This document shows positions 1 to 64,000 of a stretch of 64,000 nucleotides of DNA, in pieces. The first letter of the stretch is position 1. Each line of letters opens with the position of its first letter. The notes under the pieces were generated by a model. That model was given only the letters and a program-made list of their open reading frames with translations. It was not told the DNA's origin and did not search any database. The translations under genes and the position numbers were made by a program. Location: NCBI GenBank assembly GCA_021811235.1, contig JAJZPG010000002.1:1-64000 (forward strand), given 5' to 3'. This DNA is from Pseudomonadota bacterium. GTDB lineage: Bacteria > Pseudomonadota > Gammaproteobacteria > Burkholderiales > Thiobacillaceae.

Positions 1-123
1 GCCAAATTTCTTCGACAGAATGGTGGTGATCGCCGCGGTCAAGGTGGTCTTGCCGTGGTCAACGTGACCAATCGTACCAACGTTTACGTGCGGCTTGGTC
101 CGCTCGAATTTTTCCTTAGCCAT
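1..123 (-). CDS. tuf: Elongation factor Tu, N-terminal part (cut by window edge)
   Basis: Only the first 41 codons are present; the gene continues off the left edge. The translation starts [20 protein letters not shown] and then shows the P-loop [13 protein letters not shown], diagnostic for EF-Tu, the GTPase that delivers aminoacyl-tRNA to the ribosome. A GAGGGG ribosome binding site lies upstream of the ATG. It follows tRNA-Tyr, tRNA-Gly and tRNA-Thr on the same strand, the same arrangement as the enterobacterial tufB tRNA operon. It is therefore probably co-transcribed with them from the promoter at 622-651. Confidence 0.97.
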
Positions 124-255
124 TTCAAGTACCCCTCAAATTTGCACAAGTAATGATGCGACGACTCTGACAACTACTCATTAACTGGCGCGCCACCTTC
201 AATCGGCGGCACCGCAAAACCGGTGCGCCTGATTCAATGCGGCCGCACCGCAAAC

Positions 256-330
256 TGGTGCCCATGGGCAGGATTGAACTGCCGACCTCTCCCTTACCAA
301 GGGAGTGCTCTGCCACTGAGCTACATGGGC
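256..330 (-). tRNA. tRNA-Thr (anticodon GGT)
   Basis: A 75-nt cloverleaf on the minus strand including an encoded CCA end. Acceptor GCCCATG pairs with CATGGGC, the anticodon stem CTCCC/GGGAG flanks the loop TTGGTAA giving anticodon GGT, and the T-loop is TTCAATC. It is the last tRNA before tuf, as in the classical tufB operon. Confidence 0.96.
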
Positions 331-364
331 TTCGGACTTACTACACATAAGCCCATACAAAAAC

Positions 365-438
365 TGGAGCGGGTGAAGGGAATCGAACCCTCGTCTTAAG
401 CTTGGAAGGCTTCAGCTCTACCATTGAGCTACACCCGC
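365..438 (-). tRNA. tRNA-Gly (anticodon TCC)
   Basis: A 74-nt cloverleaf with encoded CCA. Acceptor GCGGGTG pairs with CACCCGC, the anticodon loop CTTCCAA gives TCC, and the T-loop is TTCGATT. The first base pair of the anticodon stem appears mismatched (G-A). It lies between tRNA-Tyr and tRNA-Thr in the same transcription unit. Confidence 0.95.
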
Positions 439-521
439 ATGGGGTGGGCCGTGGTTGTAAAGCCGCCAAAGCGCCAACAACCACGCTCCTCCCGCTTCGC
501 CCTGCTCCTACTGCAAAAATC

Positions 522-606
522 TGGTGGTGGGGGAAGGATTCGAACCTTCGAAGGCAGAGCCGTCAGATTTACAGTCTGATCCCTTTGACCGCTCGGGAAC
601 CCCACC
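522..606 (-). tRNA. tRNA-Tyr (anticodon GTA)
   Basis: An 85-nt class II tRNA with a long variable arm and encoded CCA. Acceptor GGTGGGG pairs with CCCCACC, and the anticodon loop CTGTAAA gives GTA. It is the first gene of the tRNA-tuf unit and starts about 16 bases after a consensus -10 box. Confidence 0.95.
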
Positions 607-621
607 CAAACGAAGCGCGAG

Positions 622-651
622 ATTATAGGGGGCCGGCAGACGGACTGTCAA
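622..651 (-). promoter_or_regulatory. Sigma70 promoter of the tRNA-Tyr/Gly/Thr-tuf operon
   Basis: On the minus strand a perfect -35 TTGACA (646-651) and a perfect -10 TATAAT (622-627) are separated by 18 bases. The bases after the -10 box (CTCGCGC) are GC-rich, like the discriminators of stringently controlled stable-RNA promoters. It sits in the gap between ychF and tRNA-Tyr. Promoter strength and ppGpp control are inferred. Confidence 0.85.
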
Positions 652-679
652 ACCCCCGCACAGCAAAAAACCTGCTTAT

Positions 680-1771
680 TTACACATTGAACAGGAAATT
701 CATGACATCGCCGTCACGAACGATGTATTCCTTGCCCTCGGCGCGCATCTTGCCCGCCTCCTTAGCGCCCTGCTCGCCCTTGCAGGCGATGAAGTCCTCG
801 AAGGAAATCGTCTGCGCCCGAATGAATCCGCGCTCGAAGTCGGTGTGGATGACGCCGGCCGCCTGCGGTGCCGTGTCGCCCTTGTGGATGGTCCAGGCAC
901 GCACTTCCTTCACCCCGGCGGTGAAATAGGTCTGCAGGCCGAGCAGGTCGTAGGCGGCGCGGATCAGGCGGTTCAGCCCGGGCTCGTCCCAGCCCAGCTC
1001 CTTCAGGTATTCCACGCGGTCTTCCGGCGACAGTTCCTGCAGCTCGGCCTCCAGCGCCGCGCACACCGGCACCACCGGCGCACCCTCTTTCTCGGCAAAC
1101 GCCTTCAGCGCGTCGAGCATGGGGTTGTCGTGAAAGCCGTCCTCGCTGACGTTGGCGACATACAGCGTGGGCTTGACCGTCATCAGGCACAGCTGCTTGA
1201 TCGCGTCCAGCCCCTCCGCGTCCAGCCCGGCGGCCCGCGCAGGCCGCCCCTCGTTCAAGGTGGCGACGACGGGCTTCAGCGCAGCGACCATTTTCTGCGC
1301 CTCCTTGTCGCCCGCGCGCGCCGGCTTTTCATAGCGCGCCAGCGCCTTTTCCGCGCTCGCCAGGTCGGCGAGCGCCAACTCGGTGGCGATGGTCTCGACG
1401 TCCGACAGCGGATCGACCTTGCCGGCGACGTGGATCACGTTTTCATTGTGGAAACAGCGCACCACATGGCAGATCGCATCGGTCTCGCGGATGTTGGCGA
1501 GAAACTGGTTGCCCAGGCCCTCGCCCTTGGACGCGCCGGCGACGAGCCCGGCGATGTCGACGAATTCCACGATCGCCGGCACGACTTTCTGCGGCTGGAT
1601 GATCTCGGCCAGCTGCGCCAGACGCGGGTCTGGCACCTCGACCACGCCGGTGTTCGGCTCGATGGTGCAGAAGGGGTAGTTCTCTGCCGCGATGCCCGCC
1701 TGGGTCAGCGCATTGAAGAGGGTGGACTTTCCGACGTTGGGCAGGCCAACGATGCCGCATTTGAGGCTCAT
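680..1771 (-). CDS. ychF: YchF/OLA1-family redox-regulated ATPase
   Basis: 363 residues, the same length as E. coli YchF. The P-loop GLPNVGKST sits at the N-terminus (translation starts [14 protein letters not shown]) and a TGS-like C-terminal domain ends in MNFLFNV. YchF is an Obg-family P-loop protein that binds ribosomes and prefers ATP. The longer open frame to 2299 has no family similarity and overlaps pth, so the ATG at 1769-1771 was chosen. It lies 11 bases after pth, the common pth-ychF pair. Confidence 0.96.
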
Positions 1772-1782
1772 GGCAATTCTCG

Positions 1783-2391
1783 TTAGGGGTGAGGAGTGAG
1801 GGGGGAGGCGGGTTTGGTGTTGGCGCGCTGGGTGGCGGCATTCCATTCGCCCTTTTCGATCAGCGGCATCAGATCCACCGCGCGCTCGATGGCGGCATCG
1901 ATGTCGGCCTGTTCCTCGCGTCGCGGCGGCTTCAACACGTAGTTCACGACCTCGTTGCGGTCGCCCGGATGGCCGATGCCGACGCGCAGGCGCCAGTAGT
2001 CCTGGGTACCGAGATGCGAGGTGATGTCCTTGAGGCCGTTGTGGCCGCCCATGCCGCCGCCGAATTTGAGGCGGAGCTGGCCAGGCGGGATGTCGAGCTC
2101 GTCGTGCACCACCAGGATCTCGGCCGGGGCGATCCGGTGGAAGCGCGCAAGCGCCCCGACCGCCTGGCCGGAGCGATTCATGAAGGTCTGCGGCAGCAAC
2201 ATCCAGACGTTTCTGGCGCTGCGCCCGACGATGCCGTGGAAGCGAGATTCGAGCGCCAGCGACACGCCCCATGCCTGCGCGAGGCGCGCGCAAAACCAAA
2301 ACCCGGCATTGTGCCGGGTTTCTTCGTAATCGCGCCCCGGGTTACCGAGGCCGACGATCAGGCGCGGTGTGATTTGGCTTGACGCTGTCAT
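1783..2391 (-). CDS. pth: Peptidyl-tRNA hydrolase
   Basis: 202 residues. It recycles peptidyl-tRNA released from stalled ribosomes. The translation shows [20 protein letters not shown], with the conserved N and catalytic H, followed by a KPQTFMN-type stretch ([11 protein letters not shown]) and the VVHDELD motif. The ATG at 2389-2391 was chosen over an in-frame GTG at 2407-2409, because that GTG would sit inside a strong hairpin (2403-2427). It is downstream of rplY and upstream of ychF in one probable operon. Confidence 0.95.
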
Positions 2392-2402
2392 GCCGATCGC
2401 AC

Positions 2403-2427
2403 TGCGCACCCCGCGAGGGGGTGCGCA
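2403..2427. repeat. Perfect 10-bp hairpin between rplY and pth
   Basis: TGCGCACCCC and GGGGTGCGCA are exact inverted copies around a 5-base loop. In the minus-strand transcript this GC-rich hairpin ends about 11 bases before the pth ATG. No U-run follows, so it looks more like an mRNA processing or attenuation element than a complete intrinsic terminator. Confidence 0.6.
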
Positions 2428-2433
2428 TCCGCA

Positions 2434-3042
2434 TTACGCCGCGGGAGCAGCGGGAGCCTCTTCGGCAGCGCCGCCCTTGGGCGCGTTGATCGAAGCCACG
2501 GCTGGGTTTTCCTGCTTGACGTGGGCAACCAGCTCGACGCCTGCGGGCAGCGCGAGGTCATTCGCATGGATGGAATGACCGACTTCCAGCTTGCCCATGT
2601 CGACCTCGATGAACTCGGGCAGGCTGCCGGGCAGGCACTGCACGTCGAGTTCGTTCACGATGTGGTGCGGCTTGCCGCCACCGGTCTTGACGCCCGGCGC
2701 CACGTCGGCGTTGAGGAAGTGCAGCGGCACCTTGACGTGGATCTTGTGATCCTTGTCGACGCGCTGGAAGTCGACGTGCAGCACCTGCTGCTTGTAGGGG
2801 TGCCACTGGGTGTCGCGCAGCAGCACGCTTTCCTTGCTGCCGTCGACGGTGAGCGTCAGCACGGACGCGTGGAAGGCTTCCTTGCGCAGGGCGTGGTACA
2901 ACGCGTTGTGATCCAGCTCGATCTGCATCGGGGCGGCGGTGCCGCCGTAGACGATGCCCGGGACCTTGCCGGCGTGGCGCAGGCGGCGGCTCGCACTCGA
3001 CCCTTGCGCTTCACGTTTGAAGGCGATGACTTCGATTTCCAT
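2434..3042 (-). CDS. rplY: 50S ribosomal protein L25/Ctc family
   Basis: 202 residues. This is the long form of L25, which binds 5S rRNA, with an N-terminal L25 domain (starts [14 protein letters not shown], then [16 protein letters not shown]) and a C-terminal TL5/Ctc beta domain containing [15 protein letters not shown]. The C-terminus is Ala-rich. A clear AGGAG ribosome binding site precedes the ATG. It lies between prs and pth, the usual proteobacterial order. Confidence 0.96.
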
Positions 3043-3098
3043 TTGACTTCTCCTAAGTTGCTACTTCAATGATGCATTGCCGAAAAGGGTCAACGCAT

Positions 3099-3122
3099 GA
3101 AAAAGCCCCCGCGACCAGGGGC
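3099..3122 (-). terminator. Intrinsic terminator after prs
   Basis: On the minus strand GCCCC and GGGGC arms (3105-3122) enclose a short loop and are followed by a TTTTT run. It lies between the prs stop and the rplY start, so rplY expression needs readthrough or its own promoter. Confidence 0.75.
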
Positions 3123-3134
3123 ATTCCCAACCCG

Positions 3135-4085
3135 CTATTCGATGAATAGCGAGCTGACGGAATCTTCGTTGCTGATGCGGCGGATGGTTTCCGCCAGCAG
3201 TTCAGCCACCGACAATTGCCGGATTTTCTTGCACGCGCGCGCGTCGTCACGCAGCGGGATGGTGTCGGTCACCACCAGTTCGTCGAGCGCGGAATTCGTC
3301 ACGCGCTCGGCCGCAGCCCCCGACAGCACCGCGTGCGTACAGTAGGCCATCACCTTCTGCGCGCCGTGTTCCTTCAACGCATTGGCCGCCTCGCACAGGG
3401 TATTGGCGGTGTCGACCATGTCGTCCATGATGATGCAGGTCCGGTCCTTGACGTCGCCGATGATGTGCATCACCTTGGCCACGTTGGGCTTGGGACGGCG
3501 CTTGTCGATGATCGCCAGGTCGCACTCCAGGCGCTTGGCGATCGCCCGCGCCCGCACCACGCCGCCCACGTCCGGCGACACCACCATCAGGTTCGGATGG
3601 TTGCGCTTCCAGATGTCGCCCAGGAGGATCGGGCTGGAATAGATGTTGTCGACCGGGATGTCGAAAAAACCCTGGATCTGGTCGGAGTGCAGGTCCATCG
3701 TCAGCAGGCGGTCGACGCCGGCGCCCTGCAGCATGTTGGCCACCACCTTGGCAGTGATCGCCACCCGCGCCGAACGGGTGCGCCGGTCCTGGCGCGCGTA
3801 GCCGTAATACGGGATCGCGGCGGTGATGCGGCCGGCCGAGGCACGCTTCAGCGCATCCACCATCACCATCACTTCCATCAGGGTGTCGTTGGTCGGCTGG
3901 CAGGTCGACTGCAGCACGAACACGTCCTTGCCGCGCACGTTTTCCAGGATTTCGACCATCACCTCACCGTCGGAAAAGCGCGACACGGTGGCGCGACCGA
4001 GGTGGATATTGAGATGACGCACCACATCGCTGGCCAGACGCGGGTTGGCATTCCCGGTAAACACCATCAAGTTGTCTATGGACAC
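3135..4085 (-). CDS. prs: Ribose-phosphate pyrophosphokinase
   Basis: 316 residues, the family's usual length. It makes PRPP from ribose 5-phosphate and ATP for nucleotide, histidine and tryptophan synthesis. Visible motifs are the N-terminal [18 protein letters not shown], the [16 protein letters not shown] metal and substrate region, and the PRPP loop [13 protein letters not shown]. It is placed between tRNA-Gln and rplY in the conserved ispE-prs-rplY-pth neighbourhood. Confidence 0.97.
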
Positions 4086-4119
4086 GCGAGTCTCCGGCGG
4101 GTTGGCTCAGGCCGACACA

Positions 4120-4150
4120 ACAACAAAAACAGCCGCCACCGGCGGCTGTT
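4120..4150 (-). terminator. Intrinsic terminator between tRNA-Gln and prs
   Basis: A perfect inverted repeat (arms 4128-4137 and 4141-4150, core CAGCCGCC/GGCGGCTG, 3-base loop) is followed on the minus strand by a T-rich run (TTTTTGTTG). It starts about 10 bases after the 3' end of tRNA-Gln and would separate that tRNA from prs. Confidence 0.8.
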
Positions 4151-4159
4151 CGCTTAATC

Positions 4160-4234
4160 TGGCTGGGGAGGTAGGGATCGAACCTACGAATGTCGGAATC
4201 AAAATCCGATGCCTTACCACTTGGCGACTCCCCA
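4160..4234 (-). tRNA. tRNA-Gln (anticodon TTG)
   Basis: A 75-nt cloverleaf with encoded CCA. Acceptor TGGGGAG pairs with CTCCCCA, the discriminator is G, the anticodon loop TTTTGAT gives TTG, and the T-loop is TTCGATC. It is inserted between ispE and prs, a common proteobacterial position. Confidence 0.96.
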
Positions 4235-4245
4235 ATGGGTGCTAC

Positions 4246-5079
4246 TCAGGCGCAAAAGTCATACAGGGGATGCCTGTCGAGACCTCGCGCCACAAAACCC
4301 CGCATCGCCTCGGGCAGCTGCCGCAGCACGTTCCGCGCCGCCGCTTCCGTTCCGAACGATGCAAACACGCAGGCACCCGATCCGGTCATTCGCGCCTCGC
4401 CGAATTGCGCCAGCCACTCGAGATGACGGGCAACTTCGGGATACCGTCCGACGACCACGGACTGCAGGTCGTTACGACCCATGCCTGCGGAAAAGGGCGC
4501 TATTTTGAGGGCTGGCGTGTTCCGTGTCAATTCCGGCGCAGCAAAAATCGCTGCGGTCGGCACCTGCACCGGCGGCGTCAGCACCACATACCACGCCGGC
4601 GGTGCGCTCACCGGGTGCAGGATCTCGCCCACCCCTTCGGCAAACGCGGTCTGGCCGAACACGAATACCGGCACGTCGGCGCCCAGCTGCAGGGCCAACT
4701 TTTGCAGGGTTGCGCGCGGCAGGTCGATCTGCCACAGGCGGTTGAGCGCCAGCAATACGGTGGCGGCATCGGAACTGCCCCCGCCGAGACCGCCCCCCAT
4801 CGGCAACCTCTTGTCGAGCCGAATGCTCACGCCCGCGCCGGCAGGCGCATGCGCCTGCAGCAGCCGCGCCGCACGCACGGTCAGGTCGAGGTCTTCCGGC
4901 ACCCCAGGCAGTTCGCCTTCACGCACCACGCGGCCGTCTTCGCGCACGTCCAGGTGCACGGTATCGGCCCGATCGATCAGACGGAACACGCTCTGCAACA
5001 GATGGTAGCCGTCCGCCCGCCGCCCGACGACGTGCAGGAACAGGTTAAGCTTGGCCGGTGCAGGATAGGCGTGGCTCAT
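4246..5079 (-). CDS. ispE: 4-diphosphocytidyl-2-C-methyl-D-erythritol kinase
   Basis: 277 residues. This GHMP-family kinase phosphorylates CDP-methylerythritol in the MEP isoprenoid pathway. The N-terminus PAPAKLNLFLHVVGRRADGYH carries the substrate-binding Lys and the family signature, and LPMGGGLGGGSSDAATVLLAL is the ATP-binding glycine motif. The start codon overlaps the lolB stop by 4 bases (ATGA), indicating translational coupling with lolB. Confidence 0.96.
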   Translation of the reverse strand: MSHAYPAPAKLNLFLHVVGRRADGYHLLQSVFRLIDRADTVHLDVREDGRVVREGELPGVPEDLDLTVRAARLLQAHAPAGAGVSIRLDKRLPMGGGLGGGSSDAATVLLALNRLWQIDLPRATLQKLALQLGADVPVFVFGQTAFAEGVGEILHPVSAPPAWYVVLTPPVQVPTAAIFAAPELTRNTPALKIAPFSAGMGRNDLQSVVVGRYPEVARHLEWLAQFGEARMTGSGACVFASFGTEAAARNVLRQLPEAMRGFVARGLDRHPLYDFCA

Positions 5080-5630
5080 TCGGCCTGCCAGCTGTCCGCC
5101 ACCAGGCGGATTTCGAGCGCTTCGCGCGTCACCACCAGCTTGCGCGGACGGGCGTCGGCAGCGTATTGCAGGTAATCGATCGTCCAGCCGTCCTGCTTCA
5201 GCTGCGACAGACGGCCGGCGGCGTCATGCGTGGCCTCGAAGGGCCGGGCGGGATCGGGGCGCGCCTGCACCCACCACGCCAACCCGGCCACGGGCAAGGT
5301 ATAACCGAGCGCCTCCTGCGTCAGGCTGTCCGCATCGCGGGCCCGACGCGTCGGCTGGTTGGGGATCTCGAGGACGACACCGCCGGCATCGCGCACGATG
5401 CGTGCAACGCCCTGCCCAAGCGGCGAAATCATCATCAGATCATCGCCGTCGACACGATGCTGCCAGCGGATCTGGCCCGACATGCTCTGTTCCCCGCTCT
5501 GAACGCCGATGCGCCCCTGCAGGGTCCATCTGTCCGGAACGGAGGACCCCGCGGCGGGGGGCGACGGCGGAACGGAGGCGCAGCCCCCCAGAATCAGCGC
5601 CAGCAGCGCTGCCACGGCAAGGGCTCGCAT
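5076..5630 (-). CDS. lolB: Outer-membrane lipoprotein receptor LolB
   Basis: 184 residues. LolB inserts lipoproteins into the outer membrane. It opens with a lipoprotein signal peptide ending in LILGGC (Cys 17 lipidated), then shows the WTLQGRIGVQSG beta-barrel start and GQIRWQH. The ATG overlaps the stop of the upstream TPR gene (ATGA) and its own stop overlaps the ispE start, so the three genes form one coupled unit. This order is common in betaproteobacteria. Confidence 0.92.
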   Translation of the reverse strand: MRALAVAALLALILGGCASVPPSPPAAGSSVPDRWTLQGRIGVQSGEQSMSGQIRWQHRVDGDDLMMISPLGQGVARIVRDAGGVVLEIPNQPTRRARDADSLTQEALGYTLPVAGLAWWVQARPDPARPFEATHDAAGRLSQLKQDGWTIDYLQYAADARPRKLVVTREALEIRLVADSWQAE

Positions 5631-7396
5631 CAGGGTTTGAGCCGGCGCAAGGTTTCCAGCAGCACTTCGTTCTGCGGATGGGTTTGCAGGCTCGTCTGCC
5701 ACAGCTTGCCTGCCTCGTCGCGCTGGCCGCGCGCCCACAGCACTTCGCCGAGATGGGCGGCGATTTCGGGATCGGGGCGTACCCGGTAGGCACGCTCCAG
5801 ATATTCCTGCGCGCGCGCCAAATTGCCCGAACGATATTGGGCCCAGCCCACACTGTCGAGGATGAAGGGGTCTTCCGGCGCCAGCGCCAGCGCCTTGTCG
5901 AGCAGGACGACGGCCTCGGCGAGGCGGCTGGTGCGGTCGGCCAGCGTATAGCCGAGCGCGTTGTAGGCCTGCGCGTCGTTGGGGCGCAGCACGATCACAC
6001 GACGCAGATCGGCTTCCAGTACGTCGAGCCTGTCGAGCTTTTCCGCCGCCATGGCGCGGTCGTACAGCAGGTCGGCGGCATCGGGATAGCGCTTGAGGCC
6101 CTCCGACAGCACGTCGTAAACGGCCGCGTGTTCCTTGCTGTCGCGCAGCAGTTCTGCCTGCGCCTGGATCAGCCGCACGTTCTGCGCGTCGTTCTCGCCG
6201 CGCGTCGCAGCCAGCAGCGCCCGCGCCTCGTCGAGCTTGCCCGCCCGGGTCAGCAGGACCGCTTGGCGTGCCCGTGCCGGCACCAGGTAGTTGCCGGCCC
6301 CGACGTCGGCATAGTGGCGCGCGGCGGCCTCGGGCTGCTTCATCTGCTCGGCCGCCTGCCCCAGGTAATAGTGCACGGTGTCCGGATCGCGCGGGCTGTA
6401 TTCCAGGGTCCGGGTCAGCAGATCGTGTGCGGCTGCAGCCTCGCCCATTTGCAGCGACAGCAGGCCGGCCGCGAAACTCACTTCGGGATTGCGCGGGAAG
6501 TCGGCGGTCAGACGGGTGAACTCGGCGCGCGCTTCGCTGAACTGGTTGGCGTTGACCAGTGCGCGCGCGTAAGCCAGGCGCACTTCGCGCGCGTCGGGGT
6601 GGGTGGCCAGGAAAGTCCGCATGAAGGCGATCGCATCGGCGAGCGAGGTCTTGCCGAGTATCTGCACCTGCAATAGCGCGGCGGGCTCCCATCCCGGACG
6701 CAGTTTGTCGGCCTGCCGCAAGGCTGCGATCGCCGCCTCGAAGCGCCCCGCGCTGGCTGCGGCCTGGGCGACGGCAAAGCGCGCTTCCGGCAAGGCCGGA
6801 TAATCCGCCGCCAGGCGCTCGACCAGTTCCAGCGCCGCCACGCTGTCACGCATTTTCCCCATCAGGGCCGACAGGTGCAGGAAGCCGTTGGCAGGCTCCT
6901 CTTTCAGCAGGGCGCGCAGGACGGGCTCGGCCTCGTCGAGTTTGCCTTCGTTCAGCAGCAGCGCCGCCAGCATCTGCTGCGCACGCGGCGAGTCCTGATC
7001 GGCAGCGGCCCACAGACGGGTCGCTTCCAGCGCAGCGGTGGAGTCGCGCGCAAATGCCGCAATTTCCGCCGCGCGGCGCGCAATGCGCGGGTCGCGCGTT
7101 TGCCGCGCCAGATCGAGATAGGTCGACTGGGCAATACCGATCGCCCCGCGCTGGCCGGCCACCTCGGCCACCAGGAACTTGAACAGGATGTCGGGCGTGA
7201 GCGGCTGCCCGGGAAGCGCCGCTGCGGCCTTGGCGTCGGCATCTGCGGCGGGATCGGCTGCCGCCTCCCCTGCCCCGGCAGGCTGCCGCCCCTGCGTTTC
7301 CGTCGCCACCGGCTGCGACGCCTTGACGCCGGGCTGGCTGCACGCGGTCGCGAGCGCCAGTGCGGCGTAGAGGGGGAGGAGTCTGAACTGGATCAT
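5630..7396 (-). CDS. TPR-repeat outer-membrane-type lipoprotein
   Basis: 588 residues. The ATG at 7394-7396 gives a lipoprotein signal peptide ending in LALATAC (Cys 19); the longer frame to 7456 lacks a signal at its start. The rest is Ala/Leu-rich helical tetratricopeptide repeats, for example [21 protein letters not shown] and the repeat containing [22 protein letters not shown] proteins here usually act as scaffolds in envelope assembly. Its coupling to lolB suggests an envelope role, but the exact function is unknown. Confidence 0.85.
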
Positions 7397-7532
7397 GGTC
7401 TGCCTTGGTGGATTGCCTGTCACGATTCTAAGCGTTCGAGGCCCGTCTGCAAGCAAGGTTCACTTGCGCTGTGCTGCACGCGTCCGCTCATGCCAAGCGG
7501 GCGGCTGGCACGGCACGTTATACAATCCCGCC

Positions 7533-8345
7533 ATGCCCGAACTGCCCGAAGTCGAAACCACCCGCGTGGGCCTGCTGCCCCGCCTGCAGGGGCGCACGCT
7601 CAGGCAGATCGTGGTGCGCAACCCGCGCCTGCGCTGGCCGGTGCCGGCCGACCTGGAAACCCGTTTGGCCGGGCAATCGCTCCAGGACATGACGCGGCGC
7701 GGGAAATACCTGCTGTTCGACTTCGGCGCGACCACCCAGATCGTGCATCTGGGCATGTCGGGCAGCCTGCGCTTTGCCGAACCGGGCGAACCCGCCGCGT
7801 TGCATGACCACATCGACTGGCTGTTCGACGACGGCACCACCCTGCGGCTGCGCGACCCCCGCCGTTTCGGCGCGGTGCTGTGGACCGACGACGCGATCCG
7901 GCATCCGCTGCTGGCCCACCTCGGGCCGGAGCCGCTCACCCCTGCATTCGATGGCGACTATCTGTACGCGCAATGCCGGCGCCGCAACGCCGCCATCAAG
8001 CAGGTCATCATGGACGCCGCCGTCGTGGTCGGGGTCGGCAACATCTACGCCTCCGAATCGCTGTTCCACGCCGGCATCCGCCCCGCCACGGCCGCGCGCC
8101 GCCTGAGCCGCCCCGCCTGCGGCCGGCTGGCCGAAGCCATCAAGCGGGTGCTGACGGCGGCCATCGCCGCCGGCGGCAGTTCACTGCGCGATTACGTCGC
8201 AAGCGACGGCGAGCTGGGGTATTTCCAGCTGCAGACGCGGGTGTACGATCGCGAAGGCCTGCCGTGCAAGACCTGCGGCACGCCGGTCCGCCGCATCGTC
8301 CAGGGCCAGCGTGCGAGCTTCTATTGCCCAGCCTGCCAGCGCTGA
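7533..8345 (+). CDS. mutM: Formamidopyrimidine-DNA glycosylase
   Basis: 270 residues. It removes oxidised purines such as 8-oxoguanine. After Met the mature N-terminus PELPEVE supplies the catalytic Pro and Glu. [13 protein letters not shown] is the helix-two-turn-helix region, and the C-terminus is a zinc finger with CKTCG and CPACQR pairs. The ATG at 7533 was chosen because Pro must be residue 2. It is divergent from the TPR-lolB-ispE unit; the 136-base gap between the starts should hold both promoters. Confidence 0.97.
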
Positions 8346-8418
8346 CCCGCTGTGTGCGAATCAAGTTTGTCATTAACATGTCGTTAAATGATTGCCCCTT
8401 ACCCGGCGGACCGCTGAC

Positions 8419-10383
8419 ATGAAGCCCACGACCCTGGTTGACGAATTCGAGCATTACAGCGCCTGGCGCGACGCGGTGTTCGTGCGCGTCGAAGCCTTGC
8501 GCGACTGGCTCAACGCGCAGGAACTGGGGGATGCCGAATCCGATCTGCGGCTGAACCATCTGCTCGGCCGCCTGCAGGAAGACACGCTGAACGTGGCCTT
8601 CGTCGCGGAGTTTTCGCGCGGCAAGTCCGAACTCATCAATGCGATCTTCTTTTCCGATTACCGGCAGCGCGTGCTGCCGTCGTCCGCCGGGCGCACCACC
8701 ATGTGCCCGACCGAGCTGTATTTCGACCCGACCCGGCGCCCGGCGTTGCGTCTGCTGCCCATCGACACCAAGGCCCGCGCAGGCAGCATCGCCGAATTCA
8801 AGCGCGAGGCGGACGCCTGGACCGAGTTCCCGCTCAACCTCGATTCCGCCGAGGAGATGAGCGCAACGCTGATGCGGCTGGCCGACACGATCGAGGTCGA
8901 TGCCGCCACAGCCGAAGCCTTCGGCCTCATCAACCCCGACGACGAGGAAACCGCGCGCAATCTGGCTCGCGACGGCCACGTTTCGATCCCGCGCTGGCGC
9001 CATGCCCTGATCAATTTTCCGCATCCGCTCCTGAAGCAGGGCCTGGTCATCCTCGACACCCCCGGCCTCAACGCCATCGGCACCGAGCCCGAGCTGACGC
9101 TCAGCATGCTGCCCAACGCACATGCGGTGCTGTTCCTGCTGGCCGCCGACACCGGCGTGACCAAGTCCGACATCGAGATCTGGCGCCAGCATATCGCCCC
9201 GGTGCAAGGAGCCAGCCGCGCGCGACTGGTGGTGCTGAACAAGATCGACGGGCTGTGGGACGAACTCAAGACCGACGCCGAAATCGATGCCGAAATCGCC
9301 AAGCAGGCCGTCGGCAGCGCGACCCTGCTCGGCCTGCCCGCAAGCCAGGTCTACCCGGTGTCGGCGCAGAAGGCGCTGGTCGCCAAGGTGAAAGGCGACG
9401 CCGCATTGCTGGCGAAAAGCCGCCTACCCGATCTGGAGGCGGCGCTGACGCAGGAACTGATCCCGTGCAAACAGGCACTGGTCGGGGAGTCGACGCAGGC
9501 CGCGGTGGAGGACGTGGTGGTCAAGACCACCGAACTGCTGGAAACCCGGCTCGCCACCCTGCAGGATCAGGTCGATGAACTGCAAGGGCTGCGCGGCAAG
9601 AACCGCGACGTCATCCAGCACATGATGGTCAAGGCGAACGACGACAAGCAGCAGTTCGAACGCGGCCTGCAGCAATTCAACGCGCTGCGCAACGTGTTCG
9701 CCTCCCAAGTCGAGACCTTGCGCCAGCAGCTCGGCATGCAGACCCTGCGCGATGAAGTGCGCCACACGCGGATGGCGATGGAAAAGAGCCACTTCAGTGC
9801 GGGCCTGCGCGAAGCGATGGAACGTTTCTTCCGCCAGGTCGAGGGCAACCTGAATGCGTCAGGCGCGACCATCAAGGAAATCCGCGCCATGATGACTGCG
9901 ATGTACCAGAAATTCAGCGACGAACATGGCCTGGCAGCCGTCAATACGCCGGATCACAGCCTGCACAAGTACCGCAAGGAAATGGCGCGGTTGGAGCGCA
10001 TTTTCGAGGAACGCTTCAACACGGTGTTCAAGATGCTCACGGTCGGCCAGGGGCAGCTGACCTCGCGCTTTTTCGAGACGCTGGCGAGCAAGGTGGTGCA
10101 AGTGTTCGAGCTTGCCAACAGCGAAACCGAAGCCTGGCTGAAAGCCTTGATCGCGCCGATGGAAACCCAGGTGCGCGAGCACAAGGTCCAGCTGAAGCGC
10201 CGCCTGGAAAGCGTCAGCCGCATCCACGCCGCGACGGAAACGCTGGACGAGCGTATCGCCGAGCTCGAGACCTCGATGGGAACGGTGAGCGATCAGCTCG
10301 ACCATCTGGCGCGTATCAATACGCGCATCGCCGACGCCCTGGCGGGCGAAGCCGCCGTGGCGCGGCTGGTCAAGACAGCCTGA
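8419..10383 (+). CDS. Dynamin-like GTPase
   Basis: 654 residues. The GTPase domain is N-terminal: G1 at about 63-70 (AEFSRGKS, with Ala where the first P-loop Gly is usual), G3 DTPGLNAIG near 213 and G4 NKIDG near 274. The long C-terminal half is helical and coiled-coil-like, for example the stretch following ETRLATLQDQVDELQ. There is no signal peptide. Bacterial dynamin-like proteins remodel or protect membranes. The gene stands alone downstream of mutM, where some relatives carry mutY. Start ATG 8419 was preferred over an in-frame ATG at 8392. Confidence 0.85.
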   Translation: MKPTTLVDEFEHYSAWRDAVFVRVEALRDWLNAQELGDAESDLRLNHLLGRLQEDTLNVAFVAEFSRGKSELINAIFFSDYRQRVLPSSAGRTTMCPTELYFDPTRRPALRLLPIDTKARAGSIAEFKREADAWTEFPLNLDSAEEMSATLMRLADTIEVDAATAEAFGLINPDDEETARNLARDGHVSIPRWRHALINFPHPLLKQGLVILDTPGLNAIGTEPELTLSMLPNAHAVLFLLAADTGVTKSDIEIWRQHIAPVQGASRARLVVLNKIDGLWDELKTDAEIDAEIAKQAVGSATLLGLPASQVYPVSAQKALVAKVKGDAALLAKSRLPDLEAALTQELIPCKQALVGESTQAAVEDVVVKTTELLETRLATLQDQVDELQGLRGKNRDVIQHMMVKANDDKQQFERGLQQFNALRNVFASQVETLRQQLGMQTLRDEVRHTRMAMEKSHFSAGLREAMERFFRQVEGNLNASGATIKEIRAMMTAMYQKFSDEHGLAAVNTPDHSLHKYRKEMARLERIFEERFNTVFKMLTVGQGQLTSRFFETLASKVVQVFELANSETEAWLKALIAPMETQVREHKVQLKRRLESVSRIHAATETLDERIAELETSMGTVSDQLDHLARINTRIADALAGEAAVARLVKTA

Positions 10384-10384
10384 A

Positions 10385-10654
<270 letters not shown>

Positions 10655-11137
10655 TCAGTTTCCGCTTATTTTCTCATTTAATCGCCGCGCCACCAATGGG
10701 TGCACGAAGGGTGTGACATCGCCCCCCAGCTGCGCGATCTCGCGGATCATGCTGGCGGAAATGAACATGTACTGGTCCGACGGTGTCAGGAAAATGGTTT
10801 CGATATCGGGCTTGAGGTTGCGGTTCATGCCGGCCAGTTGGAATTCGTACTCGAAGTCGGACGCCGCGCGCAACCCCCGCAGCACCGCGATCCCCCCCTG
10901 CTCGGCGACGAAGTCGATCAGCAGGCCGGAGAAGCCTTCCACCCGCACCTGCGGCACGTCGGCCAGGACGTCGCGCGTCATCGCCACCCGCTCCTCCATG
11001 CTGAAGAAGGGCTTCTTGTTGCGCGATTCGGCCACCGCGACGACGACCCGGTCGAACAGGCGCACCGCGCGCCGCACGAGGTCCTCGTGGCCGCGCGTGA
11101 TGGGGTCGAAGGTGCCCGGGTAGACGGCAGTCAGCAT
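10655..11137 (-). CDS. coaD: Phosphopantetheine adenylyltransferase
   Basis: 160 residues, the usual length. It catalyses the penultimate step of coenzyme A synthesis. The N-terminus [19 protein letters not shown] carries the T/HxGH nucleotidyltransferase signature, and [15 protein letters not shown] and SASMIREIA are further family motifs. It starts 2 bases after the rsmD stop, a coupled pair. Confidence 0.97.
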
Positions 11138-11139
11138 CG

Positions 11140-11715
11140 TTATTCCTTTGTGAGCAGGGCGAAATGCGAACGCCCCGCGCGCCCGCTGCGGTGGATGATA
11201 AACCCCGGCGGCGCCTCGACGTCCGTCCCCTGCTCCACATAGGCCTGGCCGCCCGGCTTGAGATGGCGCGCGAGGTCGGCCAGGACGGCCTCGGCCAGGC
11301 CGCTGTCAAACGGCGGATCGACGAAAACCAGATCGAAGGCCTCGCGGCTGTTCGCCAGCCAGGCCAGCGCATCGGCACGCTGGATGTCGACCTGGCTTGC
11401 CGCAAGCTGCGTCCGGTTCTTTTCGAGCGCAGCCAGCGCCTGCGCGTCGCGCTCGATCATCACCACCCTTGCCGCACCGCGCGAGGCCGCCTCGAAGCCG
11501 AGTGCGCCGCTGCCGGCGAACAGATCGAGGCAGGTCCAACCCGGCAGATCCTGCCCCAGCCAGTTGAACAGGGTCTCACGCACCCGGTCTGGCGTCGGGC
11601 GCAGACCCGCGCCACCGGGGAAATCGAGCAGACGCCTGCGATACTGTCCACCGATGATGCGCACGCGGTTGGCGGTGCCGTGCGCGCGCTGCGGCGCGGC
11701 GTGCTTAGCGCGCAC
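11140..11715 (-). CDS. rsmD: 16S rRNA (guanine966-N2)-methyltransferase
   Basis: 191 residues. It methylates G966 of 16S rRNA. Motifs are [26 protein letters not shown], the SAM-binding [19 protein letters not shown] and the catalytic DPPF ([10 protein letters not shown]). The start is GTG at 11713-11715 and overlaps the end of the upstream M16 gene by 11 bases. It is followed by coaD. Confidence 0.95.
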
Positions 11716-13012
11716 CGGCGCCCCCCACCACCACCGTCACCAGCCTGTCGGGGTCGATGCGCCGCGCGAATGCCTGCTTCACCGCCGCCACGTCGACCGC
11801 GTTGACCTTGTCGACCCAGGTATCCAGATAATCCAGCGGCAGTTTGTAGAAACCGATCGTCGACAAGTAGTCGAGGATCTTCTTGTTGCTGTCGATGCGC
11901 AGCGGGAAGCCGCCGGTAAGGTTGGCCTTGGCCTGGGTGAGCTCGGCCTCCGAAGGGCCCTCGGCGATGAACTGCCGCAGCGTCGCCTGCGCCACTTTCA
12001 AGGCATCGTCGGTCTGCTCGTGCTTGGTCTGCAATCCCAGCTCGAACGGCCCGGCCTCACCCAGCGGCAGGAAATAACTGTATGCGCTGTAGGCATAACC
12101 CCGCTTGTCGCGCACTTCCTTCAGCAGGCGCGAATCGAAACCGCCGCCGCCCAGCACGTAGTTGCCGACGAACAACGGAAAGAAATCGGGGTCGTTGCGC
12201 GCCACCCCCACCGCTCCCACCAGCACGTGGCTCTGCGTGGAGGGATGCGCGATGCGCTTGTCGGAGGCCGCGGCCGGAACAGGTTTGGGCAGAGCGGGCA
12301 CCACGGTCGAACGCGACAGGCCGGCCGCAAGCCGCGCGGCAATAGCCTCGGCCTCGGCGCGCGTGATGTCCCCCATCAGGGAGATCACCGCGTTGGGCGC
12401 GCTGTAATGCGCACGATAAAACGTCTGCACGTCGCCGCGGGTCAGGCGTTCGATTGCGGCAGGTTCGCCCGCCTCGTCCTGGGCATAGGGATGGGTGCCG
12501 TACAGCGCACGATAGAACGCCTTGCCGGCCACGCTGCTGGGGTCGGCTTCGGCCTCGCGGATGGCGGCAATCAGCCGCTGTTTCTCGCGCCCGATCACGG
12601 CCTGAGGGAAATCGGGCCGTTGCAGCACGCGCGCCAGGATATCGAGCGCGACCGTCTTTTCGGCGGCCGAGGACAAGGTGCGCAAGCTCACGCCGGCGCG
12701 ATCGCGATCGAAATTCCCTGCCAGCACCGCGCCTACATCGGCGAGACGATGCGCGATAGCCGTGTCCGTCAGCCCGCCCGCGCCCTGATCGAGCAGGCCG
12801 TGGGTCAGCTGCGCCAGTCCCGACTTGCCAGAGGGATCGCGCGCGCTGCCGGCCGGAAAATCCACTGAGATATCGAGCATCGGCAATTCGCGGCTTTCGA
12901 CGAAATAGACCTGTGCCCCCTCCCGCGTCTGCCAGTGCTGGATGGGAAGCGCAGCCTGGACGCCCAGAGGCAGCACCAGCAGGAGGGCCGACCAGAAAGC
13001 CTTAATTGACAT
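11705..13012 (-). CDS. M16 peptidase-like protein, catalytically inactive partner
   Basis: 435 residues from the ATG at 13010-13012, with a signal peptide (IKAFWSALLLVLPLGVQA). It has the two-lobed M16 fold, but the zinc motif is lost: where the paralogue reads HVLEH this one reads QLTHG within GLAQLTHGLLDQG. In M16B families such subunits pair with an active subunit. It overlaps the upstream active gene by 11 bases, which suggests a heterodimer, probably periplasmic. Confidence 0.88.
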   Translation of the reverse strand: MSIKAFWSALLLVLPLGVQAALPIQHWQTREGAQVYFVESRELPMLDISVDFPAGSARDPSGKSGLAQLTHGLLDQGAGGLTDTAIAHRLADVGAVLAGNFDRDRAGVSLRTLSSAAEKTVALDILARVLQRPDFPQAVIGREKQRLIAAIREAEADPSSVAGKAFYRALYGTHPYAQDEAGEPAAIERLTRGDVQTFYRAHYSAPNAVISLMGDITRAEAEAIAARLAAGLSRSTVVPALPKPVPAAASDKRIAHPSTQSHVLVGAVGVARNDPDFFPLFVGNYVLGGGGFDSRLLKEVRDKRGYAYSAYSYFLPLGEAGPFELGLQTKHEQTDDALKVAQATLRQFIAEGPSEAELTQAKANLTGGFPLRIDSNKKILDYLSTIGFYKLPLDYLDTWVDKVNAVDVAAVKQAFARRIDPDRLVTVVVGGAGAR

Positions 13013-14360
13013 GACGCACTCCCGGCACGGTGGCACGGCGTGCCTGTTCATTCAGCGGCTGAGGATCGAGTTCGGCCACGCTCAGGCGATCATCCTTCAG
13101 CCATTGCTGCGCGGCAGCCTGCACCTCGTCGGCGGTCACTGCGCGCAGCTTGTCGACACGGCGCGCCAATGCCTCGGGCGGCAGACCGGCGGTCACGTAT
13201 TCGCCCAGCTGCATCGCCTGGTAGAACAGCGAATCCCGCTGGTAGACGTCGGCCGCGATGACCTGCGCCTTCACCCGCGCGAGTTCCGCGGCACTGATCC
13301 CCTCGCGCTGAATGCGCCGCACTTCCTCGTGGATCACCTTTTCCAGCACGGCCAACGATTGGCCCGGCGCGGGCGTCGCGTCGATCATGAAGAGGCCCGG
13401 GCCGCGCGCGACGGTGTCATAGCCCGCGCTCGCGTTCACCGCAATCTGCCGCGTCTTCACCAGCGACTTCTGCAGCCGCGCCGAATCGTTGCCCGACAGC
13501 ACACCGGCCAGGATCTGCAGCGCGTACGGTGCGGTGTCCTGCTCCCAATCCCGGAGCGTGGGGGCATGCCAGGCCATCAAGAGGTAGGGCAACTGCGCAG
13601 GCACCTTCACCACGATGCGCTTTTCCCCCAGTTGCACGGGCTCGTCCTGCGGCTTGCGTTGCGGCAGCGCGCGCGCGGGCAGCGCGCCGAAATATTTTTT
13701 CGCCAGCGCGACCACCTCGTCCGCCTTGACGTCGCCGGCCACCACCAGCGTGGCATTGTTCGGTGCATACCAGCGCGCATACCAGTCGCGCGCGTCCTGC
13801 GCGGTCATGTTTTCGAGGTCATCCATCCAGCCGATGACGGGACGGCGATAGGGATGCGTCTGGTAGGCCGTCGCCATCAGCCGCTCGTACACCACCGACT
13901 GTGGCTGATCGTCGGTGCGCAGCCGGCGTTCCTCCATCACCACCTGGATTTCCTTGGCAAACAATTCGTCGCTGATGACAAGGTTGGCCATGCGGTCCGC
14001 TTCGAGCTGCATCGACAACTCCAGGCGGTCTTTCTGCATCTGCTGGAAGTACGCCGTGTGGTCGCGGCTGGTGAAGGCGTTTTCCCTGCCGCCCGCTGCA
14101 GCGATGCGCTTGGAAAACTCGCCGGGCGGCACGTTCTGCGTCCCCTTGAACATCATGTGCTCGAGCACGTGCGCCACCCCGGTGGTGCCATTGAATTCGT
14201 CCAGCGCACCGGCCCGGTACCACACTTGCGACACCATCACCGGCGCTCGATGGTCTTCCTGCACGATCACCCGCATGCCGTTGTCCAGCGTGACGTCGGT
14301 CAATGCCGCCTGCGCGCCGCCTGCCAGCAGCGCCAACCCGATTGCCAAAAGGCTGCGCAT
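13002..14360 (-). CDS. M16 zinc metallopeptidase, active subunit
   Basis: 452 residues with a cleavable signal peptide (LLAIGLALLAGGAQA), so it acts in the periplasm. The inverted zinc motif HVLEH (residues 64-68) is intact, with a downstream Glu in the VVMEERR helix as third ligand. It is the first gene of the operon M16-M16-rsmD-coaD-ferredoxin and is divergent from ftsY, a conserved betaproteobacterial layout. Substrate unknown. Confidence 0.92.
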   Translation of the reverse strand: MRSLLAIGLALLAGGAQAALTDVTLDNGMRVIVQEDHRAPVMVSQVWYRAGALDEFNGTTGVAHVLEHMMFKGTQNVPPGEFSKRIAAAGGRENAFTSRDHTAYFQQMQKDRLELSMQLEADRMANLVISDELFAKEIQVVMEERRLRTDDQPQSVVYERLMATAYQTHPYRRPVIGWMDDLENMTAQDARDWYARWYAPNNATLVVAGDVKADEVVALAKKYFGALPARALPQRKPQDEPVQLGEKRIVVKVPAQLPYLLMAWHAPTLRDWEQDTAPYALQILAGVLSGNDSARLQKSLVKTRQIAVNASAGYDTVARGPGLFMIDATPAPGQSLAVLEKVIHEEVRRIQREGISAAELARVKAQVIAADVYQRDSLFYQAMQLGEYVTAGLPPEALARRVDKLRAVTADEVQAAAQQWLKDDRLSVAELDPQPLNEQARRATVPGVRHVN

Positions 14361-14438
14361 GTTTTCACCTCGAATGGATTCAAGCCCGAATGATAAGATA
14401 CTGCGTCCGTCAAACTGCTTTGCAGACCCCCCCGATCC

Positions 14439-15467
14439 GTGTTTAGTTTCTTCAAGTCCAAGCCCCCTGCCACCCCCGACGCGTCGCCGCCCGAACCAGC
14501 CAGCGCGCCAGCCGCCGCCGAGTCACCTGCCGAGACGGCCGCAGCCGGGGCCCGGTTAGGCTGGGCGCAGCGCCTCAAGCAGGGCTTGGCGAAGACGCGC
14601 GACAAGCTGGGCGGCCAGCTGGCCGGGCTGTTCGGCGTGGGCCGCAAGATCGATGCCGAACTGTTCGAGGAACTCGAAACCATCCTCATCACTGCCGACG
14701 TCGGCGTCGACGCCACCCACCATCTCCTCGACATGCTGCAGAAGCGCGTGCGGCGCGAAAACCTCACCGAAGCCTCAGACCTGCAGGCCGCGCTCAAGGA
14801 CGCGCTGGTCGAATTACTGGCCCCGCTCGAGGCGCCGCTCGACGTCACCCCGCACAAGCCCTTCATCCTGATGCTGGCCGGCGTCAACGGCGCCGGCAAG
14901 ACCACCACCATCGGCAAGCTCGCCAAGCTCTACCAGTCGCAGGGCCTGTCCGTGTTGCTGGCGGCGGGCGACACCTTCCGCGCCGCCGCACGCGAACAGC
15001 TTCAGGTCTGGGGCGAGCGCAACAACGTCACGGTGGTAAGCCAGGAAAAGGGCGATTCCGCCGCGGTGATCTTCGACGCCATCCAGGCCGCCCGGGCGCG
15101 CAACATCGACGTCGTACTGGCCGACACCGCTGGCCGCCTGCCGACCCAGCTGCACCTGATGGAAGAGATCAGGAAGGTCAAACGCGTGATCGAGAAGGCC
15201 ATCCCCGGTGCGCCGCACGAGGTGTTGCTGGTCCTCGACGCCAACACCGGGCAGAACGCGGTGACGCAGGTGAAGGCCTTCGACGACGCGCTCGGCGTGA
15301 CCGGGCTCGCGCTCACCAAGCTCGACGGCACCGCCAAGGGCGGTGCGATCGCCGCCATCGCCCAGGCCCGGCCGATCCCTGTGCGCTACATCGGCGTCGG
15401 CGAAGGACTTGACGACCTGCGGCCGTTCGACGCGCGCGAATTTGTCGAAGCCATTTTCACCCTATGA
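14439..15467 (+). CDS. ftsY: Signal recognition particle receptor FtsY
   Basis: 342 residues. FtsY docks SRP-ribosome complexes at the membrane. A short acidic/Pro-Ala-rich A domain (residues 1-30) precedes the NG GTPase domain with [22 protein letters not shown] and [10 protein letters not shown]. The start is GTG at 14439 (MFSFFKSK); the N-terminal FSFFK stretch fits a membrane-binding start. It opens the ftsY-ftsE-ftsX-rpoH run. Confidence 0.96.
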
Positions 15468-15480
15468 AGCGGCTCCCGGC

Positions 15481-16143
15481 ATGATCAGCTTCAGCCAGGT
15501 CACCAAGCGCTATCCGGGCGGCCATGAGGCGCTCAATAGCGTCACCCTCGTGATCGAGCAGGGCGAACTGGTGTTCCTGACCGGGCACTCGGGCGCCGGC
15601 AAGAGCACGCTGCTGAAACTCATCGCCGCGATCGAACGGCCCACCAGCGGCGTGGTTTCGGTCAGCGGCCAGAACATCAGCCGCCTGTCTCGCCGCGCCG
15701 TGCCCTACCTGCGCCGCAACATCGGCCTGGTGTTCCAGGACCACAAGCTGCTGTTCGACCGCAGCGTGATCGAGAACGTGGTGCTGCCGCTCGATATCGC
15801 CGGCTTCGACCGCCGCGAAGCACTCAAGCGCGCACGCGCCGTGATCGACAAGGTCGGCCTGCTCAATCGCGAAAAAGCCAATCCGGTCAGCCTGTCCGGC
15901 GGCGAGCAGCAGCGTCTTTGCATCGCCCGCGCGCTGGTTTCCCGCCCCGCCCTGCTGTTGGCCGATGAACCGACCGGCAACCTCGATGCCGGCTACGCCG
16001 CCGACATCATGGCGATGTTCCGCGACTTCCACCAGGTCGGCACCACGCTGGTGATCGCGACCCACGACGACCGCGCCCTCAACGCCCTCGGCGGCCGCAT
16101 TCTGCACCTGGATCACGGCAAGGTCGGGGAGGTGACGGCATGA
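15481..16143 (+). CDS. ftsE: Cell-division ABC transporter ATP-binding protein FtsE
   Basis: 220 residues. Walker A is GHSGAGKST, the signature motif LSGGEQQR and Walker [11 protein letters not shown], followed by the H-loop ATHD. FtsE with FtsX controls periplasmic murein hydrolases at the division septum. It starts 13 bases after ftsY and its stop overlaps the ftsX start (ATGA). Confidence 0.96.
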
Positions 16144-17048
16144 TCGGCTGGCTACGCCACCAGAAGCACGCGCTGACTTCTGCGCTGCGCCGCCTCGCTC
16201 GGCAGCCGGTGAGCACCTTGCTCACCGCGCTGGCGATGGGGGTGGCGATCAGCCTGCCGAGCGGGCTTTACCTGGGGCTGGACAATCTCAGCCGTCTGGC
16301 GGGCGAATTGCCGGCACAGCCCGAGATCAGCGTGTTTCTCGACCCCGCGGCGAGCGGGGCGGACAAGCAGGCCATCGCCACCCGCTTGAAACGGCCCGAC
16401 ATCGCCCAGGCCCGCTTCGTGCCCAAGGACGACGCGCTGGCAGCGCTCAGCGTCTCACAGGATCTGGCCGACATCAGCGCCGGTCTGGCCGAGAATCCGC
16501 TCCCGGACGCCTGGGTGGTGCAGCCCCGTACCCGTTCGCGGGAGGCACTGGCGCGCGTGGCCGACGAATTGGGCAAACTGCCCGGGGTGGCGGAAACCCA
16601 TCTCGACAGCCAATGGGCCGAACGCCTGCAGGCCGCGCTAACCATCGGGCACACCGGCGTGTGGCTGCTGGCCGGCCTGTTCGCCATTGCGCTCGTCGCC
16701 ATCTCCGGCAACGCCATCCGCGCCCAGGTGCTGGCCCGCCGCGATGAAATCCAGGTCAGCCGCCTGATCGGTGCCACCGATCGCTACATTCGCCGCCCCT
16801 TCCTCTACCTCGGCGCGCTGCAGGGCCTGCTGGGCGGGCTGGCGGCGGGCGGCGTGCTGGCGGCCGCGGGCACGCTCTTGCGCCCGCAGGTCGAACGCCT
16901 GGCCGGCCTGTATGGCTCGGCCTTCCATCTGGCACCGCCGAGCACGTCCGAAATCGCCGTCGTGCTCGGCCTGACCACCCTGTTCGGCTGGCTCGGTGCC
17001 TGGCTCTCGGTCACGCGCACCCTGCATCAGGTCGAGGCGACACGCTGA
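16140..17048 (+). CDS. ftsX: Cell-division membrane protein FtsX
   Basis: 302 residues. A cytoplasmic N-terminus (starting [12 protein letters not shown]) is followed by four membrane segments, with a periplasmic domain after the first (about residues 55-160) and the typical FtsX/MacB C-terminal core (ISGNAIRAQVLARRDEIQVSRLIGATDRYIRRPF). It partners FtsE, and the genes overlap by 4 bases. Confidence 0.95.
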   Translation: MIGWLRHQKHALTSALRRLARQPVSTLLTALAMGVAISLPSGLYLGLDNLSRLAGELPAQPEISVFLDPAASGADKQAIATRLKRPDIAQARFVPKDDALAALSVSQDLADISAGLAENPLPDAWVVQPRTRSREALARVADELGKLPGVAETHLDSQWAERLQAALTIGHTGVWLLAGLFAIALVAISGNAIRAQVLARRDEIQVSRLIGATDRYIRRPFLYLGALQGLLGGLAAGGVLAAAGTLLRPQVERLAGLYGSAFHLAPPSTSEIAVVLGLTTLFGWLGAWLSVTRTLHQVEATR

Positions 17049-17091
17049 AATCAGTCGCTTTTCCATCACCCTTCCGGAACCCTGCCGCGCC

Positions 17092-17118
17092 TTAGCACTC
17101 ATAAACAGAGAGTGCTAA
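17092..17118 (+). promoter_or_regulatory. CIRCE operator (HrcA binding site) in front of rpoH
   Basis: The sequence reads TTAGCACTC, nine bases, GAGTGCTAA: an exact match to the CIRCE consensus with the exact 9-base spacer. It ends 26 bases before the rpoH ATG, and a -10-like TAAAAT overlaps its right arm (17116-17121). CIRCE is the operator of the heat-shock repressor HrcA, normally found at groESL and dnaK. Its presence here predicts HrcA repression of the heat-shock sigma factor gene. Confidence 0.93.
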
Positions 17119-17144
17119 AATATTTTAAAGGGGGTTATCAACGC

Positions 17145-17990
<846 letters not shown>

Positions 17991-18007
17991 TCCCCGTCAG
18001 GCCGCGC

Positions 18008-18047
18008 CCAATGAAAAAGCCCCGCACGCGCGGGGCTTTTTCATTGG
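18008..18047. terminator. Bidirectional intrinsic terminator between rpoH and the cbb3 operon
   Basis: Two perfect 18-base inverted arms (18008-18025 and 18030-18047) surround a 4-base loop. The core is GCCCCGC/GCGGGGC flanked by AAAAA on one side and TTTTT on the other, so a U-run follows the stem in both directions. It stops rpoH on the plus strand and the cbb3 operon on the minus strand. Confidence 0.92.
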
Positions 18048-18058
18048 GGCCAGCCGGA

Positions 18059-18166
18059 TCAGAAGAACGAGCCGATCAGGACCGAGAGAATGCTGATCCA
18101 CGACCAGACGATCAATGCGACCACTACCACCATGGGAAAACCCTGAAAAGTCAGAAGCTGTTTCAT
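18059..18166 (-). CDS. 35-residue single-helix membrane protein at the end of the cbb3 operon
   Basis: Translated by hand: ATG at 18164-18166, stop TGA at 18059-18061. A GGAG ribosome binding site lies 8 bases upstream of the ATG. After MKQLLTFQGFP comes an uninterrupted hydrophobic helix (MVVVVALIVWSWISILSVLI) ending GSFF. It lies 34 bases after ccoS and just before the shared terminator, so it is the last gene of the ccoNOQPGHS unit. Size and topology recall CcoM, the small extra subunit described for Pseudomonas stutzeri cbb3 oxidase. That link rests on position and topology only. Confidence 0.7.
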   Translation of the reverse strand: MKQLLTFQGFPMVVVVALIVWSWISILSVLIGSFF

Positions 18167-18200
18167 TGCACGCACTCCATTAAAGTTGATGAATTTTAGT

Positions 18201-18386
18201 TTATTCGTCTTTACTGCTCAAGCGCCGGCCCGGCAGCATGGGATCGTCGTCGTCCATCAGGATGCGTTCGGCCGGCCCCTCGAGGTCGTCGAACTGGCCG
18301 CTTTTGATTGACCAGAACACCCCCAGGACGATGAGCAGCACGAACACGCCCGACAACACGAACAGGAACATCAGCACGCCGCTCAT
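18201..18386 (-). CDS. ccoS: cbb3-type oxidase assembly protein CcoS
   Basis: 61 residues. One N-terminal membrane helix (VLMFLFVLSGVFVLLIVLGVFWS) is followed by the family signature KSGQFDDLEGPAERILMDDD. CcoS is needed for cofactor insertion into cbb3 oxidase. Its start overlaps the upstream FixH-like gene by 4 bases. Confidence 0.95.
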   Translation of the reverse strand: MSGVLMFLFVLSGVFVLLIVLGVFWSIKSGQFDDLEGPAERILMDDDDPMLPGRRLSSKDE

Positions 18387-19162
18387 GGCGCCACGATCTC
18401 CTGGGTGCTGTGATAGCGCAACTCGTCGCCCTGCAGCAACCGCACCTCGGCCAGCCAGCGTCCGCCAGCCGGCATGGCGAGCGTGCCGATGTATACCCCG
18501 GCTTCGACCGGGTCGAGAGACAGCGTGCTTACAGGCTTGGGCGCTCCGGGGCGCAGCAGATGGACCTCTGCCCGAGCATTCGCCACCGGCAGCCCGGTGT
18601 GGTCCTTGACGCGAACCTCGATCGGACGCGTCCTGCCGGTGGCCTCGAATCCGCTCACCTCAACCTGCCAGCCCAGCTGGGACTCGCGGTGCAACTGGCT
18701 GAGTTCGGACGACACCGCCTTGGCCGCACTCTGATCGTGCGCGACGACACCGGAAAAACCGCTATAGACGGCGCGACCATCGCTGCTGCCCAGCCACCAG
18801 CGCGCCACCGGCTCGGGCAGGCCCTGGGTCGCGATATACAGCAGGGTGGCATTGAGGAACACCAAGCCTATGAAAAAGGCCGTCAGAAGCTTGGGGGCCC
18901 AGTGCATGCGCCCGCCGCTGCGCCGCCGGAACTGGGTCAAGGCGAACAGCACCAGAGCGGCGGCGAGGAATACCGAGATGTGGATGGCCGCCACGTCGAG
19001 CCCGGGCCAGCGTCCCACGATCAGCGCAAAATAGGCCAGCAGCGGAATGAGGCCCGCCAGCAGCGCGCGCAACGCCAGCGGCAGGCCACGAACGAATCCG
19101 CCGGCGGCGTAGAGGACGAACACCGCGGCCAATCCGCCGAACAGCGTGGTCAGCGTATTCAT
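18383..19162 (-). CDS. ccoH: FixH/CcoH-like cbb3 assembly protein with an extra membrane domain
   Basis: 259 residues, longer than the usual 150-170 for FixH. Three hydrophobic segments (about 5-22, 29-49, 58-77) precede the FixH-type part, which has a membrane helix at 91-112 and an outside beta domain with VKDHTGLPVANARAEVHLLRPG and PAGGRWLAEVRL. FixH helps assemble cbb3 oxidase. It overlaps ccoG and ccoS by 4 bases each. The N-terminal extension is unusual; the assignment of the C-terminal domain is firm. Confidence 0.82.
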   Translation of the reverse strand: MNTLTTLFGGLAAVFVLYAAGGFVRGLPLALRALLAGLIPLLAYFALIVGRWPGLDVAAIHISVFLAAALVLFALTQFRRRSGGRMHWAPKLLTAFFIGLVFLNATLLYIATQGLPEPVARWWLGSSDGRAVYSGFSGVVAHDQSAAKAVSSELSQLHRESQLGWQVEVSGFEATGRTRPIEVRVKDHTGLPVANARAEVHLLRPGAPKPVSTLSLDPVEAGVYIGTLAMPAGGRWLAEVRLLQGDELRYHSTQEIVAP

Positions 19163-20595
19163 TGACGCCGCCCCGGGCTGTCGAAGCGGACGGTTTCGGA
19201 GCGCGCTTCGGCAGGCTTGCCCTGCGGGGTGATGACCAGTTCGAACTGATGCGTCTGCGCGGCCAGCGTGGGGGATAGCCGCACGCTGGCCTGCACCAGC
19301 CCGCTATGCCCAGGCTTGACGGCGATTTCGCTGAAATTGCCGAGATCGAGCGCGTCTGCCGGGATGCCGTGCGCGCTGATCACATAGACCTGGTCCTGCC
19401 CTGCCTTGTTGGTGATGCGGATCTGATAACGGTTGCGGATGTCGCCGTTCGACAGCACGACGTAGAGCGGCTGACGGATCTGGTTCACTGCACGGTCGAA
19501 GCTGCCGCGGGTGCCAATGCTGTAGACGAGATAGGCGCTCATCAGGATCAGCGCCACCCCGTAACCGATGGTCTTCAGGCGCTTCCACTGCACCTTGGGC
19601 GCGGTCGGCGTGGGCGAGGCCAGGTTCTTTTCCGAATCGTAGCGGATCAGACCACGCGGGAAATTGAACGAATCCATGATGGTATTGCAGGCGTCGATGC
19701 ACAGACCGCAGGAGATGCACTTGTATTGCAGCCCGTCGCGGATGTCGATGCCGACCGGGCAGACCTGCACGCACAGGCCGCAGTCGACGCAATCGCCCAG
19801 CCCCTTCTCGTGGCGTTCCGCCAGGGTGCGCTGGCCCGCGCGTGCGCTGGCGCGGCCGTGCGCCGCTTCGCCACGCCGGGCGTCGTAATGTACCGCCAAT
19901 GTCTCAGCCTCGTACATCACGCTCTGGAAGCGACCATACGGGCAAACGTAGGTGCAGATCTGCTCGCGCATCAGGCCGGCCGCGGCATAGGTGGACACAG
20001 TGAGGATGCCGATGGTGATATAGGCGGCAGCGGCGGCCTGCCCGGTGAAGAAATCCAGCACCAGCTGCGGCGCATAGGCGAAGTAGGCGGCGAAGGTCAC
20101 GCCGGTCCAGAACGACGCCAGCAGCCACAGGGCATGCGTACCGCCGACCTTGAGCACCTTCTCGCGGTCCCACGGCTGGCGGTAGAGGCGCACGCGCGCG
20201 GGGCGTTCGCCCTGGATCAGGTGTTCGATCCAGATGTAGAAATCGGTCCACAGCGTCTGGAAGCAGAAATAGCCGCAGAACGCGCGTCCGACGAGGCCGG
20301 TGACGAAGAACAGCAGGATGGCGGCGATGAACAGTAGCAGGGCCAGCCAGACGACGTCCTGCGGATACACCGTAAGCCCGAAGATGAGGAAGCGGCGGCC
20401 CGGCAGGTCGAACAGGACGGCTTGCGCCGGCGCGTCCAGCCGCGACCATGGCAGCCAAGGCAACAGGAAGAAGATTGCATAGGCCAGCACCAGCACCGAC
20501 GTCTTGAAACGACGGAACTTCCCCTTCACCGAGCGGGTGAAGATGGGAATGCGCTTCTGATAGAGGCCAAGCTGATCTTCTAATCCTGTTTGCAT
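19159..20595 (-). CDS. ccoG: cbb3 oxidase assembly ferredoxin-like protein CcoG (RdxA/FixG)
   Basis: 478 residues from the ATG at 20593-20595. Several membrane helices carry the NosR/NapH-type motif GRAFCGYFCFQTLWTD and ICTYVCPYGRFQ. Two [4Fe-4S] motifs follow, CVDCGLCVQVCP and CISCGLCIDACN, then a C-terminal immunoglobulin-like domain. CcoG reduces copper during cbb3 maturation. A TTG start at 20625 is rejected because it falls in the terminator stem behind ccoP. Confidence 0.95.
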   Translation of the reverse strand: MQTGLEDQLGLYQKRIPIFTRSVKGKFRRFKTSVLVLAYAIFFLLPWLPWSRLDAPAQAVLFDLPGRRFLIFGLTVYPQDVVWLALLLFIAAILLFFVTGLVGRAFCGYFCFQTLWTDFYIWIEHLIQGERPARVRLYRQPWDREKVLKVGGTHALWLLASFWTGVTFAAYFAYAPQLVLDFFTGQAAAAAYITIGILTVSTYAAAGLMREQICTYVCPYGRFQSVMYEAETLAVHYDARRGEAAHGRASARAGQRTLAERHEKGLGDCVDCGLCVQVCPVGIDIRDGLQYKCISCGLCIDACNTIMDSFNFPRGLIRYDSEKNLASPTPTAPKVQWKRLKTIGYGVALILMSAYLVYSIGTRGSFDRAVNQIRQPLYVVLSNGDIRNRYQIRITNKAGQDQVYVISAHGIPADALDLGNFSEIAVKPGHSGLVQASVRLSPTLAAQTHQFELVITPQGKPAEARSETVRFDSPGRRQ

Positions 20596-20620
20596 CGTAA
20601 TGTCTTGTGGATATGCCGGA

Positions 20621-20648
20621 AACAAAAGCCCCCGCGAACGGGGGCTTT
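20621..20648 (-). terminator. Intrinsic terminator between ccoP and ccoG
   Basis: On the minus strand a perfect 10-bp stem (AAAGCCCCCG/CGGGGGCTTT) closes a TTCG tetraloop and runs into a TTTT stretch. It lies after the structural genes ccoNOQP and before the assembly genes ccoGHS, so it probably lowers expression of the assembly genes by partial termination. Confidence 0.8.
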
Positions 20649-20671
20649 GCTCAATTCCTCAGTCGACGGCC

Positions 20672-21592
20672 TTACTGCCCGCCGCCCAGTTCATGGACGT
20701 AGACCGTCAAAACCTTGATTTGTTCAGGTGACAGACGTCCGGCCCACGCCGGCATCACGCCCTTGTTGAGGCCGTTCGAGATGACGCCACGGATCGCTGC
20801 GATCTTGCCTTCATCGCCATCCGCGGCCGGCACGTTCGCCCACAGCCAGATGTTGTCGGTGAGATTGGGGGCGCCGATGTCCTTGCGACCCTTGGCATCG
20901 CTGCTGTGGCAGTAGAAGCATGCGGCCGTTTCGCTGTTGAAGAGTGCGCCGCCGGCCGCGGCCTTGGCAGCGTCGTGGCCGATGCCGGACAGGCTGGCGA
21001 CATAGTTGGCCAGCTGGTCGATCTGCTGACCGGACAACACTTCGCCGAAAGTCGGCATGTAGCCGCGGCGGCCGCCCATCAGGGTTTCGTGGATGGTGTC
21101 GAACGAACCGCCGTAGAGCCAGTCGTCGTCAGTCAGGTTGGGGAAGAAGCCGACCACGCCCTGGCCGCCCGCCTGGTGGCAGGGCGCGCAGTTGTCCGCG
21201 AACAGCGCCTTGCCGGACGACAGGATGAAGCCGTTCATCTCGGGGTCCTTGGCGATCTGCTCGTAGGACATCGACGCGACCTTGTCGAAATAGGGCTTTT
21301 GCGCAGCCGCGGCCTGGTTCAGGTCTTCCAGCAGCAGGGCACGGGTGTTCCAGCTGTGCGTCTTGGTCTCGCCTTCGCTGTTGACGTAGGTGATGTCCGA
21401 CACGCCGCCGATCCAGTCCTTGCCGATCGGCCATGACGGGTAGATGGTCCAGTACACGATGGCGAAGATCACCGTGGCATAGAAGGTGTAGACCCACCAT
21501 ACCGGCAGCGGATTGTTGTATTCCTGCAGGTCGCCGTCCCAGGCGTGGCCGGTGGTTTGCACAGTTTGGGATTGTAGTTTTTGCTCGCTCAT
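20672..21592 (-). CDS. ccoP: cbb3 oxidase subunit III, dihaem cytochrome c
   Basis: 306 residues. One N-terminal membrane helix (about 32-50) with the family sequence NNPLPVWWVYTFY anchors two periplasmic cytochrome c domains, with haem motifs CAPCH (135-139) and CFYCH (225-229) and axial Met in YMPTFG and VMPAWAG. It passes electrons toward CcoO. Its start overlaps ccoQ by 4 bases. Confidence 0.97.
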   Translation of the reverse strand: MSEQKLQSQTVQTTGHAWDGDLQEYNNPLPVWWVYTFYATVIFAIVYWTIYPSWPIGKDWIGGVSDITYVNSEGETKTHSWNTRALLLEDLNQAAAAQKPYFDKVASMSYEQIAKDPEMNGFILSSGKALFADNCAPCHQAGGQGVVGFFPNLTDDDWLYGGSFDTIHETLMGGRRGYMPTFGEVLSGQQIDQLANYVASLSGIGHDAAKAAAGGALFNSETAACFYCHSSDAKGRKDIGAPNLTDNIWLWANVPAADGDEGKIAAIRGVISNGLNKGVMPAWAGRLSPEQIKVLTVYVHELGGGQ

Positions 21593-21774
21593 TGCTTGTC
21601 CTTCGTGCCTTCCTGATCGTCCAGGAACGGGATGTCGCGGTAGGACTCGAGTTTCTGTCCGCGCTTCTTGCTCCCGTACACGTAGATCACGATGCCGATA
21701 AAGGTGACGAAAAAAATGATCAAGGCCAGGGGCTTGGTGTTCTCAGGTTTGGAAAACCACATCAGCCATTCCAT
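21589..21774 (-). CDS. ccoQ: cbb3 oxidase subunit IV (CcoQ)
   Basis: 61 residues with one membrane helix (ALIIFFVTFIGIVIYVYG) followed by a basic stretch KKRGQKLESYRDIPF, the family pattern. It stabilises the CcoP-CcoNO interaction. It lies between ccoO and ccoP and overlaps ccoP by 4 bases. Confidence 0.93.
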   Translation of the reverse strand: MEWLMWFSKPENTKPLALIIFFVTFIGIVIYVYGSKKRGQKLESYRDIPFLDDQEGTKDKQ

Positions 21775-21802
21775 GCCAGCCCCTTAGCCGTATCCGTATC
21801 GT

Positions 21803-22549
21803 TCAGCGGTTGTCGACGAACGCGTCGTCGGCGTGCTTGCTGAAGTCGACCATGGTGCCCAGCACCTGCAGGTAGGCGACCAGCGCGTCCATTTCGGAAA
21901 TGCCGGAACGGTCGCCATCGTAGTTGCCGAAGTTGGCCTGCTCGACCAGGTTCTTCTGCGCATCGGGGATGTGCAGCTGCTTGGCGACGGTCTCGCCGAA
22001 CTTGGCGACGTTGGCGTCATAGTCGGCCTGGGTCAGCGAATACGGCACGCCCACCTTGCGCAACGCCTTCATGCGGCCGGCGACGTCGGAAATGTCGAGC
22101 TTGGTCGACAGCAGCCAGGGGTAATTCGGCATCACCGATTCCGGCACCATCGAGCGCGGCGCGACCAGGTGCTGCACATGCCATTCGTTCGAATACTTGG
22201 CGCCGACGCGGGCGAGATCGGGGCCGGTACGCTTGGAGCCCCACTGGAAGGGGTGGTCGTACTGCGATTCGGCCGCCAGCGAGTAATGGCCGTAGCGCAG
22301 CTTCTCGTCGCGGAACGGACGGATCATCTGCGAATGACAGGTGTAGCACCCTTCGCGGACGTAGATGTCGCGGCCACGCTGTTCCAGTGGCGTATAGGGA
22401 CGCACGCCCTCGACCTTCTCGATGGTCTTGTCGATGAAGAACAGCGGCGCGATTTCCACCAGGCCGCCGACGCTGATCGCCAGCATGGTCAACACGGCCA
22501 TCAGGCCGATGTTGGTTTCAATCCATTCGTGTTTGAAGTTGAAGTTCAT
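21803..22549 (-). CDS. ccoO: cbb3 oxidase subunit II, monohaem cytochrome c
   Basis: 248 residues. An N-terminal membrane anchor (about 14-36) precedes a periplasmic cytochrome c with haem motif CYTCH (68-72, in [17 protein letters not shown]) and an axial Met in [11 protein letters not shown]. It transfers electrons to the CcoN active site. It is located 17 bases after ccoN. Confidence 0.97.
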
Positions 22550-22566
22550 GTCTTATTTTTCCTGAA

Positions 22567-24021
22567 TCATGCGTGAGCCATCTTAGCGGCCAGTTTGGCT
22601 TCCAGCGCAGCGCTCTCGCGCTTGCCCTGACGGATGGTCATGAACATGTTGAAGGCCATCAGCGAAGCGCCGCTGAGGAAGAACATGCCGCCGATCGCAC
22701 GCATGGCGTAGAAGGGCATCATGGCCGCGACCGATTCGGCGAACGAATACTGCAGGTTGCCGAACTCGTCGAACGCACGCCACATCAGGCCCTGGGTGAT
22801 ACCGGAAATCCACATCGCGACGATGTACAGCACGATGCCGATGGTGGCGAGCCAGAAGTGCCACTCAACCAGCTTCTGGCTGTAGATCTTGGTATCCCAC
22901 AGCTTGGGCATCATGTGGTACAGCGAGCCGAAGGAGATCATCGCCACCCAGCCCAGCGCGCCGGAGTGCACGTGGCCCACGGTCCAGTCGGTGTAGTGCG
23001 ACAGTGCGTTGACTTCCTTCAGCGACATCATCGGGCCCTCGAAGGTCGACATGCCGTAGAACGACAGCGCGACGATCATGAAGCGCATCACCGGGTCGGT
23101 GCGCAGCTTGTCCCAGGCGCCGGACAGGGTCATGATGCCGTTGATCATGCCGCCCCAAGAGGGCATCAGCAGCAGGATCGAGAACGCGGCGGCCAGCGAG
23201 GAGGTCCAGTCGGGCAGCGCGGTCCAGTGCAGGTGGTGACCACCGACCCACATGTACATGAAGGAGAGCGCCCAGAAGTGGACGATCGACAGGCGATAGG
23301 AGTAGATCGGGCGGCCGGCCTGCTTGGGCACGAAGTAGTACATCATGCCGAGGAAGGCGGCGGTGAGGAAGAAGCCCACCGCGTTGTGGCCGTACCACCA
23401 CTGGGTCATCGCGTCCTGGGTGCCGGAGAACAGGCTGTACGACTTCATCGAGAACAGATCGACCGGCATCGACAGGTTGTTGAAGGTGTGCAGCAGCGCA
23501 GTCGCCAGAATGAAGGACAGGTAGAACCAGTTGGCGACGTAGATGTGCGGCTGCTTGCGACGCATGATGGTGCCGACGAACAGGATCAGGTAGGTCACCC
23601 AGACGACTTCGATCAGGATGTCGATCGGCCACTCCATCTCGGCGTATTCGCGGCCCTGCGAGTAGCCCGACACGTAGGACAAGGCGGCCAGCACGATGAC
23701 GGTCTGCCAGCCCCAGAAGGTGAAGCTCGCCATGCCGTCGGAAATCAGGCGGGTCTGGCAGGTGCGCTGGACGACGTAGTAGGAGGTGGCGAATAGCGCC
23801 GAGCCGCCGAAGCCGAAGATCACCGCGCTGGTATGAACCGGGCGGAAGCGGCCGAAGGAGAAATAGGGGCTGTCAAAGTTGAGGAACGGCCACGCCAGTT
23901 CGGAGGCGATGTAGACGCCGACGAACATGCCGACCACTGCCCACACCAAGGCCATGACGGAAAATTTCTTAACGATATCAAAGTTGTACTGCTCTGCACC
24001 GGAATATGTAGTGACCGCCAT
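22567..24021 (-). CDS. ccoN: cbb3 oxidase catalytic subunit I
   Basis: 484 residues. This haem-copper oxidase core has haem and copper ligands in [25 protein letters not shown] and the [14 protein letters not shown] loop, plus [14 protein letters not shown]. It is a high-affinity terminal oxidase for low oxygen. The ATG at 24019-24021 was chosen: AGGAG lies 7 bases upstream and the N-terminus [14 protein letters not shown] is well formed. It is the first gene of ccoNOQPGHS. Confidence 0.97.
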
Positions 24022-24070
24022 CAGACCGCTCCTGTTGTACCCGAAATAGCGCTTGTTGCCGCGCCTTAAC

Positions 24071-24128
24071 AGCATATGCTTATATTAAAAACTGCGGGAT
24101 TATATGACAGACGCCCCGCCCCTCGCAA
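24071..24128 (-). promoter_or_regulatory. Candidate promoter of the cbb3 operon
   Basis: On the minus strand a TATAAT -10 box (24099-24104) is preceded at 18 bases by a weak -35 TTGCGA (24123-24128). A 10-base palindrome AGCATATGCT (24071-24080) lies downstream, in the leader. No convincing FNR/ANR box (TTGAT-N4-ATCAA) was seen, although many cbb3 operons have one. The palindrome's function is unknown. Confidence 0.45.
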
Positions 24129-24141
24129 GACAAGCCCCTGC

Positions 24142-24735
24142 TCAGGGTGCCGACAACAAGGTCTTCAGGTCCTGGGCGATCGCTTCAGGACTGCTGCCGT
24201 AAGGCATCAGAAGACGCAAATTTCCCTTCTGATCATAGACATAGGTCCCCGCGCTGTGGTCGATCAGATAATCGTCCGCCGCCTTGACCGACGTTTTTTG
24301 ATAGACCACTTTGTATTCTTTCGCCAACAGACGAAGCGTCGCCGGGTCGGAATACATGCCGAGGAAACTCGGGTTGAACGCCGGAACAAAGGCCTTCAGC
24401 AGATCCGGGGTATCGCGCTCGGGGTCGACCGTCACGAATATGACCTGCACCCGTTCCGCCTGGGGCCCCAACTGCTGCAATGCCGCGGCAAAATCTGACA
24501 GCGTGGTCGGGCATACGTCGGGACAATGGGTGTAGCCGAAAAAGACGGCGACCACCTTGCCCCTGAAGTCTGCCAGGGTGCGCACTTGGCCATGGTGGTC
24601 GGTCAGCCTGAAATCCCGCGCGAAGGCAGCGCCGGTGATGTCGGTCGCCCGAAATGCGGGCGGCGGCGGGGACGGCTGGCACCCCGCCAGCACGAACGCC
24701 GCCGCACTGCAGAGCGCAGCGATGCCGCGCTTCAT
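24142..24735 (-). CDS. SCO1/SenC-family copper chaperone lipoprotein
   Basis: 197 residues. A lipoprotein signal ends in FVLAGC (Cys 19). The thioredoxin-like domain has the copper ligands C71 and C75 in THCPDVCP and H160 in LIDHSAG, plus VTVDPERDT. SCO proteins deliver copper to the CuA centre or to cbb3 oxidase. It overlaps the upstream Rrf2 regulator gene by 4 bases (ATGA) and lies directly ahead of ccoN, so it may serve either oxidase. Confidence 0.93.
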   Translation of the reverse strand: MKRGIAALCSAAAFVLAGCQPSPPPPAFRATDITGAAFARDFRLTDHHGQVRTLADFRGKVVAVFFGYTHCPDVCPTTLSDFAAALQQLGPQAERVQVIFVTVDPERDTPDLLKAFVPAFNPSFLGMYSDPATLRLLAKEYKVVYQKTSVKAADDYLIDHSAGTYVYDQKGNLRLLMPYGSSPEAIAQDLKTLLSAP

Positions 24736-25196
24736 GCCTTGATCTGTTCGAACAGCTGACCCGGAATGTCTGCCAGCCGGTATTTGCCGGTTTCGACCGC
24801 GCGCGCCAGCTTGTCCAGCGTGGTGTCCTGCAGCAGGTCGATGATCTTCTTTTTCACCGGCACCCAGCGGAAATGCAGCGGACAGGCCGTCTCGTCGCTG
24901 CATTTCTTCAGCCCCAGCAGACAGCTCTGGGTGAATGCGGGCCCTTCGGTCAGCAGCAGGATCTGCATCAGGGTGATCTTGTCGCCGCCTTCGCGCAGGC
25001 AGAAGCCGCCCAGGCGGCCGCGGAAGGAAAACAGCAGGTTGCCTTTGGCCAGGCTTTGCAGGATCTTGGCGAGATAGGGCGCGGGCACGCCCAGTTTGGC
25101 AGCGATATCCTTGTTCAGGACCGGGGTCGCGTCAGGCTGGGTCGCCATGTAGATCAACGCCTGCACGGCATACTGGCTGGTACGGGAGAGAATCAT
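24732..25196 (-). CDS. Rrf2-family Fe-S transcriptional regulator
   Basis: 154 residues. An N-terminal winged helix (SRTSQYAVQALIYMA, then the recognition helix region VPAPYLAKILQSLAKG) is followed by three Cys at 92, 99 and 105, matching the cluster-binding positions of IscR and NsrR. Family members sense Fe-S status, nitric oxide or redox state. It is coupled by a 4-base overlap to the SCO gene and sits between the aa3 and cbb3 oxidase units, so it may control one or both. The ligand is not decided by sequence. Confidence 0.9.
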   Translation of the reverse strand: MILSRTSQYAVQALIYMATQPDATPVLNKDIAAKLGVPAPYLAKILQSLAKGNLLFSFRGRLGGFCLREGGDKITLMQILLLTEGPAFTQSCLLGLKKCSDETACPLHFRWVPVKKKIIDLLQDTTLDKLARAVETGKYRLADIPGQLFEQIKA

Positions 25197-25263
25197 CGCG
25201 TGCTGCCCTCACAATTACTCGCCCGGAATATAAAATAAAATTGTCTGAATATCCAGAGATAAA

Positions 25264-26142
25264 TCACCCTGCAGACCTGAACGTCAGCATCGGTTTCCAC
25301 CGGTCGCCGGCGTATTCCACGGTGAATTGGCTACCGGTATTCAGCCACAGTGTTTCCCGGTTGAACATCATGTCCGGGTGGTAGTCCGGCAGAGTCCGCG
25401 CCAAAGGATACGCCGACCAACGCTTCAGCTTGCGTTTGGAGGTGGCCTCGAGCAGGTATTCCCTGCCATTGTGCAACATGATCACCCAGGCATGGCCGGT
25501 TCGCCCATGCATGCCCAACGCCACACGCGCATCCAGTCCCATCTCGATCAGCCAGTCTGCCAACAGGATCGCGTGATCCTCGCAATCACCGCGCGCCCCT
25601 ACCCAGGCCTGCCGGCTCGTCAGCCAGACTTCTTCGCGGCCATTGTGCTGCTCATGGTCGAGCTGATAACGCAACCGGTCGGCCACCGCGAACAGGGGCA
25701 TCCAGGCCTGGCGGACCCGATATGGTGGACGTGCAAGCATGTAGGCATTGGGAACATGCAGGCGGCCATCTGCGCCGGGCGCCGCGACGAACACCCGCTC
25801 GCCGGTCAGCCGGGATGACATTGCTATCGAGCGGGTGGCCGGCTCGTAGGGTTGGAGATTCCTGCGTATGGCCGCCTCGGAAAGGCGCTCGTGCGACGCA
25901 TGCAACTCGATCTCGCCACGCAGGGGCGCATCGGACGGCTGGCCGTCGGGTGCCACCCGCTCGTGCGGCATGCGCAAAAAATCCGCCTCGACGACGGCAG
26001 GCGATTCGGCCGCTTCAGGCGGAGGGCCCAACCAGGCACTCAACAGATTCGGCACCCAGAGTGGCGCCAGGAGAAGAAACAGGACTGCCAGCTTGAACAG
26101 GACGGGCAAGCGCCACCCCGTCAAGGCCACGCGTTCAGCCAC
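25264..26142 (-). CDS. Membrane-anchored transglutaminase-like cysteine protease (BTLCP family)
   Basis: 292 residues, GTG start at 26140-26142. One membrane helix near the N-terminus (about 14-38) leaves the rest periplasmic. The catalytic triad can be read as C187 (ARGDCEDHAILLADWL), H217 (TGHAWVIM) and an acidic residue near 232 (LLEATS). Bacterial transglutaminase-like cysteine proteases are often linked to secreted adhesins and biofilm matrix. None is adjacent here. It overlaps the DUF350 gene by 8 bases. Confidence 0.82.
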   Translation of the reverse strand: MAERVALTGWRLPVLFKLAVLFLLLAPLWVPNLLSAWLGPPPEAAESPAVVEADFLRMPHERVAPDGQPSDAPLRGEIELHASHERLSEAAIRRNLQPYEPATRSIAMSSRLTGERVFVAAPGADGRLHVPNAYMLARPPYRVRQAWMPLFAVADRLRYQLDHEQHNGREEVWLTSRQAWVGARGDCEDHAILLADWLIEMGLDARVALGMHGRTGHAWVIMLHNGREYLLEATSKRKLKRWSAYPLARTLPDYHPDMMFNRETLWLNTGSQFTVEYAGDRWKPMLTFRSAG

Positions 26143-26365
26143 GCAGTCCCATCCCGACGATCAAGCCCACGAACACCAGGATCGCCGAGGCGAACACCGC
26201 CACCGCCATATTGTTGTTTTTGAGTTCCTCTTCGATGTCGAGCTTGCGCAGCAGAAGCTTGTCCACAATTTTCAGTGCCGCCACGGCGATCACCAGTGCC
26301 GACAGCGTATAGGCCAGGCCTACCGCAAAGTTGAACAAGGTCGAGTAAACAAAATCGGATTCCAT
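26135..26365 (-). CDS. DUF350-family small membrane protein
   Basis: 76 residues with two membrane helices: FNFAVGLAYTLSALVIAVAAL and MAVAVFASAILVFVGLIVGM. Between them lies the charged loop KIVDKLLLRKLDIEEELKNNN. This layout and the NNNMAVA sequence fit DUF350 (YjfL-like) proteins. Function is unknown in general. Its stop overlaps the downstream protease gene, suggesting a pair. Start ATG 26363-26365 was chosen because no hydrophobic or family sequence precedes it. Confidence 0.8.
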   Translation of the reverse strand: MESDFVYSTLFNFAVGLAYTLSALVIAVAALKIVDKLLLRKLDIEEELKNNNMAVAVFASAILVFVGLIVGMGLRG

Positions 26366-26376
26366 GCCTGCCTCGT

Positions 26377-27273
26377 CTAAACCGGAAACCTGAAATAGTG
26401 ATCCACCAGCATCACGGCAAACAACAGGCTCAGATACCAGATGGAGTAGCGGAAGGTTTCCTTCGCCAGCGCGTCGCTGTATACGCGCCACAACCGCCAA
26501 CCGTAATGGATGAAACGCGCGCCCAGCAGTACGGCGCCGGCCAGATAGATCCAGCCGCCCATGCCGGTGGCGACCGGCAGCATGGTCACGGCGAACAGCA
26601 GCAGCGTATAGAGCAGCACATGCAGGCGGGTGTAGGCCTCGCCATGCGTCACCGGCAGCATCGGCAGACCGGCCTTGGCGTACTCTTCGCGCCGGTAGAG
26701 CGCCAGCGCCCAGAAGTGCGGCGGAGTCCAGGCAAAGATGATGAGGAACAGCAACAGGGCGTCGTGGTGGATTGCGCCAGTGGCCGCGGCCCAGCCAAGC
26801 ACCGGCGGCATCGCCCCGGACGCCCCGCCGATCACGATGTTCTGCGGCGTGGCCGGCTTGAGCAGCGCCGTGTAGATCACCGCATAGCCGACGAAGGTGG
26901 CGAGCGTCAGCCACATGGTGAGCGGGTTGACGAACACATGCAGCAGCGTCAGTCCGATGCCGCCCACCACGCCGGAAAACACCAGGGTCTGCAGGCTGGT
27001 GAGTTCACCACGCGGCAGCGGGCGTGCACGGGTGCGCGCCATGACCGCGTCGATCTTTTGTTCGATCAGGCAATTGAATGCGGCCGCCGCGGCCGCCACC
27101 AGGGCAATGCCCGACGTGCCGGCCCACAGCGCGTTCCAGTCCGGCCAACCCGGCACCGCGAGGAACATGCCGATCACCGCGGTGAACACGATCAGGCTGA
27201 CCACCCTGAGCTTGCACAGCGCCAGGAATTGCTGGCATCGGCAAGCCGCTCCCTGAATCATCAAAGCGTCCAT
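26377..27273 (-). CDS. ctaB: Protohaem IX farnesyltransferase (haem O synthase)
   Basis: 298 residues. It is a polytopic UbiA-family prenyltransferase adding the farnesyl tail to haem B. Motifs are [21 protein letters not shown] (split core NxxxDxxMxRTxxRP) and [24 protein letters not shown]. The ATG at 27271-27273 is 6 bases after an AGGAG; another ATG at 27277-27279 is only 1 base from it. It follows ctaA, and together they make haem A for the aa3 oxidase. Confidence 0.95.
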
Positions 27274-27275
27274 AT

Positions 27276-28259
27276 TCATCTCCTGCGCAGCCGGAAATTC
27301 AGCCATACCAGGCTGGCCAGCAACAGCGCCGCGCCGGTGTTGTGGGCGACCGCAACCGGCAATGGCAGGCTCAAACGCACGTTGCTGATGCCAAGTGCCA
27401 CCTGCAGGCTCAGCAGCGCCCCCACCGCGACCCCCATGCCGGCATAGCCCGGCGTACGCAGCAGGCGCACCACCAGCCAGCCCAGATACAGGGTCACGAT
27501 CAGGGCCATCAGCCGATGCATCCAGTGAATTGCGGTCAGCGCCTCCATCGGCAACAGGTCGCCGCTCGCCGTCTCGCCCAGTTCGCGGTGCAGCGTGAAC
27601 GCATGCTCGAAATCCATCGCCGGCATCCACGTCCCCTGGCACAGCGGAAAATCGGTGCAGGCCAGGGCCGCGTAATTGGTGCTCACCCAGCCGCCCAGCG
27701 CGATCTGCACGGCCACCAGCGCCAGGCCCCAGGCCGCGGCTCCGCGCACATGATCGACGTGCGCAAAATAGGCGTGGCTGGCATGGCTGCGCTCGCGCAG
27801 CCACAGCCACAGCAGCAGGGACAGGGTGGCCATGCCACCCAGCAGGTGCGCGCTGACGACCAGCGGCTTCAGCAACTGGGTGACCGTCCACATCCCCAGC
27901 AACGCCTGGAACACGATGAGTCCCAGCAGCAGCATCGGCAAACCGGGTCCGCCACGCGTCTCGCGCCGACCACGCCAGCTCATGGCGGCGATGGCCAGCA
28001 CCAACAGTCCCAGTGTGCCGGCGAAATAGCGATGTACCATTTCCTTCCAGGCTTTCGCATGCGACACCGGTCCATCCGGGCGGACCGCGAGCTCGGCCTC
28101 GATGGCATCGGCCGCATGGTGCGGCGTCAGTTTGCCGTAGCACCCCGGCCAGTCGGGACAGCCGAGTCCGGCGTCTGACAGGCGAACGTACGCGCCCAGG
28201 CTCACCACGCCCAGCGTGAGAATCAGCGCGGCCAGGATCAGGTTTCGGTACAGGGTCAT
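27276..28259 (-). CDS. ctaA: Haem A synthase
   Basis: 327 residues with about eight membrane helices. It oxidises the C8 methyl of haem O. The N-terminal [22 protein letters not shown] carries the paired Cys loop, and a second conserved loop [10 protein letters not shown] follows. His ligands lie in [10 protein letters not shown] and [10 protein letters not shown]. It lies between a SCO-like gene and ctaB. Confidence 0.95.
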
Positions 28260-28274
28260 GGTCAGCGGGTTCGA

Positions 28275-28838
28275 TCAGCCAATCTGGGAAGCCTTGAGCA
28301 GAAGTTTGAGGTCTTTCATCATGCGCTTGGCATCGGGCACGGCAGGAAAGCGCAACATCAGATTGCCCAGCGGGTCGACCAGATAGATATGTCCGGCACG
28401 ATCGTCGGCGGCGGGAAACTGCTCGACGAAGGCCAGCACATCCGGCCGCCACACATGCAGGCCCGCATGCTCACCCAGCAGCGCCGCCTCCGGTGCCCCG
28501 GCGTCCGTCAGCACCCACAAGCGCTCGATGCGCGGTTGTTCCTTGCCCTGCGCGATCCGCGTCTGCCGCATCAGGTACAGCAGTCGCGCACAGTTTGCGT
28601 CGCACGCGGCGGGTCCGATGAGCACCATCACCCACTTGCCGCGCAAGGCCTGCAGATCGAACGGTGCGCCGGCCGATGTCGTCCCGCGTGTGTGCTGGAG
28701 TGGCGCCACCTGGAGCAAGTCGCCGTAGTTGGTGTGGCCCGCGGGGCGCCAGCCGAAATAGGCGAGATAGGCCGCCACCACCGGCACCACGAACACGCCG
28801 ATCAACAACAGGAATTTACTGCGCGGATTCAAATGCAT
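28275..28838 (-). CDS. Membrane-anchored SCO-like thioredoxin-fold protein of the aa3 oxidase cluster
   Basis: 187 residues. An N-terminal membrane anchor (about 9-29) is followed by a thioredoxin-like domain with a C-x3-C pair (C79, C83 in [10 protein letters not shown]) like SCO1, and a late His in [18 protein letters not shown]. The sequence is far from the SCO protein at 24142-24735. The position between SURF1 and ctaA suggests copper delivery or thiol chemistry for CuA assembly. Confidence 0.82.
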
Positions 28839-28855
28839 GGTTCGAATTCGTATTG

Positions 28856-29605
28856 TCAGGATTCCGCTCGCACGTCATCGACGCGCCGACGTTTCACATT
28901 CATGGCCAGCCACAACACGGCCAGCGTCGTTGCCAGACTGTACCACTGGAAGGCGTAGCCGACATGCATGCCGACACCGGCATCGGGCCGCGGCCAATCA
29001 CGCACCAGGCCATCGTCCGCGGCACTGGTCTGTTGCAGCAGCACTGGCTGCAGATCGAGCCGATGGATGGCGGCATACCGTGCGAAATCCAGGTTCTGCC
29101 AGACGCGCCCCTGCGGCGCTGCATCGCCCAGTTCGACATAACGCGTCTGCGCCTCGATCGCCACGCCTTCCAGCCTCACCCGGCCGCGCGGCACGGGCGG
29201 CGCGGGAAGCCGTTCGCGCGTCCGCCCGGCCGCCACCCAGCCGCGGTTGACCAGAATGGCGCGCGCGCCCCCCTCTATCCTGAGCGGCGTCAGCACGTGG
29301 TAGCCCGCCTTGCCGCCGTGCACCCGGTTGTCGAGCAAAATGGTGTGGCCGTCGTCGAACTCGCCGCGCACTTCGAGCTTGCGATACAGCACGCTGTCGC
29401 GGTCGAGCAGTGCCGCGCCGACATGGATGGGCGCTTCACGAAGGGCCGCATCGTAGCGCGCCTGCAGCGCGCGCTTGGCTTCGGCACGTCCGCTTTGCCA
29501 ATTGCCAAGGAACAGCGTGAGCGTAAAGAAGAACAGCGCCGCCAGCGTCGGCCACAGCGTCGGCGCGAAGCGCCATGATCCAACGCGTCGTTTCAGCAAG
29601 TGCAT
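28856..29605 (-). CDS. SURF1-family cytochrome oxidase assembly protein
   Basis: 249 residues. It has an N-terminal helix (WPTLAALFFFTLTLFLGNWQ) ending in the family GNWQ motif, a central periplasmic domain (LLDNRVHGGKAGYHVLTPL, LVNRGWVAAGR) and a C-terminal helix (YAFQWYSLATTLAVLWLAMN) with the family AFQWY. SURF1 takes part in haem A insertion. Start ATG 29603-29605 overlaps nothing on its strand; a small plus-strand gene starts 52 bases away. Confidence 0.93.
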   Translation of the reverse strand: MHLLKRRVGSWRFAPTLWPTLAALFFFTLTLFLGNWQSGRAEAKRALQARYDAALREAPIHVGAALLDRDSVLYRKLEVRGEFDDGHTILLDNRVHGGKAGYHVLTPLRIEGGARAILVNRGWVAAGRTRERLPAPPVPRGRVRLEGVAIEAQTRYVELGDAAPQGRVWQNLDFARYAAIHRLDLQPVLLQQTSAADDGLVRDWPRPDAGVGMHVGYAFQWYSLATTLAVLWLAMNVKRRRVDDVRAES

Positions 29606-29656
29606 GGCCCCGGCAATCCGGCTAGACTGGGATTTTTCCGGGTCACTCTCGTCATC

Positions 29657-29857
29657 ATGCGCATCGTTGCCCTGCTGTTCATCGTCTTCATCCTGGCCAG
29701 CCTCGCCAGCGCACTTTACTATCTCGTCCGGGACAAGGGCCAATCCGACCGCACCGTCAAGATGCTGACCGTTCGCGTCGCACTTTCGCTCGGCCTGTTC
29801 GTCCTCCTGATGGGCGGCTATTACTTCGGCATCATCCCGCAAAGCGGCCTGCGCTAG
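29657..29857 (+). CDS. DUF2909-family twin-helix membrane protein
   Basis: 66 residues with two helices: MRIVALLFIVFILASLASALYY and VRVALSLGLFVLLMGGYYFG, separated by a charged loop LVRDKGQSDRTVKMLT. The pattern fits DUF2909, frequently found beside cytochrome oxidase genes in proteobacteria. It is the only plus-strand gene in the oxidase region and is divergent from SURF1. Start ATG 29657 was chosen because it begins the first helix. Confidence 0.82.
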   Translation: MRIVALLFIVFILASLASALYYLVRDKGQSDRTVKMLTVRVALSLGLFVLLMGGYYFGIIPQSGLR

Positions 29858-29870
29858 CCGGTCCCAGCCA

Positions 29871-29900
29871 GCAAAAAGCCGCACTCCGGCGGCTCTTTGC
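29871..29900. terminator. Bidirectional terminator-like hairpin between the DUF2909 gene and ctaE
   Basis: Near-perfect 12-base arms (29871-29882 and 29889-29900, one mismatch) enclose a 6-base loop, with AAAAA on the left flank and TTT on the right. It lies between the convergent ends of the DUF2909 gene (plus) and ctaE (minus). Confidence 0.7.
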
Positions 29901-29933
29901 TCCCCCTCCAGCGGCGCAATGCGCCGCCATCGC

Positions 29934-30797
29934 TCAGATCATCCAGTAAACCAGGATGAACAGCAGCACCCACACCACGTCGACGAAGTGCCAGTACCAC
30001 GACACTGCCTCGAACGCGAAATGATGCTCGGCCGTGAAATGCCCGGCGATCGAGCGCAACAGCATCACGATCAGCATGGTCGTGCCGACCAGCACATGGA
30101 AGCCGTGAAACCCGGTCAGCATGAAAAAGGTCGCGCCGTAGACGCCTGCACCGAGGGTCAGCCCCATTTCAGTGTACGCATGGTGGTATTCGTAGACCTG
30201 CAGCCCGAGGAAGGTTACGCCCAGCGCCACCGTCAGCAGCAGGCCCAGGATCAGCTGGGTGCGGTTGCCCTTCTTCAGGCCCCAGTGCGCCCAGGTCACG
30301 GTCACGCCTGACGTCAGCAGTAGCAGGGTGTTGATCGCAGGGATGCCCCAGGCGCCCATCGGGGTGAACTGCACGCTGTCCTGCAGGCCCGGCCCTGCGG
30401 TCGGCCAGGTCGCCTGGAAGCCTTTCCACAGCAGGCTGCCGGTATCCGCATCCGCCAGCCAGGGCACCGACAGCACCCGGGTATAGAAGAGCGCGCCGAA
30501 GAAGGCGGCGAAGAACATCACCTCGGAAAAGATGAACCAGCTCATCGACCAGCGGAACGAGGAATCGACCTGCTTGTTGTAGTGCCCGGCCTCGCTGTCG
30601 CGGATCACCTCGCCGAACCAGCCGAACATCATGAAAAACAGGATCGCCACGCCGGCCAGCAGCACCCAGCCGCCGTTGTCGATCTCGCGCATGGTCATGA
30701 CGCCGCCCACCGCCATCAGCAACAGCGCCACCGAGCCGATGATCGGCCAGAGCGAAGGTTGCGGCAGGTAGTACTTGTCGGTTTGTGCCAGACTCAT
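29934..30797 (-). CDS. ctaE: Cytochrome c oxidase subunit III
   Basis: 287 residues with seven helices. Family motifs include WSMSWFIFSEVMFFAAFFGALFY (split), LLLTSGVTVTWAHWGL, GFHGFHVLVGTTML and the C-terminal WYWHFVDVVWVLLFILVYW. Subunit III stabilises the aa3 core. It is downstream of ctaG and a DUF2970 gene, the usual betaproteobacterial order. Confidence 0.97.
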   Translation of the reverse strand: MSLAQTDKYYLPQPSLWPIIGSVALLLMAVGGVMTMREIDNGGWVLLAGVAILFFMMFGWFGEVIRDSEAGHYNKQVDSSFRWSMSWFIFSEVMFFAAFFGALFYTRVLSVPWLADADTGSLLWKGFQATWPTAGPGLQDSVQFTPMGAWGIPAINTLLLLTSGVTVTWAHWGLKKGNRTQLILGLLLTVALGVTFLGLQVYEYHHAYTEMGLTLGAGVYGATFFMLTGFHGFHVLVGTTMLIVMLLRSIAGHFTAEHHFAFEAVSWYWHFVDVVWVLLFILVYWMI

Positions 30798-30828
30798 CTC
30801 GTCCCCCTTTTCCCGTTTCGTGGATCGT

Positions 30829-31026
30829 TCACTTCACGAACTGCATCACCCCATAGACCAGCAACAATATCGTCAGAACAAACACCCCCGCCCCGACCAG
30901 CCCGGCGATGACGACCTGGGCCGGCGTCAGGCTCTTCGCGTCGGCGTCGTAGTCGCGCCGCTTGCGCACGCCGAAGAAGCTCCAGAACACCGCCAGCGCC
31001 GCCTTGATGTGCCCGCCTTCAGCCAT
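30829..31026 (-). CDS. DUF2970-family small membrane protein
   Basis: 65 residues. After IKAALAVFWSFFGVRKRRDYD comes a C-terminal helix VVIAGLVGAGVFVLTILLLVYGVMQF. The FWSFFGVRK start is typical of DUF2970 proteins, found between cox11 and coxC in betaproteobacteria. Function is unknown; position suggests a role in oxidase assembly. It overlaps ctaG by 8 bases. Confidence 0.88.
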   Translation of the reverse strand: MAEGGHIKAALAVFWSFFGVRKRRDYDADAKSLTPAQVVIAGLVGAGVFVLTILLLVYGVMQFVK

Positions 31027-31573
31027 GCTCGCCCCCCCTGCGCAAAGCGGTCGCCCGTCCTTTCTGCGCGGTGTCGAAGAAGGTGTACGACAGGGTCACG
31101 GTATGTACCTCGCGATCCATGCCTGGATCGAGCACAAACAGCACCGGCATGCGGCGGGTCTCGCCGGCAGCCAGCGTCTGCGGCGTGAAGCAGAAGCACT
31201 CGATCTTCCTGAAAAACTCGGCCGCACGCGCCGGCCCGTAGCTCGGCACCGCCTGCCCGACGATGGGTTCACCGCTGGTGTTGGTGACTTCGTATTCGAC
31301 CTGCACCAACTGCCCGGGATGCACCCTGAGGCTTCTCACCTCGGGCTTGAAACGCCACGGCAGCGCCTCGTTCGTATTGGCGTCGAATTCCAGCGTCACC
31401 CAGCGGCTGGTGTCGACCTGGGTGTTTTTCGCCAGGCTCTGCTCGGCGCCGGCATTGATGCCGCTCACCTCGCATATCTTGTAGTAGAAGGGCACCAGCG
31501 CGAAGCCGAAACCGAACATGCCCAGCGTCACCACGACGAGCTTGGCCAGGGTTGTGCCGTTGCCCGTCGCCAT
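31019..31573 (-). CDS. ctaG: Cytochrome c oxidase assembly protein CtaG/Cox11 (CuB copper chaperone)
   Basis: 184 residues. An N-terminal membrane anchor (LAKLVVVTLGMFGFGFALVPFY) precedes a beta-domain with the copper-binding pair in KIECFCFTPQTL (C-x-C), the Cox11 signature, and DPGMDREVHTVTLSYTFF. It delivers copper to the CuB site of CtaD. Confidence 0.95.
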   Translation of the reverse strand: MATGNGTTLAKLVVVTLGMFGFGFALVPFYYKICEVSGINAGAEQSLAKNTQVDTSRWVTLEFDANTNEALPWRFKPEVRSLRVHPGQLVQVEYEVTNTSGEPIVGQAVPSYGPARAAEFFRKIECFCFTPQTLAAGETRRMPVLFVLDPGMDREVHTVTLSYTFFDTAQKGRATALRRGGEHG

Positions 31574-31576
31574 GAC

Positions 31577-31684
31577 CTACTTCAGCCCGTTGTAGAGGGT
31601 GAACAGGAACAGGCCGAGCGCAAACAGCGCCAGCAGGATGGCCGTGCGGACCTTGCGCCTGTCCGTCACCGTTCCCCCGCTCAT
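31577..31684 (-). CDS. 35-residue cytochrome oxidase small assembly protein
   Basis: Translated by hand. ATG at 31682-31684 overlaps the ctaD stop (ATGA), and the TAG at 31577-31579 lies 3 bases before the ctaG start. The basic start [14 protein letters not shown] is followed by one helix [20 protein letters not shown] and a final Lys. Small single-helix proteins annotated as cytochrome oxidase small assembly proteins occupy exactly this ctaD-ctaG gap in other betaproteobacteria. Coupling and position make it a real gene; the role is inferred. Confidence 0.75.
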
Positions 31685-33261
31685 TTCACCACCGGCGCAG
31701 TTTCAAAGGTGTGATACGGCGCAGGCGACGGCACCGTCCATTCCAGGCCTTCCGCACCTTCCCACACCCTGTCGCCCGCCTTGGCGCCGCCCTTGATCGC
31801 CTTCAGCACCACCACCAGGAAGATCAGCTGGCTGAAACCGAAGATGAAGGCACCGACGGTGGCGATCTGGTTGAACTCGGTGAACTGCAGCGCATAGTCG
31901 GGGATGCGGCGCGGCATCCCGGCGAGACCGAGGAAGTGCATCGGGAAGAACACGATGTTCATGCCGATCACCGACAGCCAGAAGTGCCACTTGCCGAGCG
32001 TCTCGTCGTACATGTGGCCGGTCCATTTCGGCATCCAGTAGTAGATGCCGGCGAAGATCGAGAACAGCGCGCCCGAGACCAGCACGTAGTGGAAATGCGC
32101 CACCACGTAGTAGGTGTCGTGCAGTTGGATGTCGACCGGCGCGATCGCCAGCACCAGGCCGGAGAAGCCGCCGATGGTGAACAGGCAGACGAAGGCGATG
32201 GCGAACAGCATCGGGGTCTCGAAGCTCAGCGAGCCCTTCCACATCGTGGCCACCCAGTTGAACACCTTCACGCCGGTCGGCACCGCGATCAACATGGTCG
32301 AGAACATGAAGAAGAGCTGCGCCGCGACGGGCATCCCCACGGTAAACATGTGGTGCGCCCACACGATGAAGGAGAGGATGGCGATCGACGCCGTCGCGTA
32401 CACCATCGAGGCGTAGCCGAACAGCGGCTTCCTGGCGAAGGTCGGGATCACCTGCGAGACGATGCCGAAGGCCGGGAGGATCAGGATGTACACCTCCGGG
32501 TGGGCGAAGAACCAGAAGATGTGCTGGAACATCACCGGGTCGCCGCCGCCGGCCGCGTTGAAGAAGTGGGTACCGAAGTTGCGGTCGGTCAGCAGCATGG
32601 TCACCGCGCCCGCCAGCACCGGCATGGTGGCGATCAGCAGATAGGCGGTGATCAGCCAGGTCCAGCAGAACAGCGGCATCTTCATCAGCGTGAGGCCGGG
32701 CGCGCGCATGTTGAGGATGGTGGTGATGATGTTGATCGAGCCCATGATCGACGACAGGCCCATGATGTGCACGGCGAGGATCGTCAGGTCGTAGGAAATG
32801 CCGCCCTGGATGAACAGCGGCGGATACATGGTCCAGCCGCCTGCCACCGCGCCGCCGGGCAGCAGGAACGACGACATCAGCAGGAGGCCCGCCACCGGCA
32901 ATACCCAGAACGCCCAGTTGTTCATGCGCGGGAAAGCCATGTCGGGTGCGCCCAGCATCAGCGGCACCTGCCAGTTCGCGAAGCCGGAGAAGGCCGGCAT
33001 GATCACGCCGAAGATCATGATCAGCCCGTGCATGGTGGTGAGCTGGTTGAAGAAATCGGGGTTGGTCACCTGCAGGCCCGGCTGGAACAGTTCTGCACGA
33101 ATCAGGAGCGCCATGCTGCCGGCTGCGAACAGCATGATCAGCGCGAACCACAGGTAGAGCGTGCCGATGTCCTTGTGGTTGGTGGTGGTCAGCCAGCGCA
33201 TGATGCCGGTGGGATGCGCGTGGTGTCCGTGGTCGTCGTGGGCGTGTGCTGCGTCAGACAT
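31681..33261 (-). CDS. ctaD: Cytochrome c oxidase subunit I (aa3 type)
   Basis: 526 residues from ATG 33259-33261 with GAGGAG upstream. The N-terminus is His-rich ([17 protein letters not shown]). Core motifs: [16 protein letters not shown] (haem a ligand), [17 protein letters not shown] with the His-Tyr crosslink pair, [13 protein letters not shown] (CuB ligands) and [14 protein letters not shown] (haem a and a3 ligands). It reduces oxygen with electrons from subunit II. Its stop overlaps the small assembly gene. Confidence 0.97.
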
Positions 33262-33281
33262 TGGGCTCTCCTCTCGGTTGT

Positions 33282-34430
33282 TCACTGCGCGGCAGGGGCG
33301 GCGGCTTCGGTCGCGCCGCCACGGGCGGCGGCGATGTCGGCGGGCTGGGCCAGGTCGCCCATCTTGTTGTCCCAGGCATTGCGCTGGTAGGTCACCACCG
33401 CGGCGATGTCAGCGTCTGACAGCTGGCCTCCGAAAGCCGCCATCGCGGTACCCGGCCGGCCATTCAACACGACCTGGATGTGGTCGGCGATCGGGCCGGT
33501 CGCCACCTTGGAGCCATTGATCGCCGGGAAAGTACCGGGCAGGCCCATGCCGTTGGCCTGATGGCACGCGGCGCAGTTGGCCTGGTAAACCTTCTCGCCG
33601 CGCGTCACCAGATCGGCGACGGCGAAGGCCTTGGCGTTGTCGGCCGCGGCCGCCTGCGCGGCACCCTTCTTCTTCGCCACCCAGGCTTGGTAATCGGCTT
33701 CGGACACCACCTCGACCACGATCGGCATGAAGCCGTGGTCCTTGCCGCACAACTCGACGCACTGGCCGCGGTAGGTGCCGATCTTGTCGGCCTTGAACCA
33801 GCTGTCGCGAATGAAGCCGGGGATCGCATCCTGCTTGGCGCCCAGCGCAGGCACCCACCAGGCGTGCAGCACGTCGTTGGCGGTGATCAGCAGGCGCACC
33901 CGCTTGCCGACCGGGACCACCATCGGCTCGTCGACCTCCAGCAGGTAGTGTTCGCCCTTGGCGGCCTTGCCCTCGATCTGCTCGCGCGGCGTGGCCAACG
34001 TGCTGTAGAAGCGGATGTCGTCGTTGAGGTAGTCGTAGCCCCACTTCCACTGGTAGCCGGTGATCTTGATGGTGAGGTCGGGGTTGGACGTATCCTTCAT
34101 GTCGATCACCACCTTGGCGGCGGGATAGGCCATGCCCATCAGGATCACGAAGGGAATCACCGTCCAGATGACTTCGACGGTGGTGTTCTCATGGAAATGC
34201 GCGGCCTGGTGGCCGGCCGACTTGCGGTGCTTGATCAGTGAATAGAACATCGCGCCGAACACCACGACGAAGATGCCCAGGCACACCAGCATGATGAGGT
34301 TGTGCAACTGGAACACGTCGTGCGCCACCTGGCTCGCCGGCGCTTGCAGGTTGTATGCGTAATCCGCCAGCGCTGACCCGCTCCCTATCAGCGCCAGCAC
34401 TCCCATCCCTGATTGCCACATGCTTTTCAT
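33282..34430 (-). CDS. ctaC: Cytochrome c oxidase subunit II with fused cytochrome c domain
   Basis: 382 residues. A signal peptide (to about residue 22) and two helices (about 43-65 and 86-106) precede the CuA domain with ligands H189, C224, C228, H232 and M235 ([13 protein letters not shown]). An Ala-rich linker then leads to a cytochrome c domain with CAACH (286-290). This caa3-like design lets the enzyme carry its own electron donor. It is the first gene of the ctaC-ctaD-ctaG-ctaE run. Confidence 0.97.
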
Positions 34431-34496
34431 CGCGTATCCCCCATCCTCTCTCGACGTTGTTATGGGTCGTTGCGGCGCGTCGTGTTGGTATTGGTA

Positions 34497-34982
34497 TCAA
34501 GCCTGCAACTTGCTGCGCAAGGTGGCGGCCAGCTGCAGCCGCGCCTCGTCATTCAGGTAATGCCCGACTTCAGTTGCGCGGCCATGAGAGCTCACGCTGA
34601 GCCGGCAATCCCTGCCGGGCGTTCTGCAGTCGCATACCACGCGCGCCCACTGGCGATTCATTTCGCGGCGCTGTACGTGCGTGCCGGCATGCCACTCCAG
34701 CACCACGCTGTCGCCATCGATCGTGAGGGATTCGTAATCGCCCTCGCGGCTGCGCAAGGCCTCGAATGCCCAGGCCAGCAAGCCGATCTCCAGTCCGGCG
34801 AACGGCAGGATCAGCCAGTAGCCCAGAAGCGCAAAGCCGATCGCTGTCGCAAAACACAAGGCCGCCAGGCTCCAGAACGCGAGCCGTTCCTGGGTGCGCG
34901 TCAGCGAGAGATTGGGGCGGGATCGAAATACAAACACGCCTGCTGACTCACCTGCACAGTCTTCCGTATTCACCCCTTGCAT
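34497..34982 (-). CDS. DUF2244-family membrane protein
   Basis: 161 residues from ATG 34980-34982; an in-frame TTG at 35012 would add 10 residues. A double helix (FWSLAALCFATAIGFALLGYW then LILPFAGLEIGLLAWAFEAL) follows an N-terminal segment RPNLSLTRTQE, then a soluble C-terminal domain. DUF2244 proteins often neighbour cytochrome oxidase genes. Its role is unknown. It starts about 70 bases upstream of ctaC on the same strand. Confidence 0.85.
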   Translation of the reverse strand: MQGVNTEDCAGESAGVFVFRSRPNLSLTRTQERLAFWSLAALCFATAIGFALLGYWLILPFAGLEIGLLAWAFEALRSREGDYESLTIDGDSVVLEWHAGTHVQRREMNRQWARVVCDCRTPGRDCRLSVSSHGRATEVGHYLNDEARLQLAATLRSKLQA

Positions 34983-35120
34983 AGGAGAAACCGAGGAAAC
35001 CGCGTGCGGCAATATGTCGCAGACAGTAACACGTCGCCGCTTGCATGAACAAGCAGTACGATTGTATTAACTTATTGATTTATTTATAAAATATCGTTAT
35101 TGAAGAGTATTCCAATATGC

Positions 35121-35846
35121 TTATTCTTCAGGCAGCGCGAGCCATTCCAGCGCAACGGGACGCCCCGCCCCCCCGGACGGAAGCCCGTGCGGCATCGCAT
35201 GCGGCGCACCCGCCTCAAGCACGCCCTCGGGAAGAAAAGGCTGCTCGCCCAGGCAGGGGCCGGGCAGCCGCAGATGCAGCGCGGCAAGATTTTCGGCCTG
35301 GCAAGGCATATCCGGATCGAGGTGATTGCCGATCCAGCCGGCCCACGGCGTCCGCCGATGAGCGATCGACTCCGCCGTCAGCAGCGCATGGTTGAGACAG
35401 CCGAGCCGCAGCCCCACCACCAGCACCACCGGCAAACCCAGGCGTTGCGCCAGATCGGCCATGTCCTCGGTCTCGTTGAGCGGTACGCGCCAGCCACCGG
35501 CCCCCTCGACCACCACCGCGTCCGCTGCCGCCGCGAGCCGGGCATACGCGGCAGCGATCACGTCGAGCTCGATCCGCACACCGGCCTGTTGCGCGGCGAT
35601 GTGCGGGGCGATCGCCGGTTCAAAGGCGTAAGGATTGACATCGCGCACGTCGGCCGGAACGTTGGCCGCCTGCAGCAGCGCGACGACATCCTCGTTCAAT
35701 GCACCGGCCGCCTGCCCTGCCGCCACCGGCTTCATCGCTGCCACCCGCAGTCCCTGTGCGCGCAGCGCATGGATCAGCGCCACCGCCACCCGCGTCTTGC
35801 CGACGCCGGTATCGGTTCCGGTGACGAACAGGCCGCGTGCGCTCAC
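35121..35846 (-). CDS. bioD: Dethiobiotin synthetase
   Basis: 241 residues. The P-loop FVTGTDTGVGKTRVAVAL, the KPVAAG substrate loop and VVVEGAGGWRVPLN are the family motifs. It closes the ureido ring of dethiobiotin. The GTG start at 35844-35846 overlaps the bioC stop (GTGA). It is the last gene of bioBFHCD, and an AT-rich stretch follows. Confidence 0.95.
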   Translation of the reverse strand: MSARGLFVTGTDTGVGKTRVAVALIHALRAQGLRVAAMKPVAAGQAAGALNEDVVALLQAANVPADVRDVNPYAFEPAIAPHIAAQQAGVRIELDVIAAAYARLAAAADAVVVEGAGGWRVPLNETEDMADLAQRLGLPVVLVVGLRLGCLNHALLTAESIAHRRTPWAGWIGNHLDPDMPCQAENLAALHLRLPGPCLGEQPFLPEGVLEAGAPHAMPHGLPSGGAGRPVALEWLALPEE

Positions 35847-36763
35847 GCCAGGCCCAGTTTCCGTTTGCGCTCGCCGATGGCGAACTGGATCACCTGGCGG
35901 CCATCCTCGCGGCGCGTCTTGTCGCCCGCCCAGGCGTGACCATAGATCACCTCGAAGGTCGCCGGCAGGCGGCCTTCGCAGCGGTTCGATTCGTACGCCT
36001 GCTCCAGCCGCGCCCACGCCGACTTGCCGAGCAGGCCCCGCCGTCGTGCCGCGGCCGCGTTGTGCGCGCCGATGCCCTTGAGATCGCGCATCAGCGTCTT
36101 GAGGTCGGCATAGGTCAGCGTCAGCATGTCCATTTCCATCACCGGACTGGCGAAGCCGGCGTGGATCAGCATGTCGCCGATGTCGTGCAGGTCGATGAAG
36201 CGGTTGACGTGCGGCGCGTCGTCGATCGACGAAAATGCTGCGCGCAATTCCTTCAGCGTGTCGGGACCGAAGGTGGCGAACATCAAGAGGCCGCCCGGCG
36301 CCAGCACGCGATGGAAGCCTTTTAACGTGGCCTCGAGGTCGTGCGCCCATTGCAGCGCCAGACTGGACCAGACGAGGTTGACGCTGTTTGACGCAAGCGG
36401 CAGGCGGTCCATGTCCGCGCACACCCAATGCGCGGCCGATGGGGGTGCGGACGTGAAGCGCGCCAGCGTGCGCTGCGCCCACGTCGGCTGCGGCAGGCGT
36501 GCGCGCGCCGTCGCCAGCATCGCCGGCGCGATGTCGAGCGCACACAGCTCGGATTGCTCATAGCGCGCATGCAGATGCGCCAGCCCGTAGCCGGTGCCGC
36601 AGCCGACGTCGAGCACACGCGCCGGCTGCAGTGCCATGTAATCGAGCCTTTCCAGCAGGCGGTCGCACACCTCGCGCTGCAGCACCGCGTGCGCGTCGTA
36701 GCTGGCGGCGGCGTGGTCGAAGGCGCGCCGTACTTCGGCGAAATCGAGCTCGGCATCAGTCAT
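35843..36763 (-). CDS. bioC: Malonyl-ACP O-methyltransferase BioC
   Basis: 306 residues. The SAM motif VLDVGCGTGYGLAHL, LVWSSLALQWAHDLEATL (family motif) and LLMFATFGPDTLKEL are visible. BioC methylates malonyl-ACP so the fatty acid synthase can make the pimelate moiety. The usual length is about 250, so the C-terminal 40 residues are an extension common in betaproteobacteria. It overlaps the bioH end by 8 bases. Confidence 0.93.
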   Translation of the reverse strand: MTDAELDFAEVRRAFDHAAASYDAHAVLQREVCDRLLERLDYMALQPARVLDVGCGTGYGLAHLHARYEQSELCALDIAPAMLATARARLPQPTWAQRTLARFTSAPPSAAHWVCADMDRLPLASNSVNLVWSSLALQWAHDLEATLKGFHRVLAPGGLLMFATFGPDTLKELRAAFSSIDDAPHVNRFIDLHDIGDMLIHAGFASPVMEMDMLTLTYADLKTLMRDLKGIGAHNAAAARRRGLLGKSAWARLEQAYESNRCEGRLPATFEVIYGHAWAGDKTRREDGRQVIQFAIGERKRKLGLA

Positions 36764-37502
36764 GGGCGAAACGCGCGATGGCGGCGGCGACCTCTTCTTC
36801 ATGCGACAGATGCGGCGCGTGCGCGGCCCGGGCCAATTCCATGTGCTGTGCGGCGGGGAGCACGTCGGCCAGCCAGGCACCGGCCGATGCCGGCGCCAAG
36901 GTGTCGAGCGCGCCATGCAACACCAGGGTTGGCTGCGACAGCCGGGGCAGCTCTGCACGCAGGTCGGTGTCGCGCAGGATCGCCAGTCCGGCGGCGAGTG
37001 CCGTGCGGTCGGCTGCGGGAGCAGCGAGCAGCGTCTGCCGCAATTGCTGCAGCAGGGCCTTCTGCCCCGGCATGCCGCGCGTCTGCAGGCTCAGGAAGCG
37101 CAGCAGGGTTGCCTCGGGCTCCGCCAGCAGCGAGGTACCGAACGCCTCCAGGTCGGCGCTCGCCATGCCGCGCGGCCAGTTCTCCGCCGCAACGAACTTG
37201 GGCGTCGACGCCAGCAGGATCAGGCGCGCAATCTTGTTCGTGTGGTCGAGTGCGGCACGCATCGCCACCTGGCCCCCGAGCGACCAGCCAAGCAGCATCG
37301 CGCCATCCGGCAGCTGTCGGGCCAGATCGGCCGCCCAGGCATGCAGCGAATTGTCCGCCAGCGTCGCGCGTCCGCCATGACCGGGCAGATCGAGCACGCG
37401 CACGTCGTAATCAGCGGCGAACCGGTCGGCCAGCGCATCGAATACGCGGGCGTTCATGCCCCAGCCGTGCAGCAGGGCGAACACAGGCTTAGGCGACGGC
37501 AT
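36756..37502 (-). CDS. bioH: Pimeloyl-ACP methyl ester esterase BioH
   Basis: 248 residues, an alpha/beta hydrolase. The nucleophile is Ser 74 in GWSLGGQ, the oxyanion loop LHGWGMN, the acid in HGALDTLAP and the His in AHAPHLSHEEE. BioH cleaves pimeloyl-ACP methyl ester, ending the BioC-BioH pathway. The ATG at 37500-37502 overlaps the end of bioF by 14 bases. Confidence 0.92.
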   Translation of the reverse strand: MPSPKPVFALLHGWGMNARVFDALADRFAADYDVRVLDLPGHGGRATLADNSLHAWAADLARQLPDGAMLLGWSLGGQVAMRAALDHTNKIARLILLASTPKFVAAENWPRGMASADLEAFGTSLLAEPEATLLRFLSLQTRGMPGQKALLQQLRQTLLAAPAADRTALAAGLAILRDTDLRAELPRLSQPTLVLHGALDTLAPASAGAWLADVLPAAQHMELARAAHAPHLSHEEEVAAAIARFAHD

Positions 37503-38649
37503 GCAGGGCCTCGACCAATTGCGCGACGTCTTCTGTGCTGTGCGCGGCCGACAGCGTGATGCGCAGGCGCGCCGTGCCCGCCGGCACCGTCGGCGTGCGG
37601 ATCGCCGGCACCAGCAGGCCACGCTGCAGCAAGGCCTGCGACAACCGGACGGCGTCGGCATTCGCACCAATCAGCAGCGGCTGGATCGGCGTCGCCGACT
37701 CCATCAGCGTGCCGCATGTCAGATTGGCCAGGCCTTCGCGCAGCTGCGCGACGTGACGATGCAGCCGCTCGCGCCGCGTGTCGCCTGCCTCAATCTGGCG
37801 CAGGCTTTCCAGCAGACACGCGGCCAGGAGCGGCGGCGAGGCGGTGGTGTAGATGTAGGGGCGCGCCTTCTGGATCAGCCACTCGATCACGCCGGCATGC
37901 CCCGCCACCGCCGCACCCGCCACGCCGGCCGCCTTGCCGAGAGTGGCGAGATAGATCACGCGGTCGCTAGCACGGGCGCGTTCGGTGAGCCCGCCGCGGC
38001 CGCCGTTCAGCACGCCGAAGCCGTGGGCATCGTCGAGATACAGCCAGGCGTCGTAGCGCTCGGCCAGATCCAGCAGTGCATCGACCGGCACGATGTCGCC
38101 GTCCATGCTGAACACCAGATCGGAGACGATCACTTTGTCCTGCGCGCGGCTTGCCGCCAGCTGGCCTTCGAGCTGCGCGAGATCGGCGTGGCGATAGCGG
38201 GTGAAGCTTGCGCCGGAGAGCTGCGCGGCATCGACCAGCGAGGCGTGGTTGAGCTTGTCGGCGAACACTTCGCCGTGACGGCCGACAAGGGCCGTCACCC
38301 CCGCGAGGTTGGCCATGTAGCCGGTGGAAAACAGCAGTGCGGCCGGCTTGCCGACGAAGCGCGCGAACGCAAGTTCGAACTCGTGATGGAAACGATGGTG
38401 GCCGGTAATGAGGTGCGCCGCGCCCGCGCCGACGCCGCAGGTTTCGAGCGCGGCGTGCGCGGCCTGAACCAGCGCCGGGTCGGCGGCCAGGCCAAGGTAG
38501 TCGTTGCTGCAGAAGGAGACGACGCGCTGGCCGTCGATCGTGGCATGCGCGCCCTGCGTGCCGTCGAGCAGCCGGCGGCGGCGTTCGAGGTGCCCGGCCT
38601 TCAGCGCCGCCAGCCCGTCCTGCAGGCGGGTCAACGCAGGGAACGTCAC
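37489..38649 (-). CDS. bioF: 8-amino-7-oxononanoate synthase
   Basis: 386 residues. This PLP enzyme condenses pimeloyl-ACP and alanine. Motifs: [11 protein letters not shown], the pyrophosphate/substrate segment [24 protein letters not shown] and the Schiff-base Lys in [10 protein letters not shown]. The GTG start at 38647-38649 overlaps the bioB stop (GTGA). Confidence 0.95.
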
Positions 38650-39599
38650 AACGGCTGCAGGCCCAGCGAGTCGAACAGGCGCTGGTCGCGCTCCCACTCG
38701 GGGTTGCCGGTGGTCAAGAGCTTTTCGCCGTAGAAGATCGAGTTGGCGCCGGCAAGGAAGCACAGCGCCTGCACCGCATCGCTCATCTGCTGGCGGCCGG
38801 CCGACAGGCGAACGAAGCTCTGCGGCATGCAGATGCGCGCCACCGCGATGGTGCGCACGAACTCCAGCGGGTCGAGCGCCTCGGTGCCGGCGAGTGGCGT
38901 GCCCTCGACCTGCACCAAGAGGTTGATCGGCACCGATTCCGGCTGCGGGTCGAGACTCGCCAGCTGCGCGATCAGGCCCGCGCGCTGGGTGCGCGATTCG
39001 CCCATGCCGACGATGCCGCCGCAGCATACGTGGAGGTCGGCGTGACGCACGCGCTCCAGCGTATCGAGGCGGTCCTGGTATTCGCGGGTGGTGATGATGT
39101 CGCCGTAGAACTCGGGCGCGGTGTCGAGGTTGTGGTTGTAGTAGTCGAGCCCGGCCTCCTTCAGCTGCTCGGCCTGGCCGTCCTTCAGCATGCCCAGCGT
39201 GGCGCAGGTTTCCAGCCCCAGCGCCTTGACCTCGCGCACCATGTCGAGCACCGGTTCGAGGTCGCGTTGCTTCGGCCCGCGCCACGCCGCGCCCATGCAG
39301 AAACGCGAGGCGCCAGCGGCCTTGGCGGCCCTGGCGGCTTTCAGCACGTCGTCCAGATCAAGGAGCCCCTGGTTCTCGACGCCGGCGTCGTAGCGCGCCG
39401 ACTGCGGGCAGTAGCCGCAGTCCTCGGAACAGCCGCCGGTCTTGATCGACAGCAGGGTCGAGAGCTGCACCTTGTTGGGGTCGAAATGCGCGCGGTGCAC
39501 GGTCTGCGCCTGGAACATCAGGTCGGCGAACGGCAGCGCGAACAGCGCGTCGATCTCGGCCACCGAGCGGCGGGGAATGGGGTGGGTCATGTCATTCAT
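38646..39599 (-). CDS. bioB: Biotin synthase
   Basis: 317 residues, a radical SAM enzyme. The [4Fe-4S] motif is C57-x3-C61-x2-C64 ([13 protein letters not shown]), and the sulfur-donor [2Fe-2S] region includes [11 protein letters not shown] and the YNHNLDT motif. It inserts sulfur into dethiobiotin. It is the first gene of a tightly overlapped bioB-F-H-C-D operon. Confidence 0.97.
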
Positions 39600-39647
39600 G
39601 GAAGCGGTCTCGTCAAAATCTCTTCGTGTCCTGCAAGCGGGAGCCGC

Positions 39648-40109
39648 CTACGGCTGCCGCTGCTCCACCTCGATGGTGATGTCCTGCCACGGCTCGCGCG
39701 CAGCCCTGACGATGTCGTAGATCGCCCACGGCACGATGATCGCGACCGCGAAGCCCAGCACCAGCATCACCCCCTGCAGGCCGCCGAGCAGCCCGTAGAT
39801 CATCGGGCCGATCACCACCAGGCTGCCCATGACGCCGTAATAGCGGTAGCCTGCCCACTTGTTGTAATGGACGGTGCGCGGGTTGGGATGGTGGGCGATG
39901 CTGGCGTAGACGAAAATCGACGCGCCGAGCCAGATCATCACCGGCGGCAGCGACAGCACCAGGGGCAGGAAACCCACTTTCTGGCTGGCCAGCAGCTTGC
40001 CGAGCAGCAGCGCGGTCAGCGACAGCAGCAGCGCGATGACCGTGATGATGTTGAACAGCTGCGCATTCAGACGGGATGAGGCTGCGGGTATGGTTCGGGT
40101 GGTATTCAT
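39648..40109 (-). CDS. Four-helix membrane protein of unknown function
   Basis: 153 residues from ATG 40107-40109. Four hydrophobic segments can be seen: FNIITVIALLLSLTALLLGKLL, FLPLVLSLPPVMIWLGASIFVYA, YYGVMGSLVVIGPMIYGLLGG and VMLVLGFAVAIIVPWAIYDIV. Between the second and third lies HHPNPRTVHYNKWAGYR. No family was recognised. It lies 48 bases upstream of bioB on the same strand and is divergent from comF, so it could be the first gene of the bio transcript. Confidence 0.6.
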   Translation of the reverse strand: MNTTRTIPAASSRLNAQLFNIITVIALLLSLTALLLGKLLASQKVGFLPLVLSLPPVMIWLGASIFVYASIAHHPNPRTVHYNKWAGYRYYGVMGSLVVIGPMIYGLLGGLQGVMLVLGFAVAIIVPWAIYDIVRAAREPWQDITIEVEQRQP

Positions 40110-40163
40110 GGCCCGGATTTTCGCGGGCGGCGCGCCCGCTGTCAAATTGAGCAGGCGTCAAAA

Positions 40164-40853
40164 TTGAACATCAGATCATTTTTTAATCGTATCCTGCCTC
40201 GGCACTGCCTCCTCTGCGGCGCCCCCTCAGGCGCCCATCCGCTATGCGGCGGCTGCGACGCCGACCTGCCCTGGCACGTCAGGCCCCACTGTCCGCAATG
40301 TGCCACGCCCACACCGGACGGCCGGGTGTGCGGCGCCTGCCTCAGGCATCCGCCGGCGTTCGCTCGCACCCACGCCGCGCTGGCCTATGCCTTTCCGCTC
40401 GACAGTCTGATTCCGCGCCTGAAGTACCACGGCCAGCTCGCCGTCGCACCGGCGCTGGCGGACTGCCTCGCCCGCGTGGTCGAGCATGCGCCGCGGCCCG
40501 ACCGCCTGATCCCCATGCCATTGCACGCGCAACGCCTCCGCGAGCGCGGCTTCAATCACGCCAGCGAAATCGCTCGCACCGTGGCGAAGCAACTGGGGCT
40601 GCCGCTCGACACGACCAGTTGTCGGCGTATTCGCGATACGCCGCCCCAGATGGGCTTGAAGCATGATGCGCGGCGACGCAACATGCGCGGCGCCTTCGCC
40701 TGTACCGGCGACGTGCGTGGGCAGCGCGTCGCGTTGGTGGATGACGTGATGACGACCGGCACCAGTCTCGACGAACTGGCTGCCACGCTGAAGCGCGCTG
40801 GCGCGCGCGAGGTGAGCTGCTGGGTAGCGGCGCGCACGCTGCCGCCCGCCTGA
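40164..40853 (+). CDS. comF: ComF-family phosphoribosyltransferase-like protein
   Basis: 229 residues with a TTG start at 40164. Paired Cys (CLLCG, CGGC, CPQC, CGAC) form zinc fingers at the N-terminus; the C-terminal domain ends with the PRPP loop VALVDDVMTTGTSLDEL. ComF/GntX proteins take part in DNA uptake in competent bacteria. The comF-bio neighbourhood is common in betaproteobacteria. A downstream start is possible because the TTG has only a weak ribosome binding site. Confidence 0.88.
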   Translation: MNIRSFFNRILPRHCLLCGAPSGAHPLCGGCDADLPWHVRPHCPQCATPTPDGRVCGACLRHPPAFARTHAALAYAFPLDSLIPRLKYHGQLAVAPALADCLARVVEHAPRPDRLIPMPLHAQRLRERGFNHASEIARTVAKQLGLPLDTTSCRRIRDTPPQMGLKHDARRRNMRGAFACTGDVRGQRVALVDDVMTTGTSLDELAATLKRAGAREVSCWVAARTLPPA

Positions 40854-40854
40854 A

Positions 40855-41310
40855 TCAGTTCAGCACGGGATGCAGCGCGCCGAGCGCCGACGCTGTGAGA
40901 CCGAGCGCGAGATTGGTCGCCATCACCGGGCGGATGCGGGCCATTGCCCGGGCCGCGGCGGCGGCATCGGACACCGCCACTGCACGCTTGAGCGAAGCGA
41001 ACGGGACGAAATACAGATAGGCGAACAAGAAGCTCATCACCCAGCCGATCGCCGCCATGGCGTCCAGACCCACGCCCGCCGGTGTCTGAACAGTCAGACC
41101 ATGACCGCTTGCAAGCAGCACGGCAACGAATCCCCACACCCACGGAAAGAACCGACCGAAGGCCGCCGCCCACAAGGCCAGGCGCTGCAGCGGTTCGAGC
41201 AGCATGCTTGCCGGCCGCAGCGCCATGTAGGCGAAGAAGATCCCGCCCACCCAGGCCACCGCGGCGAGCAGATGCAGGGCGAGCAGGCCGGCCGCCAGCC
41301 CAGGCGCCAT
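40855..41310 (-). CDS. CopD-like small integral membrane protein
   Basis: 151 residues with four helices. It opens with the pattern AAGLLALHLLAAVAWVGGIFFAYMALRP, and a second half has GWVMSFLFAYLYFVPF and a final TNLALGLTASALGALHP. The LHLLAAVAWVGGIFF start with an in-helix His is typical of CopD-like and related DUF families. It is coupled to the sulfurtransferase gene by a 4-base overlap. Function is not established. Confidence 0.7.
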   Translation of the reverse strand: MAPGLAAGLLALHLLAAVAWVGGIFFAYMALRPASMLLEPLQRLALWAAAFGRFFPWVWGFVAVLLASGHGLTVQTPAGVGLDAMAAIGWVMSFLFAYLYFVPFASLKRAVAVSDAAAAARAMARIRPVMATNLALGLTASALGALHPVLN

Positions 41311-42188
41311 CAGGCGGCTTCGGCGTAGGCCGCCCCGGCCGCTTGCGGGAAGCCCTCCTCGATCGGCAACGCCGGATCGCGTGACCATTCGTTCCACGAG
41401 CCGAAGTAGATCTTCACGTTCTTCACGCCGGCCTCCTTGAGAATGAGGAAGGTGTTGGACGCGCGCGCGCCCTTGAAGCAGTAGACGATGACCGGGGTAT
41501 CCGGCGTGATGCCGGCGGTGAGGCACTCCGCCAGGACTTCCTGTTTCGCCTTGAACACCGGACCGTCAGCGCCCGGCTTCATCAGGCGATACCACTCGAT
41601 CCAGCGTGCCCCGGGAATGCGCCCCTTGCGCGGACAGAAATCGGGACCGTACGGCGACGAACTCGCGCCGATCCACTCGTCGACGTCGCGCACGTCGAGC
41701 AGTGCTGCTTCGCCCGCCTTCACCGCCGCCAGCATCATGTCCTTGTCGACCATGATGTCGTTGCCCGCCGGCAGCGGCGGGAACGTCGCCGCAACGGGCG
41801 TCACCGCCTCGGTGCTGACCGGCAGTCCGGCCGCGGCCCAGGCCTGGTACCCGCCGTGCAGGACCTTGATCTTGGGGTAGCCGAGGTAGCTGAGGATGAA
41901 ATACCCGCGGCACGACTGGCCGAACCCGGTGTTCATCGCATCCTCGTACAGCACGGCGGTCTCCCTGCCGGACAAGCCGGCAGCGCCGAATGCCTCGGCG
42001 AATTTCTCCTTGAGGCCCTCCAGCCCGTCCGGATCGGTGGTCGCCAGATACGTGAAAATTTCGCGCAGGTTGACCGCGCCGGGCAGATGCCCCTGGGCAT
42101 ACACGGCCGGATCGCGGGTATCGATGATGACCATCGGCTCGGTTGCCATCGCGGCTTTCAGTTCGGTCGGTTCGATCAGTACGCTCAT
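41310..42188 (-). CDS. Two-domain rhodanese-type sulfurtransferase
   Basis: 292 residues with two rhodanese domains. The N-terminal one has VIIDTRDPAVYAQGHLPGAVN; the C-terminal one has LLDVRDVDEWIG and the active-site loop VYCFKGARASNT with the catalytic Cys. Proteins of this type move sulfane sulfur, for example from thiosulfate to cyanide or thiols. It would suit a sulfur-oxidising host. It lies in a two-gene unit with a CopD-like protein. Confidence 0.88.
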   Translation of the reverse strand: MSVLIEPTELKAAMATEPMVIIDTRDPAVYAQGHLPGAVNLREIFTYLATTDPDGLEGLKEKFAEAFGAAGLSGRETAVLYEDAMNTGFGQSCRGYFILSYLGYPKIKVLHGGYQAWAAAGLPVSTEAVTPVAATFPPLPAGNDIMVDKDMMLAAVKAGEAALLDVRDVDEWIGASSSPYGPDFCPRKGRIPGARWIEWYRLMKPGADGPVFKAKQEVLAECLTAGITPDTPVIVYCFKGARASNTFLILKEAGVKNVKIYFGSWNEWSRDPALPIEEGFPQAAGAAYAEAA

Positions 42189-42356
42189 CCAGGTCTCCAG
42201 GTGTGGAATATAGATGAGCGTGCATGTGCAGCATGCATGCCAGCCCGACGGGAAACGCTGGAGGCCTGTATCGGCGCCGTACCGGCTCGAATCCAGTAAT
42301 CGGCGAACCACCGATCGTCACCACATTGCTTACACAATGTCGGGGAGTGGGCTCCC

Positions 42357-42378
42357 GCCCGGCTCTGGCAGCCCGGGC
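42357..42378 (-). terminator. Possible weak terminator after dgt
   Basis: GCCCGGCT and AGCCCGGGC form an imperfect stem with one bulge around a 5-base loop, starting 4 bases after the dgt stop on the minus strand. There is no U-run. The rest of the 194-base gap (42189-42382) holds an ACATTG-N6-CAATGT inverted repeat (42323-42340) and no convincing gene. Confidence 0.35.
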
Positions 42379-42382
42379 CTGC

Positions 42383-43513
42383 TCAGCCGTAGATTTCTTC
42401 CACCGCGTAGATACGCCGGTGCTCACGCATGGCATAGCGGTCGGTCATACCCGCGATGTAGTCGGCCACCGCACGCGTCCCTTCGAGCGATTCGCGTTCC
42501 TGGTGTTCGGGCGGCAAGAGACGCGCATCGCCGGTGAACGCGGTGTAGAGATCGCTGATGATGCGTCCCGCCTTGGCACTCATGCGCGCGACCTTGTAAT
42601 GGCGGTAGAGGTGGCGCAGCAGGAAACGCTTGAGTTCGCGGTGCTCGTCGAGCAGTGCGGGGCTGAATGCCGCCAGCGGCGGCGCCGCGCGCACCTCGGC
42701 TATGGTCGTCACGCCGGCGTTCTCGATGTTCATCCGGGTCGTGTTCACCAGGTCGAGGATCATCGTGTTGATGATGCGGCGCACGGTTTCGGTCACCACC
42801 CGGCGCCCCTGCAGCGCGGGATATTTCGCACGCACCTCCGCGAGGTGGCGGGCGAAGATCTGCACCTCGCTCAATTGCTCCAGTGTGATGAGGCCGGAGC
42901 GCAGGCCGTCGTCGACGTCGTGGTTGTTGTAGGCGATCTCGTCGGCCAGGTTGGCGATCTGCGCCTCGAGCGAAGGGTGTTGCTTGTCGAGAAAGCGCCG
43001 GCCGACCTCGCCGAGTTTTTCGGCGTTGCCGAGCGAGCAGTGCTTGAGGATGCCTTCGCGCGCCTCGAAAGTGAGGTTGAGCCCGGGAAATTCGGCGTAG
43101 CGCTCCTCCAGCAGGTCGACCACCCGCAGCGACTGCAGGTTGTGCTCGAAGCCGCCGTGCTCGCGCATACAGGCGTTCAAGGCATCCTGCCCGGCGTGGC
43201 CGAACGGCGTGTGGCCGAGGTCGTGCGCCAGCGCCACCGCCTCGACCAGGTCCTCGTTGAGGTTCAGCAGACGCGCGATGGTGCGGCCGATCTGCGCGAC
43301 CTCGATGCTGTGGGTCAGCCGGGTGCGGAAGAGGTCGCCCTCGTGGTTGACGAATACCTGGGTCTTGTATTCCAGCCGGCGGAACGCGGTGGAATGGATG
43401 ATGCGGTCGCGGTCGCGCTGGAATTCGGAGCGCGGCGCGGCGGGCCCTTCGGCGTGCAGGCGCCCGCGGGACTGACTGGAATGCGCTGCGTAGGATGCGA
43501 ACGACGGTTCCAT
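42383..43513 (-). CDS. dgt: Deoxyguanosinetriphosphate triphosphohydrolase-like protein
   Basis: 376 residues, HD superfamily. The N-terminal [24 protein letters not shown], then [13 protein letters not shown] and the metal motif [16 protein letters not shown] are typical of type 2 dGTPase-like proteins, which hydrolyse dNTPs to nucleosides and triphosphate. It lies 10 bases after aroB; aroK-aroB-dgt is a conserved string. Confidence 0.93.
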
Positions 43514-43523
43514 AAGTCTCCTT

Positions 43524-44603
43524 TTAGCCGGGCGTGGTCAGCACTTCATTCAGGATTTCGGTCGGCACATCGCCGGTGATCACGGCCTCGCCCAGCCGCT
43601 TCAGCAGCACGAAGCGCATCTTGCCGCCCTCGACCTTCTTGTCGTGGCCCATGTACTCGAGATAGGTGTCGACGCCGAGATCGGGCGCCACGTCGGGCAG
43701 GCCGGCGGCGCGGATCAGCGCGCGGGCGCGTTCGACATCGCCCCCTGCAAGCCAGCCCATGCGCTGCGAGGTCCGCGCCGCGAGCACCATGCCCGCCGCC
43801 ACCGCCTCGCCGTGCAGCCAGTTGCCGTAGCCCATACCGGTCTCGATCGCGTGGCCGAAGGTGTGGCCGAGGTTGAGGATCGCGCGGATGCCGCCCTCGC
43901 GCTCGTCCTGCCCCACCACCTGCGCCTTGATCTCGCAGGAACGGTAGATCGCGTGGGCGATCGCCGCGGCGTCGAGCGCGCGGAGCTTGTCCATGTTGGC
44001 TTCCAGCCAGGCGAGGAAGTCGGCATCCCAGATCAGGCCATACTTGATCACCTCGGCCAGCCCCGCCGACAGTTCGCGCGCCGGCAGCGTCTTCAGCGTG
44101 TCGGTGTCGGCCAGCACCACCTTCGGCTGGTAGAACGCCCCGATCATGTTCTTGCCGAGCGGGTGGTTGATCCCGGTCTTGCCGCCCACCGACGAATCGA
44201 CCTGCGACAACAGCGTGGTGGGAATCTGGATGAAGGGCACGCCGCGCTGGTAGCACGCCGCGGCGAAACCGGTCATGTCGCCGATCACGCCGCCGCCGAG
44301 GGCGATGAGCGTGGTCTTGCGCTCGGCGCGGTCGGTCAGGAGCGCGTCGAAGACCAGGTTCAGCGTCTCCCAGTTCTTGTACGCCTCGCCGTCCGGCAGC
44401 ACCACCTGCGCCACCTTGACGCCGCCCGCCTCCAGCATCGCCGTCAGCTGCGCCAGATACAGCGGCGCCACCGTGGTATTGGTCACCACCATCACCCGCT
44501 TCTGCGCCAGATGCGGCAGGATCAGCTCGCCCCGGCCCAAGAGGCCGGCGCCGATGTGGATGGGGTAGGAACGATCGCCGAGATCGACGGTGAGGGTTTG
44601 CAT
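43524..44603 (-). CDS. aroB: 3-dehydroquinate synthase
   Basis: 359 residues, the usual length. It cyclises DAHP in the shikimate pathway. Motifs: [26 protein letters not shown], the [25 protein letters not shown] region (shown in part) and the metal-binding [11 protein letters not shown]. The ATG at 44601-44603 was chosen; upstream codons lack family similarity. The expected upstream partner aroK is not in the adjacent DNA; instead a divergent glycan locus begins. Confidence 0.96.
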
Positions 44604-44629
44604 ACGCTGCGCGAGAACCAGGTGGAGAC

Positions 44630-44650
44630 GGCACATTGTAGCAATGTGCC
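44630..44650. repeat. Perfect 9-bp inverted repeat upstream of aroB
   Basis: GGCACATTG and CAATGTGCC flank a 3-base loop TAG, ending 27 bases upstream of the aroB ATG on its template side. It is either an operator-like dyad or a small hairpin. The remaining 150 bases to the glycosyltransferase ATG at 44801 must contain the plus-strand promoter; no strong consensus was seen. Confidence 0.5.
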
Positions 44651-44800
44651 GACAGCACGATGCCAAGCGCATTTCTGCCGGACTCGCGGTTGTCGGGATC
44701 GTAATGAACGAGAAGCGCAATGGGCGTTATGATCTCGCCCATTGCGACGATTTTTCGCCGCCACTTATCGCCGCCACTTAATTTGGTGCCACGTCACGTC

Positions 44801-45904
44801 ATGTCCGACCACATTCTGCTGGTTTCACCCGCCTCGCCGTTTGCGCCCCAATCGGGCGCCCAGCAACGCACGGCCTTGCTGCATGCTGCCCTGCAGCAGC
44901 AAGGCCAAGTCGACGTCCTGCTGCTGGAGCCGACTGCGGGTACCAGCGCTCTGGTCGCGCCTCAAACCGGCATTCTTGCGCACGGGCTCTGGCATCAGCG
45001 TCCCCTGGGCATCGGAAAATTCCAACCCGATCCCACCCTGAATCGGGCCTTGCACGCCAGCGGCTTAGACTTGGGCAGGTACCGGCTGATCGTCAGTCGT
45101 TATCTCAATCCCATTGCCAAGCTGGCCATCCCGCCCGGTGTGCGCACTGTAGTCGACCTCGACGACTGGGGCTATCACTACGCTCCCGGCACGCTGGCGC
45201 TCGCTGCACGACTCAAATCGAGTTATGCCGCATGGCTAGCCCAGCGGCAGCTCCAACGCTTTGATGCCTTTTTTTTCGTTAGCCCCCGCGACCGAGCAAA
45301 CCATCCCGAACTGCCGTCTGCGCTGCTGCCCAACATCCCATACAACCCGCCCGCCCAGCCGTTTCCGCAGACGGACAGTTCCACCCTACTTTTTGTCGGC
45401 TCGCTCTGGTATGCACCCAATCGCGAGGGCATCGACCATTTTCTCGCGCATTGCTGGCCCGCCATCAAAAGCGCCCAGCCGCAGGCGAATCTTTTGCTCG
45501 CAGGGGCCGCCCCGCCCGCGGTGCGACAGGCCTGGGAACAGCACCCCGACGTATCGGCGCCCGGCTTCGTGGACGACCTGGATGCGGCCTATCGCAACGC
45601 CGCGTTCACCATCGCACCGATTTATTCGGGCGGCGGCACCAACATCAAGATTCTCGAATCGCTGGCTTACGGCCGCGCATGCGTCACCACCCCTCACTGC
45701 GCCAGCGCGTTCGAAGGGGGCCTGACCAGAGGCTTGGCTGTAGCGCAGGACGACGCCTCCTTTACACGCCTCTGCATACAATTTCTTCAAAGCCCGCGAG
45801 ACCGGGATGCAGGAGTCACCCGATGCCTGGAGACCCTGCGGCACACCTATACGAAAGAGGCTTTCATGAGACAAGCCGCCGCCCTTCTGTCCCCGTGCAA
45901 CTGA
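44801..45904 (+). CDS. GT4-type glycosyltransferase (first gene of the glycan locus)
   Basis: 367 residues with a GT-B fold. The N-terminal half has ILLVSPASPFAPQSGAQQR; the C-terminal half has LLFVGSLWYAPNREGIDHFL, FVDDLDAAYRNAAFTIAPIYSGGGT and the nucleotide-sugar motif NIKILESLAYGRACVTT. Sugar specificity cannot be read. The ATG at 44801 starts the Rossmann strand; an earlier ATG at 44720 gives unrelated residues. It is divergent from aroB. Confidence 0.9.
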   Translation: MSDHILLVSPASPFAPQSGAQQRTALLHAALQQQGQVDVLLLEPTAGTSALVAPQTGILAHGLWHQRPLGIGKFQPDPTLNRALHASGLDLGRYRLIVSRYLNPIAKLAIPPGVRTVVDLDDWGYHYAPGTLALAARLKSSYAAWLAQRQLQRFDAFFFVSPRDRANHPELPSALLPNIPYNPPAQPFPQTDSSTLLFVGSLWYAPNREGIDHFLAHCWPAIKSAQPQANLLLAGAAPPAVRQAWEQHPDVSAPGFVDDLDAAYRNAAFTIAPIYSGGGTNIKILESLAYGRACVTTPHCASAFEGGLTRGLAVAQDDASFTRLCIQFLQSPRDRDAGVTRCLETLRHTYTKEAFMRQAAALLSPCN

Positions 45905-45917
45905 ACAAGCCAGCGCC

Positions 45918-46937
45918 ATGTACCCGCCCCCACCTCCATCCGTCGGCATCGTCCTGCTGAACTGGAATCGCTGGAAATTCACGCTGGCTTGCCTGGAAAG
46001 TCTGTTCAGGCTGGACTATCCGAATTGTTTTGTCATTGTCTGCGACAATGATTCATCGGACGGTTCGATAGCCAAGTTTCAGGAATGGGCCGCCGGACGG
46101 CAGTCAGCCCCGGCACCGCCTGTTCCAGACCTCCGTACGCTGACCGCCCCCCCGGTGGACAAGCCGGTCGCCGCGCACGTCATGAGTCGCAGCGAGGCCG
46201 AGTCAGTCGAAAGAACGCCCCCCGCCCCGCTCACCTTGATCCAAACTGGCGCCAACCTTGGATTCGCTGGCGGCTGCAACGTAGGAATACGGTATGCGCT
46301 GGCGCAGGACGCGGAGTATGTCTGGCTGCTGAACAATGACACGCTGGCGGCACCCGACAGCCTGCGGCATCTGGTCGACCATCTTCAGTCCCACCCGGAA
46401 ATCGGCATAGGCGGTTCGACGCTATTGAGCCTTCACCATCCATCGCACGTCCTGGCCTTGGGCGGAGGACGCCTGCGACGCAGCACCGGCACCACCCGGC
46501 ACATCGGCGAAGGCAGTCGATGGCCGCCATCCGAACAGACTTCCGCCAATCTCGAAACGCAGCAGATGGACTACGTGGTAGGCGCATCCATGCTGACCCG
46601 CCGATCCTTTCTGGAAACGGCCGGCCTGATGGACGAAGGGTATTTCCTGTATTACGAGGAACTGGACTGGGCCTTCCGGCTGCCGACCGGGATGCGCCTC
46701 GGCTACGCCCCCTCCAGCGTGGTTTATCACCATGAAGGCGGCACCACCGGTGGAATCGTGCGCACCCACTACTACCGCAGCCTGATTCGCTTCACCTGGC
46801 GCCATAATCGACGTTACCTTCCGCTGGTACTTGCGCGCATGGCGCTGCGCGTCCCGGAAGCACTGCTACACCGCAACTGGCAGGAGTTGGCCGCCCTGTT
46901 GTCGTTGCTGCGCCCGCGCCACCTCCCGCAAGGTTGA
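45918..46937 (+). CDS. GT2 glycosyltransferase, rhamnosyltransferase-like
   Basis: 339 residues. GT-A fold: VGIVLLNWNRWKFTLACLESL, the DNDSSDGS loop, the metal motif LLNNDTLAAPD and the late acceptor-site motif LMDEGYFLYYEELDWAFR. These are hallmarks of the WbbL/RfbF-like rhamnosyltransferase subgroup. A Pro-rich insertion (about residues 60-100) separates the first two motifs. It starts 13 bases after the first gene. Confidence 0.88.
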   Translation: MYPPPPPSVGIVLLNWNRWKFTLACLESLFRLDYPNCFVIVCDNDSSDGSIAKFQEWAAGRQSAPAPPVPDLRTLTAPPVDKPVAAHVMSRSEAESVERTPPAPLTLIQTGANLGFAGGCNVGIRYALAQDAEYVWLLNNDTLAAPDSLRHLVDHLQSHPEIGIGGSTLLSLHHPSHVLALGGGRLRRSTGTTRHIGEGSRWPPSEQTSANLETQQMDYVVGASMLTRRSFLETAGLMDEGYFLYYEELDWAFRLPTGMRLGYAPSSVVYHHEGGTTGGIVRTHYYRSLIRFTWRHNRRYLPLVLARMALRVPEALLHRNWQELAALLSLLRPRHLPQG

Positions 46938-46942
46938 CCACC

Positions 46943-47584
46943 ATGTCCGAAACTGCAGACTACTTTTCCCATCCTCGGCACGAAATGCTGGCCTTCATCC
47001 CCCCGCATGCCCGGCGCGTGCTTGAAATGGGCTGCGCCCGCGGCGTTTTCGGCGCACACATCAAGCGACGTCAGTCGGCCGAAGTATGGGGGCTGGAGCT
47101 CGATTCCAAGGCCGCAGCCTTCGCAGCCGAGCATCTCGACCGGGTGCTGCCGGGCACGCTGGAGAGCAATCTCGCCAACCTGCCGGACAAGCATTTCGAC
47201 TGCATCGTCTGCAATGACGTGCTCGAACACCTGTCCGAACCGGAAGCCACGCTGCGCGCCCTGCCACGCATCATGGCGCCAGGCTCCGTACTGATCGGCT
47301 CGATTCCCAATGTTCGTTACTTCCCGGTCCTGTTCGACCTGCTATGGAACGCCGACTGGAATTACAGCGATCATGGCGTGCTGGATCGCACGCATCAGCG
47401 TTTCTTCACCCACAAAAGCCTCGCACGCACCCTGCATGCGTGCGGTTTTCTCCCGCTGCAGATCGTCGGCATCAACCCGACCCCGTCGATCAAGGCCAGG
47501 CTGGCGTCCCTCGTCACTTTCGGCAGATTGGACGACTGCCGCTACCTGCAATTTGCCTTCGTCGCCTCGGTCAGGCAGGCATGA
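46943..47584 (+). CDS. Class I SAM-dependent methyltransferase
   Basis: 213 residues. Motif I is RRVLEMGCARGVFG, and the central motifs are DCIVCNDVLEHLSEPEATL and APGSVLIGSIPNVRYFP. The NDVLEHL pattern with a later RTHQRFFTHKSL resembles methyltransferases found inside O-antigen and capsule loci. Probably it methylates a sugar or an end residue of the glycan. The ATG at 46943 was chosen; a TTG at 46934 is possible. Confidence 0.85.
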   Translation: MSETADYFSHPRHEMLAFIPPHARRVLEMGCARGVFGAHIKRRQSAEVWGLELDSKAAAFAAEHLDRVLPGTLESNLANLPDKHFDCIVCNDVLEHLSEPEATLRALPRIMAPGSVLIGSIPNVRYFPVLFDLLWNADWNYSDHGVLDRTHQRFFTHKSLARTLHACGFLPLQIVGINPTPSIKARLASLVTFGRLDDCRYLQFAFVASVRQA

Positions 47585-47669
47585 GATTTGCTGTGTTCAC
47601 GCTTTGCCCAGGCGGACACACTACAGGCCGCCGGCATGATCACCCTACAAGAAAGCAATTTCGGACTGG

Positions 47670-47694
47670 GTGGGTGCCGTGCACACCCACCCCA
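47670..47694 (+). repeat. Hairpin ahead of the flippase gene
   Basis: GGGTGGGTG and CACCCACCC form an exact 9-bp stem around a 7-base loop in the 143-base gap between the methyltransferase and the flippase. No U-run follows, so an attenuator or mRNA-stabilising role is as likely as termination. Nothing else was recognised in this gap. Confidence 0.5.
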
Positions 47695-47727
47695 ATCCGC
47701 CCTTCACACTATGCCTAAAACAATGCC

Positions 47728-49194
47728 ATGACCCTGGGAGACAGTATCCGCCACGGCGCCAAATGGGTGTTCATCGGCAACACCGGCAGCCAGATCATCA
47801 ACTTTGCCCTCGGGCTGATTCTTGCGCGCCTGCTGATGCCGGCCGAGTTCGGCATGGTGGCGACCATCCTGATCTTCACCAGCCTGGCCGGCTTCGTGGC
47901 AGGCGGCGGAATGGGGCAGGCGATCGTGCGCGCCAAGGAGGCGACGAAGCGCGACTTCGACCTGCTGTTCACCCTGCAGGCCTTGATCGGGCTGGTGATC
48001 GTCGGCTTCTTCTTCGCGATTGCGTCGTGGTTCGGCCGCTGGTACGACAACCCGCTGTATGCCGACCTGCTGCGGGTGGCGTCCCTGTCCTTCCTGGTCC
48101 GCCCCTTCTTCAACGTGCCGAGCAACATGCTGCACCGCGACATGCGCTTCAAGGCCAAGACCGCGGTTCAGCTGACCAATCTGGTTGTCTACAACGGCAT
48201 TGCGCTAAGCCTGGCATGGCTGGGTTACGGCCCCTGGAGCCTGATTCTGGCAGGGCTGTTCAGCGCGGTGGCCGGCGCGCTGCAGTTTGCCTGGTATGCG
48301 CGCTGGCGCCCGGGCCTGTGCTTCGACTTTGCGCGCGCCGGCGAGCTGATGCGCTATGGCCTGCTCGCTTCCAGCAACAACATCGTGCACTACGTGCGCA
48401 GCCAGCTCCCCACCTTCATGCTGTCGCGCAGCATCGGTCCCGCCGGAGTCGGCCTGTTCAACAAGGCCGAGAGCCTGGCGACGCGCCCGCACAGCTTCAT
48501 CACCGGCTCCGTATACGAAGTGCTGTTCCGCGCGCTGGCCAAGGAACAGGACAACCTGGACAAATCCCGCTATCTGTTCTTCCGCAGCCTGACGCTGGTC
48601 GCCACCTATGGATTGCCGTTCTATGTCGGCTTCCTGTGGCTCGCCGAGCCGCTGGTGGTCACGCTGTTCGGGCACCGCTGGGCCGATTCGGCCGGGCCGC
48701 TGATGATCCTCAGCCTGGCCGCCCCGCTGTTGATGATCGAGAACCTGTCCGGTGCAGTACTGGCCGCGCGTAACTGCCTCGGCAAGGAGCTCGTCGCCCA
48801 GGTCGTCATGATCTTCATCGCGGGCGCGGCGATCATGGCCGGCCTGCCCCATGGCATGACAGGCGTGGCGGCCGGCCTGCTGGTCGCCATGCTCTACATG
48901 AGCACCCACATGTTCTGGCTGGCCAAGCAGTCGCTGCGAGCCCGCTGGGCCGACCTGGCGCGCGCCTTCTTGCCGGCCTTGCTGCTGAACGCCATCCTGG
49001 CCGCGGCCCTGTGGCTCACAGACCAGATGATTCCGCCGCACATCCAGGCGATCGACGCCCTCTACGTCCTGCTCATGGCCGTCACCGGGGGGCTGGTCTA
49101 CACCCTGTGTTTCTTATACTTGCCCATCCCGGCGCTTGCCGCAGAAACGGGCCGCTGGAAAGTCAAACTCAAACTCGCCAAAGCCGCCGCATGA
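47728..49194 (+). CDS. Wzx-like oligosaccharide flippase
   Basis: 488 residues with about twelve to fourteen helices. It starts SIRHGAKWVFIGNTGSQIINF and continues ILARLLMPAEFGMVA, the pattern of the polysaccharide-synthesis (WzxC-type) branch of the MOP superfamily. Such proteins flip lipid-linked oligosaccharides across the inner membrane, which marks this locus as Wzx/Wzy-like. Its stop overlaps the deacetylase start (ATGA). Confidence 0.92.
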   Translation: MTLGDSIRHGAKWVFIGNTGSQIINFALGLILARLLMPAEFGMVATILIFTSLAGFVAGGGMGQAIVRAKEATKRDFDLLFTLQALIGLVIVGFFFAIASWFGRWYDNPLYADLLRVASLSFLVRPFFNVPSNMLHRDMRFKAKTAVQLTNLVVYNGIALSLAWLGYGPWSLILAGLFSAVAGALQFAWYARWRPGLCFDFARAGELMRYGLLASSNNIVHYVRSQLPTFMLSRSIGPAGVGLFNKAESLATRPHSFITGSVYEVLFRALAKEQDNLDKSRYLFFRSLTLVATYGLPFYVGFLWLAEPLVVTLFGHRWADSAGPLMILSLAAPLLMIENLSGAVLAARNCLGKELVAQVVMIFIAGAAIMAGLPHGMTGVAAGLLVAMLYMSTHMFWLAKQSLRARWADLARAFLPALLLNAILAAALWLTDQMIPPHIQAIDALYVLLMAVTGGLVYTLCFLYLPIPALAAETGRWKVKLKLAKAAA

Positions 49195-49991
49195 CCTGGA
49201 TCGATCCTTTTTCCCGCGCGCTCCACAACCAGGCCGGCCAGCACGGACCCGTCATGCTCATGTATCACGCCGTTCAGCCGGGAAAGGCCCGGCCGGACTG
49301 GCCATGGGCCGTGTCGATGCAGCAGTTTCGCGAGCAGTTGGATTTCCTCGCCACCGAAGGCTACGCCACGCCGACCATGGGCGAACTGGCCGCGGCACCA
49401 GCGAAAAAGTGGACGGGGCGCACCGCCGTCATCACGTTCGATGACGGCTACGTCGACAACCTCGCCGCCTGCGAGGAATTGCAGAAGCGCGGCATGCGCG
49501 CCACCTGGTTCATCGTGTCCGGCTCGGTCGGGCGCGAGCCAGCCTGGCCTGCGGATGGCCGTCCCGCAGGACGGCTGCTGAACGCCGCCGAGCTGAGCGA
49601 GATGGAGGCAGGCGGCATGGAGATCGGCTCGCACACGGTCAGCCACACGCGCCTGACCGAGCTCGATGACGCACGTCTGATGCAGGAACTGGCCGCATCC
49701 AAGGCCGCGCTGGAAGACCTGCTCGGCGCTGCCGTCGGCAGCTTCGCCTATCCCTATGGCGCCTGGGATGAGCGCTGCGCCGCGGCGGTGCAGCAGGCCG
49801 GCTACGCCGCGGCCTGCACCACCCGCACCGGCTGGGCGCTACGCGACAACACGCCCTATCAATTGCGGCGGCTGACCGTATTCAACACCGATACCGTCAG
49901 CAGCTTTGCACGCAAACTCTATTTCGGCAGCCACGACGTACGCTGGCGCGACCTCACCGCCTATGCGCTGCGCCGGATGCGACAGGTCTGA
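49191..49991 (+). CDS. NodB-type polysaccharide deacetylase
   Basis: 266 residues. NodB motifs: MLMYHAV near residue 24, TFDDGY (D84, D85), HTVSH (H148, H152) and AYPYGAWDE. It removes acetyl groups from N- or O-acetylated sugars. There is no signal peptide; the start overlaps the flippase stop by 4 bases. It may act on lipid-linked intermediates or on UDP-sugars. Confidence 0.92.
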   Translation: MTWIDPFSRALHNQAGQHGPVMLMYHAVQPGKARPDWPWAVSMQQFREQLDFLATEGYATPTMGELAAAPAKKWTGRTAVITFDDGYVDNLAACEELQKRGMRATWFIVSGSVGREPAWPADGRPAGRLLNAAELSEMEAGGMEIGSHTVSHTRLTELDDARLMQELAASKAALEDLLGAAVGSFAYPYGAWDERCAAAVQQAGYAAACTTRTGWALRDNTPYQLRRLTVFNTDTVSSFARKLYFGSHDVRWRDLTAYALRRMRQV

Positions 49992-49997
49992 GCACGC

Positions 49998-50954
49998 ATG
50001 ACACCCGCCGTCTCCATCGTCATGCCCTGTTACAACGCCGCCGCCCATCTGCCGGCCAGCGTCGGCAGCGTATTGGCGCAGACGTTTGCCGACTGGGAAC
50101 TGATCGCCGTCGATGACGGTTCGCGCGACGGCACCCTGGCCTGGCTGCAGGCGCAGGCGCAGACCGACCGCCGCATCCGCCCGCTCAGCCAGCCCAACCG
50201 GGGCGTCAGCGCGGCGCGCAATACCGGACTGGCCGCGGCCCGCGGCCGTTATATCGCGTTTCTGGATGCGGACGACACCTGGGCTGCGGATTTCCTGAAG
50301 AAGATGCTGGCCGCCCTGCTGCCCCGTGACGACGCGGTACTGGCGTATTGCGGCTGGCAAAACCTGGGGCTGCCTGGCGGCCGCGGCGATCCCTTTGTGC
50401 CGCCGGATTACGAAACGGCCGACAAGGGCGAAACCCTGTTTGCCGGCTGCCGCTGGCCGATCCATGCCGCGCTGGTCAAGCGCGACGCCGTGCTGGCGGC
50501 GAACGGTTTCGATCCCGCACTGAAGAACGCCGAGGATTACGCCCTGTGGCTGCGGGTGGCGACGAGCGCGCCCATCGTCCGCGTGGCGGAAGTTCTGGCC
50601 TACTACCATTTCCACGGCAACGGCCAGGCTTCGGACGACCGCGCCCGCGCCGCCCTCCAGCACTGGCAGGCCCAGCGAGACTATCTGGCTGCGCATCCCG
50701 GGTTTGCAGGCGCACTCGGCCGCGCCCGCAGCCGCGCGCTCACCACGGGCGAACTGCTGAAACGCGGCTATGCCTGCTACTGGCAGCGCGACCTGCCCGC
50801 CGCCCGCGCGATCTTCCGCATGGTGATGAAACACGGCTATGGCACACTCTCCGACTGGAAATACATGCTGCCCGCCTGGCTGCCCGAATCCTGGCACCGC
50901 GCGCTGATCGGCATGCGAGACCGCAACGCTTCGACACCCGATGGACAACTTTGA
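49998..50954 (+). CDS. GT2 glycosyltransferase (tandem copy 1)
   Basis: 318 residues. GT-A core: VSIVMPCYNAAAHLPASVGSVL, VDDGSRDGT, RNTGLAAARGRYIAFLDADDTW (DxD) and the later AYCGWQNLG and CRWPIHAAL segments. The gene after it shares the whole layout, including AYCGWQN and the CxWPI motif, so the two are paralogues. It overlaps the next gene by 14 bases. Confidence 0.9.
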   Translation: MTPAVSIVMPCYNAAAHLPASVGSVLAQTFADWELIAVDDGSRDGTLAWLQAQAQTDRRIRPLSQPNRGVSAARNTGLAAARGRYIAFLDADDTWAADFLKKMLAALLPRDDAVLAYCGWQNLGLPGGRGDPFVPPDYETADKGETLFAGCRWPIHAALVKRDAVLAANGFDPALKNAEDYALWLRVATSAPIVRVAEVLAYYHFHGNGQASDDRARAALQHWQAQRDYLAAHPGFAGALGRARSRALTTGELLKRGYACYWQRDLPAARAIFRMVMKHGYGTLSDWKYMLPAWLPESWHRALIGMRDRNASTPDGQL

Positions 50955-51909
50955 ACCCGCGCTGATTTCCGTCGTCATGCCGTGCTTCAACGCCGCCCCC
51001 TACGTGGAGGAGGCGGTCGGCAGCGTATTGCGGCAAACCTATCCGCAGGTCGAACTCATCGTCGTGGACGATGGCTCGACGGACGGTTCGGCGGACCTCG
51101 TCGCGCGCCTGGCCGCCCCCCACCCCGGCCGCGTCACCGTGCTGCACCAGACCAACAGCGGTCCCTACGCGGCACGCAATCACGGCCTGACGCACGCGCG
51201 CGGCAACTTCGTCGCCTTCCTCGACGCCGACGACACCTGGCACCCCGATGCGCTGCGCCAACTGCATGCCGCCATGACCGACACCCTGGCCGACGCCGCC
51301 TATTGCGGCTGGCAGAACGTCGGCGAGGGTGCCGCCAACACGCAACCCTACATCCCGCCCAACTACGCCGAGACCGACGCCGCCGCCCTGTTCCTGCGCG
51401 CCTGTCCCTGGCCGATCAACGGCGTACTGTTGCGGCGTCAGCTTGTCGACACGTTGCGCGGATTCTCGGAACGGCTGCCCACCGCCATGGACTACGACCT
51501 GTGGCTGCGCATGCTGGCCCAGCAGCCCACCGTGGTGCGCGTGCCGGACGTCCTGGCCTACTATCGCCGCTACCCGCGCGGCGACGCCCACATCCCGCGC
51601 TGGCGCCAGGTGTTCGATGCGATCGCAGTGCGCGAGGATTTCGTCCGCCACCATCCCGCGCAGGTCGCCCATCTCGGCCGCGCCGACCGCGACGCCCGGG
51701 TCTACGGCTCGCTGCTGCCCGAGGCCTACCGCTGCCACTGGCGGCGCGACACCGACTCCTCGCGCCGCCTGTTCCGCCGCGCCTTCCGCCGCGCCGACTG
51801 GAAGGCGCGCGACGCCAAATACATCCTGGCCAGTTTCTTGCCTGCCTCCGTGTTCGATTCGCTGATTCGCCTGGTCGATGCCCGCCGCAGCGCGCGCAAC
51901 CGTATCTGA
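50941..51909 (+). CDS. GT2 glycosyltransferase (tandem copy 2)
   Basis: 322 residues. VVMPCFNAAPYVEEAVGSVLRQ, VDDGSTDGS and AFLDADDTWHPD match the preceding gene, as do AYCGWQNVG, IPPNY and CPWPINGVLL. The C-terminal third (YRCHWRRDTDSSRRLFRRAF) also aligns with copy 1. A duplication followed by acceptor change is the simplest reading. Confidence 0.9.
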   Translation: MDNFEPALISVVMPCFNAAPYVEEAVGSVLRQTYPQVELIVVDDGSTDGSADLVARLAAPHPGRVTVLHQTNSGPYAARNHGLTHARGNFVAFLDADDTWHPDALRQLHAAMTDTLADAAYCGWQNVGEGAANTQPYIPPNYAETDAAALFLRACPWPINGVLLRRQLVDTLRGFSERLPTAMDYDLWLRMLAQQPTVVRVPDVLAYYRRYPRGDAHIPRWRQVFDAIAVREDFVRHHPAQVAHLGRADRDARVYGSLLPEAYRCHWRRDTDSSRRLFRRAFRRADWKARDAKYILASFLPASVFDSLIRLVDARRSARNRI

Positions 51910-51913
51910 TTCC

Positions 51914-52840
51914 ATGCTCACGCTCACCGTTGCCTTCTGCACCTTCAAGCGCGCCGACCGGCTGGATAGGTTGGTCGCGGCGCTGCGTGCGCAGCGTTGC
52001 CCGGTGCCGTTCGACATCCTCGCCGTCAACAACAACAGCCCGGACGACACGCTCGACGTGCTGACACGGCTGCAAAACCAGCCCGGTGCCCCCTTGCGCA
52101 TCGTCACCGAAACGGCGCCCGGCATCGTGCCCGCACGCAACCGCGCACTGGGCGAAGCGCTCGACCGCGACATCCTGGTGTTCATCGACGACGACGAACT
52201 GCCGCAGGCCGGCCTGCTGGAAGCGGCCTACGACGCCATCGCCAACGAAGGCGCGCAATGCGCCGGCGGCCGCATCGAGATCGATTTCAGCCCCTGCGGG
52301 CGCCCGGCCTGGCTGGACGACGAGGTGGCCGGCTTTCTCGGCAGGCTCGATCACGGGCATGCGCCGTTCTGGATCGCGGACGACACGACTCCCGTCTGGA
52401 GCGGCAACACGGCTTACGCGATGGAATTTTTCCGCAGCCATCCGGAACTGCGCTTCGACGCACGCTACAACCGCGCAGGCGAGGGGATCGGCGGCGGCGA
52501 GGACGCGGCGATGTTGCGTGCCCTGCTCGATCTGGGCGCGAAGATCCGTTACCGCCCCGACATGGCAGTGTGGCATGCGGTCGATCCGTGGAAGCTCAAG
52601 CCGCGCTATTTCCTGGAACTGCATTACCGCGCCGGCCTGCGCCAGGCGCAGTTCCGCATGCCGGATTTTGCGGCTCCCTTTCTCGGCGTGCCGCCTTTCC
52701 TGCTGCGCCAGTTCTTCAATCACCTATTTAAAACCCTGGGCCTCGTCCTGGCCGGCAAACCCGGCCGGGTCCGCCAGGCGATGAACGCCTCGAACGCGCT
52801 CGGCGCCATCGTCGGCTACCGGCGGCGCAGCCATTCCTGA
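51914..52840 (+). CDS. GT2 glycosyltransferase
   Basis: 308 residues. The N-terminal strand LTVAFCTFKRADRLDRLV, AVNNNSPDDTLDVL, the PGIVPARNRAL segment and the metal motif FIDDDELPQ define a GT-A enzyme. A later GGGEDAAMLRALLDLG supplies the catalytic ED pair. ATG 51914 was chosen, 4 bases after the previous stop; the longer frame overlaps it. Substrate unknown. Confidence 0.88.
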   Translation: MLTLTVAFCTFKRADRLDRLVAALRAQRCPVPFDILAVNNNSPDDTLDVLTRLQNQPGAPLRIVTETAPGIVPARNRALGEALDRDILVFIDDDELPQAGLLEAAYDAIANEGAQCAGGRIEIDFSPCGRPAWLDDEVAGFLGRLDHGHAPFWIADDTTPVWSGNTAYAMEFFRSHPELRFDARYNRAGEGIGGGEDAAMLRALLDLGAKIRYRPDMAVWHAVDPWKLKPRYFLELHYRAGLRQAQFRMPDFAAPFLGVPPFLLRQFFNHLFKTLGLVLAGKPGRVRQAMNASNALGAIVGYRRRSHS

Positions 52841-52845
52841 CTCCC

Positions 52846-53856
52846 ATGAACCCGTCCCTTCCTTTCCCACCCTCCGCCGGCCCGGTCTTCATCGTGGGCG
52901 CCCCCCGTTCGGGCACCACCATGCTGCAGTACATCCTGGACGACCTGCCCAATCTGTCGATGCCGACCGGCGAGTCGCACTTCATCGTGCCGCTCTACCG
53001 CAATCAGGCCGCCTACCCCGACGCCGGCACGTCCGGCGGCATGCGCCGGCTGCTGCAGACCCTGCACGATTTCAACGCCGAGTTCCTCGACACCGACCTG
53101 CACGGCATGAAATTCGACGTCGACGCCCTGGCCGAGGCGTTCCTGGCCGAGGGCCGGGATAGCGTGCGCGACGTCATCGCCGGCATCTTCGAGCACAACG
53201 CACGCGGCATGGGCAAGGCCCGCTGGGGAGACAAGACACCGTATTACGCGCTGCATCTCGACAAGCTGATCGATTGGTGGCCCGACGCCCGCATCATCCA
53301 CCTGGTCCGCGACGGCCGCGACGTGGCGCTGTCGCTGTTCGGGCGCAAACACGATTTCAGCGCCTACAACGTCTACTATGCCGCGCAGTACTGGCAGAAG
53401 TACGTCGACGTCTGCCGCGAACAGGGCCGCCGCCTGCCTGCCGGCCAGTATCTCGAACTCCGCTACGAGGACGTGCTGAACGACCAGGCCGCAGCCATGC
53501 GCACCGTCTGCGACTTCATCGGCGAACCCCTTCCTGGCGAAGTGCCGCACCCGGCATCCGAGCTCGACGAAGCCTCACGGCAACTGAAGACGGTCAACCG
53601 CAACAACCAGGAAAAATGGCGCCGTGCCCTCAATGCGTGGCAGATCCGGGTGTTCGAGAGCGAAGCCGGTGCCACACTGCAACAGTCCGGTTACCCCGTG
53701 CTGACCTCGACCCGCCGCCTGCCGCTGCCCGTGCGGGCGCTGTACCGGCTGCATAACGCACTCGCCATCAAGCTGTACCGTTTCCTCGGGCGTAACCGCA
53801 GCAAACTGAATTTCGTCGTGCGCCCGCATGCACAGCAACCGTCCTCGACATCATGA
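52846..53856 (+). CDS. PAPS-dependent sulfotransferase family protein
   Basis: 336 residues. The 5'-phosphosulfate loop FIVGAPRSGTTMLQ (residues 15-27) and the later IIHLVRDGRDVALS (3'-phosphate binding) are the sulfotransferase signatures. MGKARWGDKTPYYALHLDKL is the region typical of glycan-type sulfotransferases. It would add sulfate to the surface polysaccharide. It starts 5 bases after a glycosyltransferase, and its stop overlaps the next gene (ATGA). Confidence 0.92.
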   Translation: MNPSLPFPPSAGPVFIVGAPRSGTTMLQYILDDLPNLSMPTGESHFIVPLYRNQAAYPDAGTSGGMRRLLQTLHDFNAEFLDTDLHGMKFDVDALAEAFLAEGRDSVRDVIAGIFEHNARGMGKARWGDKTPYYALHLDKLIDWWPDARIIHLVRDGRDVALSLFGRKHDFSAYNVYYAAQYWQKYVDVCREQGRRLPAGQYLELRYEDVLNDQAAAMRTVCDFIGEPLPGEVPHPASELDEASRQLKTVNRNNQEKWRRALNAWQIRVFESEAGATLQQSGYPVLTSTRRLPLPVRALYRLHNALAIKLYRFLGRNRSKLNFVVRPHAQQPSSTS

Positions 53857-54782
53857 ATTCCACACCCGCTCCCAAGGTCAGCTTTACCGTCAACGTCTGC
53901 AACTCGGATGCGCCCTATCTGGAGCAGACGCTGCGGCATATGATGCGGCAGCTGAATTTTCCGTTCGCCGAGCGCATCGCCACCTACGATCCGGGTCGCC
54001 AGGTGGGCAAGTACGCGGAACGCATCCAGGGATCGCAAAGCGAAGTCGAGCGCATCCTGCAACGGCTGCTGGCGGACAAGATCATCGACCGCGTCGACGT
54101 GGTGCCCTGGACCGAGGAAGAACAGCATCGCATCCTGATGAAATACTTCGGCGACGAGAACATCGACCTCAAGGATTTCTCAGGCGCGCCCATCTACCAG
54201 TACCTCTATGCGATGGACGCCTGCGGCGGCGATTACATTTTCCACGTCGACTCCGACATGCTGTTCTACCGCCAGGGCGAACGCTCCTGGATCCACGACG
54301 GACTCGACCTGCTGCAGCGCGAGAGCCGCGTCGTCGTCGCCACCCCGCAGGGCGGCCCGCCGCAGGCGCGCAACTGGCTGGAACGGCTGACCGGCCGCTC
54401 GTTCGAACCGAAGCCGAAATCGGCCTGGCACCACGCCAGCTTCACCTCCACCCGCTACTTCCTGATGGACGCGTCGCGCTTCCGCACCTGCCTGCCGCTC
54501 GTGCAGGCCAAGCCGGGCGAGCCGCTGGAAAACAGCCTCTCCCACACGTTCACCCGCAAAGGCTATCAGCGCTGGTCGATGAACGGCTACACGCACTGGG
54601 CGATCCACCCCTGGCGCCACGACGAAAATTACGTGCGCCACCTGGACGATCTGATCTGGGCTGTGGAAAACGGCATTTACCCGTTCCGGCGCACCGGCTT
54701 CAAGTGGGACATGCGCACCGAGGGCGAGCACATCCAAGAATGGCTGGCCGTGCTGCGCAAGCACGGTCGCGGGCGTGGCTGA
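53853..54782 (+). CDS. GT-A-type glycosyltransferase with DxD motif
   Basis: 309 residues. The N-terminal KVSFTVNVCNSDAPYLEQTL and the metal motif FHVDSDMLFY (D133-S-D135) indicate a GT2-like transferase, but the sequence between them is atypical. The C-terminal MNGYTHWAIHPWRHDENYVRHLDDL has no parallel among its neighbours. It overlaps the sulfotransferase by 4 bases, which suggests they act on the same sugar. Sure of fold class, not of subfamily. Confidence 0.75.
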   Translation: MNSTPAPKVSFTVNVCNSDAPYLEQTLRHMMRQLNFPFAERIATYDPGRQVGKYAERIQGSQSEVERILQRLLADKIIDRVDVVPWTEEEQHRILMKYFGDENIDLKDFSGAPIYQYLYAMDACGGDYIFHVDSDMLFYRQGERSWIHDGLDLLQRESRVVVATPQGGPPQARNWLERLTGRSFEPKPKSAWHHASFTSTRYFLMDASRFRTCLPLVQAKPGEPLENSLSHTFTRKGYQRWSMNGYTHWAIHPWRHDENYVRHLDDLIWAVENGIYPFRRTGFKWDMRTEGEHIQEWLAVLRKHGRGRG

Positions 54783-54847
54783 GCACGGTCGGGAAGGCCG
54801 GCTCGGCGCGTGCAACCCCTTTCCTTCCAGGCGAATCGGAGGTCCCC

Positions 54848-55747
54848 ATGATCAAGCCCAGGCTGTTGCGCTACCTGACCACGCACCCGCTGAACAGGAG
54901 AACCCGGTTTCGCTCCCTGCACAACCTCGCGCGCTGGAGCATCGCGACCCGCCTCCTCCCCGGGTGCGAGATCATCATCCCCTTCGTCAACAGTTCGAAG
55001 ATTGCCGTCACGCCTGGCCGCTGGGGCAGCGAAGCCAACGCCCTGTGCGGCCTGCACGATTTTTCCGACATGGGCTTCCTGCTGCACTTTCTGCGGCCCG
55101 CCGATTTGTTCTGCGACGTCGGCGCCAACGTGGGGGAATATACGGTGCTTGCCTCCGCCGCCATCGGCGCCCGCAGCATGGCATTTGAACCTGTCCACAG
55201 TTCGTACGCCGAACTCAGGAAGAACCTGGAGATCAACCAGATCACGCCGCTCGTCGACGCCCGCTGCATGGCCGTGGGAAGCGCGGCCGGCCAGCTCACG
55301 CTGACGGGCGATCAGGACACCCAGAACCACGTGGTCACCGGCCCGGTTGACGCGCGCAGCGACGACGATGTGGTGGTCGAAACCGACACGCTCGACGCCC
55401 TGCTGGCCAATCGGACGCCGCAACTCCTCAAGGTGGACGTCGAAGGTTGGGAGCATGAGGTGTTTCAAGGCGCTGCGGCCGTGCTGCGCAATCCGGAACT
55501 GGTCTCGATCATCGTGGAGCTGAACCAGTCGGGGAAACGGTATGGGTTTTCCGACGACGCCATCCATCAATCGCTGCTCGGACATGGTTTCGGAACCTAC
55601 CGGTATCTTCCTTTCGACAGAAAACTGGTCTCGCTCGACAACAGGCACAACCAGGGCGGCAATACGCTCTACATTCGAAACCCGGAAGCGGTGAATGCCC
55701 GGCTGCAGACTGCACCGGCCTTTACCGTGCGGGGCATGCACATCTGA
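54848..55747 (+). CDS. FkbM-family methyltransferase
   Basis: 299 residues. The SAM motif FCDVGANVGEYTVLA, AFEPVHSSYAELRKNLEIN and the FkbM signature LLKVDVEGWEHEVFQGA are present. FkbM enzymes O-methylate sugars and polyketides. The ATG at 54848 is preceded by GGAGG. A 65-base gap separates it from the previous gene. Confidence 0.9.
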   Translation: MIKPRLLRYLTTHPLNRRTRFRSLHNLARWSIATRLLPGCEIIIPFVNSSKIAVTPGRWGSEANALCGLHDFSDMGFLLHFLRPADLFCDVGANVGEYTVLASAAIGARSMAFEPVHSSYAELRKNLEINQITPLVDARCMAVGSAAGQLTLTGDQDTQNHVVTGPVDARSDDDVVVETDTLDALLANRTPQLLKVDVEGWEHEVFQGAAAVLRNPELVSIIVELNQSGKRYGFSDDAIHQSLLGHGFGTYRYLPFDRKLVSLDNRHNQGGNTLYIRNPEAVNARLQTAPAFTVRGMHI

Positions 55748-55817
55748 AAAAAACGACCGACACGCTTTTCCCAAGCCCGAACATCATTCGAAGAAAAACA
55801 TCTTGTCCGAACACTCG

Positions 55818-58800
55818 ATGAGCACGCCCCACCGCCTTGCAGTCGTCATCTGCACCTATAACCGCAGCGCGTCGCTGATCCAGACGCTGGAGTCTCTCTA
55901 CCGCAGCGGTTACGGCGGACGGGAAGGCGTGGACATCGTCGTCGTCGCCAATAACTGCAGCGACGACACGCCGGCCCGCCTGGCCGACTTCAAGTCCGCC
56001 CACCCGCACGCCACCCTGACGCTCAGCTGGATCGAGGAACCGCGCGCCGGCAAGTCCTACGCGCTCAACGCCGCCATCGCCCACACCGCACACGACGTGC
56101 TGTGCTTCATCGACGACGACCAGACCGTCGAAGCCGGCTTCCTCGACCACCTGCTCGACGGCATGGACGCCCACCCCGACGACGCCATCTACTGCGGACG
56201 CATCTGGCCCGCCTGGGACGGCAGCGAACCGGCCTGGGTGCACACCGATGGCGCGTACGCGATCCCGATCCGGCCGTTCCCCGAATTCGATCTCGGCAGC
56301 GAATCCCTCGTCATCGCGCCCCATGACCGCTATCCCAGCGGCGGCAACATCGTGGTGCGGCGATCGGTGTTCGAAGCGATCGGGCTGTTCGCGGTGGAAC
56401 TCGGCCCGACCGGCCACAATCTGGCCGGCGGCGAAGATCACGATTTCCTGAAACGGGCGACCGACAGGGGCTTTTCCATCCGCTATCTGCCGAAGGTACG
56501 CCAGCTGCATGCGATCGATGCCGAGCGCATGAGCGCCGTCTACACGCTGCGCAAAAGCTTCCTGCGTTCGCGGGCCAATTTCCTGATCCGCCGCGACGAA
56601 CATCGCCCCCGGCTGTATATGTTCAGGAAGATCCTGGAACACTTCGGCAGCGCCGCGTTCACGCTCGACGCCCGGCGCCGGTTCTTCTATCTCGTCAGGC
56701 TGGCCGCCAGCCTGGGCGAATTGACCGGCGCCGTCGAGGCGCTGCGCGCGCCGGGCGGCACCGCGACACGCCCCTCCCTGCCGCCCGATCGCGGCATGCT
56801 GCGTATCGAGGCGCTGGGGATCGTCACCCTTGCCAGCGGGCTGATCGCCTGGTTCGCCAGCGGCGACGCCCGCTGGGCCGGGCTGGTGCCCGCCCTGAGC
56901 ATGGCGGGGGTGGGAACGGTGTCCCTGCTCGCCAAGTCGTTGCTCGATTTCTCGCAGACCGGCCCGCGCATCCGCGAGGAAGTGCTCACGCACTACCGGC
57001 GCTACACCCTGTTTGCATTGGCCCGCTTGTCGGCATGGGCGTTCGCCGTGATGCTGTTCACCGGCGGTGCCGGCGTGCTGGCCTACTTCATGGCCGCCAC
57101 CGCGCTCGGTGCAGGCTGGTCGGCCAGCCTTGCTGCCGTCGCCGCCCTGCTCGGCATCCTCGGCGGCTTCATGCTGCAATTCATCCGCAAACTGCGCTTC
57201 AACCCCGGCCTGCTGGTGGCATCGATGCATTACCGCATGAGCCGGGTGTACCGCCTGTGGCAGGCGATGACGCCGCAGCGCATCGCCCGCATGCAATCGC
57301 TGGGAATCGGGGCCGCGGCGCTGCTGCTGGCCGCAGCGTCCTGGCAACTGGCGCGGGAAACCCGCCTGGGTGACCTGATCGCCCTGTGGGCTGCCGCCCT
57401 GTTTTACGCGGGGACGATCGTGTGGGCCGGCTGGCAGCCGCCGGCCCTGCCGCCGCGCAAGCGGACCGCGCGTGCAGCGGATGCACCGCCCAACATCCTG
57501 ATGATCGGCTCGGACACGCTGCGTGCCGACCGCCTGGGCGCGCTCGGCTACCACCGCGCGCTGACCCCGCATCTCGACCGCCTGGCCGCTGACGGCACGC
57601 TGTTCGCGAACTGCTACGTCCCGTGTGCCCGCACCGCGCCAAGCCTGATCTCCATGCTCACCGGGACCTGGCCGCACACTCACGGCATACGCGACAACTT
57701 CGTCGACGACGAAAGCACGCGACTGAAGGTGGACGCCCTGCCTGCGCTATTGAAACAGGCCGGTTACCGCACCGCCGCGATCTCGGACTGGTGCGGCGCC
57801 GACATGGGCAAGTTTTCCTTCGGCTTCGACTACACCGACCTGCCGGACGACCAGTGGAACCTGAAATACCTGATTCGCCAGGGGCCCAAGGATCTGCGCC
57901 TGTTCGTCTCGCTGTTCACCCACAACCGCCTGGGACGCTTGCTGCTGCCCGAACTGTATTATCTCGGCGGCGTGCCGCTGACGCAGCCGCTGGGCGGCCG
58001 CGCACGGCGCCTGGTGTCGCGCCTGGCCGAGAGCGCGCAGCCGTTCTTCCTCAACGTCTTCTATTCCACCACGCACCCGCCGTTCGCCTCGGAATGGCCG
58101 TGGTACACGCGCTTCGCCGACCCGGCCTACGCCGGCGAATCGAAGTTCGCAATGGCACGCCTGACCGACCCGTTCGAGATCATCCGCCGCCAGGGCGCGC
58201 CCAAGGAGGAGTTCGACCTCGACCAGATCATCGACCTGTACGACGGCTGCGTCGCCGAATTCGACGACGAGATCGGGAAGATGATGGCGCATCTCGAAGC
58301 CTGCGGGCTCGCCGGCAACACGCTCGTCGTCGTCTACTCCGACCACGGCATGGAATTCTTCGAACACGACACCTGGGGGCAAGGCAACTCCGCCGTGGGC
58401 GACTTCAGCCCGCGCATTCCGCTGCTGATCCGCGATCCACGGCGTGCCGCACGCGGCACGGTTGATCAGGTGGTGCGCTCGATCGACCTTGCGCCCACCC
58501 TGCTCGAACTCGCCGGCCTCCCGCCTGCCGCCAGCATGGACGGCGTCTCGCTGGCGGGCTGCCTGGCGGAAGGCGCGGACTGCCCCGATCTCGACGCCTT
58601 CAACGAAACCGGCATCTGGATCGCCGACGTTCCCGGCCTGCCCGACACCCACCTGCGCTACCCGGACCTGTTGGAACTGATGGAAGTCCCCGACCGCACG
58701 AGCGGCACCCTGGCGATCAAGCCGGACTATTGCCCGGCCATCCTCGCCGCCAAGGACCGCATGATCCGCCGCGGCCGCTGGAAGCTGGTATACCAGCCGC

Positions 58801-58979
58801 TGGAGGCGGGCCATGTGCTCCATCTGTTCGACCTGGCAACCGACCCCGCCTGCCAGTACGAGGTATCGTCACAACACCCGGACGTGGCGTCCGACCTGTG
58901 GGCCAGGTTGCAAGCTTTCGTCCACGCAGCGGCGCGCCGCAGCGACGCGGCGACTCAATCGGGACAGAAACGGCAGTAG
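55818..58979 (+). CDS. Fusion: GT2 glycosyltransferase, membrane domain, sulfatase/alkaline-phosphatase-superfamily domain
   Basis: 1053 residues in one uninterrupted frame. Residues 1-310: GT2 with AVVICTYNRSASL, metal motif FIDDDQT (98-103) and GGEDHDF (204-210). Residues 325-545: about six hydrophobic segments. Residues 555-1035: sulfatase-superfamily domain with NILMIGSDTLRADRLG (metal D566), TPHLDRLAADG, SLISMLTGTWPHTHG and YSDHGMEF (D842, H843). The nucleophile position is Thr 606 (TAPSL) rather than the Cys of CxPSR, so it is not a formylglycine sulfatase. Phosphotransferases of this fold use Thr. Its 3' end overlaps the convergent TPR gene by 25 bases. Confidence 0.85.
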   Translation: MSTPHRLAVVICTYNRSASLIQTLESLYRSGYGGREGVDIVVVANNCSDDTPARLADFKSAHPHATLTLSWIEEPRAGKSYALNAAIAHTAHDVLCFIDDDQTVEAGFLDHLLDGMDAHPDDAIYCGRIWPAWDGSEPAWVHTDGAYAIPIRPFPEFDLGSESLVIAPHDRYPSGGNIVVRRSVFEAIGLFAVELGPTGHNLAGGEDHDFLKRATDRGFSIRYLPKVRQLHAIDAERMSAVYTLRKSFLRSRANFLIRRDEHRPRLYMFRKILEHFGSAAFTLDARRRFFYLVRLAASLGELTGAVEALRAPGGTATRPSLPPDRGMLRIEALGIVTLASGLIAWFASGDARWAGLVPALSMAGVGTVSLLAKSLLDFSQTGPRIREEVLTHYRRYTLFALARLSAWAFAVMLFTGGAGVLAYFMAATALGAGWSASLAAVAALLGILGGFMLQFIRKLRFNPGLLVASMHYRMSRVYRLWQAMTPQRIARMQSLGIGAAALLLAAASWQLARETRLGDLIALWAAALFYAGTIVWAGWQPPALPPRKRTARAADAPPNILMIGSDTLRADRLGALGYHRALTPHLDRLAADGTLFANCYVPCARTAPSLISMLTGTWPHTHGIRDNFVDDESTRLKVDALPALLKQAGYRTAAISDWCGADMGKFSFGFDYTDLPDDQWNLKYLIRQGPKDLRLFVSLFTHNRLGRLLLPELYYLGGVPLTQPLGGRARRLVSRLAESAQPFFLNVFYSTTHPPFASEWPWYTRFADPAYAGESKFAMARLTDPFEIIRRQGAPKEEFDLDQIIDLYDGCVAEFDDEIGKMMAHLEACGLAGNTLVVVYSDHGMEFFEHDTWGQGNSAVGDFSPRIPLLIRDPRRAARGTVDQVVRSIDLAPTLLELAGLPPAASMDGVSLAGCLAEGADCPDLDAFNETGIWIADVPGLPDTHLRYPDLLELMEVPDRTSGTLAIKPDYCPAILAAKDRMIRRGRWKLVYQPLEAGHVLHLFDLATDPACQYEVSSQHPDVASDLWARLQAFVHAAARRSDAATQSGQKRQ

Positions 58980-59737
58980 GGATTCGTCGGCGAGCCGATT
59001 TTGGGCTGCGCGATGGGCTCCACTGCCGGTGTAGGCGCGCTGGCCGCCGACGCAGGTTCGGCCGGTTGGGTAGCGGGATCGGATGCGGGGGTTTCCGCCG
59101 GTGGCTTGGCTGCCTCGGCGACAGCCGGTGCCGCTTCGGCGGGAGCCGGATAAGGCAGCTTGCCGCCCAGCTCGGTGTAGCGGCGCTGCAGGCTCTTGGT
59201 GCCCGGATTCTGGCGCAGGCCTTCGCTCACGGTTTCCAGCGCCTTGCCGCGATTCTTCTGCTTGTCGTACAGGTCGGCCAGCGTCATGTAGGCGCGCGGC
59301 TGCCGCGCATCCAGTTTGATCGCCTCGAGCAGATTGCCCACCGCCTCGCCGTCGCGTTTCAGCAAGGACAGGGCGATGCCCCGATTCATCAGGATTTCGG
59401 CGCGCAGATAGAAACCCTGGCTGGCGTGACTCAGCACATAGTCGAACTCGCGTACGGCCGCGCCCAACACGCCATTGCGGCCGGACCCGAACGTGCCGCG
59501 TCCGCGGTTGAGGAAATTGAGCCCGGCGCAGTAGTGGTGGATGTGGCTGAAATCGCCCCCCATGGAAGCGCGCCACATCTTCGCAGCTTCGGGATTCCGC
59601 CCCTCATCGAACTTGGCCGCGCAGTATGCCGGCAAAGCGGCCATCTCGGCCTGGGTGGGAGCCCAGTTCGCCAGCGCGGACGGAATCGGGGTCAGCATCG
59701 CCAGCAGGGTCAGAACGACTTTCTCGGTGTGGGTCAT
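58955..59737 (-). CDS. Exported TPR protein with C-terminal CxxC
   Basis: 260 residues from ATG 59735-59737 (AGGA upstream). A signal peptide (KVVLTLLAMLTPIPSALA) is followed by tetratricopeptide repeats (ILMNRGIALSLLKRDGEAV, AYMTLADLYDKQKNRGKAL), a Pro/Ala-rich linker and a C-terminal SPTNPYCRFCPD with a Cys-x2-Cys pair. It is probably periplasmic and perhaps a scaffold for glycan assembly. It is the last gene of the minus-strand block and converges with the fusion gene. Confidence 0.82.
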   Translation of the reverse strand: MTHTEKVVLTLLAMLTPIPSALANWAPTQAEMAALPAYCAAKFDEGRNPEAAKMWRASMGGDFSHIHHYCAGLNFLNRGRGTFGSGRNGVLGAAVREFDYVLSHASQGFYLRAEILMNRGIALSLLKRDGEAVGNLLEAIKLDARQPRAYMTLADLYDKQKNRGKALETVSEGLRQNPGTKSLQRRYTELGGKLPYPAPAEAAPAVAEAAKPPAETPASDPATQPAEPASAASAPTPAVEPIAQPKIGSPTNPYCRFCPD

Positions 59738-59772
59738 GGCATCGGTTCCTCTTGGTTCAAACGGCATTCCGG

Positions 59773-60642
59773 TCAGCGGGCGGCCCGGATTTCACGGATC
59801 GCCAGCCAGTCGAACAGCGTATCGGCGCCGCGCCAGGTCAGGGTGAGCAGGTCAGGGTAGCGCGCATACAGTCCCCGCACATGCTGCGGCAGCGCCTCGA
59901 ACCCCGCAGGCTGGATCGCCCGCCCCAGCATCTTATTCTGGTAGCCACGCACACTGTAGCGCACCCGGCGGCGGAAATATTTTTTCCATTCGCGCGGCAG
60001 CCAGGGAGACACCGAGTCGAATTCGAATCCGGCCGCCTCCGCCACGACCACCTTGCCGTCGTCCCAGCGGGTGTCGCCGCGCAGATCCCACTTGAGCATG
60101 GCGCCCATCAGGGCATCCTCGCCGATGGTGCCGACGGGCATCCGGATCGCCTGGTGGCGGATGCGCTCGACGAAATCGCCGCGCAGTCCATACAGATTGC
60201 CGGCCACGCCGTTGTCCTTCAGCATGTCGCGCCGGAATGCCGCGACGCCGCGCCCGCTGCAGGGCAAGGCCGACGCCCCGTTGGCTTGCGGCTGCCGTGC
60301 CAGGGCCTGCGCCAGCGCGTCGAGCGAGCCCGGCGTGGCGCGCACGTCGCCGTCGATGAAGAAATAGTGCGCCGCATCCCGCGGTGCGACCTCGTGCACG
60401 AATACATTCCAGGCGTTGGCCTTGTCGCCCAGCTCGATCGACACGAGGTGCACGTTGGCATGCCGGGCAGCGTAGTCGCGCACGAGTTCCTCGGTGCGGT
60501 CGCGGCAGGCATTGGCCAGCACGTGGCACGCGATCGGGTGCGCGCTGGCAGCCTGCAGGCTGTCGAGGCAGCCGACGATGTTGCGCGCCTCGTTATGCGC
60601 GAATACGGCGACCGGCCAGGCTGTGTTCGTTTCAGTCATCAT
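59773..60642 (-). CDS. GT2-like glycosyltransferase
   Basis: 289 residues. AVFAHNEARNIVGCLDSL, VLANACRDRTEELV and the metal motif FFIDGDVRATPGSL define a GT-A enzyme; the acidic catalytic segment may be TIGEDALMG. The C-terminal part is basic (REWKKYFRRRVRYSVRGY), suggesting membrane contact. It overlaps the GT4 gene upstream by 11 bases. Confidence 0.85.
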   Translation of the reverse strand: MMTETNTAWPVAVFAHNEARNIVGCLDSLQAASAHPIACHVLANACRDRTEELVRDYAARHANVHLVSIELGDKANAWNVFVHEVAPRDAAHYFFIDGDVRATPGSLDALAQALARQPQANGASALPCSGRGVAAFRRDMLKDNGVAGNLYGLRGDFVERIRHQAIRMPVGTIGEDALMGAMLKWDLRGDTRWDDGKVVVAEAAGFEFDSVSPWLPREWKKYFRRRVRYSVRGYQNKMLGRAIQPAGFEALPQHVRGLYARYPDLLTLTWRGADTLFDWLAIREIRAAR

Positions 60643-61783
60643 GCGTCCCGTTCAATGCGCGGGTCTTCTCCGCCACCCGCTCCCAGGCAAATTCGCGTTC
60701 CACGCGCCGCAGCGCACGCCGCCCCAGTTCGAGCCGCCACTCAGGCTGCGTCAACAAACTGCGCAGGCCATCGGCCACCGCATCGACCGAGGTCCCGTCC
60801 ACCCGCAGCCCGGTCTCTTCATGCAACACTGCAGAACCGGTACCGCCGGCGTGGCCCGCGAGGCTGGGCTTGCCGCAGGCGGCCGCTTCGATGAACACCA
60901 TGCCAAAGCCTTCATTATCTCCATTGATCTCCCGATTGGGCATGGCAAACACATCGCAGGCGTTCAGCCAGCGCGGCAGGTCGGCCTCGCTGGTCGCGCC
61001 GATGCGATGGACGATAGCCTGCGCGCGATGCTCCTGGATCAGGTCGTCAAGGTGCCCGGCGTCCTCGCCGATGCCGGCGATCACATAATGCAGCGCGTGC
61101 CCCTCGTCGCGCAGCCTCGCCACCGCACGGACCATCTGGTCGAAGCCCTTGCGGCGCGACAGGCGGCCAACCGAGAAGACGAGCCTGGCGTCGGCCTCGA
61201 TGCCGAGGCGCTCGCGCAGGCCGTCGCCGTCCAGCCCCGGGCGGAATACCGACACGTCGACCCCCGGATAGATGACCGTGATGCGCGCCGCCCGGACTCC
61301 CATCTCAAGCAGCGTGTCGCGCGTGTGTTCGCTGTTGGCGACGACGCGGTCGGCGTGGCGCAGGGCGAAGCGCATCGCCTTGTACTTGCCGCCGCGCCCC
61401 CAGGTGGTGAGTTCCTCGCCGTGTGCATAGATGACGACCGGGCGCAGGGTCAGGCGCGCCACCGCCCACGCCACCAGTCCCTCGGGCAACGCGCGGAAGG
61501 CATGAACGGCGTCGAAACGGCGGGTGAGCGCCAATGCCAGCGACCTGGCGAAGAAGCGTGCGTACATCGCCAGCGATTCGGGGCGGAGCCAGGGCACGCG
61601 CTTCAGGTTCAGGCGATGAATCGTATTGGGATGGGCCGCATCGACCTCGGCCGCGCCGGGAACGTCGGCGGTGACGATGTGGATGGCCTTGCCGCCGAGC
61701 CGTTTGTAGACCTCGGCCGCCCACACCGCAGTCCCCCCCTTGGTCGGCAGGAACAGTTCGCTCAGCACCAGGAGGCGGTTCAC
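60632..61783 (-). CDS. GT4-family glycosyltransferase
   Basis: 383 residues, GT-B fold. The N-terminus LLVLSELFLPTKGGTAVWAAE carries the glycine loop. The C-terminal domain has VFSVGRLSRRKGFDQMV, YVIAGIGEDAGHL, CDVFAMPNREINGDNEGFGMVFIEAAACGKPSLA (shown to place the EGFGxxxxE motif) and ENEW-type endings. It is a retaining transferase typical of capsule and exopolysaccharide loci. A 4-base gap separates it from the gene upstream. Confidence 0.92.
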   Translation of the reverse strand: MNRLLVLSELFLPTKGGTAVWAAEVYKRLGGKAIHIVTADVPGAAEVDAAHPNTIHRLNLKRVPWLRPESLAMYARFFARSLALALTRRFDAVHAFRALPEGLVAWAVARLTLRPVVIYAHGEELTTWGRGGKYKAMRFALRHADRVVANSEHTRDTLLEMGVRAARITVIYPGVDVSVFRPGLDGDGLRERLGIEADARLVFSVGRLSRRKGFDQMVRAVARLRDEGHALHYVIAGIGEDAGHLDDLIQEHRAQAIVHRIGATSEADLPRWLNACDVFAMPNREINGDNEGFGMVFIEAAACGKPSLAGHAGGTGSAVLHEETGLRVDGTSVDAVADGLRSLLTQPEWRLELGRRALRRVEREFAWERVAEKTRALNGTHDD

Positions 61784-61787
61784 GCAT

Positions 61788-62717
61788 TCATCCTTTCAGC
61801 ATCGACAGAACCGTGCGCAGGCTTTGCCAGCCGGGGCGCGCAGCGAGCGTCGGCAAGACGGCGTTGACCGCCGCCAGGCGCTGGCCGTTGCGGCTCAAGG
61901 CACAGCCGAGGTTGTAGCGTGCGCTGGCCATGCGTGCGGCCACACCCTGCCGGACCGCGGCCGGAAAGTTGTCCGCCAGCCGCGCCAGGTCGGCGAGCGT
62001 ACGCACATTCTCGCGCTGCGCGGCGACCGGGTCGCGGCGGGTGGCGCTGCCACCGTGGATGACGTACACGCCGAGGCTTTGGCAGACCACGCCGACGCGG
62101 CGGCTTTTCGCCATCAGTCGCGTCAGGAAGTGCACGTCCTCGCATACCTTGAAGCCGGTCGGATAGCCGCCCAGCTCAATGAAGCGGGCACGCGGCAGCG
62201 ACAAGGTATGCGTATCGCCGAAATGGTCGGCGACGAAGGCGGCGATTTCGGCGGGCGCCTCCATCGCCACGCGCGCAGCGCCCGCAGCCTTGCCCAGCAT
62301 CATCCGGCCCGACGCGTGCTGGGCCATCGAAGTGCCGAGCAGCGCGCCCGCCTCGTCGCGGTATTCGTAGTCGCCGGTCAGGCAGTCCAATGCCGGGTCC
62401 TCCGCAATCCATTCGGCATGCAGCCTCAGCCGATCGGGCGCGTACCAGTCGTCCGCATCCAGAAAGGCCAGCCAGTCGCCGCTGGCAGCCGCCGCGCCAG
62501 CGTTGCGTGCCACCGAGACGCCCCGGTTGGGCTGCCGGATCAGGCGCACGGCATCGCCGAAACCGGCCGCCACCTGGGCGGTGGCGTCGGACGAGCCGTC
62601 GTCGACCACGATGATTTCGTGCGCCGGCCAGCTCTGCGCTCGCACCGATTCGATCGCACGCGCCAGCGTGGCCGCGGCATTGAACGCAGGGATGATCACC
62701 GAGAAGCGCGGGGTCAT
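61788..62717 (-). CDS. GT2 glycosyltransferase
   Basis: 309 residues. FSVIIPAFNAAATLARAIESV, VVDDGSSDAT, SVARNAGAAAASGDWLAFLDADDW (DxD) and GGYPTGFKVCEDVHFLTRL (ED motif) are all in place. The ATG at 62715-62717 overlaps the stop of the deacetylase-like gene (ATGA), so the two are translationally coupled. A longer frame to 63509 lies inside that gene and is a shadow. Confidence 0.9.
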   Translation of the reverse strand: MTPRFSVIIPAFNAAATLARAIESVRAQSWPAHEIIVVDDGSSDATAQVAAGFGDAVRLIRQPNRGVSVARNAGAAAASGDWLAFLDADDWYAPDRLRLHAEWIAEDPALDCLTGDYEYRDEAGALLGTSMAQHASGRMMLGKAAGAARVAMEAPAEIAAFVADHFGDTHTLSLPRARFIELGGYPTGFKVCEDVHFLTRLMAKSRRVGVVCQSLGVYVIHGGSATRRDPVAAQRENVRTLADLARLADNFPAAVRQGVAARMASARYNLGCALSRNGQRLAAVNAVLPTLAARPGWQSLRTVLSMLKG

Positions 62718-63907
62718 GCGCGGCCTCCGACGAGCGCGAGCGGCAGGGCCAGGCCAGAGAGCTGCGCCAGCCGGCGAAAGCGCGGAATTTCGTCGAGGCG
62801 GGCACGCCAGGCGGCCAAGCGCGGCCGCAGGCGCGACTCGATCCAGGCCGGATCGCGGTTCTGCAACGCGCGGGCGAGTTCCAGCGGGGCGACGAAACGC
62901 ACGCCGGGGCAGGTTGCCAACGCCGCATTCAGGCCCGCCTCGAGCGCCGCCAGGCTCGTCTCGCGCGCCTGCAGGAAATTGAAGCGGTGGGTCTCGGCCA
63001 GGCACGCACGGCCCTGGCGCGTGCGCTGCGCCAGACCGTCCGCCAAGCGCTGCGGCGCGTGGCCCAGAGCCGGTTCGAAGTAGACGTCGCGCACCAGATA
63101 GGTCTGCCCTGCCCGTGAACGCTCGCCCGTCAGCATCGACGCATCGACGCAGCCCGGTGCCCCTGCTGCGTTGCGACAGGTTGCACGGCTGCCCGGCGTG
63201 ATCACGACCTCGATCCCGGCCTGCTCCCAGGCGGCCTCGACGGCGGCATCCCAGACGAAGGTGGTGGCGACCGCCACCTGCGGGACCGTGCCGAAAATCG
63301 ATTGATACGATGCGCATTCGTCCGCCACCGCCTGCCGGATGGTTGCGCCGGGCAGGGCATGCGACGGCAGGCTGGAGGCATCCACCCAGCGGCTCTGCAA
63401 AGCCGGGGGCAGCGTTTCCGTGGCGGCGGGCGCGGCGGCGGTGAGCCAGTCGCGCACGCTGCCGTCGGCTTGCGCGGCAGCCAGCAGAGCAGGCGGCCAG
63501 TAGTGGCATTGACCATGCAGTTGGGGGACGAACACCCCGGCGGCGATGCCCTCCTGGATGGCGGCGCGTACGCCGTCGAAACGGCCATCTGCGAGCGATA
63601 GCGCGTGGTATTCGGTCCAGCCGGAAGCGGCGATGCGCGGACCGTCCGGCACCTCCAGCACCACGCCCAGCGTCATCAATGCGGCGCGTCCGCTGCGGTC
63701 ATGCACCCGCTGCAGCAACGCGGTCAATTGCTGCAATGCTTCGGCCTGCTCCAGCGGCCCTGCCCCCCAGTCGTCGCTCTCGATGACGAGAACAGGCTGA
63801 CGCAGCACTGGTTCGCGCCAGCGCGCGGCGAGCGGGCGGGCGTAGGCGAGCAGCATGCCTCCCCACAGCAGAACGATCGCGGCGAGAGCGAGTGCCAGCA
63901 TGTCCAT
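62714..63907 (-). CDS. Membrane-anchored polysaccharide-deacetylase-like protein
   Basis: 397 residues from ATG 63905-63907. One N-terminal helix (MLALALAAIVLLWGGMLLAY) anchors a domain that begins VLVIESDDWGAG, resembling the NodB DD metal motif, and later shows QLHGQCHYWPP, a possible His-x3-His metal pair. The remainder (TFVWDAAVEAAWEQAGIEVV, then VRDVYFEPA) fits a NodB-like barrel. The family was not recognised by name, so deacetylase activity is inferred. Its start overlaps the upstream stop by one base. Confidence 0.65.
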   Translation of the reverse strand: MDMLALALAAIVLLWGGMLLAYARPLAARWREPVLRQPVLVIESDDWGAGPLEQAEALQQLTALLQRVHDRSGRAALMTLGVVLEVPDGPRIAASGWTEYHALSLADGRFDGVRAAIQEGIAAGVFVPQLHGQCHYWPPALLAAAQADGSVRDWLTAAAPAATETLPPALQSRWVDASSLPSHALPGATIRQAVADECASYQSIFGTVPQVAVATTFVWDAAVEAAWEQAGIEVVITPGSRATCRNAAGAPGCVDASMLTGERSRAGQTYLVRDVYFEPALGHAPQRLADGLAQRTRQGRACLAETHRFNFLQARETSLAALEAGLNAALATCPGVRFVAPLELARALQNRDPAWIESRLRPRLAAWRARLDEIPRFRRLAQLSGLALPLALVGGRA

Positions 63908-64000
63908 CAATACCCCATCCGCGACGCCACCTCGGCCACCTGCGGCAGCACGCGCTCGATCCGGTCGCGGTTGCGGCCGTCCTTCCATTTGTCGAGGCGG
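63907..64000 (-). CDS. C-terminal end of an unidentified protein (cut by window edge)
   Basis: The last 30 codons of a minus-strand gene running in from the right edge, ending RNRDRIERVLPQVAEVASRMGY and a TGA at 63907-63909. The stop shares one base with the next gene's ATG, showing tight coupling within the glycan operon. The fragment is too short to name; helical C-termini like this occur in glycosyltransferases. Confidence 0.6.
   Translation of the reverse strand, partial: RLDKWKDGRNRDRIERVLPQVAEVASRMGY

Follow-up and report, generated by a model that had tools for sequence, protein, structure and literature searches.

A predicted HrcA operator fused with the rpoH promoter in a Thiobacillaceae genome and in most sampled hrcA-bearing families of its class

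Control of groESL and dnaK by the HrcA repressor acting at CIRCE operators is described for rhizobia in the available text of PMC3989490, while that of PMC6032397 covers HrcA/CIRCE in Bacillus, Chlamydia and Helicobacter and states an effect of GroE on HrcA. The operator and the repressor family of these systems are those found in the genome studied here (PMC3989490, PMC6032397). What differs is the target, which in the other systems consists of chaperone genes and here is the gene for the positive heat-shock regulator, with the operator apparently fused with a sigma70-like promoter. The closest parallel is Geobacter sulfurreducens, for which a comparative prediction of 2004 gives a perfect CIRCE at -51 of rpoH in a genome containing hrcA (PMC545781), the same combination as is found here; CIRCE on rpoH is therefore an arrangement of a kind already known. 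G. sulfurreducens also has CIRCE at hrcA-grpE-dnaKJ, whereas the genome studied here does not; rpoH is entered in Table 8 of that paper for G. sulfurreducens only, whereas in the present sample 82 of 113 families from the class have the site; and the overlap with a promoter is undiscussed for G. sulfurreducens in the available text (PMC545781). That paper is also the only one among the available parts of the literature surveyed to place CIRCE on rpoH. The class-wide spread, the fusion with a promoter and the link with loss of hrcA were not met in the same survey; the study by Permina and Gelfand of 2003, the title of which is said to cover beta- and gammaproteobacteria, may report them.

The heat control of sigma32 in Escherichia coli is mainly translational and at the protein level, following transcription. 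There, rpoH lies in an ftsYEX neighbourhood, as it does in the genome studied here, and sigma32 is raised after heat, as it would be in the circuit proposed below. The two differ in that a control search of E. coli with PF01628 found no match, whereas hrcA is present in the genome under study.

The window, a stretch of 64,000 nucleotides from a Thiobacillaceae genome of 2.85 Mb (99.7% complete), contains rpoH at 17145-17990 on the plus strand. Its product of 281 aa belongs to the sigma32 (RpoH) family, scoring 408 bits against TIGR02392 where the cut-off is 323.1; the genome holds a single match at E ≤ 1e-60, and its closest relatives (88-89%) are RpoH sequences of Thiobacillus and Hydrogenophilales MAGs. 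Upstream on the same strand lie ftsY, ftsE and ftsX (14439-17048; TIGR00064, TIGR02673 and TIGR00439), the last separated from rpoH by 96 bases. A sequence-only reading of the window had described an exact dyad 26 bases before the rpoH ATG, overlapping a TAAAAT, and this was verified: a CIRCE of the form TTAGCACTC-N9-GAGTGCTAA occupies 17092-17118, a position without strand, with 0 mismatches, and is followed after 17119-17144 by the ATG at 17145. It is the only match with three or fewer mismatches in the window, against a chance expectation of 0.02, and shuffling the window produced a match in 2 of 100 cases. Beyond rpoH, inspection of the sequence at 18010-18045 points to a likely terminator, in which AATGAAAAAGCCCCGC would pair with its reverse complement across a loop of 4 bases; it was absent from the output of a pattern scan spanning that stretch (16900-18100). 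On the minus strand, a short frame (18059-18166; 35 codons; MKQLLTFQGFPMVVVVALIVWSWISILSVLIGSFF) faces rpoH from the far side of this terminator; its hydrophobic product is possibly a small membrane protein.

The repressor called for by the sequence-only reading is encoded in the genome. A single hrcA match of 219 bits lies in an open frame of approximately 338-346 codons, uninterrupted by stops, the product of which shows sequence similarity to an HrcA of known structure (1stz, E 1.4e-19); it is flanked by nadK and a hemH-like frame, both named from their translations. Counting CIRCE sites with up to three mismatches over the whole genome gives two, one before rpoH and the other before groES. 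The latter is perfect, stands 77 bases ahead of groES and directly follows a sigma32-like promoter (CTTGAAA-N13-CCCCTA). Similar promoters precede grpE (CTTGAAG-N13-CCTCAT) and dnaK (CTTGAAA-N13-CCCCAT; the gene named by eye from its first residues), at neither of which did the whole-genome search find a CIRCE with three or fewer mismatches. Four features of an HrcA/CIRCE regulon were found together: an operator near a predicted promoter, hrcA, groESL as a target and retention of the site at orthologues.

The operator before rpoH coincides with a predicted promoter. The candidate sigma70 -35 element, TTAGCA, lies within the left arm (17092-17097, plus strand), and the extended -10, TGCTAAAAT, is made of the right arm and the three bases that follow (17113-17121, plus strand). 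These elements are separated by a spacer of 18 and match the consensus at 9 of 12 positions. TAAAAT occupies 17116-17121, such that its first three bases are the last three of CIRCE; the right arm provides the TG ahead of the -10 together with three of its six bases (TGCTAA + AAT/TAT). Placing the start from the -10, near 17127-17129, predicts a short leader at 17127-17144 (plus strand), with a Shine-Dalgarno-like GGGGG. A simple scan of 16900-18100 found one sigma70-like promoter, where 0.2 were expected, and it is this one. The genome promoter scan found no sigma32-like promoter in the gap between ftsX and rpoH, the one match of this type being weaker (11/13) and situated within ftsX at approximately 16385, some 700 bases before CIRCE.

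The same overlap recurs where the site is conserved. The base at +3 past the operator, which completes the -10, is T at 76 of 77 site-bearing rpoH loci of named betaproteobacteria, 74 of 80 from a draw across the class and all 34 from a draw across the order, whereas it is T at only one of 20 groES operators; the latter have TTGAA no more than 45 bases upstream in 20 of 20 cases, as read by eye. As the bases past CIRCE resemble a promoter at rpoH but not at groES, there appear to be two kinds of CIRCE, one overlapping a sigma70-like promoter and the other following a sigma32-like promoter. Judged by its composition, the rpoH site is of the former kind, an HrcA operator fused with a predicted sigma70 promoter.

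The named relatives comprised 80 rpoH loci picked for their closeness to the RpoH studied, of which 500 bases upstream were scanned. A CIRCE with at most three mismatches was present in 77, at distances of 23 to 239 bases from the start codon; that of Nitrosomonas europaea ATCC 25978 (L017) has 1 mismatch. The remainder were Nitrosospira sp. Nl5, which nevertheless has hrcA, a Neisseriaceae MAG, and a locus (L080) too short to judge, its contig starting 69 bases before the rpoH match. Fifty of the named genomes were searched for hrcA, and it was found in 48. It was not found in the Neisseriaceae MAG, in which the CIRCE pattern used on the 50 genomes had no match either; this agrees with the two Neisseria species entered without HrcA in a published table (PMC3135505, available in part). 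A genome of 1.3 Mb (L016) is without hrcA, yet has the rpoH site. Most of the 50 have two CIRCEs (37 genomes), with one in 9, none in 2 and three in 2. Among the matches listed, 20 in 19 genomes lie away from rpoH, and 19 of these are before groES; the other is a third CIRCE-like site in Rhodoferax sp. U11-2br (G050, locus L275), not adjoining groES.

A wider sample was provided by drawing one genome per family code from the GTDB class, giving 124 genomes, 113 of them with rpoH. The first pass covered 110 loci from 109 genomes, and a later one the four rows with the lowest scores. CIRCE was found before rpoH in 80 of the 110 loci, and was perfect in 44. The mismatch scores fall into two groups, with 80 loci at 0-3 and 28 at 6-9, and two at 5. 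Scans with permuted arms produced one match at up to three mismatches in 2,200, and these and the window shuffles rule out a chance origin of the rpoH CIRCE. For the full draw, the site is present in 82 of 113 genomes. In family code f12, the operator is altered in both arms at two loci, symmetrically as TTAGCAGTC...GACTGCTAA in L210 and as TTAGCAGTC...GATTGCTAA in L100, which hints at an HrcA of changed specificity. In genome G080, rpoH occurs twice (L131 and L137); a CIRCE with 1 mismatch precedes one of the copies and none the other.

That the dyad is kept before rpoH in relatives, as the sequence-only reading implied, is accordingly seen in the named set and in the class and order draws, and a feature of a single lineage is ruled out by the same three samples. 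A draw from the phylum, weighted towards very complete genomes and with some families represented more than once, gave a lower figure: of its 30 class members, 8 have the site. Five of these are among the 26 loci L194-L218 and L221, and the others are the class-draw members G000, G060 and G147, a fourth such member, G061, lacking the site. Hence a majority of families need not be a majority of species. Outside the class, 90 genomes were drawn and 42 loci fetched, of which four have CIRCE before rpoH, all from one family code, so that a phylum-wide feature is unsupported. These four (L252, L254, L260 and L261) are among nine fetched loci of that family code, f137, and only L261 has T at +3.

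The distribution of the rpoH site largely follows that of hrcA, which was found in 90 of the 124 class-draw genomes. For the 113 with rpoH, 76 have both, 25 have neither, six have CIRCE only and six have hrcA only, so that the site is present in 76 of 82 genomes with hrcA and 6 of 31 without (Fisher p = 5e-14, families being treated as independent). In the order draw (41 genomes, 40 with rpoH), it is present in 34 of 36 genomes with hrcA, the other two carrying 4-mismatch forms upstream of rpoH, and in none of the four without, in which no CIRCE with three or fewer mismatches was found genome-wide. One of these four, a 99% complete genome in which hrcA was not detected (G318, locus L310), carries a decayed dyad with 5 mismatches 27 bases before rpoH, its TAAAAT intact, possibly a snapshot of operator loss. 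The association could not be given much further weight by correcting for phylogeny, because the RpoH tree (109 rows, with the first G080 copy alone and none of the four rows from the later pass) is poorly resolved and the corrected test is too weak: support is good at 4 of its 106 inner branches, at least 19 changes are needed for CIRCE and 20 for hrcA, and the supported branches hold two independent pairs, which change in the same direction in 1.7 on average.

The exceptions run both ways. The six class genomes that have hrcA and lack the rpoH site each have at least one CIRCE elsewhere (one, G116, has four perfect CIRCEs, none at rpoH); together with Nitrosospira sp. Nl5, they imply that the site is dispensable. 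As for the six with the site and no detected hrcA, two perfect CIRCEs occur in G144, and in G136 a perfect one is accompanied by another with 1 mismatch; in these two genomes hrcA may have been missed by the search. Of the rest, G081 carries two CIRCEs, each at 2 mismatches, G119 carries three at 3 mismatches, and the rpoH site is the only one in G168 and G064.

These observations very probably reflect a circuit in which heat frees rpoH and groESL from HrcA, sigma32 drives the chaperone genes and GroE re-arms the repressor. At normal temperature, HrcA bound to CIRCE would mask the -35 and the extended -10 and exclude housekeeping RNA polymerase, such that little sigma32 would be made. Heat, or the loss of help from GroE, would inactivate HrcA; the HrcA of Campylobacter has reportedly been called an intrinsic thermosensor. 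This would open rpoH and, through the second CIRCE, groESL. The accumulating sigma32 would then transcribe groESL, grpE and dnaK, the last two from promoters without CIRCE, while groESL, having both a sigma32-like promoter and CIRCE, would require sigma32 as well as release from HrcA. The increase in GroE would refold HrcA and shut both operators again. Such a circuit would be a coherent feed-forward loop closed by negative feedback, and is probably common to a majority of the beta- and gammaproteobacterial families sampled in which hrcA is retained. The sequence-only reading had likewise put HrcA above rpoH in a transcriptional cascade; a wiring of HrcA on rpoH and then sigma32 on the chaperones is well supported by the comparison between genomes.

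It is possible, if unlikely, that HrcA binding is a minor input that sets a basal level, with rpoH governed instead by translation, by the activity or stability of sigma32 or by read-through from ftsX. The closeness of ftsX on the same strand, the post-transcriptional regulation of sigma32 in E. coli and the genomes that have hrcA and no rpoH site would all accord with this, but CIRCE spans the sole sigma70-like site in the scanned region, is retained in the great majority of class genomes with hrcA (76/82), and is not accompanied by an unusually structured 5' mRNA. The fold of the latter is unremarkable (z 0.42). The folds of 80 loci with CIRCE and 45 without, with start codons set by a rough rule, gave p values of 0.07 and 0.23; the 45 combine 22 class loci lacking both the site and hrcA with 23 phylum-draw loci lacking the site, of which two are outside the class, with G056 in both groups and 11 of 136 folded loci left out. 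A search of RNA families returned ten matches up to E 1, all below the gathering score and none to an RNA thermometer family. With no relevant family, no unusual fold and no clear difference between loci with and without CIRCE, an RNA thermometer at rpoH found no support. Translational control of rpoH may nevertheless be present, and the proposal of the sequence-only reading that a transcriptional cascade acts in its place is at most a possibility. HrcA may also act alongside regulation of the activity or stability of sigma32.

An effect of CIRCE on mRNA is reported in Bacillus, and the repeat before rpoH lies near a start codon, so that it might work mainly in RNA, as a leader stem-loop altering the stability or translation of the message. 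This is very improbable: the predicted start is downstream of CIRCE, so the operator would not be transcribed from that promoter, its distance to the start codon varies tenfold among named relatives, the sequence of the arms is kept and not their pairing alone, and the site is mostly missing where hrcA is missing. Least credible of all is that the operator survives as a relic and no longer has a function, since, although the six class genomes with the site and no detected hrcA would suit this, the site is perfect here and in many class-draw loci (44/110), and is gone or decayed in 25 of the 31 class genomes without hrcA.

The presence of CIRCE before rpoH in most sampled families that keep hrcA suggests that it is E. 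coli, the standard textbook example, that departs from the rule. We lean slightly towards the view that the ancestor of the beta- and gammaproteobacteria (the Gammaproteobacteria of GTDB) had the HrcA-rpoH operator-promoter, and that families without hrcA, including that of E. coli, lost the operator along with the repressor and then had to depend on translational and protein-level control of sigma32. The HrcA repressor and sigma32 are usually described as parallel regulators; here the repressor appears to stand above the sigma factor, a layout suggested for 82 of the 113 families sampled from this very large bacterial class and often with just two operators per genome, as in 37 of 50 named relatives. 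If the ancestral reading is true, the textbook heat-shock circuit would be a derived replacement, and the prediction follows that the unusual translational control of E. coli arose after hrcA was lost.
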